Of a DNA stretch of 64,000 bases, positions 1 to 64,000 are shown piece by piece. The position numbers and the translations under genes are program-made. The DNA lies in NCBI GenBank assembly GCA_021927905.1, contig BLLK01000046.1, positions 1 through 64,000 on the forward strand. Direction: 5' to 3'. Position 1 is the stretch's first letter. Every line of letters starts with the position of its first letter. Under the pieces are notes generated by a model. It was not told the origin of the DNA. It was given only the letters and a program-made list of their open reading frames with translations, and did not search any database. This DNA comes from Chaetoceros tenuissimus (lineage: Eukaryota > Bacillariophyta > Thalassiosirophyceae > Chaetocerotales > Chaetocerotaceae).

Positions 1-400
1 CTCGCTGACGAATATCTTTCTCTCTCCAACCATCATCATTCTGCTTTTGATCGCGGCTTTTAGAGTCAGGCAGAGGACCCACTCTAAAAATCCCAGAGGA
101 TTCTTATTCTTTCAAATCGAATAACATTCAAGGCATATCTATGAAGTATGAACACAAAAGACCATTCAACAAAGCAAATTCTATCGCTTGATAGTTTTCA
201 AATTGGAATGCTGATTTCCGTTGCACTGATATCAGAAAACGGAGTTCTCAATTCGAATAATGATTGGTTTCTTATCTTCCAACGCCTGATAATGTCAGGG
301 ATGGCGATGTTCTTATTGGTGCGTAGAAATATATTTGATTTCGTTTCACTTCAGTATAGAAACATTAACTTTTTCTCATTTGAAAATAACTCCTTTCTAG
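1..400. other. Upstream region of the desaturase gene
   Basis: No convincing separate gene. An open frame from position 148 runs into the desaturase start in another frame. A possible 5' intron has its donor at 319-320 (gtgcgt) and its acceptor ends at 400 (ctag), directly before the desaturase ATG. Either the leader is spliced, or a short upstream exon beginning at 148 or 301 adds an N-terminal extension. Confidence 0.4.
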
Positions 401-1741
401 ATGAAACACTATGGAATTTATTTGTTGGATGAAGCCAATAAACCCAATCAATTATTCACGAAAATTCATGGAGTGTGGTACGACTTGGCAAAATATCATC
501 ATCCTGGTGGACAAGTAGCATTAAATCTGACTGACGGAAGAGATTCAACTGTCCTTTTCGAATCGCATCATCTCATTTCAAAAAAAAATATCAAAAAAGT
601 GCTTGAGAAATATAAAGTAGACGAGAAAACGGCCAGCACTCTCACTACATTGGATCCAAAAGATGATGGTGCTCATTATCAATGGAAAGACTATGAGAAT
701 AATGAATTTGTACAGGATTTGAAATTTATGCTGCAATCCTACTTTGCACCGATTGCAAAACAAAACAATTGTACAGAATTTGCAGCAGCAAAGGCTACTT
801 ATGGAAGATGGTCATTCCTAGCAATTCTAACAACAGTATTCATCGCTACTATTCCGCACTATATTCAAGGCTACTATTGGACACTTTTCGCAACACCATT
901 TTTATCTTGGGTACTGATTGCAAATTATACACATGATGCAATGCATTTTAGTCTTTCAAGTGATTGGAGGACTAATGCAGCATTACCTTATTTACTACCT
1001 ATTCTTTCGTCGCCATGGATGTGGTATCATCAACATGTTATCGGTCATCATGCATATACAAATGTCGGACGGAAAGATCCTGACTTGGCTCATGCACCTC
1101 AATTGAAAAGAGAGCATGAATCTATCAAGTGGAGGAAGCTACATAAAAATCAAGGAACTGTAGGGCGCTTCTTTCTTGTTTGGAGTGTTGCAACAATGGG
1201 AATGAATATCCTGAATGATATCAAAACAAATTTGAAATCCTCATACAACAACGTTGTTGGTTTCAAAAAATTGTCGCAAAAGAGATTCATTCTTCACTTA
1301 TTTGGAAGATTTGTTTACTGTGCCATCATGTATTTCTGGCCACTATTTCAGTTTTCGTTCCCAAAAGCAATGGTCTGGATCATAGTTCCTAACACAATTT
1401 TTAGTTGCCTCTTTATGGGAGCAAGTCAAATAAATCATTTGAGTGAGGACTGCTCAAAGTCAGATGAAAACTTTTTGAAGCATCAGGTTATCACTGCTCA
1501 GAATTTTGGGAACAAGAGCAATTGGTGGTTCATTGTTAGTGGTGGGTTGAACTATCAAATTGAGCACCATCTCTTTCCTTTTGTCAATCATTGCCATCTG
1601 CCTTTTCTTGCGCCAAAGGTGAAAGAGATATGCAAAAAGCATAATGTTGAGTACAAAGAACTGAGTTACTCAGATGCTTTTAACCAGCATTGGCTTCACA
1701 CAGAACAGCTTGCGAAACCTCCAATTTCAAAAGCGCAGTAG
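401..1741 (+). CDS. Cytochrome b5-fused front-end fatty acid desaturase
   Basis: A 446-residue membrane desaturase that introduces a cis double bond between an existing double bond and the carboxyl end of a fatty acyl chain, normally in the endoplasmic reticulum. The N-terminal cytochrome b5 domain shows the haem motif HPGG at residues 34-37. The three histidine boxes are HDAMH (178-182), HVIGHH (212-217) and QIEHH (386-390). Glutamine in place of the first histidine of box three marks the front-end (delta-4/5/6/8 type) group. Hydrophobic stretches lie near residues 135-175 and 300-345. Length fits the family. Which carbon it desaturates cannot be read from the motifs. The ATG at 401 follows a possible splice acceptor, so the true N-terminus could be slightly longer. 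Confidence 0.88.
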   Translation: MKHYGIYLLDEANKPNQLFTKIHGVWYDLAKYHHPGGQVALNLTDGRDSTVLFESHHLISKKNIKKVLEKYKVDEKTASTLTTLDPKDDGAHYQWKDYENNEFVQDLKFMLQSYFAPIAKQNNCTEFAAAKATYGRWSFLAILTTVFIATIPHYIQGYYWTLFATPFLSWVLIANYTHDAMHFSLSSDWRTNAALPYLLPILSSPWMWYHQHVIGHHAYTNVGRKDPDLAHAPQLKREHESIKWRKLHKNQGTVGRFFLVWSVATMGMNILNDIKTNLKSSYNNVVGFKKLSQKRFILHLFGRFVYCAIMYFWPLFQFSFPKAMVWIIVPNTIFSCLFMGASQINHLSEDCSKSDENFLKHQVITAQNFGNKSNWWFIVSGGLNYQIEHHLFPFVNHCHLPFLAPKVKEICKKHNVEYKELSYSDAFNQHWLHTEQLAKPPISKAQ

Positions 1742-2059
1742 GTCACAGTCGAATCATAATTATATATTGTTATCGTACTAAAGTAATAATCCATTTGAAT
1801 ATATAGGCAGTGACGGTGGAAAAAGAGATTGGACATCATTGGATATTTTTGCGAGCTAAATAGCTGAAAAATGAAGCACTCCCTTTTTCTTTATTTTGAA
1901 AAAAAAACGGACCGTAGCCGTACATAACCAACGTACTACAATTTATCAGTCCTCACCAAATAGCTCTTAAAATAGCGCTATGTCTTCTGCCATACTTCGT
2001 CTTACTTCTTTAGAAACGTATCATCATTTATTCTGTATAGTAAATAGTAATTTGTAACT
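1742..2059. other. Intergenic region
   Basis: AT-rich spacer between two same-strand genes, with A-runs near 1900. I see no gene, RNA or ordered repeat in it. Confidence 0.5.
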
Positions 2060-2531
2060 ATGTCTTCAATCCGAAAGAGTAAAAAAAGAAGATCGTTAGG
2101 GGAGTCCAAAAGTCGGGAAGGTTGCGATTCTAGTCATGTGAAGGCACCTAAAAAGAAGAGCAAAACCAAACGAAAAAAAACTAGTAGAAGTAGTATCAGT
2201 ACTTTCACGGAGGAGAATGAATTATTATGCTCGATCAGAGGAAGAGAGTATAATGATTGGCACAACCAAGAATCACAGATACAAACATCTGTATCAGCCA
2301 CACAAACCGTGCACTTTTCTGTCAATAGATTGGACAGAGAGGATAGTAGTGACGATGAAGTAATTTTTGTGAAAACAGTAAGGTAAATTGTGTAGAGAAA
2401 GGAAAACTAATGATAGTAGTGACATGCCAAAGGAAGATGAAGTTGTACTACACAAAGAAATGAGTGTAGGTGACATAGTGAAGAAACGAATTCGAGATGC
2501 AGAGCAAAACGGAAATGTCATTGTTCTGTAA
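2060..2531 (+). pseudogene. Small basic nuclear-type protein with an apparent frame break
   Basis: The first frame (2060-2386, 108 residues) starts with lysine/arginine clusters typical of nuclear localisation signals (KKSKTKRKK). It ends in a serine/acidic patch followed by hydrophobics (SSDDEVIFVKTV). One base out of frame, an open frame continues to a stop at 2529-2531 and repeats the same kind of acidic-then-hydrophobic pattern (KEDEVVL), with a basic helix SVGDIVKKRIRDAEQ after it. The second part looks coding, so this is probably one gene of about 155 residues interrupted by a one-base shift near 2380. Causes could be a sequencing error, a recent mutation or an unrecognised splice. No GT-AG pair of usable length fits. 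The acidic-hydrophobic patches resemble SUMO-interacting motifs. I do not recognise the family. Confidence 0.4.
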
Positions 2532-3221
2532 TCAGAAAGATAAATAGAGCTTAATTGAGATTCTGCAATAGCAGATCTCCCTGTGAAAATATTAGATATC
2601 TATTCAAGCTGGTAAGAAATGTTGGCAACGAAGCTGGTACCCATCAGCAGAAGAATAATCATGAGAGAACACCTTTATGCAGCCATCTAACATCTAAAAA
2701 GTATTTATTTTTTAAAGTATTATATGAGCAAGAAAAAAAGCATAGACGAACTTACTCGCGAGAGAGCAAATGTAAAATAATAAGAAAGATTTGAAGACTT
2801 ACTATTCTAGGTTGTACGTTGTACTTTCTATTAGATGCAGATAACCTAGAATGCCTACGATGATACAGAAAAGACAATTTAAATGTTCATTTAGGTAGGT
2901 GGTGAGGAAGTGATGATCGGGTTTCATCAGAGTGGATATGATGAGATTATTTTGAAATTATTAGTAATTGATCAATGACGTGTAATGTATACTCTTGAAA
3001 AAGGCCTTTAATGACGTCATGATTTTTACAATGACAACGAGAGACGATCGATAATAAAAAGCGGATGTGCTGTGCTGCGTGTGCTGTCTGCTGTGCACAA
3101 AACTTGTCGCTTGTCGAAACTCATAGACCTCAATTTCCCAACGAATCATAAATTTACATTGGTCTGAATAGTAGTTTCGAAGTACTAGATAACTTGATCT
3201 ACAACAGTTTGGTCTTTCAAT
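2532..3221. other. Intergenic region with a hairpin and CRE-like sites
   Basis: Probable promoter of the TLC-domain gene. It holds a 10-base inverted repeat (attctaggtt at 2804-2813 and aacctagaat at 2843-2852) and TGACGT-type sites near 2975 and 3011. A 79-codon open frame at 2555-2794 has no ATG start and no coding character. Confidence 0.45.
3010..3019. promoter_or_regulatory. CRE-like bZIP palindrome TGACGTCA
   Basis: A perfect TGACGTCA palindrome lies about 205 bases before the ATG of the TLC-domain gene, with a TGACGTG half-site about 35 bases further upstream. TGACGT elements are known bZIP sites and act in CO2/cAMP-responsive diatom promoters. Function here is inferred. Confidence 0.35.
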
Positions 3222-4064
3222 ATGGAGCTTTTTCTTGCACCAACATTAATGGGCATTGCCACCTTTCATCAAGATCCAGCGATTGCTTTGATGATTACAG
3301 TGTCGACGGCTATCTTCTCGTTTTGTTACCTTGCTATAAAGAAATATAGATTATTTCATCCAGAGACTTGTACGCTTACAGATCCGTTAGAAGCAGAATG
3401 GAGGTCTAGAATAGTATCCATGATGCATGCGATACCGTTGTCAATTGGGAGCTTAATGTGTTTTAATGAATGGGATGCTCTCATTTCAAAACATGCTATG
3501 AATGCTTGGCATATACCAAAGTCCAATTACCATCTTTTGCCTGGAGAGCCTCATGATTTTTGGGTCATAAGATGTGCGAGTTTCTTTCTTGGGTATCTCC
3601 AGTACGATTTGATGTGGATGATATTTCAGAAGAAAGCAGGGCAGAAGTATGATGTAGGGATGGTTGTTCATCACGTTTTATTCATTGCTATCACACATTA
3701 CAACTTGAAATATTTTGTATTGGCAAAGACTTTCGCGTGGCTCAGTTTCTGTGAATTTTCAACTCCATTCTTAAACATGAGATGGTTTTATGCTGTTAGA
3801 AGTTTGAAGGAAACTAAGGAATACTTCTTGTGGTCGACAATGTTCATGATATCATTCATAGCTGTGCGATGGATCGGATATGGTTTGGGTATTATAGATA
3901 TATGGAAACATAAGGATGAGTGGAAACTGGCACCGACAGGGAGCAAGTTTGTACTTGCTGGAATTCATTTTGCTTACATTTTGAATATTCTTTGGGGGTC
4001 AATGGTATTCAAATCATTCTTGAAGAACTTAAGGATTCGGAAGCATTCGTCTAAGAAAGAATAG
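3222..4064 (+). CDS. TLC-domain membrane protein, TLCD4/TMEM56-like
   Basis: A 280-residue polytopic membrane protein of the TRAM-LAG1-CLN8 family. Six or seven hydrophobic segments are visible. Family hallmarks are the YLQYDLMWM segment, the histidine pair in GMVVHHVLF and the segment EFSTPFLNMRWF; the last is characteristic of the TMEM56/TLCD4 branch rather than of ceramide synthases, which carry extra catalytic histidines and a Lag1 motif. Members act in membrane lipid sensing or composition; the exact role is unknown. The C-terminus is lysine/arginine-rich (RIRKHSSKKE), possibly an ER-retrieval type tail. The gene is convergent with the PPR gene, leaving only about 46 bases between stops. 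Confidence 0.75.
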   Translation: MELFLAPTLMGIATFHQDPAIALMITVSTAIFSFCYLAIKKYRLFHPETCTLTDPLEAEWRSRIVSMMHAIPLSIGSLMCFNEWDALISKHAMNAWHIPKSNYHLLPGEPHDFWVIRCASFFLGYLQYDLMWMIFQKKAGQKYDVGMVVHHVLFIAITHYNLKYFVLAKTFAWLSFCEFSTPFLNMRWFYAVRSLKETKEYFLWSTMFMISFIAVRWIGYGLGIIDIWKHKDEWKLAPTGSKFVLAGIHFAYILNILWGSMVFKSFLKNLRIRKHSSKKE

Positions 4065-4110
4065 GGAATTCAAAACCTGTTTCTATTTCTAAACTTAAAG
4101 GTGCATCTTG

Positions 4111-7100
4111 TTACAATGCTTTCTTCTTGAACTCGCTTGGGAAGCTATGCAATGAAATCTCTCCGGTTCTTTTGATGTCAGTTCCAGTTAATGATGAAAC
4201 CAAGTTTCTAAAACTTTGGTCACTTAACATAGATTCACATTGGGACAAAAATTCCTTATTCAAATTTCCACTACGGCAGCAATCAATAAATAATCTCTGG
4301 ACTAATTCTTCCCTTTTTACTTCATCCTCAACATGTTTTTTGCAAATTGCAAGCATGAGGTTGAATGTGTGTTCGTTTGGCTTTAAACACCACTTTTTCA
4401 TTGAACCTTCAAAACTCTCGTAATGCTCATATGCAATCTTTAGAGGATCTTCTGTTCCATTTTGAGGATTTTTTTTACAGGCTTTCAAGACAATGTTGAA
4501 CATGGATGTTGACGGCCGTGCACTCTGTGTTCCTTTCTTTTTTTCACTGTTTAAAATCAACTTAAATTGTTCATTTACAGTATGAAGTGTATTCTCATTG
4601 AAATTTTCTACGTGAGCAGATAGGAGAAGGTAATATGTGAATCCGTCAGGTTCGATGAATGGCGTTGAAGACAGCAAATTGAAAAGTTCGATAATGTTGT
4701 CGTTGCTATCCTGGCATCGAGACTTCTTGAAGGCAAACATTACAGTATTGAAGCAATGAGTTAATTGATTTCTCTGACCAGAAAAGTCTCCGTCTTGTAA
4801 CTTAATCTGATCTAATAATCGAAGTAAAACCCTGTAACTATCTTTGGGTCTCTGCTCTGCTTGATATTTCTTGATAACCAAGAGATAATCAGTTATCACT
4901 AGTTGAAGGGGGTTGTTTTTGGAATATTGTTCTCGCTTGTCAAGGATACGCTCACAGTCACTTGCAGCATCCTTCCCAACTTTCCCATAATAACCCTTTA
5001 AAACAGAACTGAATGAAGCATTGTCGGGATCAATAGAGTTTTTTTTCAATAAAGTATCAAGATGATTCTCAGCACGTTTACAGGAATCAATGGTATGAAC
5101 ATTGGCCCATGCAGCAATAATTGAGTTGTAACAGTATATATCAGGGGTATTATCTCTCTTGTCCTTGCCTCGTTTGATTTTAGCATCTTTCGTCGAATGA
5201 GGTAACAAATCCTTGTAGAGATTTTCAACTTCCTGTGCAGCTTCGACTGTACCTTCTGCTCCCAGTGACGACATGATTTTACTATATGTAAATTTATCAG
5301 GCTTGGCCCTTTCACCAAATTCACCCTTTTTCATTTTCTGGAAGATCTCAAGTGCCAATGGATTCTTTATAACTTTCAGCGCTGTGTTGAATAGAATAAC
5401 ATCACAACCATCGACTATTTCCTTCTGAGCCTTTCCCAAAATATCAAGAGCTTTCCTCGATGAATTGGGATCCTTTGTCTCTGAGAGCAAATTTAATAAT
5501 GAGGCATATGTATAGTTGTCTGGTCGTACTCTTTTATTCTGGCGACGCGATAGTGTCCTCATTCTTTCAATCAGTCCCTCAGCTTTCGAAGTCAGTGCCT
5601 TGACTTGATTGATATCCTTTGCATGCTTTGATCTTGCGGAATAAGTATTGAGAAGAATGTTATACGAGTTGACATTAGGAGAGACTCGTGCCATTTGTTT
5701 TCGAATTCGAGGGTCTCTACACTCTATCCTCTCCATATGCATTTGCTCCATTTGATTTAGAATCTCTTCCATTCTCTCAACCGCCTCATATCTTGATTTA
5801 TATCTTAGTTCTTTCTTTCCGCATGCGTCTGCGTATGCTGCGAGTACTGTATGTAAAGTGAAAGTGTTTGGGCGAGCAATGATTCTTCCTTCAGAGATAT
5901 TCTGCAACGATTTTTCATAACGTTTAAGGACTTTAGTCATGATGCTATCAGCTTTGCGAGCGAATTCGATGTGTGTCGACGCTCTCCTACTGTATGCAAG
6001 AATCAGACTGTTAATCATTCTAGTAGTTGGGTCAATTTGTGTAGCACTGTTGCTTTTCCCAAAGAAAAGATTCTCAAATTCATTTATGATTCTTTCATCA
6101 TTACAATTTTGCAAAAGAATGTCGAAAACCTGTTCGAACTCCACCTGTGAAGGTTTATGGCTAACTCGACGATGTCTATGAAATGGTGTGAAAAGATCAT
6201 TCCATTTAGGCCAAAAATGCATCAATTTTTGAAGGTGCTCTTTGACTTTCACAGCGCAGTCTACACTACTCAAAGATAGAACTTCTCCTTTAGTCTCTAG
6301 TTTGGCTATTTCTATACATAACCGGAGATAAGAAGACATTGCTAAGTGATGAGTAGTGAAGTCTGGAGTAGTATCATCTTTGTTGATACGAATATTTTCA
6401 TCATTGTGTATCGCGACCATCTCATGTACGATTTCATCTATTCTATTTGCTAATGTAATAGCCGACTCTAGTTTTTCCACGTTAGGATCATTTTCCAATA
6501 AAACTAGAATATTGTTGGCATAAACCTGATATTTAGTGAGGACAACGGTAAAAAAATTAGAGTAGTTTAGTAGTACCAATGAAAAATACAAGGGCTTTAC
6601 TTACTTGTAGGAGAGAATTATATGCAATTGTATCTGGTTTGTTGATGTCAAATCCTTTGTCGCCCAATCTTCTCATCCTTTTGAACAATGCTTCTGCATC
6701 GCTAATTACGTCGTTCGTTTCTCTCGAAGACAAGAGAGAAGATCTAGCTAATGTCGTCAGCACAGAGCTGAAAGTTTGTCGAGATGGAAAAGGTGGTCTA
6801 TTTTCATGATCAACAATGGGATCATTGGATTCTAGATAAATTCTATTGTATCTCTCAATCATTTCGTCGAGAATTTTTGAAGCTCTTTGTGGTGCTTCTG
6901 AATCGATGGCTCTACTCCATGCTTGAATGACATGTTCATAACTCATACGATTAGGTGAGATACAGTCACTGTCTTCACCAAGGACTTTTGATTGTTCATA
7001 AACATCTATCAGTAGTCGCAACATTGCTTCGCTTCTCTCTGCAGCTAGAACTGAAGTAACATCTACCTTTTTGCCATCATCCATTTGAAAACGACCGCTT

Positions 7101-8095
7101 TTTGACCAAGATTTGATTGTAGTATTAAAAGATACTATGTCCGGTTTTAAAGACATCAAAAAAGTTCCTTTATTAGAGTCTCCATTGCCAATAGGAGTTG
7201 AATCACGGCCTGATAAAATAAGGTCTAAAAGCAGTCTTTCAGCTTGTTGAGCGGCTGCTTTTGCTGCCAAAGGATTTTTTTCTGATGCGGCGATGTTTGA
7301 CCAAGTGTTCAAAGTATTATTGTAGAGGTAATCCACTTTTCGCAATTGATTGCCCGAGTCAGTCCTACTTTCAGTATAAACCTTGGGAAATGGAGTGTTT
7401 AGTAGTTGCCGCAATATATTTTCTGCCAAATATCCAATCCTCATGTTTCCAGAATCCTGATAGTTTCCCTTATCATTTTGATGTTCCTTATTTCGTTGAA
7501 GACAAAGTCGTCCCAATGATTGTATTGTTTTGAATGTACAGTATAACACCCCGTCCATTTGCCTACCTGTTATCCTTTCCTGATTCGCGAAGTGTGGTAG
7601 AATCACTGATGTCATGAGTGAATGACAGAACTCAGGGCCACTAAGAAGTATTGGAATGGAGTCTTGAGAAACATGACTCAACGGAATATGTGATTTACTC
7701 TCTGCATAGGAGTTTATTAGTTTGATTGTATCACCAATTAGTTCATCATTGACCTTTGTCTTGTGTGTGTCTAGATATTGCGAGTATACTTTTGGATCCC
7801 GTAGAGACTGGATGTGAAGAGCCAATTCTTGTATTGTTTGTTTTTTATTGCTTTCACATTGTGCACCAAAAGAGCTTCCAGACTTTATGTTGGTCTTTTT
7901 TCTTTCAAAATTCAATTTGCTTTCATCGAATGCTACAGTTGTAGACCTTCTTTTCAAAGATGTACTCTCTGGTTGAAAGAAAGATGATCGACTTGAGACG
8001 ATATTTTTTCTGATGCTTTCATTATTTGTTCTTGACCATCTACTATGAACATTGCCCCTAGATATTCTCACAAAACTACTCTTTATTCGCGACAT
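4111..8095 (-). CDS. Pentatricopeptide repeat (PPR) protein
   Basis: Two exons, 8095-6605 and 6525-4111, joined across a 79-base intron (donor caa/gtaagt, acceptor tatcag/gtt), give 1301 residues in one frame. Many PPR motifs of the form P-[DN]-x-x-[TS]-[YF]-[NS] are visible, for example PDTIAYNSLL, PNTFTLHTVL, PNVNSYNILL, PDNYTYASLL, PDKFTYSKIM, PDIYCYNSII, PDGFTYYLLL and PNEHTFNLML. PPR tracts bind single-stranded RNA in organelles and act in processing, stability or translation. The N-terminus is rich in arginine and serine and poor in acids, fitting mitochondrial targeting. No signal peptide with an A-F plastid motif is seen. The first exon starts head to head with the SET-domain gene. 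Confidence 0.88.
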
Positions 8096-8320
8096 TTCAA
8101 AGCAACTGGTTTTGTGATTTTATGCCATTTAAATGAGCTTGGCCATTACGACGGTGATAAAAAAGATAATCTTTCATCTTTCATTGTGTGTTTGATTTTT
8201 AAGAGGGATACAGTAGAGGATAGTAGGGAAAGATTAGAAAGAGAAAGGAAGAGGGAGGAATATGATGTACGTATAATTATTATTTTGCAGCATTGCAGCA
8301 ACCTGGAAATTCAATCCATA

Positions 8321-9936
8321 ATGAAATGCAAATGTTTACACATTTTTCATATGATGGAAATACACGATCCATCCGACTTATCGCCACTGTATTTCGCAGA
8401 GAACAATTCGTCGAAGGATGGCAATGTTTCAGTAAATTATGTGAGCCCTTCAATTTCAATTGGCATTGAAGATGTCGCGCATGGAAGAGGCTTGATTGCC
8501 ACCAAAGATATCGAGGAGGGAGAGCTGTTGTTTGTAACATCGCCTACAATCAGCGTAGATCATAATACTGCAAAACAAATATTGACGGAGCAAAATGTTC
8601 CTGTATCAAAACTAGAAGAAGCAATTATTGACTTGCTCATCGAAAACATGTACAAATGTTTACAGGAAGATGTCAATGCTATTTTGAACTCGTTCCTTGC
8701 ATTGATGGGTAGTAAATCTGATGTAGAGAAAGAGATCTATTCAATGGAAACACTTTTAGGTCAAAATGACGATTGCCTTTTCTCTAGAAATGAAGTAGAA
8801 GGGATATCAAAGTCTCATTTGAAGAACATCATTCTTAAGAATGGTGAGTATTGATCCTTGATTCGTAACAAATACTGTTTTCTGTCCGATCTTAATTTCT
8901 TTCTCAAATCGATCGCATTCTTGTCTGTCCCAACAGCATTTGGCCCAGACTTTTTAAATTATGAAAAGATTGCAAAACATTGGGATGAACGTGAAGAAGA
9001 AAGTGATCAGTGTCAATTCGTACCAAATTTACTGGGGATTTTTCCATTGGCAGCTATGTTGAATCATTCGTGTAGTGGAAATGCGGTGAGAACATTTTCT
9101 AACGGCATCATGATTGTTCATGCATCCAAGACTATTACAGCTAATGAGGAAATCTTATGGAGGTAAGCATTTCAAAGTATATTGTTTAGTCATTTCGAGG
9201 AAAACCTATAGCTAAACTTGTTTAATCCAAATGACATCTTTTCAGTTATATACCATCAACAAAAGAATTTATGGGTAGACGAAGGACTCTGAAAAAACTG
9301 CATAAATTTGTTTGTATGTGCAATAAATGCAGTATTGAGTCAAAACAATTAAAGCGAGATATTTTACCACTTACATTGAGAAACTCTATTGACGAAAGCT
9401 CTGCTTGGAATACACGACTCCTAGATGTAGAAAACTGTGATGAAGATACAAAACGGATGTTGTGTACAACTTTTTTATCTATGGAAGAAACTGTGTTTGC
9501 ATCTGCAAGTTTGTCAACTGATGTGAAGCATATGCTTAGAACTGATTTTACAAACTTTCACTTTAACTTCTTCAATTGCATGTTGTCTAGCCTGGGGCAG
9601 TGTTCCCATCCAGTACAAATACGGAATGTACAAGATATGATCTTGAAAGTAGCCACGCATTTACATTTTTCTTTTGTTTTCTCAAATAATGCAAGTACCG
9701 AGCACTTGAGTTTACTTCATCTATGCTACGACTTGGCGAATTCTATTCATCGAAACAATGAAGATAAATCAAATTCAATAACGAAAGTCAGATTTTGGAC
9801 GGAGCAAATGAAGCGAACACATCAAATTCGATACGGGAAAATGGGTGATGATGTAGAAAAAATAAGGCGTCTCTTAGTTCACACAAAATCTGTTTTGCGA
9901 CAAAGAGACGGCATGGCTGCATTCAACTTCTTATAA
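8321..9936 (+). CDS. SET-domain (SMYD/SET5-like) protein lysine methyltransferase
   Basis: Three exons, 8321-8843, 8937-9162 and 9246-9936 (introns of 93 and 83 bases), give about 479 residues. The SET domain begins with the pattern VAHGRGLIATKDIEEGELL, has the catalytic-core motif NHSCSGNA at the end of exon 2, then EEILWSY across the second intron. A post-SET cysteine cluster CMCNKC follows. A large insertion sits between the SET halves as in SMYD/SET5 proteins, but I see no MYND zinc finger. It should transfer methyl groups from S-adenosylmethionine to lysine; the substrate is unknown. In-frame ATGs lie at 8321 and 8351/8354. The frame is open upstream to 8045, but that overlaps the divergent PPR gene, so a start at or after 8321 is preferred. 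Confidence 0.78.
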
Positions 9937-9983
9937 AGAGGCCAAATGACATAGTCTCAACAAACCTAAATTAGATTTAAACT

Positions 9984-11855
9984 TTATTTCTTTTTCAAGG
10001 CTTCTCTGATTGCTTTGAATCGGGCAACACAGTCCTTCTTTGTTTTCCCTTCTACTTCTTTCGCAATACTTGACCAACGCTCATTTTTGTCCATCGAAGA
10101 GGGGTACTTTGCAAGTGCGGCTTGGAGCTGTTTATCTTGGTCTCCTGTCCATTCGGTAGCTGGCTTTGTGTCTTTTGAGGTGGAAGTAGTTTCATTAGAT
10201 TTTTTCGTGACTGATAAAGAACTTGCCAACTGGTTGTATTTCTCGATACATTCTTCTTTGGTCCGTGGATCATCAAGTTTGCACATATTGTTCACGAATA
10301 GAGCAATTGCTTCCCATCTATTGGCTCCGCCTGCTGGATATTTTTTAACAGACTTTGTCAGTGCGGCGAGTTCTTCTTTACTCCACGGAGCTGCAGCACG
10401 AGCTGCGCGGGCAGCAGCTTCCTTCTTCTGTGCTTCAGCACGCTTGATTGCTCGCTCCCTTTCTGCAGCTTTTTTCTCTTTGGCAATATCATCTCTGAGG
10501 TTGTTGGCCTGATCAAAAATGAGTGATAAGTTCTTTGACTTTGACACTTCAGTTGCCAACATTTCAAGTTCTAATGCACTCATTTTATGACAAATTTCCT
10601 CAACATCATCATTCATGTCGTCTATACTTGGCCATGTTGGATCATCTTTTGCAGCGTCATTATCGTATTCAGCCAACGCCAATTTTCGAAGACCTTGCTT
10701 TGCTTTTCGCAACTTCTTCTTTTCTTGCTCTCGTTGAGCCTTTTGTTTTGCCTTCTCTTCTCTTTCAATTTCTTCCTGGCGAGCTTTTTTCTCTTCCTCT
10801 TGACGCTGCTTTTCTTTTCGCTCCTTTTCCTCTTGTTCGATCTTTTCTTTCTTCAGTCGTGCTTTCTCTTTTTTGTCATTTTCTATACGGATTCTTTCCC
10901 TTTTCAAGCGTGGATCAAGCTGCATGCTAGTCTCTACCAGTTTCGTTATTCTTGCCATTTCTTCCTTTTTCATTGCTTTTGCTTGCCTTGCGATCTCTTT
11001 CTCCATCCAACGCTTTTCGTATCTATCGGAAGCCAAGTTAGTATCATGCTCTGTTATCTTTGTAGCTTTGAGTGTAAAATCTCTCCATGATTGAAATGAT
11101 GCCCAATAATCGTAAAACTCATGCACTTCTTTAATGCTAGATTTCTCATCTCCGATAGACGGAAGATTCATAGACCCATTTTTATCTTTCTTTCCTTTGC
11201 TACGTTTCATTTTTCTCTGCCTTGCTTCTTTAGCTTTATTCTGATCAGGATCATTCTCTGCAGCAAATCTCAGATTTCTTTCAAAACAGTCACCAAAAAC
11301 TTTATAGAAATCTGACTCTTTTGAAATATCTGATGCCGTAGGAATACTCTCGTCGAAATCAACTGTTGAGTCGTATGACTTCCTCTTGGCGGCATCTGAT
11401 AGAGTCTCAAAAGCTTCTTTTACCTTCAAAAAGACTGGATCGTCCCCACTACTATCTTTGGACTCCTTATTAGTCCCTTCCTTATCCGGGTGATATTTCA
11501 GACATGCTTTGTGAAATGCTCTCTTGATTTGCTCAGGAGTTGAGTGCATTTTGATACCACCCAATACGTCATAAAAGCTCAGATTCTCTAGCTCTTCATT
11601 TGAGAGTTTGTTCAGATCTATGACAGTCTTGTTCTCTTTAACTTTCTTAGAGTTTACAATATCATTAATGTCATTCAAACTAGAAGTTTCAGAACCTTCA
11701 TTGAAAGATGAATGGTGAAGAAATTGAATTCTACTGTCTCTCCTCGCTCGATATGCTAAATATTTTTCTGTACCACATTGGACACGGCCCCTTGGAACAA
11801 CATCTGGAAAGTCTAGTTTAGCAAGTGGAACTATTCTTATGTTTTGAGCAGTCAT
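9984..11855 (-). CDS. ZUO1: Zuotin / DNAJC2, ribosome-associated J-protein
   Basis: A single 623-residue exon. The J-domain lies at about residues 90-165 with the HPD motif in KYHPDKEG. It is followed by the zuotin homology region (FYDYWASFQSWRDF) and a long charged lysine/glutamate helix that contacts the ribosome. Two SANT/Myb domains close the protein (APWSKEELAALTKSVKKYP and EWTGDQDKQLQAALAKYP), as in animal, plant and protist DNAJC2 and unlike yeast Zuo1, which lacks SANT repeats. It is the J-partner of an Hsp70 at the ribosome exit tunnel and helps fold nascent chains. The SANT domains suggest an added chromatin role. It is convergent with the SET-domain gene (47 bases apart). Confidence 0.93.
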   Translation of the reverse strand: MTAQNIRIVPLAKLDFPDVVPRGRVQCGTEKYLAYRARRDSRIQFLHHSSFNEGSETSSLNDINDIVNSKKVKENKTVIDLNKLSNEELENLSFYDVLGGIKMHSTPEQIKRAFHKACLKYHPDKEGTNKESKDSSGDDPVFLKVKEAFETLSDAAKRKSYDSTVDFDESIPTASDISKESDFYKVFGDCFERNLRFAAENDPDQNKAKEARQRKMKRSKGKKDKNGSMNLPSIGDEKSSIKEVHEFYDYWASFQSWRDFTLKATKITEHDTNLASDRYEKRWMEKEIARQAKAMKKEEMARITKLVETSMQLDPRLKRERIRIENDKKEKARLKKEKIEQEEKERKEKQRQEEEKKARQEEIEREEKAKQKAQREQEKKKLRKAKQGLRKLALAEYDNDAAKDDPTWPSIDDMNDDVEEICHKMSALELEMLATEVSKSKNLSLIFDQANNLRDDIAKEKKAAERERAIKRAEAQKKEAAARAARAAAPWSKEELAALTKSVKKYPAGGANRWEAIALFVNNMCKLDDPRTKEECIEKYNQLASSLSVTKKSNETTSTSKDTKPATEWTGDQDKQLQAALAKYPSSMDKNERWSSIAKEVEGKTKKDCVARFKAIREALKKK

Positions 11856-12219
11856 GATAAAGAGTAGTTGGAAAATTATGAAGTAAACAAATGTGTTTGG
11901 AAAAATGCTTCCACAGTTTCATCAGTCATCACAGTGTTGAGATTTATTGAGAAATGAATGGCTGTGCTTCAAAATTAAAATGCAACTAAAAGGCCGATCT
12001 ATAACCTATAGTACAATTCTATACTATGTAAATTGAACAAAAAAGATGATAATTTACGTAATTTTTCATTAATAGTGTGAGGTACTGAACGATGAGGTAG
12101 TCTATGTTTAGTATTTTTGTAATAAATTTTAATTTTACTAATTATCAAACAGTCCATATTCATATAGAAATAATTCAATATCATCATTCACCCATATCTA
12201 TTCGCACAACATTACAAAG
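11856..12219. other. Intergenic region
   Basis: Sequence between the start of the zuotin gene and the 3' end of the glutathione peroxidase gene. It is AT-rich, with no supported gene. The part next to the peroxidase stop is annotated separately as a SECIS candidate. Confidence 0.5.
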
Positions 12220-12300
12220 TTTGTATCTCGAGCATCAATGTCAATGTTAAAAAACTTCTTCATTGAAACTGTCATTCATGTTGGCAGTGTGGGTAATTCA
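12220..12300 (-). promoter_or_regulatory. Candidate SECIS element in the peroxidase 3' UTR
   Basis: Downstream of the peroxidase stop on the minus strand there is ATGA (12279-12276), then 11 bases (atgacagtttc), then an AA, a loop, a return strand (aacattgacat) and TGAT (12237-12234). The two strands next to the quartets pair at most positions (A-T, T-A, G-C, C-G, A-T, G-T, T-A) with two or three mismatches. The order ATGA, about 11 bases, AA, return strand, TGAN is the eukaryotic SECIS layout. The helix below the quartet is weak, so this is a candidate only. Its place fits the in-frame UGA. Confidence 0.5.
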
Positions 12301-12315
12301 TTCAGAAAATTGATT

Positions 12316-13187
12316 CTATACACTCTGTAGTTCATCAATTATTGCGGCTTCCATTTCGAACAAAGTTTCTTTCTTTGAATAAAATCCAACAGGTACACCA
12401 TCGCGTCCAATTAAATATTTGAAGAAATTATGAGTTACATGATGATCGGGCAAATGTTTTTGAAGTGATTGGTAAACAGGGTTATGATCTAGTTTTGATT
12501 TGTGAAACAGCATAAAATTTGGATTATAGTATTGGTCACCAAGGAATCCTTTCACTTTCTCTTCTATTTCTTCGTTTGTACCTTGTTCTTGTCTGAAATC
12601 ATTCGTAGGAAAGGCCTTTGTGAATGCCTTGTTAGTTATTGCTCTTACGAGAAAAATGATACTTCTACTCCCAGAGCACTTACCAAAATCACCAGCTCAT
12701 CGAGATGATCGCCTTCCTTTGGAATTGAATATTTTTCCAAAAACGATTTTATATGAGAGTAGGTGAGTTCAGTCTTTCCTCATTCCGAGGCCACGTTTAT
12801 TACCAAGGCTACACGTCCAGCATAATTTGACAATTGAAAGAGTTCTCCCTTTTGTTTCATGGATGGATATTGAAGACTAAATATAGAATCTGTAGGGACT
12901 ACATCATCTTGTTGTGGTGCGTCTATCGCCCCTTCGTGAAAGACAGATTTTCTCAAGTGCTTGGTTTCGACTTTGTGTTCATGAGCAAACTTTTCACTAT
13001 AATGAGAGAAACGAAATCTCGCTGCAGCTATGGTCAACATTAAGACGATTAGGAACAATCCAAAATCGACCAGAAGAGATCGCTTTCTAATTCTTCGTCG
13101 TTTCCTTGAGCCGGATCTTGATCTAACATCAAGCGGTTCTTCTTCGGTGTCGACTTGCTTGGCTGCAGATGCACGAGAACGTAACAT
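12316..13187 (-). CDS. Selenocysteine-containing glutathione peroxidase, membrane-anchored
   Basis: Two exons, 13187-12684 and 12615-12316 (intron of 68 bases), give 267 residues if the TGA at 12782-12780 is read as selenocysteine (residue 136). The sequence before it, VALVINVASE, and after it, GKTELTYSHIKSFLEKY, match the active-site region of glutathione peroxidases, where this codon is Sec or Cys. Beyond the intron, VIL joins AFPTNDF, then PNFMLF and HNFFKYLIGRDG follow as in the family. An N-terminal hydrophobic stretch (residues about 40-60, LVDFGLFLIVLML) after a basic region suggests a signal anchor. It reduces peroxides with thiols. Two family positions differ: Gln of NQF is Asp and Trp of WNF is His. 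Confidence 0.85.
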
Positions 13188-13720
13188 TTCAACTGAACTA
13201 GCAGCGTAGATTCACACAGATAACGGTTGATTTGTTGAAACTAAGTGATATCATATAAGGTGTAAGGTGCAAGGTGCAAGGTATCGGTACAGATTTCACC
13301 ATATCAAGTCAACAAGTCAACAAGTCAAAATTCGAGGTTTCGAGGTAAAAGGTAAATCTTTTTCAATAATAATTTGAAAAGAGAACTCTTTTGAAAGGGG
13401 GAGAAAGGGGGGAGAAACAACAAAACAATAGGAAAAACAAAGAAAAGACAACTTCCAATGACTCCTTCTACTTGACTTTTTTGTTCCTCCTTTATTTACA
13501 TCGGCAATTTGTTTAGGACTCTTAAATTTTAATCAATTACAAACTAGGAATAGGGGACATATTTTCATTTATGACAGAGGATACTGGGAAATTATTTGAG
13601 AATGAAATATCAACTAAATTATAAATAAAATCGTACTCTACATGCTTTGAATTGCCTCCGAATATGAACGGAGAAAACTGGTCAAAATGTTATGAGGAGA
13701 TACAAAAACAGAGTCCTTGA
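13188..13720. other. Intergenic region with short tandem repeats
   Basis: It holds the promoter side of the peroxidase gene and the 3' side of the succinate dehydrogenase gene. Simple tandem repeats lie at about 13257-13282 (aaggtgc-type, three copies) and 13304-13330 (caagtcaa, three copies), followed by G-rich purine runs near 13395-13415. No gene is seen. Confidence 0.5.
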
Positions 13721-14700
13721 TTATGCCAGCTTCTTCTTGATGCTTGCAATTGCTTTTCCAGGGTTCAAATGCTTAGGACATACTTTGGTACAATTCATGA
13801 TAGTATGACATCTGTAGAGCTTGAATGCATCGTCGAGCTGGTCTAATCTCTCCTTTGTGTATCCATCACGAGAATCTTCAATCCAACGATAAGCTTGCAT
13901 CAAAACTGCTGGTCCAAGATATTTGTCAGAGTTCCACCAATATGAAGGACAAGAAGTACTACAGCAAGCACAAAGAATGCATTCGTACATTCCATCTAAT
14001 TTTGCGCGGTCCTCTCTACTCTGTAGGTATTCGGCTTGTCCTTCTTTCTTTCCTTCTTTATTCTTCAACCACGGCTCAATCGAACGATACTGCTCATAAA
14101 AGTTACTAAGATCTGGTACCAAATCTTTGATCACATACATGTGAGGAAGCGGATAAATCTTTGTCGCTTTACCGGAAGTATCTCCAGATCCTTTTGGTTC
14201 AATGTAACAGAGACATGCTAGTGTGTTTGTTCCGTCAATGTTCATTGCACAAGATCCGCAAATACCTTCACGACAAGAACGACGAAAGGTAAGGGTTGGG
14301 TCTTGCTCGTTCTTAATTTTGAGAAGAGCGTCAAGAACCATAGGACCACAGTCATTCAAGTCCACAGGATAAGTAGACAGATATGGTTTCTGTTCTTGTT
14401 CTGGGTCCCAACGATAAATTTTGAAGTACTTGATGCGTTCGGATTTTGGTGCAGAAGCATCGGATACTTTAAGGGATTCGGTTGAGAGACTACGAAACGA
14501 AACTCTTGCCACCGCTGAGGATTTGATATTATTCTTTAATCAATATTGGAAAATAGGAACAATGATTAGAAAAATGATTTACAAGTAGAAAAGTGCGAGT
14601 GTGAGTGCAAATGCAAGTCCGAGTCCATGTTCTTTTCCATCATGAAAAGGTTGGTTTCTTTTTCTCTTACCAGAAGGCGAGGACGTAATGCAAAAGCCAT
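13721..14700 (-). CDS. SDHB: Succinate dehydrogenase iron-sulfur subunit
   Basis: Exon 1 (14700-14671, ten codons [10 protein letters not shown]) joins exon 2 (14533-13721) across a 137-base intron to give 280 residues. Complex II subunit B passes electrons from the flavoprotein to ubiquinone in the inner mitochondrial membrane. All three cluster sites are intact: 2Fe-2S ([12 protein letters not shown] then LAC), 4Fe-4S ([12 protein letters not shown]) and 3Fe-4S ([18 protein letters not shown]). The spliced N-terminus is arginine/serine-rich without acids, a good mitochondrial presequence. Without the short first exon the only upstream start in this frame is a GTG at 14512, so the spliced ATG is preferred. 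An alternative acceptor (tcctcag) gives the wrong frame. Confidence 0.93.
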
Positions 14701-14991
14701 TTTCTTCCGTAAATTTAGTTTTTCTTGAAAATGAAGCAAAGAAGGGGTGTTGGTTTTTCCAGAGAATTATAGAATTGAAAGTCAATACTTTAAGTTGATG
14801 TTTTAGTTCGAGTTTGCATTGATGTTTGGCTTCTTCATTGAAACATCATCAATCCGTTGTGCTTCCCTTCTTTTCTTCTCTCTTTCGTCGTGTGAGTGTG
14901 ACGCGCCATTCTAATATAGCTAGCCTAGCTAGCTCGCTCTGGAGAAATTTCCCCCCCACTGAGTCTTGTTTAACTGTCAAAATAAGACTGA

Positions 14992-16329
14992 ATGCAGCCA
15001 ATGATGGGCTCTTGTTTTTTGTTTTACTTAGTTTTGATGATCCACAGAAACACAAACGATATCTCGTCTACTGCAGTTCAAAACTCGAAGTTGCAAACTG
15101 CATCCAACTACGACAAGAGTGGAAACTGTAGGAAAATTCCTGGTACTGCAGAGACTCCTAGAAACACAAACGTATTACATTTTTATCTGTTATTCTTTAT
15201 GAAGTCTCATAGTGCTTCAAATGCACAGAGGTTTACGTTTGATTCCACCCAAAAGGAAAGACAACAGCAACAGCAATCAATGAGATTTGAATACTCAACC
15301 CCAACTTTACGTAGACAGCCATCTCCTCTAATCTATAGTAAGTCAGTCACTCGTGGACATGAATCGATAGGAATGGCGGTTGACACAGCACATGAGCAAC
15401 ACAACGACAATAAAGACCAACACAACAAAAAAGGCAACAATAACGGTGATTACTTCCCAAGTAGGAGAGAATGCAAAATTTATGATGAAATTGACTGTCC
15501 TTCAGAGCGATGTCGACAAGACGACTCCACTATATCGTCAAACTATTCCCTAGATATTCATCTTCTTCATGTTACAAATACAATAGCTATTGAAGAGCAT
15601 CATAGATTGGACGACTACAATAACGACGAGCAACCATATTATAACTTCAGCCGATTCCCTTCCAGGCAAGAATATGGTATTCATAATATACTTGATGATG
15701 ATATCCAATATTCGGCATCAGGAACATTTCCCAAGGTGATTGAGATGAAAAAAAGAATTGAAAATGCTAGTACTTTAAAGCATGATGAAAACGAAATACA
15801 TTATGAAGAAGATAAAGATTCTTTGAGGTTGAAATCTATGAAATTTAAAGTTATGAATAGAGGTATAGATGATGAAATTGATGCATTGAAGAACCGAATA
15901 GTTTTGCTGGAAAGTTCACTTTGTGGTAGCACGTTTCATGATTATAACAAAAAGAAAGATTACAGTCCGTTATCAATAGGCAATGCTATCCAAAGCAGGA
16001 GTATACAACCTCACAATTTAGCAAAAAAATTGCATTTTGGAAATGCAATAGAAGGTAATAGCAAGAATACTTCCAGGACACCAGAAGATCGACAATCTCA
16101 TCTGTCTTCGTCCTCCAAAAAAGTGAAAGAGAGATCAGCACTTCCATTCAAACCTATCACAGCTTTGCGCCGAGTTGATAATAGAATAAAAAAGGGCGAG
16201 AAAACTCCATTAGGTAGAAAGCAAAGGGATCATGTAGGATCTTTTGGAATAACACCCACACCAGCTAAAACTGAGGTTGGCAAATTTGTGAATATGATGC
16301 TCTCTCCGCAACTGAAAAAAGCAGTCTAG
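14992..16329 (+). CDS. Unrecognised hydrophilic protein
   Basis: An open frame of 445 residues, family not recognised. It is rich in Q, N, D, H and S, with a short polyglutamine run (QQQQQ), low-complexity asparagine/histidine stretches and a short heptad-like segment (DDEIDALKNRIVLLESSL). The C-terminus is basic and ends with FGITPTPAKTEVGKFVNMML. The first 69 codons look less coding than the rest, and ATGs at 15199 and 15281 are plausible alternative starts. The first ATG of the frame is at 14992. No signal peptide or membrane span is seen after 15199. It may be a cytoskeletal or nuclear scaffold protein; this is only a guess. Confidence 0.55.
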   Translation: MQPMMGSCFLFYLVLMIHRNTNDISSTAVQNSKLQTASNYDKSGNCRKIPGTAETPRNTNVLHFYLLFFMKSHSASNAQRFTFDSTQKERQQQQQSMRFEYSTPTLRRQPSPLIYSKSVTRGHESIGMAVDTAHEQHNDNKDQHNKKGNNNGDYFPSRRECKIYDEIDCPSERCRQDDSTISSNYSLDIHLLHVTNTIAIEEHHRLDDYNNDEQPYYNFSRFPSRQEYGIHNILDDDIQYSASGTFPKVIEMKKRIENASTLKHDENEIHYEEDKDSLRLKSMKFKVMNRGIDDEIDALKNRIVLLESSLCGSTFHDYNKKKDYSPLSIGNAIQSRSIQPHNLAKKLHFGNAIEGNSKNTSRTPEDRQSHLSSSSKKVKERSALPFKPITALRRVDNRIKKGEKTPLGRKQRDHVGSFGITPTPAKTEVGKFVNMMLSPQLKKAV

Positions 16330-16956
16330 GTTATTATGTTTGCTTATAAATTCATAGTAGAAGAATCGCTTCCTAGATTATATGCATATATTTTTAAAAA
16401 ATCATCAAAGTTCGTGTATTTGTTGTTGCGAACAGTCTAACAAGCTTGAATGAGTTGTAACGATTTCTAGATTTTACTTATACATATTTCGTCTCAAACA
16501 TCAGTTGTTTGAACTCAAATGCTACAATAGAATTTTGCAAATAGTTAAAATATAAATCTAAATGAAGAAAATAGGTTCAATTTTAATTAATAGAGGGATA
16601 TCATGATGGCATTGAACTAAACTAATACAAAACCAAATAATATAACCGAACAATAACGCGTTAGAGTCGAGTCATTTGGTTCGGGACTAAGAAGGAAGGG
16701 AACCTTCAAAATATGACATTTCAGAACGCTTCTCAAGACAAAAGCAGTACATAGATATTGAATATTAGGATAATATTAACTAAGGGGCGAGAGAAGAGAA
16801 GCGGAAGCTGATCTTGTCATAAAATTTCATGCATACCCTTCCCCTCTTGTATGCATTTATTAAAAGTTGCAACTTTCATTATCTAGTTCACGCAATTATT
16901 ATTTTCAGCAAAGGCATGTAGTTTTCGGAACCTTATGATTTAGACAGAAGATTGAT
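16330..16956. other. Intergenic region
   Basis: AT-rich sequence. No gene, RNA or clear repeat seen. Confidence 0.5.
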
Positions 16957-17581
16957 ATGAATATTGATAACATGATTGCTGGTCAACGCTCTTCTGGAGA
17001 TGTGTTACCTTCCGTCTTCCGCAAACAATGTAAACCCAATCATGGTGTAACGCGCATTCAAGTGTAGCATAAAAATCCAAGATGCTAAGGCACTAAAGTC
17101 TAAAACTCGATGTAGATATCACAGAAGGAAAAGCCTAGACATTGCCAGACTCGAGAAGGAACTTGAACATCTCAGGAAGATTACTAGGAAAGAAGAGGAT
17201 GTTACCCTTCCTATCGGAGAATTACAGAAAGTACTTTCAAGGAGAAACAGTAAAGTTCAAGAATTGCAAAATGAGCTCGAACTGCGTAAGGAAAGAATGC
17301 AACAAGCTTTAGTTTATCTCATAGAGCTTGAAAGCGTGGTGGCAAGTTTGGAAAAGAAAACTTTGAGAACAAGTATATTTGAAGAGAAGATGCCACAGCT
17401 GATCGACCCTGCCAAATTTCCAAGCAAATGCTTTGGTGATGAACGATTTGAGAACAGTGAGATAAGTGATATCCATGTAGAAGTCATACAAGCGAAAGAT
17501 CGCAAATTAGCAGATCTTGAAAAGAGATTATCAATCAGCTACAAAGACCTCTCTACATTCATGCAAATGCAGAATATTTGA
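16957..17581 (+). pseudogene. Small coiled-coil protein, apparently frame-broken
   Basis: From the ATG at 16957 a frame runs 36 codons (MNIDNMIAGQRSSGDVLPSV...) to a TAG at 17065. An overlapping frame one base away opens at about 17056 and continues to 17581. It encodes a basic region (SKTRCRYHRRKS), then heptad-patterned coiled coil (IARLEKELEHLRKI, VQELQNELELRKERMQQALV), then a tail with DRKLADLEKRLSISYK. The second frame has no ATG near its beginning. A one-base frame break, an unseen intron, or an upstream exon elsewhere would explain it. I found no GT-AG pair that restores phase. Family not recognised. It is convergent with the helicase gene (53 bases). Confidence 0.4.
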
Positions 17582-17634
17582 CTACATAAAGTTACCCCTA
17601 AATAACAAAATATTAAGCATATCACACTTCTAAT

Positions 17635-20502
17635 CTACAATTCATCGTCACTATGTGTCAAATCTATGATGCTATCGTCTTGATCTCTCTCATGGGACGT
17701 CATAAAAGTTTCTTTTAATGATTCTCGCTGATTTCGTTTTGGAGCGCTGTACGCTACGTCGCAAACATTGTCAACTTGCCTTTTCTTGAAACTTTGAGAA
17801 GACTTGGGATCCAGATCACATTCATTTTCATGATTTTCTTTTTTAATGGCAATAGAATCCTTGATTTCGTTGCCAGATTGCGTTTCAGTTTTCTTTCGCT
17901 GCGTTCCATCAAACTTGAACAAGGAAATATCCAACAAGAAATCCTTTGCTTTTGTGACTTCCATCATACAAACTTCTGACTCTGAAGTTCGACAATTAAA
18001 CAAAAGTCCCGTGCAGTCCCTTTCTTTCTCCATGCAAAAAAGTGCGCAATAAGTCAAAAGCTGTATACGATGAGCATTGCCAAGCTCAGAACAAAACTTT
18101 ATCTCCAAAATGTCTACGTCAATTCCACCTTTACTTCGCAATCCACTCCCGATCCAATCGCATATTCCACAAACACCAATGACATCCCGCGATTGTGTTG
18201 GATGGCTGAGTTGATCAGTTGGATCGAATTCATACAAAAGCATACGTTCAAAACCCCCATCAATATCTCCATCGGCATTTTCTTCAAGCGGGCCATAGTT
18301 TGGTAATGGAACTAATTCCATCAGGTCTAGCAGCCTGGACTTTGCGATTAGTAACTTTTCTGACTCGACCCACTTACTGTATGTCGTATGATCTTCGCCG
18401 ACCTGGTACCATTTATCATGGTAAAGCCCGAAGGCCATGACAGCATTGGCCAAATAAACCCATTCAGACGGAGTTTTCTGCTTACTGTAATAAACTCGTT
18501 TTATATCTGGAAGATAGGAATTCATCTGCTCTCCAGTCACAGATGAAGAAACCGCCTTGACCGGGAAGAAAATAGTTCTATCTCCATCCCTACGTTTCTT
18601 TATGATTTTGATGTTAGAATTGAGAGCCTGGATTAATGTCTTTCCTTCAATTTCCTTAGAAGGGGTGAACCGAAAGAGTAGACATAAAAGATCCTCTGAT
18701 CTCTGAGATAAAGGCTCGCAATTCTTTTCTGACATTTTCTTTCTGACTGCAGCCATGTCATATTTTTCGTTATTTTCAAAAACTAGTATTGCATCGCTGG
18801 TTATTGTCTCGATATTGGGACAAAATCCGTTGCGTTCAAATTGAAGCATGTAGACTACTGCTTCGCCATATAGAGCACTAATGTTTTCCGAAGTATTTTC
18901 AAATCTGACATTAGACTTGTAATCAATTCTATCTACGATACCAGATTCTTTTATCCAGTTAGCATATTCTTGAATGAATTTCTCCTCTACAGAAGCTGCA
19001 AAATAGCCAAATTCAGTTGCGCTATATGCCGTGAGTTGTTTGTCTTGTGCTCTTGATGTGTTGTTTGGAATTGGGAGTTTTTCTTTTCCTTGTTTTTCAA
19101 CACTCACTATTTTTCTCTCAACTAGCAGTTCTAAAATTTGCATCATGGATTTAGAACGCGTTTCAATGACTTCCTTTCGTTGAGACTCTGAGAATTTTGC
19201 TTCCATCGAGGCGATTTCAATCTGCTCTGGTGATCCATCTCCTTCCACTGTATAGATTGCTGATCCAAGCGCATCACCCATCATTGGATAGTATTGATTG
19301 ACACTGAAGTCTTTCTTCTCTTTCACATAAGTCATTCCATGAATGACTACCAACTTTTTCCGAGCTCTTGATAATGCAACGCCTATTTGATTTAAAGAGT
19401 GAATTCGGCTTCCTGGCATAATATCATATCCGAAGACCACTACACAATCTGCCTCGCAACCTTTGGAACCACAAAAGGTCCATACTCGAACTTTATTTTT
19501 AAAGTCTCCCTCTTCAAAACCGCGAATTGATTCTTTGATATGAAAATTGTATTTACTTCTTCCAGAAGAATCCTTTTTGTTCATAAGCTCATTAACATGT
19601 AAACGAATAGGACATTTATCATTTTTCACAGACTGGGCCAAGAGCATGACGTTTTCAGGGCCATAGGAATCAATCAAGTCGCTCAAAATATCAGTCTTTA
19701 ACTTTTTAAAATCAGCCAGACCTCGTGGTGTTTTGGACGGAAAGGGATATCGACAGATATATTCCACAGGAATGTTTTCGCTTTGAGTATTTCCGCCTTT
19801 TATCTTTGTTCCCCAAACAGCATTTACAAAATGAGCGATGTTTGGCGTAAGTCTATATGAAACACTTAATTCACGTTCTACCCATTTTCTAGATTTTGTA
19901 AATTGCCCAAAATGCTGTTGTGGATTTTCAATGTAGGTCGTTGAAGCACGATCGCTACCATATGTCGCAAAATTGTACAGCATTTGTTTCGGATCACCCA
20001 CAATTGCCATTTGTACAAAAGGTTTATTCTTTGAAAGAATATGGCACAAGGCAGAATAGAAAGATGGTCTAAGATCTTGAGCTTCGTCAAGCATGACCAA
20101 GTCATAGTCTAGATTGAAACTACAGTCGATGCCATCCTTGTCCCATTTTCTTACAATTTGAATCAGTTTCGAATCATCGTTGCAAATCTGTCCAGAGACT
20201 CTTGTCATTATTCCATGGATTGTATAACACCAAACTGAGCTCTGCAAATTACAATGCTTAATACGTTCTTTGCATTCATCACTTAGAGACCGGTTGTAAG
20301 TTATGATGACGACCTTCTTGTGTTTTGGTAGACTGTTTGCAATATGTAGCATTGTTGTAGTCTTTCCAGACCCAGCACAAGCTTTAACGACAACACATTT
20401 TCCATTCAAGATTTCATTGATTATAGCGCTTTGTTCTGAAGATGGTGGAGGTAGGCGAGAAGAAGAAGGCTCTGTCTTCTTTATTCCATTCTCTTCTGAC
20501 AT
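17635..20502 (-). CDS. UvrD/Rep-type SF1 helicase with a RecB-like nuclease region and C-terminal SIM
   Basis: A single 955-residue exon. Superfamily 1A helicase motifs appear in order: Q-motif region (SSEQSAIINEIL), Walker A (ACAGSGKTTTM), motif Ia (IITYNRSL), motif II (LDEAQD), motif III (VGDPKQMLYNF), motif IV region (ELSVSYRL) and motif VI region (NQIGVALSRARKKLVVIHG). Near residues 775-825 the pattern GICDWIG, then DILEIKF, then RIQLLTYCAL matches the D...ExK...QxxxY core of PD-(D/E)xK RecB-family nucleases. The tail ends SIIDLTHSDDEL, a textbook SUMO-interacting motif. Basic patches suggest nuclear location. A role in removing recombination intermediates or in replication repair (FBH1/Srs2-like) is inferred. 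Confidence 0.8.
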   Translation of the reverse strand: MSEENGIKKTEPSSSRLPPPSSEQSAIINEILNGKCVVVKACAGSGKTTTMLHIANSLPKHKKVVIITYNRSLSDECKERIKHCNLQSSVWCYTIHGIMTRVSGQICNDDSKLIQIVRKWDKDGIDCSFNLDYDLVMLDEAQDLRPSFYSALCHILSKNKPFVQMAIVGDPKQMLYNFATYGSDRASTTYIENPQQHFGQFTKSRKWVERELSVSYRLTPNIAHFVNAVWGTKIKGGNTQSENIPVEYICRYPFPSKTPRGLADFKKLKTDILSDLIDSYGPENVMLLAQSVKNDKCPIRLHVNELMNKKDSSGRSKYNFHIKESIRGFEEGDFKNKVRVWTFCGSKGCEADCVVVFGYDIMPGSRIHSLNQIGVALSRARKKLVVIHGMTYVKEKKDFSVNQYYPMMGDALGSAIYTVEGDGSPEQIEIASMEAKFSESQRKEVIETRSKSMMQILELLVERKIVSVEKQGKEKLPIPNNTSRAQDKQLTAYSATEFGYFAASVEEKFIQEYANWIKESGIVDRIDYKSNVRFENTSENISALYGEAVVYMLQFERNGFCPNIETITSDAILVFENNEKYDMAAVRKKMSEKNCEPLSQRSEDLLCLLFRFTPSKEIEGKTLIQALNSNIKIIKKRRDGDRTIFFPVKAVSSSVTGEQMNSYLPDIKRVYYSKQKTPSEWVYLANAVMAFGLYHDKWYQVGEDHTTYSKWVESEKLLIAKSRLLDLMELVPLPNYGPLEENADGDIDGGFERMLLYEFDPTDQLSHPTQSRDVIGVCGICDWIGSGLRSKGGIDVDILEIKFCSELGNAHRIQLLTYCALFCMEKERDCTGLLFNCRTSESEVCMMEVTKAKDFLLDISLFKFDGTQRKKTETQSGNEIKDSIAIKKENHENECDLDPKSSQSFKKRQVDNVCDVAYSAPKRNQRESLKETFMTSHERDQDDSIIDLTHSDDEL

Positions 20503-21006
20503 TCCGCTATTCTTTGGTATTTGAGTGAGCGGTATGACTGTACTTTTTTAAATTACTTGGCATGAATTGAGTAGAATGGATAGGAGATGGAAGATAGAAA
20601 ATGAAAGAACTGAAGGTTGAACGTTGTTAAAAATTGCTTTGATGATTACCTTATGATATGCTTCAATATTATGATTGATTGAACTGCTGCGTGTACGTAG
20701 ATAGTGTACCACTGGAATTTGAATTTTCGATTGTATTTTAGCAATAATTTAGTGCCACTTGTGACTGTCATTTTCATTTTTGTTTTTAAAAAGCCATCAG
20801 TTGCTTGTTTTCCTCTTCCCTTTTGACTCTCTTTCAATGAATCTTTTGGCTCTATGGAAGCCAATCGAAGCTCTTTTGATGCCTCTGTCTACTGCCTAAC
20901 TTCACACTACAATTCCGCCATATCTATTTCCTCCGAGTATTAGTATTGAACACTTTCACATCGCCATTTCTTTTGTATCTTGAAAAACGAAGAACTCTAC
21001 AACAAC
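20503..21006. other. Divergent promoter region
   Basis: Shared upstream region of the helicase (minus) and CobW (plus) genes. No further gene seen; the frames here lack starts or coding character. Confidence 0.5.
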
Positions 21007-22105
21007 ATGTCTGAATCTGCAGCAAACGATCAAACACCTATTACCGTCGTAACCGGATTTCTAGGTGCTGGTAAGACCACGCTTGTCAACTACATCTTGA
21101 AAGAACAAAACGACTGGAAAATTGCTGTTCTTGAAAATGAGTTCGGCGAAGTAGCTATTGATGATGGTCTAGGTAAGTCCTACATTGATGCTTCCAAGCT
21201 AATCAAGATCACTTGCCCTAACATATTACCTTAAAGTTGCCGAATCTCTTGATGCACCGGAGGATCTAATTACTATGGACAATGGATGTGTCTGCTGTTC
21301 TGTTCGTGGTGATCTCATTAGAACTTTAGGACAACTATCTAGTCAACGTAAAAAATTCGATGCCATCCTTCTCGAGACCACCGGACTTGCAGATCCAGCT
21401 CCTATTGTGTATACAGTTCAGACAAACCCAAAGATCTCGGAACACTACCGTATTGATTCCATCGTATGTCTTGCAGACTGTAAACATATTACTCAACATC
21501 TTGACGAAAAGAAACCAGATGGTGCGGTGAATGAAGCATTGCAACAGGTGGCATTTGCGGATAAAATTTTATTGAACAAAGTTGATCTCGTCACTGAAGA
21601 AGAAAAGACTGCTCTCAAAGAACGTCTTGCTGGCATTAACAAATTTGCAACTGTGATTGAAACAGAGAGAAGTCGAGCACCACTTGAGAAGATTTTGGGA
21701 TTGCAATCTTTCAATATGGACAGTATTCTAAAGTATGATCCTTCATTCTTTGAAGAGCAAGAGCAAGGAAAATTTGAGCACAGGGTAGATATGGTACAAA
21801 GTGTTGGGGTACAATTTACTGGGAATCTTCATGCTCAATGGTTCAACATGTTCATGATGGATCTACTCAAAGAGAGAGCGGCCGACTTGTACCGTACCAA
21901 GGGTCTATTGAGTTTCCATGGACAAGGTAACACCAAGTTTGTGTTCCAGGGAGTGCACGAACAAATTAACTTTGGGCCAGCGAAAGAACCATGGAAGGAT
22001 GATGAAGAAAGGATCAATAAGTTTGTATTCATTGGAAAGAATCTAGATAGAAAGTTGCTAACTAAAAGTTTGATGGAGTGCTTGTACAAGGAAGACAGCA
22101 AGTAA
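21007..22105 (+). CDS. CobW/ZNG1-family GTPase metallochaperone
   Basis: Two exons, 21007-21172 and 21237-22105 (intron of 64 bases), give 344 residues. The G3E-family P-loop GFLGAGKTT lies at residues 15-23. ENEFGE, the metal-binding NGCVCCSV (CxCC) and the base-recognition NKVD follow, then a CobW C-terminal domain. The eukaryotic members nearest in layout (ZNG1/CBWD) pass zinc to client proteins such as methionine aminopeptidase. The upstream in-frame TTG at 20980 is not used because an ATG with good context (aacaacATG) follows. The C-terminal domain lacks a long histidine-rich stretch, so metal binding rests on the CxCC site. Confidence 0.88.
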
Positions 22106-22268
22106 AGTACTTTCATGGATATCTCAGAATATGAATGGAATAATATCGAGGCTTTTGGATGCACAGATTGATTTCAAAAACATATCCCATTTCGAGAAAA
22201 GTACTTGAATTATGGTGTTAATTTTTATCTGAATAAATAATGTTCTTTTTCGCATCGCATCTGTATTA

Positions 22269-23699
22269 CTATGTTGTTGAAAAAGTATTTGCTTCGTAAA
22301 AAAGTTCTTTGGCTCTGTCCAGCATGGAAATGATGTATTCATCACCTGGGACAAACATTAGAGCTGTTTCAAGTCTTTCTATGGCTGCTGGTAAATGACA
22401 TTTTGACCATGATCTCTCACGCAGAGCCAATGGATTCTTCTGTGCTTCAACTTCAGCGCATAACAATGCGCAACGACCTGCGCTAACACGAGCATCCCAG
22501 GCGGTTGCCTTCAATGGCATCCAAGCCTGCTGCAAAAGATCTTTGTCTTGTATTTGTGTAAGTACACTCTCAAAACGACGCAATGCTGCACGTGGTCTCC
22601 TTTTTGATTCTAGCATTTTCCCCAAAGTCATAGCTCCTCTATGACTTGGTGGATATAATGCTGCTGCTTTTGCTAGACACTCTATTGATTCTTGTTCGTT
22701 TCCTCTCATTGATGCGACTTGACCTTTACTCATGTGTAAGACATGATCGTGAGGAGAATCCTGAAGTCCAGTTTCAATTGCAGCTATAGCATTTTCTAAG
22801 CGACATTTGTCGATATGATCGAGGCATTCAGCATGAGCTCTTCTAGCTACTTGGACATCATTCTGTGAAATTACAAATAGTACCAAAACCCATCGCTCTC
22901 CGTTTGATATTCCATTGCCCGCATGCATGATAGAGCTTGAGTGGCACAAAGCTTTTCCCTTAGAAATAAGAAGTGGAAGCCCATCACTATTCTCTAGACC
23001 TTCAATATATGTCCCACCCCCTTCGAAATCCTCTGGTGATGATAAAGCAATATTGAGAGTTAGCAAAGATGCGTCCCGATGGACTGGTTGTGACTTTGAT
23101 GGTGCAATATTACCGAGGATTAAACCATCATAAACTGCCAAATTCTGTACATTAAAGCGATTTACCAGTATTGGATATAATTCATTCGCAAGAAGATCGC
23201 GAAGTTTTGTGACGGCGTGAGGAGGTAAATTGGATAGCCGTACTTCTCCCAGATCACTGTTTGTTCTTTTCCACTCCGGTTCTCCTTCTACCGTCCTTGC
23301 ATATTTCAAGTCAGCCTCTTTCTCTTTTCGTATAGTGTCTTTTGCAACGTCTATGAAATAATTGCACTCTTCTTGGGATAATATAGGATTTTTCGTCTCG
23401 AAAATTACATTTCCATTTTCCAACTTTGACTCGGATGGACCTGCATATCCCTTTTTTACCATTCGTGAAATAAAGGCTTCATTATCAAATGTCCTTCCGT
23501 CATTATTGGTATTTGAGCCAGATGTTCCAAATGTTTTGGACCCAAATTCAAATTCAGCAAGATGTTTCTGCGTAACCGTTTCGATGCATTCTTGTATTCC
23601 AAAAGTACAAGGAATAGAAGTAAATATTCCGCCACTCAAAGCTTCGACAACTTTTACAGAATAGAATGATATGAGCAAGTAGACAACATAGTTACACAT
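22269..23699 (-). CDS. 2OG-Fe(II) dioxygenase (prolyl 4-hydroxylase-like) fused to TPR repeats
   Basis: A single 476-residue exon. An N-terminal hydrophobic signal (VVYLLISFYSVKVVEA) directs it to the secretory pathway. A 2-oxoglutarate/Fe(II) oxygenase fold follows, with the iron ligands HRDAS (HxD) and the distal histidine of HAGNGISNGERWVL with its conserved arginine for 2OG. From about residue 290 onward helical repeats of TPR type are visible (HMSKGQVASMRGNEQESIECLAKAA and RRPRAALRRFESVL). TPR-bearing P4H enzymes usually have the repeats before the catalytic domain; here they follow it. The substrate is unknown, probably prolines in cell-wall or secreted proteins. It is convergent with the CobW gene. 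Confidence 0.75.
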   Translation of the reverse strand: MCNYVVYLLISFYSVKVVEALSGGIFTSIPCTFGIQECIETVTQKHLAEFEFGSKTFGTSGSNTNNDGRTFDNEAFISRMVKKGYAGPSESKLENGNVIFETKNPILSQEECNYFIDVAKDTIRKEKEADLKYARTVEGEPEWKRTNSDLGEVRLSNLPPHAVTKLRDLLANELYPILVNRFNVQNLAVYDGLILGNIAPSKSQPVHRDASLLTLNIALSSPEDFEGGGTYIEGLENSDGLPLLISKGKALCHSSSIMHAGNGISNGERWVLVLFVISQNDVQVARRAHAECLDHIDKCRLENAIAAIETGLQDSPHDHVLHMSKGQVASMRGNEQESIECLAKAAALYPPSHRGAMTLGKMLESKRRPRAALRRFESVLTQIQDKDLLQQAWMPLKATAWDARVSAGRCALLCAEVEAQKNPLALRERSWSKCHLPAAIERLETALMFVPGDEYIISMLDRAKELFYEANTFSTT

Positions 23700-23977
23700 A
23701 TTAACTTCTTTGCAATAAATCGATGCAGTCCTTTCAAATATTATTTATTGTAAGTACCTAAATACGTTCGTGTGGAAACCAAGGTACGGCTGATTGATTA
23801 CTACAGTTTTTGAGGTTCCTTTCTTTTTCTTGTAGTAGAAGGGAGAGTAGTTTGAAATGAGTTTTATGTCAGGATTTTCTAGGTATTGTTGTTGTAGTTG
23901 TCCTTTTGTTGCATGTTCGTACGTGGTAACCTCAGTTTGTTGTGTGGATGTAACAGTAAAAAATGAGAGAAATCATG

Positions 23978-23985
23978 TGACGTCA
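23978..23985. promoter_or_regulatory. CRE-like bZIP palindrome TGACGTCA
   Basis: A perfect TGACGTCA, followed directly by a TGATGTCA-type dyad. It lies about 280 bases upstream of the dioxygenase start. It is a likely bZIP site by match to the known element; use here is inferred. Confidence 0.35.
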
Positions 23986-24411
23986 TGATGTCATCATGAG
24001 TTACTGTCAATTTGCGCGAAAAGAAACTCAGATAGTGGGATCGCTTGTCGCTTGGTGGGATCTAGTAGAGAAAAATGAGATTGAAATAGGTAAAATACGT
24101 AGTATTGTAGCAAGTAATTTTACTTCCGTTATGCTCACACTTAAACCTTTTCCAATTATTCATTCAGTGCATACTTATAGGGAAAAAATATGGGAATAAT
24201 AATTCATTTCAATGTCAAAGGGGGTTCATCTTCTTCATGCAATTTTCCAGATGAAATATGCGTAAGCTATTTTGGTAGAAATAATCGCTGAAAAATTTCT
24301 TTCTTTTCCCAAAATTTCAACTCACAATTTTGTGTGTAAATAGGCTGCGCTCTACTCCCAATATTTCCTAGTTCAACTGCCATCGAAAATAGAACTGAGA
24401 GTATAAAAAAA

Positions 24412-24433
24412 ACACACACACACACACACACAC
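24412..24433. repeat. (AC)11 microsatellite
   Basis: Eleven uninterrupted AC units just upstream of the ATG at 24479, likely in the 5' UTR of that gene. Confidence 0.9.
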
Positions 24434-24478
24434 GCCCAACCGTATCAATTGAGCAATAAATTGGAAGGAGTGGATACG

Positions 24479-25261
24479 ATGTCTTTTCTATCTCCTGTCC
24501 CAGAGCATGCAATACCCAATAGTTTGTCGAATGATACAAGCAATACAACTGGCAACAGTCGGCCCTCTAGATCGAGAAGCCATCAAAAGAAGAGGCTTGT
24601 AGCGAACTTTCATGCAACACTTGCTGAACTGAAAGCAAAACAGAAGGTAGTACAAGAGAAATTCAATGCAGCGGCAAACATAGATTGTGAACTAAATGCA
24701 ATTCCCCACTCAATTTTCAGAGGTCAGAAGCAGATACCCAACGATGCAGATTTGAAACTACTAGAAAACACTTTACCTGATATCGACGAAAGCTCAGGTT
24801 CCACAAAAGATCCATCTGAAGACGAAGATGATATTCGTGACGAAGAATTTGATCAAATATTTAATCATGAGCGTAGAACAGATTCACCTGGAAAGATCGA
24901 TAATGACTTTTATGAAAATGAAGATGAATTAGATGATATCGAGATACCACAAACTGTCTTCTCACTTGAGATGGATAATGATGAAGTGTCCAGGTTTGGG
25001 ATTGATACTGTTGCAGGTATTTCGGAAAGAAATCCTCTCAACAAGAAAGATGACCATAATCTGAATCATGGGAAAATGATTAGAGGGCGTATTGATATTT
25101 CAGCATCCATTAAGAAACCATTCAAAAAAGTTAAGAAATCAACCAAAAAGGTTGCCAAGAAGGTATGGAAAAAAATCAAACCTATTTTCTGTAAGACAAA
25201 GCAAGTTTTTGTCAAACCAGATCAACCACAACTTGAAAGAGCAAGAGGTGAGCTCACATAG
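24479..25261 (+). CDS. Unrecognised acidic protein with a lysine-rich tail
   Basis: 260 residues from the ATG at 24479 (an earlier TTG at 24449 is not needed). Family not recognised. After a serine/asparagine-rich start there is a basic stretch (RSRSHQKKRLV) and a helix (ATLAELKAKQKVVQEKF). A strongly acidic middle (DPSEDEDDIRDEEFDQIF, NEDELDDIEI) follows, and then a lysine-rich segment of repeated short KK units (KKPFKKVKKSTKKVAKK). No membrane span or signal peptide is seen. The charge pattern suggests a nucleic-acid or scaffold protein; this is inference. It is convergent with the katanin-like gene. Confidence 0.65.
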   Translation: MSFLSPVPEHAIPNSLSNDTSNTTGNSRPSRSRSHQKKRLVANFHATLAELKAKQKVVQEKFNAAANIDCELNAIPHSIFRGQKQIPNDADLKLLENTLPDIDESSGSTKDPSEDEDDIRDEEFDQIFNHERRTDSPGKIDNDFYENEDELDDIEIPQTVFSLEMDNDEVSRFGIDTVAGISERNPLNKKDDHNLNHGKMIRGRIDISASIKKPFKKVKKSTKKVAKKVWKKIKPIFCKTKQVFVKPDQPQLERARGELT

Positions 25262-25432
25262 TGAATATATGAGCTTCATCCATACGAATCAAATCAGCCC
25301 CAAGTCCATTTTAATTTATATATGTATATGTTAATAGAAAAGTTTAAAGTTCTGTATTGAAATCTTGGAGAAGTTTATCCTTCTATTATCTTTTTCATGA
25401 ATTGATTGTAACAACTATATATTTCTCCTTTA

Positions 25433-26830
25433 TTAAGAAGACCCAAATTGCTGGTTCCATTGAGAGTGCTGTTCCGATAGATTCAAGTCGGTGCTTGGTC
25501 TCACATAAGAAAGCGCTTGAATGAAATCTTTTTTCGTCACAGGGTCTTTCTTTAGATAATTTTCTATGTAGCTTTCATGATTTTTCAGCATCTCAGCCTT
25601 CTTCACTACTCGTCTAGCTTGCACCATTACAACTTCCTTACAAAGGACTTTAATATCGCTTCCACTGTAGCACTTCGTAGATAGAGCAATAGACTCAAAA
25701 TCTTCATCTGACAAAGTGTGTGTAACGAGGTTTAGATTTTTCTCCAGCATCTTTTTTCTTGATATCAAGTCCGGCATTGGAATAAGGACCCTCTTCTCTA
25801 GTCTCCGTAGCAAGGCCGCGTCGAGATCCCAAGGCATATTAGACGCACAAAGGAAAAAGGTGTCACTTGTTTGTTTGATCCCATCCAATTGAACAAGGAA
25901 TTCAGTTTTAATCCTTCTTGAGGCTTCATGCTCTCCTAATCCACTAGATTTACAATTGCCTCTCTTTCCCATGATGGAGTCTATTTCATCAATAAAGACT
26001 ATTGACGGACAATAGTAATCTGCAAGCTCAAATAATACCCTTACAAGCTTCTCACTGTCACCTCGATATTTCGAAGTTATCGAGGCAGCTGAGATGTTGA
26101 ACAATGTCGAGTCTGTCGTTGCTGCAAGTCCACGAGCTAGCAATGTCTTTCCATTTCCAGGAAGCCCAAACAACAATGCTCCCTTCCAGGGCTGCATCAA
26201 TGGACAACGGAAAATAGCAGGGTATTTCCTGGGCCATTCGGTTGCCTCCTTTAACACTCGTTTTGCATTCTCAAGACCAACAATCTCGTTCCAAGACACA
26301 CTAGAATTCGAGGCATCTAATATTTCTCGATGAATCAATAATGCCATACCATGTTTTTCATGGTCGTCAAAGTAAGGTAGAGGTTTGATTTTCTTTTCGA
26401 TGCTCTCAAATGTGACATCCTCATCTGCAGCTTTATTTTTGATTGTCAAGTCCAATGGTTCCTTGAGAGAATCTCTATTAGGTTTTATTTCTTTCAACGC
26501 TGGTAGGACTGATTTCTTTGGGAGTGCTTTCGATTTTCTTCCTGGCAATTTGTGTTTCTTGGTAGCTTCTTCTCTTTTTTTCGACAAGACAGGATCTTTC
26601 CCTCTCTTGAGCTTGTAAAAAGTTTTGAACTCGCTCAAGATTAATTGGAGGTCAATATTATCCGCTAAAGTATACTTCGAATTCACCTTAGAAGAGGTTT
26701 CTAGAGTGGCTGCGACATTATGAAATCCATTTTCTTGCAAATAGTTTATAATCAAGACTAAGCAGTCTCTATGGATATCTGGTTGTTTCTGGTCGGTGCA
26801 GGTGTCTTTTTTCACCACAGTAATAGTCAT
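25433..26830 (-). CDS. KATNAL2: Katanin-like AAA ATPase with LisH motif (KATNAL2-like)
   Basis: A single 465-residue exon. The N-terminus carries a LisH-type dimerisation helix (CLVLIINYLQENGFHNVAATLE). A basic linker follows, then one AAA module: SWNEIVGLENAKRVLKEA, Walker A GLPGNGKT, Walker B VFIDEIDSI, sensor ASNMPWDLDAALLRRLEKR with the arginine finger, and the C-terminal Vps4/katanin helix region ending near SYVRPSTDL. The meiotic-clade AAA signature and LisH together indicate the KATNAL2 branch of microtubule-severing enzymes, which are linked to cilia and male gametes in animals. All catalytic residues appear present. Confidence 0.85.
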   Translation of the reverse strand: MTITVVKKDTCTDQKQPDIHRDCLVLIINYLQENGFHNVAATLETSSKVNSKYTLADNIDLQLILSEFKTFYKLKRGKDPVLSKKREEATKKHKLPGRKSKALPKKSVLPALKEIKPNRDSLKEPLDLTIKNKAADEDVTFESIEKKIKPLPYFDDHEKHGMALLIHREILDASNSSVSWNEIVGLENAKRVLKEATEWPRKYPAIFRCPLMQPWKGALLFGLPGNGKTLLARGLAATTDSTLFNISAASITSKYRGDSEKLVRVLFELADYYCPSIVFIDEIDSIMGKRGNCKSSGLGEHEASRRIKTEFLVQLDGIKQTSDTFFLCASNMPWDLDAALLRRLEKRVLIPMPDLISRKKMLEKNLNLVTHTLSDEDFESIALSTKCYSGSDIKVLCKEVVMVQARRVVKKAEMLKNHESYIENYLKKDPVTKKDFIQALSYVRPSTDLNLSEQHSQWNQQFGSS

Positions 26831-27150
26831 ATTGTTCGTTGAAATGAACTTTTCCCAACAGGGTCGGTGAGATTACTGAAGGGTAGGTACCATTTCTTTT
26901 TGAAAAAAAACAAACGAAAACAATTTTTAATTTTTTCTACACAAACGAGGGCTACACGAAATTAAATTTCAGACGGTCAAACTGGAGTACTTATCAGAGG
27001 GAGGTCAATTGGAATCCATTTTGAGTTAACCGAACAAGGAAACCCATTTGTTCGAGGATAGCCCACATCATCCAATTGCTAGGGTGGGGAAAAATCACAA
27101 TTTACAGCAGTTGAATCTTCTTTTGAGTGAATAAAAATTGTACTTTCAAT
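26831..27150. other. Intergenic region
   Basis: Spacer between the katanin-like start and the 3' end of the PH-coiled-coil gene, with an A-rich run near 26905. No gene seen. Confidence 0.5.
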
Positions 27151-30100
27151 TTATGGAAATGGATAGAGCAGAGCATCTCGCAAAATGTTATGTACTTTAT
27201 CAGTTCCAAACAGAGTACGGGCTGTTCTCTTTGTGTTCAACATCAATGTATTCATCATCATTTTAGACTTGTTGTTCCTGATGATAGCCTGATAATGCCC
27301 TACAAGTGAATCATCATGGCATTTTCTCTCAGAATCTGCATTGTAAATGTTTACTTTTTGATTTTCCTCCAAACGTGCCATGTCACTTGTACCGTTTACT
27401 AAGCCTTGCATATCAATAGCTCTCAGATTATTAGAGTCGTTATCAGAAGATTCAACTCGATCCAAAAGCGTACTAGATCTGCAAGGGTAAGTTGAATTTA
27501 AATTGATACAGTCAATTCTAGTGAAGTCGGTTTTTAATGTATATTCCCTGCAAGCCAAGACGAGAAGAAGGAAGAAAAGTATTGATTTCCACGTTCGGAT
27601 GACACTCGCTTGCGACCGTATTCTCATGAAAGCTTCAGTATTCTCAATCTTTATCATTTCCATGTCGGATTTCAAAGTATCAATCTTGTTTCTATAGAAA
27701 ATTGATAATTGCTTCTTCTCATCGGCTGCTTCTTTCAATTCCATTTCTTTTTGGTCCTCTAATTCACTTCTCAAAAGTTCGAGAGCATCACTATACTTCC
27801 CATCTAGGATCATATCTTCTTCATGATTTTTCGTTGCATCTGCAATTTTCTTTTGAAGTATATCAGTCGGTATTTCAGTGGAGAGGATTCTCAGCTCTTC
27901 TTCTACACTTTCTTTCTCCTTCAAGAGGTTTTCTATCTGTCCCTGAAGTGTAGTTATTTCATTTCGGAGAGCTCCATCCTCGGTTTCAAGCCGTGTCACA
28001 ACCGCGTTTTGTATCTCGTTTCTAGAAATCAAGGATTCATTTGCACTGGTCAGTTCAGAAATTTTTGTATTCGCGACAACAAGTGCTTCCTTTTCTTTCT
28101 CTATTTGGTGCATAAGGTTTGCAATTTCAGCCCTCTTCCTTTCCATAGCATGGTCCAGCTCAATCCCTATGTGAATTGATGAGTTGAGATCGTTGGATAT
28201 TTCCTTCCTACCTTCTTCTAAGCGATTGATTTTATCTTCGTACATTTGGATAGTAATATTCTTATCCTTTGTCATTGCGGATATATTGAATCGAAGGTTG
28301 CTGTTTTCTTTGGCGAGTTGAACGTTTTTCTCCTCTAGTAGTAGAGCCTTTGTCTCAGTCTCTGCTAACTCTGCTTCTAAAATACTGGAAGACTCTTTCA
28401 ACTGGAAAATGATTTTCTTCTTCTCCTCGAGATTACTCTTCACAGTATCTGTAGCAATTTTTAGCCTACTAATTGCTTCTTTTACCTCAGCTTCTCGAAT
28501 TTCGTAACTTTCGATGTCTTTGTATAATTCTATGTTCTCTTCTTTCAGTTCTTTCAATTGAAGATTGAGATCTGTTGGATTCAAAACCTGCTCCTCAGTA
28601 CCTTCTGTCTCTAATTCTAATGCCATCACTTTTTCTGACAGTGAATCAATATGTTCGTATGCATTACTCAACAAAATGTCGAGTCTTGATATCTCATCTT
28701 TAAACTGTCTTTCTCTTTGCCGATGAGGTATTGTACTTACATCGAAATTTTCATCCATGTAAGCATCTTCCTTACTGTCGACAATTTTATCTGTTGATAC
28801 CTCCGCATCGGACTGTGTCTCACCAAGGGGTACGTCATTCTCTAAAGATTGCATGACTTTGATCTTTCTGAGAGAAGAGATTCTATTCTTCAAGTTCATC
28901 TCAATAAGTACTGCCTCGTACAACTTTTTCTGGAGATTCTTGATTTTTACATCTCTACTTTCAATCTGCAATTTTGCCATACTTAGCTGACTTTCAAGTT
29001 TCGATTCTGCATAATATGGATCCATATTAGATACAATGTGCATGCTCTCTGAATTTCTTAATCTTTCCTTGGGTTTAGAACTTATCTCACATTTCGCATG
29101 CGCATTAGCTTGCAAGGCCTCCAAAGTTGTTGGCAGATTTCCTACGACATCATCAGACGTAATTGTCAGAATGTTCTGACAACGGTCTCCAGATTTATCA
29201 AATTCACGGATCAATTTCTTCGGCTTCAAGTCATTTATTTCTCTCGTGTCGGAGGCTCTCCGAGTATGTATACATGGCTGATGGTATGAATGTGACTCTA
29301 CGAGCAGACCTGATGATAAAGGAGAAAAATCCATCTCCTTTTCTTCTAGACAGTGTAAGAGCTCGGTAACATCCGAAGGAGAGCTATTCTGATTGTCTTG
29401 TTTCATATGTTGAGGTGATGATACATACATGTTACTATTTTCCTCATCTTTTCGCTTCACTACTGACCCCATCAAAAAACTGCATACATCAATTAGCCCC
29501 ATTTGTATTTTCTTTCCAGCTTCATGTTCAATGAGGAAGGTTGTGGTATTATTTTTTGATCTCCAATCAATATGCAGGAAAACTGACTCATTTGAACACG
29601 TTCCTTTCTTGCTACTATGTGAATTTTTCATATCGATTGATTCAATTCGTACCCCACCAATATCCGTTAGTTTTATGCCTCCTCTTACACCATTCTTTCT
29701 TTGGGTAGTTCTTGTCATTTTTTTCTTCACCCAAAGCAATGCTTCAGGACAGAAAAGCTTTTGCTCTTCAGTCAAAAGGGAGTGTTGAAGAAATGCACCT
29801 TCTTGTGAAAAGGTAAGCCATCTTCTTTGCCATTTCTTATCACGGTTCAGTTTCAAAACTTTGATTGGTGTCATCATTTCCAAGCAAAAAGTCCCAACCC
29901 TTTTCTTTTGGTCAAATACATCGTGATCAGTACCTGCATCTTTACTATGGATTGATGGTTGGGATTGCTCTGTCATACCTGTTCTATTTCGACGAGGGGT
30001 CAAAATTGGAGGAGGCTTCGACAATAAATCATCTGGTCTTTCCAATAGGTTGTTGGTACCTGAAGAAACAAACATCAGATTTTTGAAGCGACGAGATCAA

Positions 30101-30671
30101 ATTGAGAATATTATCTTGCACACGTACCATGAAATACGATAGGAGAGACTGCAGATTTAGAAAGTGATGAAGGATAAGACTTGGAATTTTTCATTTCTGC
30201 AGGCATAGAAAGATTCAAATCTGTAAACACACTATCTCGTTGTCCTTGTCTGTTACTACAGTTTTCTGTGTCATCTGAAGACCTCGAAATCAACCTGTCA
30301 GGAGTAACCACAATATGCTTTATATCATCGTGACATCTCTCCTCGACCACTACTCTTTCTGTGGTACTCATATCTATTGTTTCTATTGTTTGGTTGGTAC
30401 CTCTATCTAATTTCAAACCAAAGAGTCTAGGAATGCTTAATACTTGATCCTCGTCACAAATGTACTTGGCTTCTATCTCATTATCCTGGATAAGAAGTTC
30501 TTCTCCATCGTTATGATTTAAGTTTTCAACACTTGTTTCAAAATCCAAAAAGTTATATTTTCTCTTTTTTGGAATATTTGGAGGTGAAGCCAATGTTGTT
30601 TCACAAATTTTTGGTCGGCGAGACCCATCCCTTGTATCTGCTGTTACAAAATTATCATTTCTTTCCATCAT
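27151..30671 (-). CDS. PH-domain, long coiled-coil, membrane-anchored protein (golgin-like layout)
   Basis: Two exons, 30671-30128 and 30059-27151 (intron of 68 bases; VFH-G-TNN across the junction), give 1150 residues. An N-terminal disordered region is followed by a PH-like fold at about residues 220-350 (KWQRRWLTFSQEGAFLQHS, VFLHIDWRSKNNTTTFLIEH). A long acidic coiled coil runs from about 500 to 1000 (many heptads, e.g. LEEKNVQLAKENSNLRFNIS). One transmembrane segment (SILFFLLLVLA) lies near residue 1010, and about 125 residues follow it. The layout suits a tether or linker on an internal membrane, but the tail after the membrane span is longer than in classical golgins. No recognised family name. 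Confidence 0.65.
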
Positions 30672-31422
30672 ATAAAATATCAATACAATACAATACAACA
30701 AACCTAAACCAACCCGATAAAAGCTTTCTTCAAAAGAGCCTCTGGTCCCGAAGCTGTGTTTGGTAAGGTAATCACTTGCGGTTTCTTACATCATGAACAC
30801 TCCTACGCACTCGTACACCTGTTGGCATTTTTGCTTTTATATCTTCACGCACATTCGTGTAAAGAAAATGAGAGCAAGACCAAGTATGATTGCAGTAATA
30901 CTTGGTCATTCTTGGTCGTTCTTAATGGGTCCATCTATTTTAGTAGACGAAGAGTGCTTGCTTATCTTCTTCTTTTTCTAAACATTTTGGATTACACTAA
31001 TGAGCAACTGTTAAACATCCGAGGCTAATAATAGATATGAATAAAATTTCTGCCTAGAATGATGAATGATGAACTCCTCTAGATACATCACTTGAAAAAA
31101 TAAGGCACAATAAAAAGATGGACTTTGTTTATCCGGCACGCCTAGCTAGCCTTAGACACAAAAAACTATCCTACCCCGCTAATCCTACGTTGATAAGGAA
31201 GCGGCACTGACAACTGGAAAGTCTTAAAACGATGTTTGACTGGTCATAATAGTAATTTAGTAGGGGAATACTTTACCTTCTCTACTTTCCTTCCAACCTT
31301 CTCTTTCTCGGTACTGATAAAAGGTGATCCCTCTCCCAACTGTTGAGTACATGTTCGCCTTCTTATTCAAATTCCCACTAGCTAGAACAGATCGATACAA
31401 GTGTTACAATATTGAAGTAGCA
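30672..31422. other. Divergent intergenic region
   Basis: Lies between the PH-coiled-coil gene (minus) and the secreted acidic protein gene (plus). Several short open frames (30756-31028 and others) lack coding character. No RNA gene recognised. Confidence 0.45.
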
Positions 31423-31917
31423 ATGAATCAAATACTGAAAATAACAATGCACTATGTGCTTCTATTGAACTCGGCCATAGGAGCGAGCGAAGAAGAAGTC
31501 CAACTTCCCAAGAAGGGTTCCTTACGTGGAAGTGATAAAAATAATGGGGAGAAGGAGGTATGGAAAATTGCTACAAGAAAAGATCTAACTAAATTCCAGA
31601 TGAAGAACGTACGTAGGAAATTGCTAGGAGAACAGCATGAAGATGTGGAAACTCCTGATGAAGAAGGAGAATATGACGACATGGACAACGTCGCCACAAT
31701 AGATGAAACTTTCTTTGGAGGAGAAATAGATCTAAACGAAGATGATATATTCTACGGCCCGAGGTATATCGATGATGAATATTATAAAGTCGACGATGAT
31801 AACTTCGACTGTGACGATGCATTAGATCATCAAGAGTACTACGAATTCATAGAAGAGAAACTTGAAAATAAGAAGGACCCATCCCGAACGCAGCAAGAAG
31901 ATACAAATACAATATAA
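31423..31917 (+). CDS. Small secreted acidic protein
   Basis: 164 residues from the ATG at 31423, which gives a clean signal peptide (ILKITMHYVLLLNSAIGA). The open frame reaches back to 31324 only by a GTG. The mature protein has a basic/polar first part ending in VRRKLLG, then a very acidic tyrosine-containing region (DEEGEYDDMDN, DLNEDDIFYGPRYIDDEYYK, DDDNFDCDDALDHQEYYEF). One cysteine is seen in the acidic part. It resembles no named family I know. Acidic secreted proteins in diatoms can bind cations or silica-associated polyamines; whether this one does is unknown. Confidence 0.6.
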   Translation: MNQILKITMHYVLLLNSAIGASEEEVQLPKKGSLRGSDKNNGEKEVWKIATRKDLTKFQMKNVRRKLLGEQHEDVETPDEEGEYDDMDNVATIDETFFGGEIDLNEDDIFYGPRYIDDEYYKVDDDNFDCDDALDHQEYYEFIEEKLENKKDPSRTQQEDTNTI

Positions 31918-32513
31918 TTTTTGCATCTTGCAGAAAGTAAACGTCTAACAGTGTATCATAGAGAATTAATTGCTATATAATAACATCACAGCTACTACCT
32001 CAATCATCTGTTCATATTTTATATGTTACTTATTGTTCCCAAAATGATAACAACATGATTGCATGATTGAATAAAGAAGGAAGGGTCTCAATCGTGTGAA
32101 AATTTGGATAAAATTTTCTCATCTTGAAAATTACTACGTCATTGAATGCGTATTAAGAGACTGAAGTCTAACAGGGAAGTACGTTCCTCCAATTATGAAG
32201 TTAAATATTGAAGTTTGTTAACACTTCTTCAATAATGTAATGAGAGAATATTACAATGCATTTTACGTTTGGTGGATGAGGTTAGAACACTTCTGTTTAG
32301 AAGTGAAATATTGAACTATAACATCTGGAAAGCATCCAAGGTTGCTGCGTGGAGCCATAGTTTCCTTTCTTTCCTTCCCAAAATGAAAATTCGGAAATGT
32401 AGAGATCAAACGCACTTTCAATACAAATATGACAGCCCACATATTCATATACAATTCATACAGTATGCTATCTTTATAGCTCTTTATAAAGTTTTGACAT
32501 GATAAAATAGAAT
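31918..32513. other. Convergent intergenic region
   Basis: 3' sides of the acidic protein and MED7 genes. AT-rich; open frames around 32263-32520 on both strands mirror each other and lack coding features. No gene supported. Confidence 0.5.
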
Positions 32514-33247
32514 CTAACAATGATTTTTTCCTTGGATCCTTTCAAGACTCTCCATTGCCACGGCTGATTTCTCAATTTGTTTTTTGATTTCTTCCAGAGC
32601 CCTTCGTCTATCTCGCATTTGAAATTCGAGTGTCTCTATTAATACTTCTCTTGCTTGATGCTCTCTAAACTTATTGCATTCTTTGAGCATCAGTTCAATG
32701 TTTTCCATCAATTTTTTCTTAGATTGCCTATTTAGAAAGACATATTAGAGAAAAGGTCTATAAGAAAATTCCGACTTGACAGGAGTTCTTACTCATTATC
32801 CAGAGGTCTGTTGACAAGGTCACCCAAAAGAGATATAAACCCTTTTAATATCTCATTATTCAACCGACTAACCTCCCCCTTTACTTCTTGAGGATCGTGA
32901 CAATCATGTTTTACAGGAATAAGGTCAGGGTCTTCGACATATGATCCTTCCTGACCGAATATGTTGACAGTGGGTCCAACCTCATTGATGTTACTCAATT
33001 CCTCATCAAAATCAGGCATAGAATCCAAACCACCATTACCTCCTCCAAACATGGATTTTTCTTCGATTTCTTTAGCCCAACGTTGCTGAACTGCAAGCTT
33101 GGTAGATCTAGCAAGAGCTTCTGTAGGTATCGGTGGCGGAGTTAATTGATCTGCTTGTTGATAATACATCGGTGGTGGTGGAAACTCAGAAACTAACTCC
33201 GTTTCATTTTCATCCATTTGAGCTAACGCTTCTTGTTGGGAAGACAT
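32514..33247 (-). CDS. MED7: Mediator complex subunit 7
   Basis: Two exons, 33247-32793 and 32727-32514 (intron of 65 bases), give 222 residues. The MED7 hallmarks are visible: the proline-rich start SEFPPPPMYY, PPPIPTEAL, the helix VSRLNNEILKGFISLLGDLV, then after the intron KKLMENIELMLKECNKFREHQARE (the conserved HQARE helix) and a final coiled coil (LEFQMRDRRRALEEIKKQIE). MED7 pairs with MED21 in the middle module of Mediator and links activators to RNA polymerase II. Length fits the family. Confidence 0.85.
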
Positions 33248-33620
33248 GTTTGCACTGGTTAATAAAGTTCAACAGTAGGAAAGTTGATGACTTGCTTCTG
33301 GATGGCGATGAAAAATGGAAGGAGGAATAATTCCAAATTGGAAAGTAAAAAGTAAAAAGTAATTGGAAGTTGCAATTTGCAATGTTGCAATCTTTTTGAA
33401 CTGAGTGTGGTCCCAACAGGTTTTGAGCACCATTAGTTCACTAATTTAATGGACACCAGATCTTTCTTGTGTCTTTCCCATAGCAGTCTTTCAACGTCTT
33501 TTTTTTTCAAACTGAAGCGCCTGGCAACCTTTCCTTTCAACATTGAAGTTTCACAAAAAGAGGATATCTTTCTTTTAAATAAAAAATAACATTACTACTT
33601 TAACTACTTGAGCACTCATC
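33248..33620. other. Divergent promoter region
   Basis: Between MED7 (minus) and the SAP-domain protein gene (plus). It has short direct repeats (agtaaaaagtaaaaagtaat near 33345-33362). No gene seen. Confidence 0.5.
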
Positions 33621-34535
33621 ATGATTTTTCATCATTCCATCACCGTCGCTGCATTCCTATCTGCTGCTGTTTCAGTGGAAGCTTTCTCCTCAGAATTCCT
33701 TTCCCAGGTGAAGCTTAATGCACCTCGCACCTTTCCAAAGGTTGACCGTTCCAATCCTGCACTTTGGTTCAAGAACAATGAGCAAGATGATGATGCACCT
33801 TTCTTCACTCTTCCACTCGGTGGAACTGGTATCAAGGAGAAGGACGCAATTTCATCTGACGCTGTGCTCGATATCGAAGAGGAAGAGACAAGTCTCCCTA
33901 ACCTTCAAAAATTTGAAAAACACATCAAGGCAGAGATTCAAGCAAAGATGGACTTGTCTACCATCAAGAATCGAATTTTAGGCGAACCTATATTTCCTGT
34001 AGAAGAAGAGGTTGCACCTGTTGAAATCGTTACAGATGTGCAAAATGTTCCTTCTCAATTCAACGTTGCACTTGCTGCAGGAGGATTTTTTGGACTCCTT
34101 ACCTTTATGCTTTGGCAGATTCCTATCCTTTCGGGACTTGTGTTTGCTGCAACTGCATACATTGGAGCAAGAGACCCTACAAGAGATGAGGACCTCATTG
34201 AAGGCGACATTAGTGGTCCTGTGACCAGAACAGTGGGCAGAGCAACTATTAGCACCATCGAAAAGTCAACTCCAACAGTCAAAAAAGTCATTAGAGCTGT
34301 TGTTGATCAAGATGAATTCGATAGAATGGAAAAGAGACTTGCTGAACTTGAAGAGGAGAATGAAGCACTTAATTTGAACATCAAGAGAAGACAGTCAGTT
34401 GATGAACAAGCAAAGTTCTTCAAGGTTGATGAATTGAGAAGTATGGCAAGAAGATCCAATCTCAAGGTAGGAGGGACAAAGGCAGAGTTAATGTTAAGAT
34501 TGGTAGAGAATGGTCTATTGAACATTATTGAGTAA
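33621..34535 (+). CDS. Plastid-targeted membrane protein with C-terminal SAP domain
   Basis: 304 residues. The start TVAAFLSAAVSVEAFSSEF is a signal peptide ending in an A-F motif, the diatom plastid import signal. Two close hydrophobic segments (VALAAGGFFGLLTFMLWQIP and ILSGLVFAATAYIGA) at about residues 150-190 could form a hairpin in a plastid membrane. A coiled coil (FDRMEKRLAELEEENEALNL) follows, and the end is a SAP motif (FKVDELRSMARRSNLKVGGTKAELMLRLVENG, abbreviated key residues L-R-A-L-G-K-L-R-L). SAP domains bind AT-rich DNA or RNA. A membrane anchor plus SAP suggests attachment of nucleoid or RNA to a plastid membrane; this is inference. Confidence 0.7.
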   Translation: MIFHHSITVAAFLSAAVSVEAFSSEFLSQVKLNAPRTFPKVDRSNPALWFKNNEQDDDAPFFTLPLGGTGIKEKDAISSDAVLDIEEEETSLPNLQKFEKHIKAEIQAKMDLSTIKNRILGEPIFPVEEEVAPVEIVTDVQNVPSQFNVALAAGGFFGLLTFMLWQIPILSGLVFAATAYIGARDPTRDEDLIEGDISGPVTRTVGRATISTIEKSTPTVKKVIRAVVDQDEFDRMEKRLAELEEENEALNLNIKRRQSVDEQAKFFKVDELRSMARRSNLKVGGTKAELMLRLVENGLLNIIE

Positions 34536-34658
34536 AACGAAAAATATGTAACAAAAAAAAAACTGAATCTGCTGTGGAAACAAAATCAAATTTCTGTAGA
34601 TTTATATAATTTAAGAATTCTCGATTAAAGGAAAAAACCTTTTCTTAGTCATTTCACC

Positions 34659-35207
34659 ATGAAAGAATTTGGACCCGAGGACGCATTGCAGCTCGAAAAG
34701 CCAACAAAATCCTTTCTGTGCCCTCTCGAAGATGGTCAGGGGATTGACTTTGAACAGTTTGTTATTTCGAATGAAGAATCAAAAGTAATCTTCAAAGGAC
34801 AACTGGAAATTGATTTGCGACCAGAATTTGAAGGAGACGACAAGTACAGAGGAATAAAGTACACATTGGGAGAGGAAGTATTGTTGCGAAACACCCTGAT
34901 TCAAACCAAACTTATTTTTTCCAACAATAGAAATGAGCCTTTGCAAAACTTCAGGATGGTGGAGAAGCACTTTCTCGATGAAGTTGAATTAGCTTGTTAC
35001 GACTTTACTTACCCTTTTGTTCTTCCAAACTCCACAAACTGTTGGGAATCACTTTATGAAACTCCAAAGCTTTCCGAAGATGAAATTGAACGTATAGTAG
35101 CAAATCCTCTTTGTGTCTCTTCAGATACATTTTATTTTGAAGGAAACAAGTTGGTGATCCATCAGAAGGTTCGTTACACTTACGTTCGAAATGACAAGAA
35201 AGAGTAG
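34659..35207 (+). CDS. UNC119/PDE6D-like lipid-binding trafficking protein
   Basis: 182 residues with the GMP-PDE delta (immunoglobulin-like beta-sandwich) signature: GIKYTLGEEVLLRNTLIQTK, LQNFRMVEKHFL, YDFTYPFVLPNSTNCWESLYE, and the final VSSDTFYFEGNKLVIHQKVRY. These match the UNC119/PDE6D group, which solubilises N-myristoylated or prenylated cargo and delivers it to cilia or membranes under control of ARL GTPases. Length and order fit the family. It begins 120 bases after the SAP-protein gene on the same strand, with its own start. Confidence 0.8.
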   Translation: MKEFGPEDALQLEKPTKSFLCPLEDGQGIDFEQFVISNEESKVIFKGQLEIDLRPEFEGDDKYRGIKYTLGEEVLLRNTLIQTKLIFSNNRNEPLQNFRMVEKHFLDEVELACYDFTYPFVLPNSTNCWESLYETPKLSEDEIERIVANPLCVSSDTFYFEGNKLVIHQKVRYTYVRNDKKE

Positions 35208-35510
35208 ATAAAAGAGGAGATATTTCGCTGTGTGTTGTACCTCGGGAAGATCAAAGACGAGATTTTGTTCATTTAATGACGACTGTATTAAATTCGATTG
35301 AGTAATTTAGAATAGTGAGGAGAGGAAACCGTTAAGTTGGCGTTAAATCTCCCAACCCAAACACGTACTTGCTTCGAAGCAGCAAAACAAGCCATCAACT
35401 GCCATCATGCATCACCACTGAATGATGTGGTGCCTCTCTACTGTGTTGGTGACAACAGCGAAGTGGAAAGATTTTACCATTGTGTACTTCTAAATACATA
35501 AAAAATTATC
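35208..35510. other. Promoter region of the PsbQ-like gene
   Basis: 303-base spacer. It has a short dyad (ttgcttcgaagcagc, near 35367) and nothing that codes. Confidence 0.4.
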
Positions 35511-36280
35511 ATGAAGACTACTGCTCTTATCCTTGCATCTACCGTTGTTGCTGCATCAGCTTTTTCTCCTTCTCCAATGAAGATGGCGGCTGTAAGTGAA
35601 TTCAATTTGAAAGATCGCGGTCCGGATTGGATCTTTTGCGAAAGAACACTTTCTCAAAAGAGATCTAGGCATGTTGGTTGTGAGGAGGAAAGAGGTCGTT
35701 TGGAATTGAGCACTTTACCGATATTATACTCTGGAACAATAGGCTCCAATGTGTAATCACAATGAAAAAAGCAGACATATATACTAACTACTTTCTCTTT
35801 TAACATGAATAGGATGGAGTTAGCGCTCGTCGTGACTTCTTCAAGACTATTGGAACTGCTGGAGTTGCTGCAGCTTCCACCGCTGCTTTCCCTCTTGTAG
35901 CTTCTGCTGAGGTTGAGGTTCCTGCACAGGTAACCGAGTACACTTTCCCAGACAATTGGGGACTTTCTTTCAACTACGAAGAGGATGCAAAGAAGGTCAG
36001 AGATCACATGTATGTTGCAACCGGACTTGGAAAGGGAGCAGTAAAGATGGAGGATTATGGAAAGAATATGAAGAAGGAAATGATTGACTTCGTATCATAC
36101 TACCGTCGTTTCCCAAAGATTGCTGGAAAGCCATCCTTCTCTACCCTTTACACTTCCATCAACGTTCTTGCTGGACACTACACATCCTACGGATTCAAGT
36201 ATCCACTTCCAGAGAAGCGTAGAAAGCGTTTGTACCAAGAATACGCTGAGATCGAGAAATCTCTTAAGCGTGGTCGTTAA
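35511..36280 (+). CDS. PsbQ-like extrinsic subunit of photosystem II
   Basis: Two exons, 35511-35591 and 35813-36280 (intron of 221 bases, in phase 0), give 182 residues. Exon 1 is the signal peptide (TALILASTVVAASAF) with the A-S-A-F plastid motif. Exon 2 begins with a twin-arginine thylakoid signal (SARRDFFKTIGTAG ... LVASA), which sends the protein across the thylakoid membrane by the Tat route. The mature part is a PsbQ-type four-helix bundle (GKPSFSTLYTSINVLAGHY, PLPEKRRKRLYQEYAEIEKSL). It stabilises the oxygen-evolving complex in the lumen. The intron separates the ER signal from the rest. PsbQ' is the closest match; related Psb31 is less likely. Confidence 0.85.
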
Positions 36281-36864
36281 ACTGGCAAATCTTCTCGTTG
36301 ATTTGATTTTGGGTCGTAGATAAATGTGGAATATTTGCGTTGTCATGGTCATGCAGAGAAGAAAGTACAAACTCATTTACTGCCTTCGACACAATTATCT
36401 GAAGGGGGTCTGATGGGGATATCATTTATCCGATTGATTATATTATTAAAATCCATAGAAGTATAGGATGAAAGCTAACCTATACTTTTGCATCTGTAAC
36501 AATTTTAAAAATTAATTTGTTTTCTAGACACTCTCTCTTTGACATTCATTTTCGAGGAATAGAATAGGTCAACATTTTATTATGGTATAACGTACAACTA
36601 CTGAGAATTGTAATGATTTGAAGGTGGAAGAGTGCGTCAAAACTACCATCAGTCTCTCCCCCAAAAAAATCTAACGAATGGGAAAAATAATCGTAGATGA
36701 ACATGTGTTTTGATTCTTAAATAACATCATTCATTTCAATTTCACCTAGTTAGGAGTCTTGACTCTATTCTCTTTAAAATCAAATGCATTAGATTTACAA
36801 TTGCTACTAGATATTTCGTATTCGCAAGGAAATTTGTTATTGTTATCCTCCTGTCCAACCTTCT
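36281..36864. other. Convergent intergenic region
   Basis: 3' sides of the PsbQ-like and sugar-transporter genes. AT-rich, no gene or ordered repeat seen. Confidence 0.5.
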
Positions 36865-38057
36865 TTATACATTGCGTCTTGCTGCCTTTCTTGAGGTTCT
36901 GATCTTTGCATAAGAGAAAAGGAAGCCACCACACATACTCACAGCAATAAAGAACCAAGTCTGAGGAGTGATTACTGCGTTGAATAGAGTCCATCCAAGA
37001 AGTGCAGTAGGTACCTTATTCAATGACCCAACAATTGCATAAGTGGTAGGTCCAGTGTTGGCGACACAAGTCAAACTTGCGAAGTTAAGGAAAAATCCAA
37101 CAAAACCAGCAAAAGAGTTCTTCCATGCATAATCAAATGTGTGGATAGCATCAGTCTGAAGGAAAAGCTGTAGCTCACCGTTCAATGCACAACATGGTAG
37201 TAAGAAGCAAGTACACAAAAGATTATTGTAGAAAACCATTCCAAACTTGGATAGTTTCACGTTCTTTGTTGCAAATTTCATGTAAAGAATGTATCCAGCT
37301 GTTGTCAAACAATTCATAGCCATCCAGAACATTCCAAGGAATGTTGTTTCGACGTCATTCTTTCCAGCAAATATAGCTCCAGCAAGCATGACACCGAATG
37401 CAGCTAAAACAAGTCCTTCAACTTGTGTTCCAAAACAGAAGTAATCTCCTCCAGCCACAACAATGTTGGTGATATTCTTGAAGATTGTTACCATAGGTAC
37501 AGAGTTATGTTGTAAACTTGCCATTCCAGTGAAAAGCATACCGCAAAACATAATGTTAACAGGCGCCCATTGCTTTGCTGTCTTAAAGTTGAAGTTCGGA
37601 TATTCTACCCATCCCATCATTTTGCTGAGCTCGACAGCAACAACTGCAATGATAGCCTGGAAAACAACGAGGAGGATATTAAGATCGCCGCTGATAAGAT
37701 GATTATAACTGTGCATAAAAGTGAAAGGATTGAATTTAGTATGATTTTTTGCTTTCAAGAGATTGTGAAGAAGCACCGAGTTTTGGTATGAACGAGAAGA
37801 ATTTTTCACAAGTGAAACTTGGATTTTGATGCATGAACCAATATGGGCGCATGTGATCAGCCAACTCACCTGGACGCAAGACTCTTATTCACAAGAACCA
37901 TAGACACACTACAGAAACTGTAAAGAGCACAAGATGAAATAGCTTTTGTAGCACTTCCTTTGTTACCATGTTCTTTTGGAGCAGGACTAGCTGGCTCAAC
38001 TAGTTTCTGCATTTCCTCGTCTTTTGGAGTAGGAGTATTATCACGTCTCGCACTCAT
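36865..38057 (-). CDS. Nucleotide-sugar transporter, GDP-mannose type (DMT superfamily)
   Basis: Two exons, 38057-37870 and 37708-36865 (intron of 161 bases; LVNKSLAS joins SYNHLISGDLN), give 343 residues. About ten membrane spans are visible. The N-terminal segment SVSMVLVNKSL and the later NNLLCTCFLLP and TTYAIVGSLNKVPTALLGW resemble Vrg4/GONST GDP-mannose transporters, which import GDP-sugars into the Golgi lumen in exchange for GMP. The C-terminal tail KIRTSRKAARRNV is basic. The substrate is inferred from family resemblance only; UDP- or GDP-sugar could both fit. The upstream TTG at 38111 is unnecessary because an ATG exists at 38057. Confidence 0.78.
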
Positions 38058-38643
38058 TTTGCTCCTTTTTCGATCAACTAAAGCTTTCTTTGATATAGAT
38101 TTTTTACACAAAAGCCCAACTCAAAACAAAAAGAGATTTGCAATGAACGATGGCGAAAACACAAAGTGATACCAAATACGGTTTTTACCCAAGCAGAATG
38201 ATATGTTTTTTTTTTACAAAACGGCTTTTTCTAATCAGATAGCTATTTAAAAAATATTGCAATGTTGGCTATCTAAAGAAAAATGAGGGAAAAGGCCTTT
38301 GCTGAGTCATCATGACGTTGTTGAAAGATATCTTTTGGAAGGAGATTATTTCTTCGTGTTTCTGTGATGTTGAAGTTGACTTGAACCCTCGAAGAAGACA
38401 GGAACTACTCGTACAATATGTGTTATGTGTGCTGTCTATTCCAACAGTGAAATTAATAATGATGAAGGCTGCACTGAGTACAAATTATTATGATCACTCC
38501 AGTGCAAGTCTGTCAATTAAACATATAAATTTTATTTAATAGAGATAACCAAAGTAGTTCACCTTTATAATAAATTATACACTAGCCCAAACCCTATATC
38601 CTATTATATCCAACAATCCATTCCAATTTCGTGTACAAAGTAT
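38058..38643. other. Intergenic region
   Basis: Upstream of the sugar transporter and downstream of the reductase gene (both minus). A 75-codon plus-strand frame at 38312-38539 has no family resemblance or promoter evidence; I do not call it. Confidence 0.45.
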
Positions 38644-40220
38644 TTAGATTCTCTTCAAAGATTCAACTGGGTTAGAGAACTCAGCATCTGGCTTTGCAGT
38701 ACTGTATCCCTTTACAAGACATCCAATGGTCTCTCCAAGAAGCTTAACATCATCAAGTGGGTTGTTTCCTTGAACCCTCTTGTACAAGTATGAGTCGAAA
38801 GTTACCTGTTGTACGTACTTGGAGTTACAAAGCTCAACGAATGCCTCACGAGCTCCGTTGTTAGTGTAGAATACCTTTTGAAGGATGTCAAGTACAGTGT
38901 AAGTTGGTCCATAAAGTCCATCGTACTTCTTAAGGTAAGTCTTCTCAACCTCAGCTTGTGTTGGAAGACGGGATCCTCCCTTCATAAGTGCAACAATCTC
39001 CTCAGCAGCCATGCGTCCAGACTTTGCTGCGAAGTAGATTCCCTCTCCGGAACACTTGGTAACGTATCCAGCTGCATCTCCTACAAGAGCAATACGTCCC
39101 TGAACACGGCGTGGACGGTAGTGCTCTGGAATTGGGTGAGCCTCAACCTTGATGATCTTTCCTCCAGCAATCTTGTCTCCTGCACGGTCGCGGATTGCCT
39201 TTTGGTATTGCTTGATAGCTGGTCTGTTTACAACAGTTCCGGTTCCAACTCCAACGTGGTCGTACTTAGGGAATACCCATCCGTAGAAATCTGGGGATAC
39301 ATCGTCTCCAACATACATTTCTGCCATCTCTTCGTAGAAGGTCATCTTCTCATCTGGGATCTTAATACGCTCTTGGAATGCAATAGCGAAGTTGTACTGT
39401 CCAGCATCCATAGCCTTAGCAACACGGGAGTTTGCTCCATCAGCTCCGACAATGTAGTCAACCTCCATGGACTTTGCAACTCCTGCAGAAGATCCATCAA
39501 CATATTCTTGGTAGTTGATGGTGTATGGCTTGTCAGTGGTCTTGTGGTCAACTGGAACATCAATAGAAGTGACAAGTCCATTGACTGCCTCTGCTCCGTA
39601 TTCAATAGCACGGTCACGGAGGAACTTGTCCATGATTTCACGACGGCACATACCAATGTACTCATCAGGCTGAAGGGTGTCTCCGATGTTAACCTCTACT
39701 CCGGTTGGGGAGATAAGATTCATCTTGCGTACCTACAACAGCAGTTAGTGGGTCAGAAGAGATTCATTCAGAGAAAGAAGTAATACATTTCAAAATATAT
39801 TTCAATTGCGATAACACGTATAATTCTTCGTGGTGTAAAATCAAATAGAATTCAATAAAAGTGATTCATTTTGTTTCATTCGGATCTTTTCTTTTCACAA
39901 GATCTTACCTTACGGTCAACAACAGATTCTGGCATGTTGAACTCTCCAACCATACAAAGTGGGATAGCTCCTCCACATGGCTTTGCGTTATCCATCTTAC
40001 GCTCGAAAAGAACGGTATCAATTCCCTTCTCTTGTGCAAAGATCTCAGCAGCACATGCTCCGGATGGTCCTCCTCCAACAACTGCTACCTTGTACTTCAT
40101 GCACAAAGCAGAGTCAGCTGCTGCACGGTGAGCCACAGGAGTGGTCTGTACAAAGGAAGATGGGCTGAATGCAGCAACAGAGGTTGCCAAAGTAGCGATG
40201 GTTGCAAGGGTGAACTTCAT
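38644..40220 (-). CDS. CHLP: Geranylgeranyl diphosphate/chlorophyll reductase
   Basis: Two exons, 40220-39909 and 39732-38644 (intron of 176 bases), give 466 residues. The start is a signal peptide with an A-F motif (ATSVAAFSPSS), so the protein goes to the plastid. The FAD-binding motif VAVVGGGPSGACAAE, the CGGAIP motif, the second FAD site VGADGANSRVAK and GRIALVGDAAGYVTKCSGEGIYFA are all intact. It reduces three double bonds of geranylgeranyl groups to phytyl for chlorophyll, tocopherol and phylloquinone. Codon use in this gene is strongly biased to C-ending codons compared with neighbours, fitting high expression. Confidence 0.95.
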
Positions 40221-40604
40221 TTTGAATTGGATCTTTGGATTTTATGAGGAAGAGCGAAAAGAAAAGTGATGGTTGACCGTGGAACTTCAATCAAAGATCA
40301 AATACGTTTCTTCAACTTAAAAGGGTGAAAAATTTCAGGTTCAGCCCCCTCATCAATCTTGGATCTCTTGGCCGATAACAAAGCATAATAGGTTATAGCT
40401 CACTGAAGGACCAATAACCTGTATATTGAATTTGGAAGATAGTAGTATGAACATAGTTAGATCATTGAAAAACAAAATTGTTGCATACATATTACATATC
40501 TTCAGGTTCATCCTTTTCATCTGTGTGTAAACAAACTGATACTAACTTCTACACTCGTAACCCATAAATATACATATTTGCAAAAGAAAGCAAGGTCCGG
40601 GGCA
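40221..40604. other. Divergent promoter region
   Basis: Shared upstream region of the reductase (minus) and the nucleoporin (plus). No gene seen. Confidence 0.5.
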
Positions 40605-43450
40605 ATGTTCAACTTTTCTTCAAATCCAATCACTTCTCCGCCATTCAAAGCGCCCACAACCACAACTGGAACAACACCTTCATTCTCATCCCCAGTATTT
40701 ACACCTCCAGGTGCATCTGTTCAAACACCAATCCCTGATGCAGGTCCTATTTTCACACCTAATAGTGAGAACCCAATAGTTTCTGAAACTCCTTCGAGTT
40801 CTGAGGATCAAATAAGAAGCTCGTCAGTTTCGCTGTCATGTCAGTCACCCGATGGAAAAGCTATCCATTCACTTCTCGCAAATGGTACAATTGTTACCCG
40901 CTTCTATCCACTCCATACAACTGGAGAAAATGATTTGGAACAAGAAGAATCGACGGCATATCAGTATCAAGAAGGGAAAAAGTCCTTCAAAAGTGAACAG
41001 TCAAAAGTGAAAAATGTCACCACAAAATTACCCTCGTATGTGCTGGACAATTTGAAAATTGATGAGCCGTTGGAACTTCTTTGTGTTGATAATGATACAC
41101 CTTCTAAAATGCGCAAGAGAATGCATGGTGGTAGCATGAGAGATGAAATATCGAAAGTTGGAACCATGACTTTGCCGTTACTGTGTATTTACACAAGAAG
41201 CTCCGTATTTGTTTTACTAATTGATTACGAAATTCCACATAATTCAAACAATGCATCTTCTGTCACAGGTAACATTGTAACAATTGAAGAACCGTTTGAG
41301 CAATTTCTTGCGATCAACCAACGAAGTATACAGCGTTTGAGATCTGCACCACACAGTCATTTGTATAATGGAAGTACATATCAAACCATGTGCAATAGTG
41401 GAGCAATGATTATGCTTACTACTGAAGGGGATATAGTTCTATTTCATGGATACAAACCTATTCGGTACGATGAAGGCTCAAATGCTCTTTACACTTATTC
41501 GGAGGATGTCACTGTTCCAGCAAGTATCAATCCAGAACAGACTGATATGACACCATTGGTAGATTTTTGCTTTTTGCCTTCATCGTCGTCGGTGTATGCT
41601 GAACAATCTATTTGGAACTCCATGACTTTGGTTGTTTGTAGTCAAGCTGGAAGTCTGTATGCTTTATCGCCAATTTTGTTCCATAATACAGTGATCCCAG
41701 AGTCTCAAATCAGCTTAGCGAAAAGCTTCTTGGAAAAGCTTGTATTGAAATATGACCATTCTGTACATAATGGCTGCGAATCTCGAAGAGCAAAGGCCGC
41801 ATTGCAATATCTCAAGGATGCTTTTGGTATCGATAATAACGGAAACTCCCTGTATTTGAAAGCTAATATTCTCCATGGAGCAAACCAACACACTTCAACG
41901 AACTGGCCAGTGACTGCCCAAACTATTTCAACTGTGTCAAGCAGTGAGAATATTCAGTCTGTAAAATGTATGGAGGTACTAGCCTCATCTTCTGTCAATA
42001 CACATGAAAGAAACCCTGGCATTTGTCATATAGTACAAGGAACAGAAAACAGTGTTGATTACATCTTGGTTTCAGGTGGAGAGAATATTTTGCCGAGATT
42101 CGCTTACGAACCTGAGAATGATTCAAAACGATTGAATGAACTTGTGTGTGATTCCTCCATGTTAATTGAACGTGTGTGTCTAGAGACAGAAGATGAGAAT
42201 GCAAATTCATCGAAAGAGTTGGCTACTGTTGTTAATGGTTGTATCCGCAACATTGTTTTACTTCCCGATCCTATTGATAGAGCGACTATTCATCATGTCT
42301 CAAAATCTGGTGTTGTCAGCATTACTACTAACTCCGTGGTAGTATTGGGAAAGAAGCTCATTGACACTATGAATAATAAAATCGATAGCCCATTAGATCC
42401 TATAAAGACAAATGCATGGTCTTCCATATCTATGGCGAAAAATAAAGAGAAAGAGTTGAATGGAATATCCATAAGTTCGGATGTGAAATTTGGTCACGTT
42501 TTGAATGCTGTGCTTATTGATGGTAAGTCAAGAATGCTGCTGTACTTTAGCAATACCATCATTTTTGTTTATTCACTGTTAATTCTATTGCAGGATCTAC
42601 TGAGTCGTTGGACCTCACAGCTGCCATGTATTTGAATGAGGCGAAGCATCACCTCGAAAGTGAAAACTCAACATCGTTATCTTTTTCTGATGAAGCACAG
42701 GAAGCTAATGAAACACTAAAGGCGATGGAGTCAATGAAACCACTTTATGAACTTGTAAAGCCATACTTCGAGCAAGTATCGTCTGGTGTGTCAAACATGA
42801 CCAAGATTGTTGGTGGATCCACAAATGTCCGAGATATTTCTCCAGGGATTTTAGCAACTTTTTTATCTATGAAGCAGTCTTCTGAGCAAGATATAATTAT
42901 CCCTATCAAAGAATTGCATTCACTCATTGAAACAAGGCAAAGGTATAATGAGTCAATGAAGCAACAACAACTCGAGCAGGTCCAGCAGATTAAAGAGAAA
43001 CTACAAAAACTGAAAGCTGTTGCAAAATCCTCTTCTGAGAAAAGGAAAATGCTTGAATCGAATACTAAGGTTCTCTCAGAACGGAGTGCAGCTGTATTAT
43101 CTACTGCCCGGGAAATGTCTCCAAGTCTAACTCAAGCTGAAATTGCATATTTCAAGGAAATCGATAGGTATCAAACACTCTTCCAAAAGCATGAGTCTAC
43201 TTTGGACGAGATCAAAACACGATGTGAACCTTTACTGGCTTCTTCATCTGCTGACTTTGAAGAAATAAAAATTGATGAAGGAAATATCAAAATCTACAAA
43301 GAATTGCTAGCTGATCAACAGGCAATTTTGTCTTCCGTAAAGGAAATTGTTAATCCCATGAAGAGTACGACTAAGAAAGTAATGATTTCAAATGGGATAG
43401 AAGAAAGTCGACCTCCATTATCCTCTATTACAGGTAGTAATACAAACTAA
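40605..43450 (+). CDS. Nup88-like nucleoporin
   Basis: Two exons, 40605-42522 and 42594-43450 (intron of 71 bases), give 924 residues. The first about 60 residues are rich in F, P, T and S (FNFSSNPITSPPF, TTGTTPSFSSPVFTPP), as at nucleoporin ends. A beta-propeller-like middle follows, with strands such as GNIVTIEEPFEQFLAI and WNSMTLVVCSQAGSLYALSP. The last about 280 residues are helical and coiled-coil (LIETRQRYNESMKQQQLEQ, LSERSAAVLSTAREMSPSLT). Propeller plus C-terminal coiled coil with the LIETRQR segment matches Nup88/Nup82, which anchors the cytoplasmic export platform of the nuclear pore. The ATG at 40605 is preferred over the in-frame TTG at 40578. Confidence 0.62.
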
Positions 43451-43601
43451 CAAAAATAAAAAGTTTGCATTAACATTTATATAGGAATACAAATGTAAAA
43501 TGAATTAATATGAAGCGAAATACTTGTATTGGAATAGAAGTTGGTAGGTTGTACCTATCAAATAATATAGGAGAAGTAATACATCTAGATGATTGGGTAT
43601 C

Positions 43602-44417
43602 TCAAAATGAAAGAGGACCGTCGCTATTGTTGGAGTTGACGCTACTCCCAAGCGATCTTTCGAGATCCATGTTTCTACGCTTTGATTCCATGATGTGAAT
43701 CTGGACGGCTGCATCGTGATTACTCTGGGGCTTAGTTTTCTTCCCTCCAAAGGTTTTCTTCATCTTTCTTGCAATACTCTGTCCAGCATCTTCTAATCTC
43801 CAGTAATGAGATGTGAAATCAGTCATGGATCTCGATCGTTGCGTCTTTTTCACTTCTTTCTTCACTGCAGCTAGCTCCTCATCTGAAAAACCCAGTTTAT
43901 TCCTGAGAAGGTCCTCTCTTACCCTCTTCGGCATTCGTAGTACAGATACAGACCTTCTCATTCCTTTCATTTTTTCATAGTCATCGAGTTCGAGAAGAGA
44001 CTCCGAGGAGTACGTCCAATCAATTCCTACTGGTAAGCCACAAAGGCAAGAAGGATTATCAGATATTGTTCTGTCATATTCACGTACATTGACTTGAGCA
44101 AAAGATAGCCTTTTCTTTGCCGAAGATGAGATTGTATTGTTTGAGTCGCCGAGGTAAGATGGTGACTTTTTCAGAATTGATTTGGTGCTACTCTCCAAAA
44201 CGTCATGATGAGATATATCAAGAGTTCCAAGAGAATGTGTAGATTCTATTCCAATCGGATTCGTGCTTTGTGTTCGAATACTGTCAACGTTCGTACCCGA
44301 GATCTTTTCTGCGCCCAGTGGTGTTACCAGACCTAATTGAACTGCACTAGATAAAAGCTCGTCCAGTTCATCATCTTTTTCGGTGACTTCCACGATACTC
44401 TTTGTGGTAGCTTGCAT
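43602..44417 (-). CDS. Stramenopile protein with FAQVNVREYDR motif
   Basis: 271 residues from the ATG at 44417; the frame is open 14 codons further with only a TTG. After a serine-rich acidic N-terminus comes the segment KKRLSFAQVNVREYDR, then DNPSCLCGLPVGIDWTY. I recognise this pair (V-x-V-R-E-Y ... D-N-P ... G-x-P-I/V-x-x-D-W) as a motif that recurs in many uncharacterised diatom and other stramenopile proteins. A basic helical part follows (MPKRVREDLLRNKLGFSDEELAAVKKEVKKTQRSR). No signal peptide or membrane span. Its function is unknown. It is convergent with the nucleoporin gene. Confidence 0.7.
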   Translation of the reverse strand: MQATTKSIVEVTEKDDELDELLSSAVQLGLVTPLGAEKISGTNVDSIRTQSTNPIGIESTHSLGTLDISHHDVLESSTKSILKKSPSYLGDSNNTISSSAKKRLSFAQVNVREYDRTISDNPSCLCGLPVGIDWTYSSESLLELDDYEKMKGMRRSVSVLRMPKRVREDLLRNKLGFSDEELAAVKKEVKKTQRSRSMTDFTSHYWRLEDAGQSIARKMKKTFGGKKTKPQSNHDAAVQIHIMESKRRNMDLERSLGSSVNSNNSDGPLSF

Positions 44418-44876
44418 GTTTTTCTTAACACTGTTTTGAAATAGTATTTGTTTACTCAATGGTTAGTTGACTTGGACCGTTCTTTTGTTTTATTGTAGTG
44501 ATGTGGATGGTGATTGTGAATACCCCAACTTCTTTCCGGCATTAGGAAATTTATTTTGTTCCTCCGGAGTTTGGTGAAATTGACAACTAAATTCTTCTTT
44601 TCACGATTACTTTGAGTGCTGTTTGAAGATTGGGCTGGAAGAAGCACGATGTCTTTTCAAAAGATCGAAGGGCTCATTTGTTGTCTATCTAGCTACTCTA
44701 CTAGCTAGACTAGCTAGGATGAGACTATTTCTTTCTTTTCCCTTTTCGAACTCTTTTCTTTTTTCATCATGCATCATCAATCATCATCATTGTTACCTTC
44801 ATCTAACTTTTACATCTTACATCATAATCATTTTACAGTACAGTGGAGTCCTGCGTGGTCCTGGCATATGTATAGG
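44418..44876. other. Divergent intergenic region
   Basis: Promoter side of the VREY-motif gene (minus) and the APP1-like gene (plus). It contains a ctagctactctactagctagactagctagg cluster near 44690-44718, a short CTAG-rich repeat. The frame reaches back from 44877 to 44769 with other ATGs at 44769 and 44868 that would break the signal peptide start. Confidence 0.5.
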
Positions 44877-45901
44877 ATGATATTATCAGAGCTGAATATT
44901 GTGTTTATTGTTGTTTCCTTCACTTTGTTTGCTCGTGTTGAAGGTTTTGGGTTGTCCACAAGAAATAGCGTCAGTACGACATCAAATTTTCGATCTTTCA
45001 GCATCCCAAGCCTCAATGTTTTACCTTTTACACAAGTTATAAGTGGTGAGTGTATATGTCTTCAGTTACGAATACTTCAAAATAAAAATCTGTCTAATTT
45101 GTGTCTGATTCTTTTTTAGATGTGGATGATACTCTCAAGAGCAGTGGAGGAGTAAAAATTGGAGATATTGCACTGGGTGGAATAGATACACAGTATCAAA
45201 GAGGAGAATTCTATCCAGGTTGTTTTCAATTCATGTTTGAACTTAGTATTTCATCATTTGAGCTGAAGGGGATAGAAGCAAAAGATTGTAAAGAGCAAGG
45301 TCTCGCGCCAGCGAAGGTAGCAGTTCTCACTGCGAGGGCAGAAGAATTTAAAGTTGCATTGGAATTAAAAGAGGATTCGAAGTTGGCAAAAGCATTTCGT
45401 AAAGTTGGTGAAGATAACGGGGTGAATAATTGGGGCTTAGGTCCTGTTCTCTACGGAAGTGTTGCTGAATGGATTATTCAAGATAGGAAGGGACTAAGGA
45501 AATTTAGTAATTTTGAACGTCTTATTAATCAAGATCCAACTGGTGAGATCATGGAATATGTGTATGTTGGGGATACTGGGGAATTGGATCAAGAGGCAGG
45601 AGAGACCATGTTGAGAGAATATCCTGAAGTTGTAAAAGCAGTTTTTCTACACGTCGTCTCAGAAACACCGAACCCTAAAATTCCTGAATCAAAATTAATA
45701 AATGGACGGCCTGTAGTTTTCTTCAGGACATACGTAGGGGCGGCAGTGCAAGCTTTTCAATTGGGATTGATTAGTGAAAATTCAGTTATGAGAGTAGTAG
45801 CTGCAGCTGAACAAGCGCTTGATAGTGTCTCAAGGTCTTCAGACAAATGGCAAGATATATATCAAGATGTTTCTGAGGCATATAAACTCCTTAATAAATA
45901 A
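44877..45901 (+). CDS. APP1-like HAD phosphatase, probably plastid-targeted
   Basis: Two exons, 44877-45045 and 45120-45901 (intron of 74 bases; VIS joins DVDDTLKSSGG), give 316 residues. The start (LNIVFIVVSFTLFARVEGFGL) is a signal peptide followed by a G-F, compatible with plastid import. The HAD nucleophile motif DVDDT is formed right at the splice junction. VLTARAEEF, then YVYVGDTGELDQEAGE and VKAVFLHVV match the catalytic domain of the APP1 phosphatidate phosphatase family (DUF2183). It may dephosphorylate phosphatidate or a related phospholipid in plastid membranes; the substrate is inferred from family only. Confidence 0.68.
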
Positions 45902-45942
45902 TGAATTCTTTGAAGAACACTTTCTCTTTACTATATCTAAAC

Positions 45943-48900
45943 TCATCCTAAGAGACTCCATTCGTTTGCCGTTTCCATAGCAGCACGCCGGACTTCATAA
46001 GAAGGGTGGTCAAGAGATTCTGAAAGATGCTGTACTACTGTCATTTTGTAAGTTTTACAAAAATGTATGATTGCGTCATTGCCCGAAGAAGCTAGAGATG
46101 ACAAAATTTGTAGAGATAAAAGATTTATTGGAGCATCAGTCACATCCTTCTTTGTGATGAGGATAAAAAGTAATGATGGAACTATTGATCCTATATGACT
46201 AATGACCTAGGAGGTGAAATGTGTTAGATAGAGCTTGTATCAGAAACATGCTGTTTGAATTGTAAAAAGTACTTACTGCAAGCACAGTCTCATTGAAAAG
46301 TTTTACCAATGCACTAAGTAGGAGTGGGATTAAATCTCCATCGAGAGTTTCATTCTTGTCACAATCATTCGAGTAGACATGTTGAATAATGATTTCTAGA
46401 CCATTCACCAGTATGGAAATAAGGACATCGATATTTTCTTTACCAATTGCTTTCAATTTGAGACAATTGATAATGTATGATGCACAGAATAATATTCCAA
46501 TCTTAGTCTGAGACAATGTTGAGTTTTGGTTCACGGTAGAAGACAAAATTACAGGAAGAATTTTGTGAGCTAAACGTTGTTTCACGAAAGGGTTACTGGA
46601 ATTGGTAAGCATCGACCCTAAAGCCTTTGCGGCAATAGTCGTTGTTGGAATATGATTCCCTCCATCGTTTATACAACAATCCAGTGGTGCATCGACACCA
46701 AGAGTTGGGGCCTTCACTGCACCTTCACAAGCAATGAGAACGAAATATCTTGCAATCTCATCCAAGGTAATTGCTGAACTTCCTCCTCGTTGCGAGCATG
46801 CTAATCCTATTCCAGCAACTAAATTCATCGCATCGCTAACATTTAATATTCTCTCGGATAGGTCCAAAGAAGATGTCGTAACCATGTTTGTAGAAATCAA
46901 AGGACATAGCTGCGCTTTTAGTACTTGAATACCTAAGCACGCATCAGCCCGTTTTTCATGTCCTACTATGATGTAATACACAGAAGTAGCAGCAGCACTT
47001 CTTGCACCTGGCGGATTTTCTGTTCCAAGAGCATAATCAATAATATCTGAGGTATAGCTCTGTAGTGTTTGCAATTGATCAGTTCTCAATTTCATATCAC
47101 TTTTAAGAATAGAGGAGAGGACTGGAAATATAGTACACAGTTCGACGCTGTCCCAATCAGAAAGTGGAGGTAGCGCTTGAGAAAGTCTTGATATGCACCA
47201 TTCTAACTCTTCTGAGTAGTCGTTTCCATTTCTAAACACAATCAACATTGAAGGTAAAATCGAAAGTGAAAGATTGGTCTTTAATTGCAAAAAGATTAGA
47301 TGTTTCAATGAATCTATTCATTCGTGCATAAAAGAGTTCTATTTTCATGAAAACTTACCGCTGATTTCACCTCTAATCTTAATCTTTCTCTATCTTCAGG
47401 TAGAAGTAGACAATTCATCCCCTCCATTGCTTCTTCATTACGATCAGAAGTGTTGGGCGACGAAGATAAAATGTTGAAAAGATTACTTTCCCTGTTCTTG
47501 GAATGAAATGTCGCTATTACTTGTTCATTTTCATTACCTAAAAGCTTTGATAATGCTTTAGCAGTAGCAATACTCTTGTCTATATCGTTTTGATTATTTC
47601 CCGCTTTGACCCTCTGAAGAGAAGATATCAGAGAATTAAATAAGCTAGAAATAACTGAGTGGATTGCATCACTATGATTGGTTTGGCAGGCCGCATTCAG
47701 AACGATCCAGTCGTATCGAATTTTACTTTCTTCGTCTGATTTAAACTCTGAACATGATTCTATCATTTTAGGTAAAAGAATAGAATTGACAAAAGTCTTA
47801 ATACCATCGTCAACTTGCAAAATTGGAGTGTAAGGACCACTTTCCATTTGTGAAGCCCCATGAACGGCATTTCCGATAGTTAGACCTAACAAGTTTGCGC
47901 ATGAAGATTTCCACTCGTATTCCACTTTGGAAAGTTGTGAAGTATTTGATGACATGAGCAATTTTGCAATGAATTGAATTGTATCTTTTATCATGCTTGT
48001 GTCGTTGATGATAGACTTTGGTAAGCTTGGAAGGATTGACTCCAGTGCCTTTATGGATGCAATTTCAATTGGGTTCAGGTTTTCATTTTCTATACCATCA
48101 ATAGTCTGGCAAAGAATCTCGATAATATCTTCTGCATAAAGTTGCATAGGATGCGGATGAATGTTAATTCCTAATTTGCTCATTGACTCAACAGATATTT
48201 GACTAGATGAAAATAAAACACTGGCACTGTATATGACTGTTGAAGTCTTTTCATAATCACGCGTTTCGTCACTTGATTGTATGTTTTCCGACATCAGGGC
48301 TAATAAACGTGGCATGCAGCCATCTATACATAATCGAAGTGTCTTTTCTGTTCCAGCTGCAGCAAATGCCGCAAGATAACCAACACCCATGCGACCTTTC
48401 GAACTTTGTGGGGAAGAACTGATGAGTCCGACTAAATCTACTATTCTGTCCTTGACAAAAATTTCCCAGCATGATTTTAAATTGTCATCGCTTGGAGATT
48501 GATTCATTAAATTCTCCCAGCGGTTTGCAACCTTAGTGATAAATGATCGACAATTATCAGCAAGTTTCCTCCAGTCTCCTTTCTCTTCCTCTGACTTGGC
48601 ACTAGCCACATTGGTAGCAGCGTCATCATGACACCTATATAATACATTACTCATTTCTTTAGTGATTGTAGTATTCAATTTTTTCAGAGCTGTCGAAACT
48701 TCTGATTTTTGTTCAAGTTGTAGTAAACATGACAAATCTTCCAAAGCCTCAAGCCTATCAATCACAGTAGAAATTTCACTCTCATCCACGCTCTCATTGT
48801 CATCTCCAAATGGATCGTATGGTTTTGGAGGTGACAGTCGTTCTAAAAATAGCCCGGTAGCCAAAATTGTCATATTTGCTTCATTAATTCTGTCCCTATC

Positions 48901-50040
48901 TGGCCCACTTGTCGTAGGATCAAACATGAGATCAGATGCGAAGGTGAAAATGCTCATGACAGCCTTTTGCAGACCCTCTTTTGTGATCCCATGGGGATCA
49001 TTTTTTGGGGGCTGAAATCTGATGGGGTAGTAAATAGCAACTGCGTCAAAAATAGAAGTATGTGGAAATCCCTTTACTTGAACATCGTTTGTCCCGATTT
49101 GTGCTTTCTTGTTTGATTCCTCGATTAAAGGACATAATAGTATTTGGATATTACTCAACAAATGTAACATTTGCATCAAACAGCGGGGATCGGTCTCTCC
49201 AATGAGACATGTTGCAGAAAATTCGCAAAACTTTACTAGATGGACGCTACAAAATTGTGTGATGATGGATTTTGTGTTTTTTTCAGATTGGATCCCAGTT
49301 AAACAAGATTCAAGCACTGAAAAGCACAGTGATCTTTTTGCCCTTGGTAGTAAGGACAGTCCTGAAAGCATATCTCCTTCCTCTTCTGTTGGTGCGCCAT
49401 TGCTATATCCTTGCATGTAAATTTTATCGTCTTCGTCAAAATCGTCATCTTCGTCATCATCACAATCTTCCAAAGAAGCGCATCTTTTTATTAGTGCTTT
49501 TTGCGCAAGTCTAACACGAAAAATTATTCTCTCAGATATTGAAGAGTCATCTTTGTCTGAATAAAGTGGAGTTTCAAGCAGTGCACTGACACAAAGCATG
49601 GAAGAATCTCTCACATCATCAGTACCAATATCTGCATTGCCTTCCTCGCTGATATCATGATCTAAATTATATTCTGAATCAATGATTGGACCGCACAGAG
49701 ATAGCAGCATTTTGCTGAAAGCTTTTGCGAATTTCAACGAAAATTTCTGATCGCTGTGATTTTTTGAATTGATCCCTTGCAGACCTCCATAAAAATATCT
49801 TAATGCAATCACTTTCGAAAGATTTGTAGACTTTGATGATGAAATTGGTCCTTCCATGGCCGCTAATAACATGGCAAATTCTTTCTCGAATTGACCATTA
49901 CCATCTTTAGCGGAATCCATATCTGCAAAATATGTCTCAGCTTTTGTCTGTGCATTTGCAAGGATACTACTAGCATCATCAGTGCTTGAAGCACAAATGG
50001 ATGCCCAATTGGCATAGATTGTATTTATGGAGGAGCTCAT
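45943..50040 (-). CDS. MMS19: MMS19, cytosolic iron-sulfur assembly targeting factor
   Basis: Three exons, 50040-47359, 47278-46277 and 46206-45943 (introns of 80 and 70 bases), give 1315 residues. The N-terminal MMS19 signature is clear: SIFDAVAIYYPIRFQPPKNDPHGITKEGL. The rest is HEAT repeats, with the last repeat SESLDHPSYEVRRAAMETANEW. MMS19 carries newly made Fe-S clusters from the CIA complex to DNA polymerases, helicases (XPD, RTEL1) and primase, so it supports replication and repair. An acidic insertion (EDCDDDEDDDFDEDDK) sits near residue 200. The gene is convergent with the APP1-like gene, 41 bases between stops. Confidence 0.85.
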
Positions 50041-50542
50041 TTCAGAAGTGGTGGCAAAATTATGAGGAAAAGTAAAACTCTATGAGGAAAAGTAAAACTC
50101 CAGACAAGTGCAAGCAATGAATATATGTACTAATATATCTCTTTCACTTCTTCTCGTTTTGATCAATGATGCTTCCTATTGCCATAGGTGGTGTAATGAA
50201 AGTTTTCAGAGAGAGTAGAAGCAATGAAAAGTGTGATGATGTACTACCATCCTTATGTTGTTCATGTACTAGCTAGTGTTGTGTTTAGTGTTTAGTTTGG
50301 ATGGTGATCGGTCCGTCGGTCCGTCTCTCTTCTTCATTTCCTGACTCGTACGTAGGTACGCATTGTACGTACTGTATCAACACAGCTCATTCAGGAAGCC
50401 GCTTTTGCCGTCGTCTGTCCTACATACTTATCCTACTTGATATGCAATTGAAATTACGACGTGCTAGAGAACATTGGGAACTACTTGTACTAAATTTTCA
50501 ATAATAAAAATGTAGTACCAGTATGTTTCAATTTAAAAATAA
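50041..50542. other. Intergenic region with a 20-base tandem duplication
   Basis: Upstream of MMS19 and downstream of EXO84 (both minus). A 20-base unit (tatgaggaaaagtaaaactc) is repeated twice in tandem at 50062-50101, just before the MMS19 start. No gene seen. Confidence 0.55.
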
Positions 50543-53266
50543 CTAGTGCACAATATTTATGTCGCTCTGTAAATTCGACTTCCAGTTAAAGATGATGTGA
50601 TTCCAACTATCTTCGAGTTCAACAGCAACATCGGCCTCAGCGCCCTTAAGACGCGTTCTTAGATATTCTGCAAGTCTCGGACTCAAAGGCAGTCCAATTG
50701 TGTTCAGGGATTCGCTCGAGAATAAGAAGGCTTGGTCAATACATTTCGCTGCGATTTCTAGTGCAGTTTGACGTTCCTTGTCATTCGCAGTTTTGGTGGA
50801 TTGAGTACGAGATTCCCCATTCTTCTCATCTTCCTCAATTATCGCTATTTTCTTCCTGAGCTTGCCAGCTGCTGCATATTCTCCCATTTCTTCCGCTATC
50901 CTCAATTGTTCTTTAAGATTGGTGATGTCGGCTGTTGTCTCTAACTTGTTGATTTTGTCTGAAATTTTGTTGGATACACCAGTTGGACGTGGGGATAATG
51001 TCAAATTAGATAAAATTCTTGAACCAAAAACTGCTGCGAATTTCAGTAATTCTGTATCACACCACAAGCAAATTGCTGCCAATGCGTTGGAAGGAATGTT
51101 GCTCAAATTTGTTCCTGTATGAATGGATGAACTTTCTGATTGATCATCTCCAGATGACTTCTCTGTAAACAGGTCGAGAAATCCTTCAACTGACATCGAC
51201 AAAGCGTGAAAGAAGCTATGGCTTAGTTGTGCAGCATAAATGACAATGTCCATGTTATTCTTTGCATCTGAGTCACAAATAGGGCGCTCTTGCAGACTTC
51301 AAAATGAAATGAATGATGAGCAAAGGGATATTAGGATGTGCTTATTTCTTCAAACATCTGATATGACATATTTCTTACCATTCTTGTAGAAGTAAAGACC
51401 TTCGGGTTGCATACGCTGAAGCTGCTTCTTGAGGTCTTCCCAATCGCACAAGTAAATTTAATGCAGTAGAGTCATCATTCAATGCAACTGGTGAAATAGA
51501 TGGTATCATGCCTGAGAGCGGGTCGGCCTTTTCCCGTTTAATTGTTTGTTTCAGCGCTTCATTCTTCCGTCTCAAGCCTTCGCTTAGCCTGTCTGCCAAT
51601 CTTTTCGAGATATCTTCGATAGCAATTAAAATACGACGCATAGATGCAAGCTCCTTTCTTGATAATTTCTTTTCAGTTAACTTTTCATTCTTAATTGACG
51701 AAAAGAGAAGAAAATTGAGTGCACGAAAGTCTAAAGATAGTACAATACATATTCATTAGATTCACTCACCAGACTGATAATATCAGAGACTTCAGATTTT
51801 GCTTTCAGTAGAAGCTCAGTTGTATCTGTATATCTGCATTCTTTGAAGAAAGCAGTTATTTCCTCTACAACATCATCGAGCCATTCTGGTATGTCAATTG
51901 TGCTTGTGCTCTTTTTACTTTTGGCGGAGACAGGAGATGTAGCCCCCTTTCGAAGACCAGAAAATATCCCCTTTTTCGTTCCCAATTGCAATTCAGTTCT
52001 GCTACCAGATTCATCATCATCAGAACTGTAAGAAGACTTATCATCGCCCTTGCTGTGGTCTCCACCATCCAAAGCATTGTCACCATTAGGACTGTCAAAA
52101 TCCAAGTCGAAATTAATCCTTTTCATAGAGTCAAATGTTTCCATTTGGCTTGTGACTAGTTCTTTTAAAGATGCAATTTCTCTTCCCATGATTGTCATTT
52201 CTTTGGAAGCTTCAACAAAATATTCATATTGCTCCAAAACGGCTCCTCTTAGACCTTTCTTGATACTAGTTTGCCACTTCTCGAGTTTTAAACACATGTC
52301 AACTCCCTGTGCTTCTGTGTTGTTCTTAAAGAAATCATTGACCCAAGATTCTTCATCGAACAAAGTCTTTGTGCCAAACATTTTCAGGGCATCATTAATT
52401 TGTGCCTGCTCTTCCGATTCAATGACGCCGGCAAGGACAGAAATTTCTCCTCCTACACGTCTGTTAGGAGATAATATTGAGGATGGTCCTTTCCTTCCTG
52501 TAGCAGAGCTAGCTTTTGATACACCATCGTCCGGAACTGAAGTAAAACTCGATGCCACAGAAGCTGCGCCTGACGCTGATTCATCTGGAGCTTTACCTGC
52601 TGCTCGCAGTTTAGTGTCTTTTTTGAAAAGATCTGCTCGTGTTCGGATCGCTTCAGCCCAGGCATCTCTTTGTCCCAAAGAATCCATTACCAAGTATGCC
52701 GGAGCACGTCTTTTTACCTTTTCTGTTCCTCCAGTTGCAGTTGATCCTCCAGCTTCCTTTTCTTTATGCGTGGTACGCACGACATGACGAATCATCAATT
52801 CATACCCTGTTCTGGCTTCAGTCATTGCATGTTCTCGAAAGACTCTTCTTCCTCCCGGAGGAAATTCCACAACACATCTCTCCAAAGGAATGACTCCAAT
52901 TGGCTTGTCCTTAAATTTTTCGCCTTGAGTGAATCTATCATAAGCCATAGAATCGTAGTTTGTGTCTACAGCTCGTGTATCGTAGTAAAAGATATAACTT
53001 CCACGAAGACAAAAGAATCGTTTAGGAAATTTAGGTGGTGCATCGTCACGAACAGTTTCATTTTCATCCATTTCAAACTCCAAGTGACCATGTGGTGCAT
53101 CTGCTGGATGAGGTCCCGCTTGCTCATAGTCCAACACTCGTTCCATATCTTCTTTTTGGAATTCTCTATGATTGTCATCACCTACTGTGATGCGCGGTAT
53201 GAATTCTCCATTGTTCAGCGGAGAAGCAGTAAAGGTGACTTTTTCGTGTTGATATTCTTTACTCAT
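50543..53266 (-). CDS. EXO84: Exocyst subunit EXO84 with N-terminal PH domain
   Basis: Three exons, 53266-51770, 51689-51379 and 51296-50543 (introns of 80 and 82 bases), give 853 residues. The first about 230 residues form a PH-type fold (PKRFFCLRGSYIFYYDTR, DSLGQRDAWAEAIRTRADLF). A helical region follows (WVNDFFKNNTEAQGVDMCLK, EYFVEASKEMTIMGREIASLK), typical of the exocyst/COG N-terminal coiled coil. The C-terminal Exo84 domain is seen from STALNLLVRLGRPQEAASAY onward. Exo84 belongs to the tethering complex that docks secretory vesicles at the plasma membrane. Animal EXO84 also has a PH domain, placed after the coiled coil; here it precedes it. The assignment rests on layout and C-terminal motifs. 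Confidence 0.72.
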
Positions 53267-53877
53267 AATTTCTTTTAGGCTCCATTCACTTTAGGTTTAT
53301 TACTCCACCAAGGACGATATTCGAATAGAATGCAAATGTTTCAATATGCTCGAAGATACTTCAAAACATATAAATAGTGCATATAGTTTCATGATGGATT
53401 CATTGTTCATGATAGTAGATGTAGAGAGAGGAGATGATGATGACATGTGTGCTTTTATAGCTAGGTATATAGCCAATTTTCTCCGTTGCATTTATTGTTG
53501 TGTTGTTTTTTAGAGAGGAAATAGGAAATAGATTTTTACTTCAAAGTATGTATTGTAGTAGATATTCATTGCTCTGATACCAAACCCATATAGTCTAGAG
53601 AACAAATTATTTGGCATCAATTTACTTACAAGCATTGAATTCAATTGATTTTTCTGAGTTCGGCGTTGATTCATTAGCTTTAAGAAATTGAGGGTCATTT
53701 TGAAGAGGGACTGAAAAAGATTTGCATATATCAACACGTACGAACATCACATTTCTATTTATAGATAAACTTCAAGAGTCCTTTGCTTTTCCAACAAATT
53801 CACTTTGGAAAATACTACAAGATAATATTTTGGAACAAACTAGATCATATCACAACTTGTAAGAGAAAGAAGTACAA
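53267..53877. other. Divergent intergenic region
   Basis: Promoter region between EXO84 (minus) and MON2 (plus). AT-rich; small minus-strand frames at 53300-53737 lack coding features. No RNA gene recognised. Confidence 0.5.
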
Positions 53878-56800
53878 ATGAATTTTGTCAAACAAGTCGA
53901 GGAACAATTGAGAGATCTTGGAACAGAATCTAGACGTAAGCATCCTGCTGTAAAGGAAGCTGCAGAGCGAGCTATACTCTCTTTGAGAGCTTTGCAAAAC
54001 AAATACGTTGTAGCTGTTCGTAAAGCTAGTCAAAATACTGCAAGTGGGCAATCTAGTGAACATCCTACAACTGCACTCTTTCAAAGTCAAGATGTTCTCA
54101 GACCATTCTTACTGGCGGCAAATTATCCAGATGTAGGAAACAAAGTTTTGAATTTGAGTATGGATGGTATACAGACATTAATTGGAGGAAATGCAATTCT
54201 ACGAAATGATGGTGTAAATGTGGTCAGAATACTTCATATTCAAGCCAATGTTTGTGCAGCTGCTATTCAAGGAAAAAACGGTGTAGGAAGTGGAACTATC
54301 GGAAGTATGATCCCTTCAGCAGGTAGTGTGATGAATGCTGGAGTTGGCACAATCAGTAGTCTAGGAAATTCTATATTGAGTGGTTTTGGTTTCAAAAGTG
54401 AACGTGTTGTCGCAGGAGAGGATCAACAATCCTCTCAGAATCAAGCGAGTAATGATCAGATTGAAGAATCTCCATCCTCTCAATCTGACACCAGCACTGA
54501 TACTCATACAACTAGAAGTGTGGCTAGCACATCACATGCTTCACATAGATCGGGAAAAGAAGATGAAGCTTTATCTATCCGTATTTTGCAAACTGTCAAC
54601 ATGATTGTTGATTCGAAAGGGTTGGAATTGAATGAGGAAGTCTTGAGTCAGTGTATTTCAATCTGCCTTGTTTTGAGTGCATGCGGAACACGTTCAAATC
54701 TATCTCATGATAGTCAAGGGCATAGTTCCTCTCATTCGTCAATGGCTTCGCCCAAAAGAATCAATAGTAAAAGAAAAAATTTGGCAGATAAAAATCATGC
54801 CAATCATTCCGTTTCAGGAGCAGCAAATAAAGTTAGTGGTGCTGCCATAGCAACCTTGCGACAAATAATATCAACTCTGTTCACACGTGCGACAGAAGCA
54901 GTGTCTGTGTCAACCCTTAAGCAATCACAAGCTGAAGGTAGTGAGTCAAACACGATGCCAGATGAAGATGAAAAAATTTGCCTTGAAACCTTGGCTTCAA
55001 AAACGTTATTGGATTTGTGTTCTTTGGTGAAAAATAACGACACAGTTTGTGATGGACCATTTGGACAGGCTCTATTTGGTCAACAGAGCAAACTTTTGCG
55101 TCCCTCTAGAACCCTTTCTTTCAATTTAATCGAATTGATACTGGAGCAACACAAAAATCTCTTTGAGGACGAGCCACCACCCCAGGCAAAATGCAATTTT
55201 CATTTAATTTTCAAGAATACTCTGTGTCCATTACTATCAACAATGTTAAAATCTTGTACGAAGCAAGAAGATATATCCGGTGATGGCCCTCTTGATCTGA
55301 TGCTGAAGCTGAATGCTATCACTACTTCCATAATAAGTAGTTATGGGACAAATGACCTTTTTCGGGGTGAGTGTTTTGATCTTCTTGCGGCAAATATCGC
55401 ACCAATTATTGATGCTACGAATTTGCTTCGCGATTCACATGAGTTTGAAGACGGATACGTATATGATATTGATTCTCCAGATGAGACTCTGGACCCTGAT
55501 TCGGTGGAGCGTTCACAAGTAAGCAAATATGAATCATCAAAAACGATGTGGGCAGCAGCTATATCCATTGAGTCATTGTACACATTGCTATCAACACAAT
55601 TCTTAAGGCTGTTATCACTATTCAAAGAAAAGGGAGGGGTAGAGGGAGACTCAATCCTGTCTGTAATTATCAGTGCTGTCTGTGACTTCACTGTTGTCGC
55701 ATCTAGTTCTAAAGATTCCATTTCTCAGGTCGTCAAATGCGCCAGTACTATCCCAAGCGATACAAGAAATATAGTATCAGGAGATGGTGAAATCTTTTTG
55801 AATACTTTTTATTTTCATACTTCAAGGATCAATCCATCATTGATTTCTAGTGCAAAACACATGACAAATTACAACATTGGCGAATGCATTTTCACTGCTT
55901 TTAATTTTGTCCTCATTTTCTGGCAAAATGCAAAGGCAGCAATAAATGAAGGAGGCACGAAAGAGATCCCAACTTTACTTGAAGAAAGCTTTGGGCCATC
56001 AATTGCCGTTATTCAGCATTTTCTTCGACGATGCCCTGCATCTGATCTAATTTGTCAATCTTCCTTATCGGGTTTATCAAATCTAGCATCCTCCCTTTTG
56101 CCACTGTGCTTAGATGATGACTTCAAGCGGGGAGTAATAGTTTCGTCCCTCTCGAAGTTATGTCTACCAGCAAGAGGGAATGAAGAAATTCGAGAACTAA
56201 GAAAGCTGAATCACATGTCAATTTCACTTCTTTTTCAGCTGATGCAATCAAATTCAAACGATATCAAAGATGAATGGAGTACTGTGATATTATGTCTATC
56301 AGAATTATCAGGAATATCTAAAGAGGGAAATCTTGAGGATACAAAGATTGCGGATAATATATCAGAATTGGGTAAATTCTCTATGAAACTGAACGACGCT
56401 TCATTAAATTACCTCATAAAGTCGATTATAGATCTTTGCAATGCCGGTGGATCTCGCGTCGGAAGCGGAAGTAGAAATCAATATGGATTCAAACTATATG
56501 AATCCACAAAAGCAATGATTACATCTACAAAGCTGATGACCCAGTCAAATGACTTCCATATTATTCCTTTTTTGAATATATTGTTGGTCAATCTGACAGT
56601 TTCAAATGCAAGTAGATTTGGAAGCTTTGGGAATGATGTAATGATTTTCTTAAGTAAGGAGGGTGCAATCAACGAAGAAGCTCTCGTGAGAACCTTCCAT
56701 ATTGATGCAATGTCTCATTTGATTACATCTCACCTAGCTTCAGAGAAAAAGTATACCTCACATGATGATGGCGAACGATGTATCATAAAGCCATTGTGTA

Positions 56801-58975
56801 GTACTATTCAAACAACCACATATGTGGATTCTGCAGAACAAGCGCTGATAAAATTGAAACAGGTAATTGAGGATGGATATGACATCATGTTTGCATGGCA
56901 ACATATGATTATGGCTCTCACAAGTATTGCTGAGTGTTCTCCAAAAGAACGTGATGGAGACTGGAGTGGAACATGTACAATAGCTTTCGGATGTTTAAAA
57001 CTCCTTGTAGATGATTTCCTAAACGAGTTACCAAACCAAGAACCAACTCGGATTGCTCTACTTGATTGTTGTGCAGCATTTGGAAGCTCCAGATTTGACA
57101 TTAATACATCACTAACAGCAACTGGTATGCTTTGGTCTATAGCAGACCAGGATAATTCTCCAGACTCTGTTGACGTAAGTTTCTTCTTCACTTTGTACCT
57201 GCAAAACATTTTATTTCTAATTCTATCCTTTTTCTTTGATTCAACAGCATGTTCTTGCGAAGTTGGCTGTGTTGGCTTCTGATGATAGAGTGGAGGTGAG
57301 TGTTTCTATGTTCATTGGCATTCCTTCTATGACATTACACTAACTAAATCCTGAATTAGGTCCGTAATTGTGTCGTCAATACTTTATTTTCTTGTGTCGT
57401 AGGCCTTGGTCAAAATTTTACTGCAAAGCAGTGGGAAGGAATTTTTACAAATACTATTTTTGGAGTTCTTGATCAAGTACAAGAACAAGGGGCAGCAACA
57501 GAAACAAATAATAATAAAAAAAACAGCCATGATGGTGATGCCTCGAACAGATACAAAGTATCCGTTCATCACTCGAGAGATAGTACATCAAAACAATGGG
57601 CGACCACACAAGTTCTTACTTTGCGCGGAATTGAGCGAGTGCTGAGACAATTCTTCGAAAAACTACTCGCTACAACAAAAGGAGAATCGAAGTGGTTTGA
57701 TAGTGCCTGGAACAAAATTTTAGTTCAATGCTATGTTTGTAGTTGTTTGACAGGAGGGAGGGATACTCTTGATTTACGCCTTGTAGGAGTAGAGCTTCTA
57801 GTTCTCTGCTGCCAAGTTTCATCAACCACAGGATTTGTTGCGACGGATGTACGTGTTGGAACTAATATGCAGGTTGTCAATGGAGCATTACGAAGTGTGC
57901 GAACAACAACTTCCGCCTCGCCGTCGTTGTCTCCTCTTAAACCTTCTCCGAACACAATGGTAGAAGAAGAGAAAGATCCATTTCTAGTAGATAAGAAAAG
58001 GGATCTATTTTCTGAGTCCTTTTCTGCCCTCATGAAATTTGATTCGTTCCTGAGGAGTAATGAAGATGTCATTCGAGGTGGAGGTAGCGGCTATGTAGAC
58101 TCTATTTACTTACAAATTCTCACAAAGCTATCACTTGGTCTCTCGCATCTTTATGAGAGCTGCAAAGGAAAAGAGTTGTCGCCATATTCTTCGAACGATA
58201 GAGAAGAAGCATTTGTAAACTTTATCAAAATGATCGCAACCACTGCAAGTGGGGGATCGAAGTCTAAGTTTCTGACTCAAGCACAGAGACCTTGTTTGGA
58301 CTTGTTGAAATCAATGTCTTTGAATTGTTCCTCTCGAGCATTCGAGGTCCTTACTCATTTAGGAAGTGCAGCAATTTTTAGTAGCGATGATGATGACGAG
58401 AATGGTATGTTATACTCTTTATATTGATTATTATGAAAAAGATTATTTCTCAATAATGACACTGAAACAACATCGCACACTGTATAGATATTCTTCAAAT
58501 CGAATCAGGAAAGCTTATATCAGAAATTTGCTCTCATGATGAAGTCAGGGTTGATGTAAAGCGAACACGGACAGGTCTAAGTGTAGTCGTTCATTTGCCT
58601 GGGGCTGACTTATTAGATGAAGATGGACCAAATGACTCTGAGTCTGAGAGTATTCTATCTTCACCTAGCATAGTCCGAGAAACAGACACAAACTTAGTAC
58701 TAAGTGATACTAATATCAAAGAGGAAGAAGGAGTAGAAGAGGAATCACCCAGTACTTTCGAGAAAAAAGTTGTACAAAATGAAAGTGAAGATATGGATGA
58801 TGTACAAAACAAAGAAGACCAAAGTGTCAGTTCTATTGAGCATCAGAGTGCTGAAAATGCACAACTGAAGGAGATTAACGCAGAATTAATGCGAGAAGTT
58901 GAAAAATTAAGATCTCAAAAAGAAAGGCTGGAACAACAAGTGGCTGTTTTATCTGAAGGATCAGCTTATTTTTGA
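53878..58975 (+). CDS. MON2: MON2-like large Golgi trafficking protein
   Basis: Four exons, 53878-57174, 57248-57295, 57360-58404 and 58488-58975 (introns of 73, 64 and 83 bases), give 1625 residues. The N-terminal DCB region (FVKQVEEQLRDLGTESRRKH, VKEAAERAILSLR) is characteristic of MON2 and Sec7 ARF exchange factors. HUS-type and helical HEAT-like regions follow, e.g. QWEGIFTNTIFGVLDQVQEQ in exon 3, but no Sec7 catalytic domain is seen, so MON2 rather than an ARF-GEF. It ends in an acidic region and a coiled coil (EINAELMREVEKLRSQKERLEQQ). MON2 acts with flippase partners at the trans-Golgi and endosome. The 48-base exon 2 is notable. Confidence 0.75.
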
Positions 58976-59270
58976 TGAAAAGTAATTTTAAAATTTTCTG
59001 TTGCATATAATTTTAGTACAGATTTATGAATAAAGGACCTACAAGTAGCTAGTCTATTCAATTATTGGCTGGGTTGGGTTTGTAGCCGTATAATTTTGGA
59101 AATCTCAGCGCGAAAAAATCAAAAGAATAATGTTCCTACTGTTGCTAACTGTTTATTGTACTTACATGATGCACAGTAAAATGGATGGCTGTGTCCGTCC
59201 ATTCCCAAATTCTCCTCTCGTCCAATAGGACGTGTGGACAATGCAACGTCACACCATTGGAATGAAGACG

Positions 59271-59482
59271 TACACTCCAGCACCACCAATAAGATTCCCG
59301 CCGAATAAGATGTTGAAGGCTCATATTTCTGAAAATCTAAGAAGGTGATGAGCGCTTAGTACAGTCATAGGTTAAGGAGGTCAAATCCCACCTTCAATGT
59401 ATGTAGGAATTTATATTATTTCAATTTACTCCTTACCTAGTAATTGTTGGAAAAGTACTCCATTTGCAATCTATATGCTCAC

Positions 59483-59532
<50 letters not shown>

Positions 59533-59748
59533 CTTATTTAACATAAATATGAGCATATAAACAGCCAAGAAAGATTGATAAAAAGCAATCCGAACCAATC
59601 CGAACTTCCAAAAAAGAATCCTGAGGGACTAAGTACTACCTAGGCCAAGTTTAAGATGTTACGCAAGGGTTCAGATCTCCACAGACTTTAGATGTACGCG
59701 AGCGCTGCTGGAAAAAAGTGCACTTCTTATTGGTGGTGCTGGAGTGTA
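59271..59748. repeat. Long-spaced inverted repeat
   Basis: Arms at 59271-59293 and 59726-59748 are perfect reverse complements over 23 bases (ends TACACTCC and ACCAATAAG). They extend by ATGAAG after a three-base gap. The 430-base interior holds the (TA)n tract. This could be a fold-back element or a pair of copied coding fragments in opposite directions. No target-site duplication was found. Confidence 0.6.
59486..59529. repeat. (TA)n microsatellite
   Basis: About 22 nearly pure TA units. Possibly variable between strains. Confidence 0.9.
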
Positions 59749-59823
59749 CTTCATGCATCGGCAGTGCAAAGTTGCCAACAAGACCCGTCTTCCTCGGCAG
59801 AAAGCTAGTAGGTATTCTGCATT

Positions 59824-60031
59824 GTGCTACGACATGCTAATAAGCCTATTTAGACTAACGTCATTGTAGCGTCATTGGAATCTTGACGAACTTCGAAGAG
59901 TTGTCATCAAACGCAAATGAGAAGGGCTAATGAGAAGCATGTTCTTTCCTCTTCATTCACAATTCTCATAATTAATTAAACTAATCATCAAAGTTAATCC
60001 CACTAACTGCAAACCATTCCCTTGTTGCAGC
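59824..60031 (+). repeat. Left LTR of the element
   Basis: 208-base repeat beginning gtgctacgac and ending cccttgttgcagc; nearly identical to the right copy. It contains TGACG-type sites (reverse strand near 59858-59874). Confidence 0.85.
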
Positions 60032-60586
60032 ATTATGAATTCATAGCTTAAAGCAATGATGGAAGATGAAGAAAAGAATTTGAAGCAATAAATGCAAGTA
60101 CTCTCGAAAGCAAGGTTGAGGAAAAGCAAGTTCCGCTTGTGAAGATAACTCAAGACTTTCAAGAAGAAGCAATCGTGGTTCGACCAGAAGACCAATGTTA
60201 GTCCAATAGAAGGATTGCAAAGAGCGCAGCAATTCCTCAGAGGCTTCAAGGTCGTTGTATGAACTAATGATTGGATACTCAAGAATTTCAACCAAGAACT
60301 TTTCCTAGAAATGGAAAGAGATATCAAGAGCAATCAAAATAGAGATGCACAAGCTTCTTCCTAGAAGTGTGCACTACGCAAAAACAATGCTACAGAAGCT
60401 AGCAATACTAACGATGAGGTAGGAACGGTAGGATCAATGCCATAGCAATCCTAATCACATCGACAGGAAATTTTGAACTCAAGAAGTCTATAAAAAGTGA
60501 GTATAGTAATACTTCTTTCAATTTTCAACATATATACAAAACATAAGAAAAGACTCGCTGAAGTCTACAAAAATTAATAATATCAA

Positions 60587-60843
60587 GGCTCGTCTCTGTA
60601 GTGAGAATGAAGTCTTAAAAATAAAAGTAATAATAAAATAAAGACTCATCTCTGGAAGTGAGCATGAGGTCTAAAAAGCATATTCAAATAAAGGTACCAA
60701 ATAAATAAACCATTAAATAAAGGACTTCATTGTTAAAAAGTCTACAATACAATAAAGGTACCAACTAAACAAATAAATAAAAGACTTCATCTTAAAAGTC
60801 TTCAATACAAAGCTTGACTCATCTCTGAAGTGAGAATCAGGTC
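60587..60843. repeat. Degenerate hairpin-forming repeats inside the LTR element
   Basis: Three copies of a roughly 29-base unit of the form g-ctc-tctct-agtgag-a-gtct at about 60587, 60642 and 60815. They are separated by AAAGGACTTCATTGTTAAAAAGTCT-like hairpins. Units can fold on themselves (agact/agtct). Confidence 0.65.
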
Positions 60844-60885
60844 TTACAAATGCTTTGATATATATATATATATTTTTTTTTTTCA

Positions 60886-61044
60886 GATGCGCCAAGATAA
60901 ACAAGCGTAGTCTTTGTCTCGTGGAAGAGATGTAAATCTCGTGCAGAGATACAAATATTTTAATAAGATGCGCCAAGATAAAGAACAGAAGCGTAGTCTT
61001 TGTCTCATGGAAGAGATGTAAATCTTGTGCAGAGATAAAAATGT
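60886..61044. repeat. Tandem duplication of about 80 bases inside the LTR element
   Basis: Two units starting gatgcgccaagataa at 60886 and 60967, both with gcgtagtctttgtctc, gagatgtaaatct and gtgcagagata. The second unit has a small insertion and a few substitutions. Confidence 0.8.
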
Positions 61045-61158
61045 GCATGTCTCACGCTCAGAAATGCATATATACAATATAAATTGGGAAAAACAAAATA
61101 AAAGAAGCACAATAATGATTTCCATATTCGTCGAGAAATGCAAATCATGAGGGGGATA

Positions 61159-61366
61159 GTGCTACGACATGCTAATAAGCCTATTTAGACTAACGTCATT
61201 GTAGCGTCATTGGAATCTTGACGAACTTCGAAGAGTTGTCATCAAACGCAAATGAGAAGGGCTAATGAGAAGCATGTTCTTTCCTCTTCATTCACAATGC
61301 TCATAATTAATTAAACTAATCATCAAAGTTAATCCCACTAACTGCAAACCATTCCCTTGTTGCAGC
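61159..61366 (+). repeat. Right LTR of the element
   Basis: 208-base copy matching the left LTR, followed by the duplicated gcatt. Confidence 0.85.
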
Positions 61367-61371
61367 GCATT

Positions 61372-61718
61372 GATTCATCAGCAGGGTTTAGTCTTACCAC
61401 AAAACGATCTGGTAAGAATGGCGCACTCGAAAAATGATGACTCTGACGAAAGAAAGAAGCACTTACGTCAGTGAGTCACGAATTGAATGTCTTGCTTGAT
61501 ATTTAGTTATGGCCTTTTTAGTATATTAATGTGTCAGTCAGGGTGTTTACAAGTCTAAAAACATTCTATTGACAGCAAGTAGTTCCGGAACTAAAACGTG
61601 AATAGACATTTTTGTCGAGCGCTTTCTTCTCTCATTCGCCATTCATTTTCCAACTCATTGCACATAAATCCTTACAATCCAATACCCAATAACATACTCT
61701 TCGACCGCACTGTATATC
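61372..61718. other. Intergenic region upstream of the PhoX-like gene
   Basis: The first about 100 bases continue an open frame seen left of the LTR element and stop at 61472-61474. The rest is promoter of the phosphatase gene, with CACTTACGTCAGTG (a CRE-like TGACGTAA on the reverse strand) near 61460. No further gene seen. Confidence 0.45.
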
Positions 61719-63466
61719 ATGAAATTTCCGCTGGTATCATTTGTTCTTCTTCCTTATGCATTAGCAGACTTTAATGGGTTACGCAAACTCGGTAACGATA
61801 AGTGTGATAAGGATGGAGACGGCTTCATAAGTGTCAAGTGTGGAGGAGACGATTGTGACGATAAAGATTCACTGATACATCCCGGTGCTATTGAGATCTG
61901 TGGTAATGAAGTTGATGATAATTGTAACGGCGAAATTGACGAGATATGCATTGGTGGACAAGCTGTAGATTTTCATGAAGCTGGGTTTTGTGCTCCATAC
62001 TCTTTCAAGAATGGAAGTGAATGTACTTCTGACTTGGACTGTGGAGGTACATGTTCAGAAAAGAGTGAAATAGAAGGAGCAATGTGTATGAGTCATTCAG
62101 ATTGCCATATTGAAAAGGAAAAGGGATTCTGTGTATTCAATATTGGATCCTGTCTTCCAATCACTGATTCACCAACTATTGCACCTTCAACAACTCCATC
62201 TGTATCTTCGTCTCCTTCTTTAACAATGTCAGAAAATCCGTCATCTTTTCCCTCCGAGTCCATGGCTCCTAGCACCGCAAAGCCTGCGTCTTACGTTCCT
62301 GGAGAATTGAGTGTCAAGTGTGAAGGTGTTACAATGTCAACAGGTTTGAAATGTGCCCTTCTAACTGAGGCTGGACAAAGAGTCAAATATACTGATGGAA
62401 GTGGAGATGAATCAAGTGATAGAATGCATTTTCGTGCAGATGGAGCTGGAGTTGTACCACACCCATATGATGGTGGTTGGTATTATGTTTCAAACAGTGA
62501 ATCGTCCTTCTCTGGTGGAGTTGGAAGCATAAGATTTAACAAGAAAGGAGAAGTGATTGGATATGAACGAAATTTAAAAGGTACAAAACGAAATTGTGGT
62601 GGAGGTAAGTCGTCAACTTGTATCTAACCGTTTTCAACAAAGCAAACCATATTTATAAACACCCGTCCTCGACATCGAATCAAATAGGTGTAACGCCTTG
62701 GAATACATGGATTACTGCCGAAGAAAATGATACTTCTGGATTTCTCTATGAAGTGGACCCATATAGTGGTCACACGAAAAAGATCAATGCCGTTGCAAAT
62801 GGTGGAAACTATGAAAGTTTTGCATACGATGATCAGGATCCGCATGCCATTCGGTATTTTGTAACTGAAGATGTTGAAGATGGTGCTTTAGTTCGTTATA
62901 CTCCAGCTGACTTTGCTTATCATACAGGAAATAAGTATGATATTCTTAGCTCAAAAGATGGTACACATGAATATCTTGTTCTGAATAACGACGGCACATT
63001 TGAATGGTCGGCTAAAGAGAATGACGGGAAAAAATGTGCATCAAAATTCTTCCCAAATGCTGAAGGTATCGATGTGCATGATAGAGTTCTTTATGTTGTG
63101 AGTAAGGAAAAGAAACTGCTTTTTGAACTAGATCTATCTGCACAAACATGGACGAAGTCGTCAACTGTCTCTGGAGCCTTTAATTTACAGCCAGATCAGC
63201 TTGGAAGAATTGTTGGTGAACGAGATGTTCTCTATTTTTGTGAAGATGGAGGTACTGGGTGCGATATCCACGGAAGAGATTCAACTGGCAAATACTTCAC
63301 AATTGTCAAGGGGACAAAATATGACAGCGAATCAACTGGCTTAGCGTTTTCTCCTGACAACATGTTCATGTATGTTGCATTTCAAGAGGACTCGCACGTC
63401 TATGCGTTTTGGCGAGAGGACGGATATCCTTTTTCGGGATCTGTTGCAGATACAAAATATCATTAG
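61719..63466 (+). CDS. Secreted PhoX-like phosphatase with MopE-type metal-binding region
   Basis: Two exons, 61719-62604 and 62688-63466 (intron of 83 bases; GGG joins VTPWNTW), give 554 residues. A signal peptide (MKFPLVSFVLLPYALA) starts it. Next comes a putative calcium/copper-binding motif of MopE type: DKDGDGF, GGDDCDD, HPGAIEICGNEVDDNCNGEIDE. A cysteine-rich segment and a proline/serine/threonine linker (PTIAPSTTPSVSSSPS) follow. The rest is a DUF839/PhoX beta-propeller (GGVTPWNTWITAEEN, TGLAFSPDNMFMYVAFQ). PhoX enzymes free phosphate from organic esters with calcium and iron cofactors, and many phytoplankton secrete them when phosphate is scarce. The catalytic residues were not individually confirmed. 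Confidence 0.78.
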
Positions 63467-63890
63467 TTTGATTTTTTTCAAAAAACATAATACTATTAAG
63501 TTTGGGTGATACAACACTGAATATCTGAAGTCTTTTCACTTTTTTCTAATTACATAGTACCATACTTATGTAAATGAAAATATTGTTATCATTCGTAATA
63601 GATAGGAAGCATGAACATAGAAATATATCGACAAAAGGAGAAAGTGAAAGTAGTGTCGATACCTCAACAATATTTCTTCAATTGTCGTAGTATAATGCAG
63701 AATTATTTAGACAATTATAATAATTGCAACTCAACCCTACTTCTATTCCTTTCCCGGGCAACTTCTTCCATAGCCCTATATAAAACGTTTCATATTTATC
63801 ACATCATTCCGGTTTTATCATAGAGTTCGTACCCTCTCCATTCCATTCATATCCGACTCAACCTGCTAGCTCCACAACGTTTTGAAATAA
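63467..63890. other. Convergent intergenic region
   Basis: 3' side of the PhoX-like gene and of the partial gene at the right edge. A TATA-like run (ccctatataaaacg, near 63773) is present, but the neighbouring plus-strand frames look non-coding. Confidence 0.45.
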
Positions 63891-64000
63891 TTAAAATCCA
63901 TCATGTTTCGCTTTATCTGCCCAATCTGGATGAACTTGCCCAACATCATTTTTCACTGCAACCTTGTAATATTTTTCAGTTACTTCTTTACAGTTGTCAT
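63891..64000 (-). CDS. C-terminal end of a gene running off the window
   Basis: The minus strand is open from the window edge to a TAA at 63893-63891, 35 codons. It reads KEVTEKYYKVAVKNDVGQ then HPDWADKAKHDGF. The composition is polar and coding-like, while the plus-strand frame through the same bases is its hydrophobic mirror. No family can be named from so short a piece. It would be convergent with the PhoX-like gene. Confidence 0.5.
   Translation of the reverse strand, partial: DNCKEVTEKYYKVAVKNDVGQVHPDWADKAKHDGF

Follow-up and report, generated by a model that had tools for sequence, protein, structure and literature searches.

Selenocysteine (Sec)-containing glutathione peroxidases (GPx) are already known in diatoms, and the published account of Thalassiosira pseudonana counts two GPx, SelT, two SelM, two SelU and MsrA among 16 selenoproteins (PMC2375036). 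In algae, GPx rank with the most widespread Sec proteins (PMC7539508), and a selenium requirement is listed for three Chaetoceros species (PMC6254913). Here we describe a further example, encoded in a Chaetoceros genome within the window (the whole 64-kb stretch of DNA analysed, corresponding to the first 64 kb of contig C33, with a G+C content of about 38%), for which we found no paper in the accessible parts of the open-licence literature on diatom and Chaetoceros selenoproteins. We read it as a nuclear diatom selenoprotein gene of the GPx family in which the UGA at codon 136 is translated as Sec, a reading to which we assign a probability of roughly 0.9 on the strength of sequence comparisons. 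Like the T. pseudonana Sec-GPx, as these are described, the gene combines GPx family membership with a predicted active-site Sec and a candidate SECIS element in the 3' UTR, and its genome, like that of T. pseudonana, also encodes putative SelT, SelM, SelU and MsrA selenoproteins. Unlike the algal and diatom Sec-GPx in the descriptions cited, the window GPx features a predicted anchor ahead of the catalytic domain, as well as replacements of Gln by Asp and of Trp by His.

Gene structure and family assignment

The gene lies on the minus strand and is composed of two exons. Exon 1 (13187-12684), delimited by translation, ORF and splice checks and by Pfam and PDB matches, starts with the ATG at 13187-13185 and encodes residues 1-168, while exon 2 (12615-12316) encodes residues 169-267, including the AFPTNDF and HNF motifs, and ends with the TAG at 12318-12316. 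They are separated by a predicted phase-0 intron of 68 nt (12683-12616), which features GT-AG borders (GTAAGT...CAAAG) and an internal ACTAAC, and within which the exon 1 frame, if left unspliced, runs into a stop codon. The in-frame UGA (12782-12780) falls at residue 136, the catalytic Sec/Cys position by translation and alignment, in the context NVASE-U-GKTELTY. Readthrough and splicing would yield a 267-aa protein with U as residue 136, and the 267 codons contain no further stop or frameshift and the intron is clean. Standard ORF calling truncates the protein at residue 135, as the preliminary description had anticipated: the ORF listing gives a 135-aa frame (13187-12780, minus strand) terminating at the UGA, so that annotations probably omit or mislabel the protein.

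The same description had placed the UGA at the GPx Sec/Cys site and had family sequence continuing on both sides of it and across the intron, and alignment of the spliced protein with GPx families bears this out. The protein matches the Pfam GSHPx profile (PF00255) at E 1.5e-18 and 66.8 bits (curated cut-off 27) over residues 107-218, a match that spans the UGA as well as the splice site, and is matched by 41 distinct PDB sequences, nearly all of them named as GPx or GPX4-derived designs and the top one being a GPx (E 6.1e-15, residues 102-257). The alignment with GPX4 also crosses the UGA and the splice site, at 38% identity over the aligned part, and the window GPx shares with human GPX4 (5h5q, 9j6l) the NVAS-x-U/C-GKT, AFP.N.F and NF.K.LI motifs. 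With U typed as C for the motif alignment, the Sec/Cys motif NVAS-x-[UC]-G-x-T is present as NVASEUGKTE, with N131, A133, S134, C136, G137 and T139 in the invariant columns, and the motifs flanking the UGA are intact. Altogether, about 120 residues of family sequence lie beyond the UGA, across the intron.

Ahead of the domain, a transmembrane signal anchor is predicted at about residues 38-57 (13076-13017, minus strand), where hydropathy peaks at 2.55 over 19 residues from residue 38 and where the hydrophobic stretch is preceded by the basic run RKRRRIRKR. These features suggest a type II membrane anchor, and an N-terminal anchor is an unusual trait of this GPx. GPX8 has a type II membrane topology. 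Like GPX8-type proteins (3cyn, 3kij), the window GPx would have a single N-terminal anchor with the GPx domain behind it, its own topology being a prediction from hydropathy; unlike them, it has a putative Sec in place of Cys and no KDEL-like end.

Selenoprotein genes and Sec machinery in the genome

We searched the genome (41,027,912 bases in 68 contigs) with the profiles PF00255, PF10262, PF01625, PF13911 and PF08806 and obtained eight places with one TGA within the domain match: three GPx (the window gene included), one SelT-like, three MsrA and one SelM. Three SelU-like genes with a UGA in the UxxC motif (L035, L036 and L037) were found by examination of reading frames. One of the MsrA places, L030, was rejected as a UGA gene: its TGA falls outside the active-site motif, which is in another frame, and is read as intronic, and no AATGAC accompanies it. 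The families searched thus comprise ten UGA genes, nine of them besides the window GPx (L002, L003, L016, L031, L032, L035, L036, L037 and L039), corresponding to two GPx, one SelT-like, two MsrA, three SelU-like and one SelM gene. The names SelT, SelM and SelU are presumed from the Pfam match. Both of the other GPx genes carry their UGA at the same codon as the window GPx.

The Sec machinery was surveyed for tRNA-Sec, SepSecS, selenophosphate synthetase (SPS), eEFSec and PSTK. tRNA-Sec is found at five places above the Rfam cut-off (63 to 74.5 bits), in three of which ARAGORN also calls a tRNA-Sec with anticodon TCA; SepSecS is present at E 5.6e-113 and SPS at E 1.5e-75, the latter in a Cys form by reading; eEFSec lies at L021, with a match to PDB 5izk at E 9.3e-26; and a PSTK-like gene scores E 2.9e-12, under the curated cut-off. 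Sec machinery, one of the features by which eukaryotic selenoprotein genes are recognised, is found in the same genome as the window gene. A further locus near a tRNA-Sec, L019, was considered as eEFSec and set aside, as its sequence, named by reading, looks like an ordinary EF-Tu. The SPS locus (L018, G000:C19:93680-94678, plus strand), whose active site reads as Cys and not Sec, has a stretch of dehydrogenase-like appearance ahead of the synthetase.

The five tRNA-Sec genes (L006-L010) carry two different variable and T arms, and their stems mostly still pair despite the changes; multiple tRNA-Sec copies are described for the diatom Fragilariopsis cylindrus (PMC5330540). One of them (L009, G000:C34:1126986-1127071, plus strand; 69.6 bits) has the loop CCUUAAA with anticodon UUA, which would read UAA, and features C and not U at position 33, with stems that pair as in its sister genes. 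It is probably a decayed tRNA-Sec copy; were it expressed, it would act as a Sec tRNA at a stop codon other than UGA. Introns of eukaryotic tRNAs sit just 3' of the anticodon. L010 (G000:C54:1808110-1808207, plus strand) contains a 12-nt intron-like insert at this point, and an intron-containing eukaryotic tRNA-Sec is reported for Daphnia (PMC5330540).

The candidate SECIS element and its shared form

The candidate SECIS element occupies 12276-12227 on the minus strand, within the 3' UTR. Its 5' core AATGAC (12276-12271), assigned from sequence and from the form shared with other genes, is followed by helix II (arms 12270-12261 and 12240-12231, with 9 of 10 positions paired), an unpaired AA placed by folding (12260-12259) and the 3' core CGAG (12230-12227), with TGAT at 12237-12234 as an alternative. 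TGAT is the more usual 3' core sequence, and is the one that the preliminary description had proposed together with an ATGA 5' core and an AA. The element scores 11.8 with CGAG against 9.1 with TGAT, which leaves a weaker helix of 8 pairs and a bulge, and unconstrained RNA folding returns helix 12270-12261/12240-12231, keeps the AA unpaired and places CGAG in the position of the 3' core. The ATGA 5' core and AA of the earlier layout are thus retained, and the actual 3' core is probably CGAG, seven bases beyond TGAT. Eukaryotic SECIS elements are described as having 10-13 nt from NTGA to AA and 15-39 nt from AA to GA (PMC2375036); the window element, with 11 and 29 nt, respectively, falls within this rule, which both candidate 3' cores satisfy.

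The 3' UTRs of all ten UGA genes contain (G/T)AATGAC. Measured from the first stop-codon base, the distance downstream to the start of ATGAC lies between 43 nt, the value for the window gene, and 91 nt. Scoring assumed a helix II that immediately follows the 5' core and precedes a [TC]GA 3' core, with a limit of 8.6 that was set by L037 and not by the window gene. A helix flush with AATGAC is present in 10 of 10 UTRs, with scores from 8.6 to 16.6. The choice of AATGAC as core, of the helix score and of its limit was made after these same UTRs had been viewed, while the quartet and spacing were prior knowledge. The best 3' core of L032 is CGAA. As controls we used 110 distinct 3' regions following ORFs of at least 150 codons, which are mechanical stop-to-stop runs and not proven genes (116 at the outset, from which three selenoprotein stops were removed to give 113 before identical regions were merged). 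AATGAC occurs at 20-130 nt in 6 of the 110, none of which reaches 8.6 with that core, and a single control region does so with any ATGA core. The 3' regions of the Cys-GPx gene L001 and of L030 have no AATGAC element. All ten UGA genes end in TAA or TAG, compared to TGA stops in 36 of 113 control ORFs. In a MAFFT alignment, only the 5' core of the ten elements came into register.

Taken by itself, the ATGA/AA/TGAT spacing is not rare, as it occurs twice in the window against 0.87 expected and at least twice in 19 of 100 shuffles, and the folding energy of the window element does not stand out from that of sequences of like composition (z -0.60). The core, helix and position are jointly rare: when the initial 200 nt of the window UTR were shuffled 5000 times, an AATGAC core attained 8.6 in 68 shuffles and 11.8 in 3, and a score of 11.8 with any ATGA core was seen in 74. 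Both strands of the window together contain 62 AATGAC, five of which reach 8.6, including that of the candidate GPx SECIS; upstream of the other four, at 7622+ (9.3), 18179+ (12.0), 37023+ (12.8) and 55576- (8.8), inspection of the frames by eye recognised no selenoprotein. The signature formed by AATGAC and the helix thus carries information when it follows a gene containing an in-frame UGA and is insufficient alone.

An Rfam search of the window at the gathering cut-off returned no SECIS, a permissive search of the window UTR with SECIS_1 (RF00031) gave no match, and genome-wide the same model, with 133 of 890 candidates scored, likewise yielded nothing at E 10. As it also misses the other nine UGA genes, SECIS_1 seems insensitive here, and AATGAC with a flush helix soon after the stop codon provides a simple lineage signature that finds SECIS candidates the Rfam model misses. 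Two energy-based scans were discarded: the first (-4 kcal/mol limit, TGA-only 3' core) missed the GPx element in the window and listed six others, and a relaxed version recovered no AATGAC element in the six UGA genes scanned, while listing other structures in three of them.

It is conceivable that the gene encodes a selenoprotein and that its SECIS is a 3' UTR stretch other than 12276-12227, given that the UTR is AT-rich, that folding energy is not decisive and that the proposed element has a mismatch in helix II and two possible 3' cores. We consider this improbable, as every one of the four best-ranked candidates within the UTR's initial 260 nt overlaps 12280-12227, and the leading one shares its core with nine other genes, at a similar position. 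Overall, the preliminary reading of the locus as a selenoprotein GPx finds support in the homology across the UGA, the Sec machinery, the further UGA genes and the shared SECIS form.

A divergent active site and its relatives

The catalytic tetrad of GPX4 is described as Sec46-Gln81-Trp136-Asn137 (PMC7869902), to which U136, D174, H230 and N231 align in the window GPx. The Asn137 equivalent is retained as Asn231, while those of Gln81 and Trp136 are absent, with Asp174 and His230 found in their place; together with the N-terminal anchor, these replacements distinguish the window GPx from human GPX4. The earlier assignment to GPx therefore stands as to family, and does not extend to a textbook active site.

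To place these replacements, we considered 80 loci from a bacterial collection (the best 80 of at least 478 confirmed) and 80 from viral contigs (the best 80 of 151), many of which are near-copies, with 115 remaining after removal of short and more than 90%-alike sequences; the eukaryotic comparison covers the PDB and the same genome. Among these 160 best relatives, the Gln column reads Gln in 90, Asp in 63 and Asn in 7, counts biased by search patterns that permitted Q, D or E at this position. The Trp column, which the search patterns left untouched, reads Trp in 159 of the 160 and a gap in the remaining one, and Trp is also retained in the GPx genes of the same genome (L001, L002 and L003). 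Since Trp is found in 159 of 159 readable relatives and Asp is common, Asp appears as a known variant and His as the odd one, and the aligned His230 in place of the catalytic Trp is unusual. The active-site codon is TGT or TGC (Cys) in all 163 aligned GPx hits of the whole set. The Asp is shared with NDF-type GPx from bacteria and viral contigs (e.g., L044, L045 and L129), some of which also share a one-residue deletion after NDF; unlike the window GPx, these proteins have Cys and retain Trp. In the tree, the window GPx lies on a long branch (1.89) apart from its three paralogues and has no supported kin (78/88, long branch).

That long branch and the loss of the catalytic Trp are what would be expected of a decaying GPx copy, in which a Cys codon has mutated to the nonsense codon UGA, or function has been lost, and the divergent active site reflects lost constraint. 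We regard such decay as quite unlikely in view of the 267 codons free of other stops or frameshifts, the clean intron, the position of the UGA exactly at the Sec site between intact GPx motifs and the 3' UTR element common to nine other UGA genes. Another reading, in which translation does end at the UGA, a 135-residue membrane protein is made and the downstream frame goes unused, corresponds to the result of standard ORF calling. It is very improbable, as family sequence continues past the UGA and across the intron and the truncated form would be without most of the GPx fold.

If the window gene is a selenoprotein gene, as we favour, its SECIS would recruit a SECIS-binding protein and eEFSec with Sec-tRNA, and the ribosome would insert Sec at UGA 136 and proceed to the TAG at 12318-12316. 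The product would be a type II membrane-anchored selenol peroxidase, whose GPx domain would face the lumen or the outside and would reduce hydroperoxides near the membrane. Because the active site departs from the Sec-Gln-Trp-Asn tetrad, the rate and the reductant of the enzyme are uncertain, and only tentatively do we propose a predicted membrane-anchored GPx-family selenoenzyme that would use a Sec-Asp-His-Asn site in its stead. Were such a site active, selenium might take on the part otherwise supported by Trp in GPx enzymes; another option is that the protein serves as a redox relay or sensor and not as a bulk peroxidase. The His-for-Trp site would allow the need of a Sec-GPx for individual tetrad residues to be tested in a natural variant.

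Among the viral-contig relatives, NDF-type GPx with Cys and Trp kept are found at L124, L127-L129, L133, L135, L136, L144 and L146, on contigs of up to 297 kb, and those sampled in the tree form one clade with L164 and L173. In the genome of the window gene, a degenerate GPx-like gene (L005, G000:C32:1464980-1465297, plus strand) scores 25.2 bits, below the Pfam cut-off, and reads NLPLVCDGS at the expected NVAS-U-G position.
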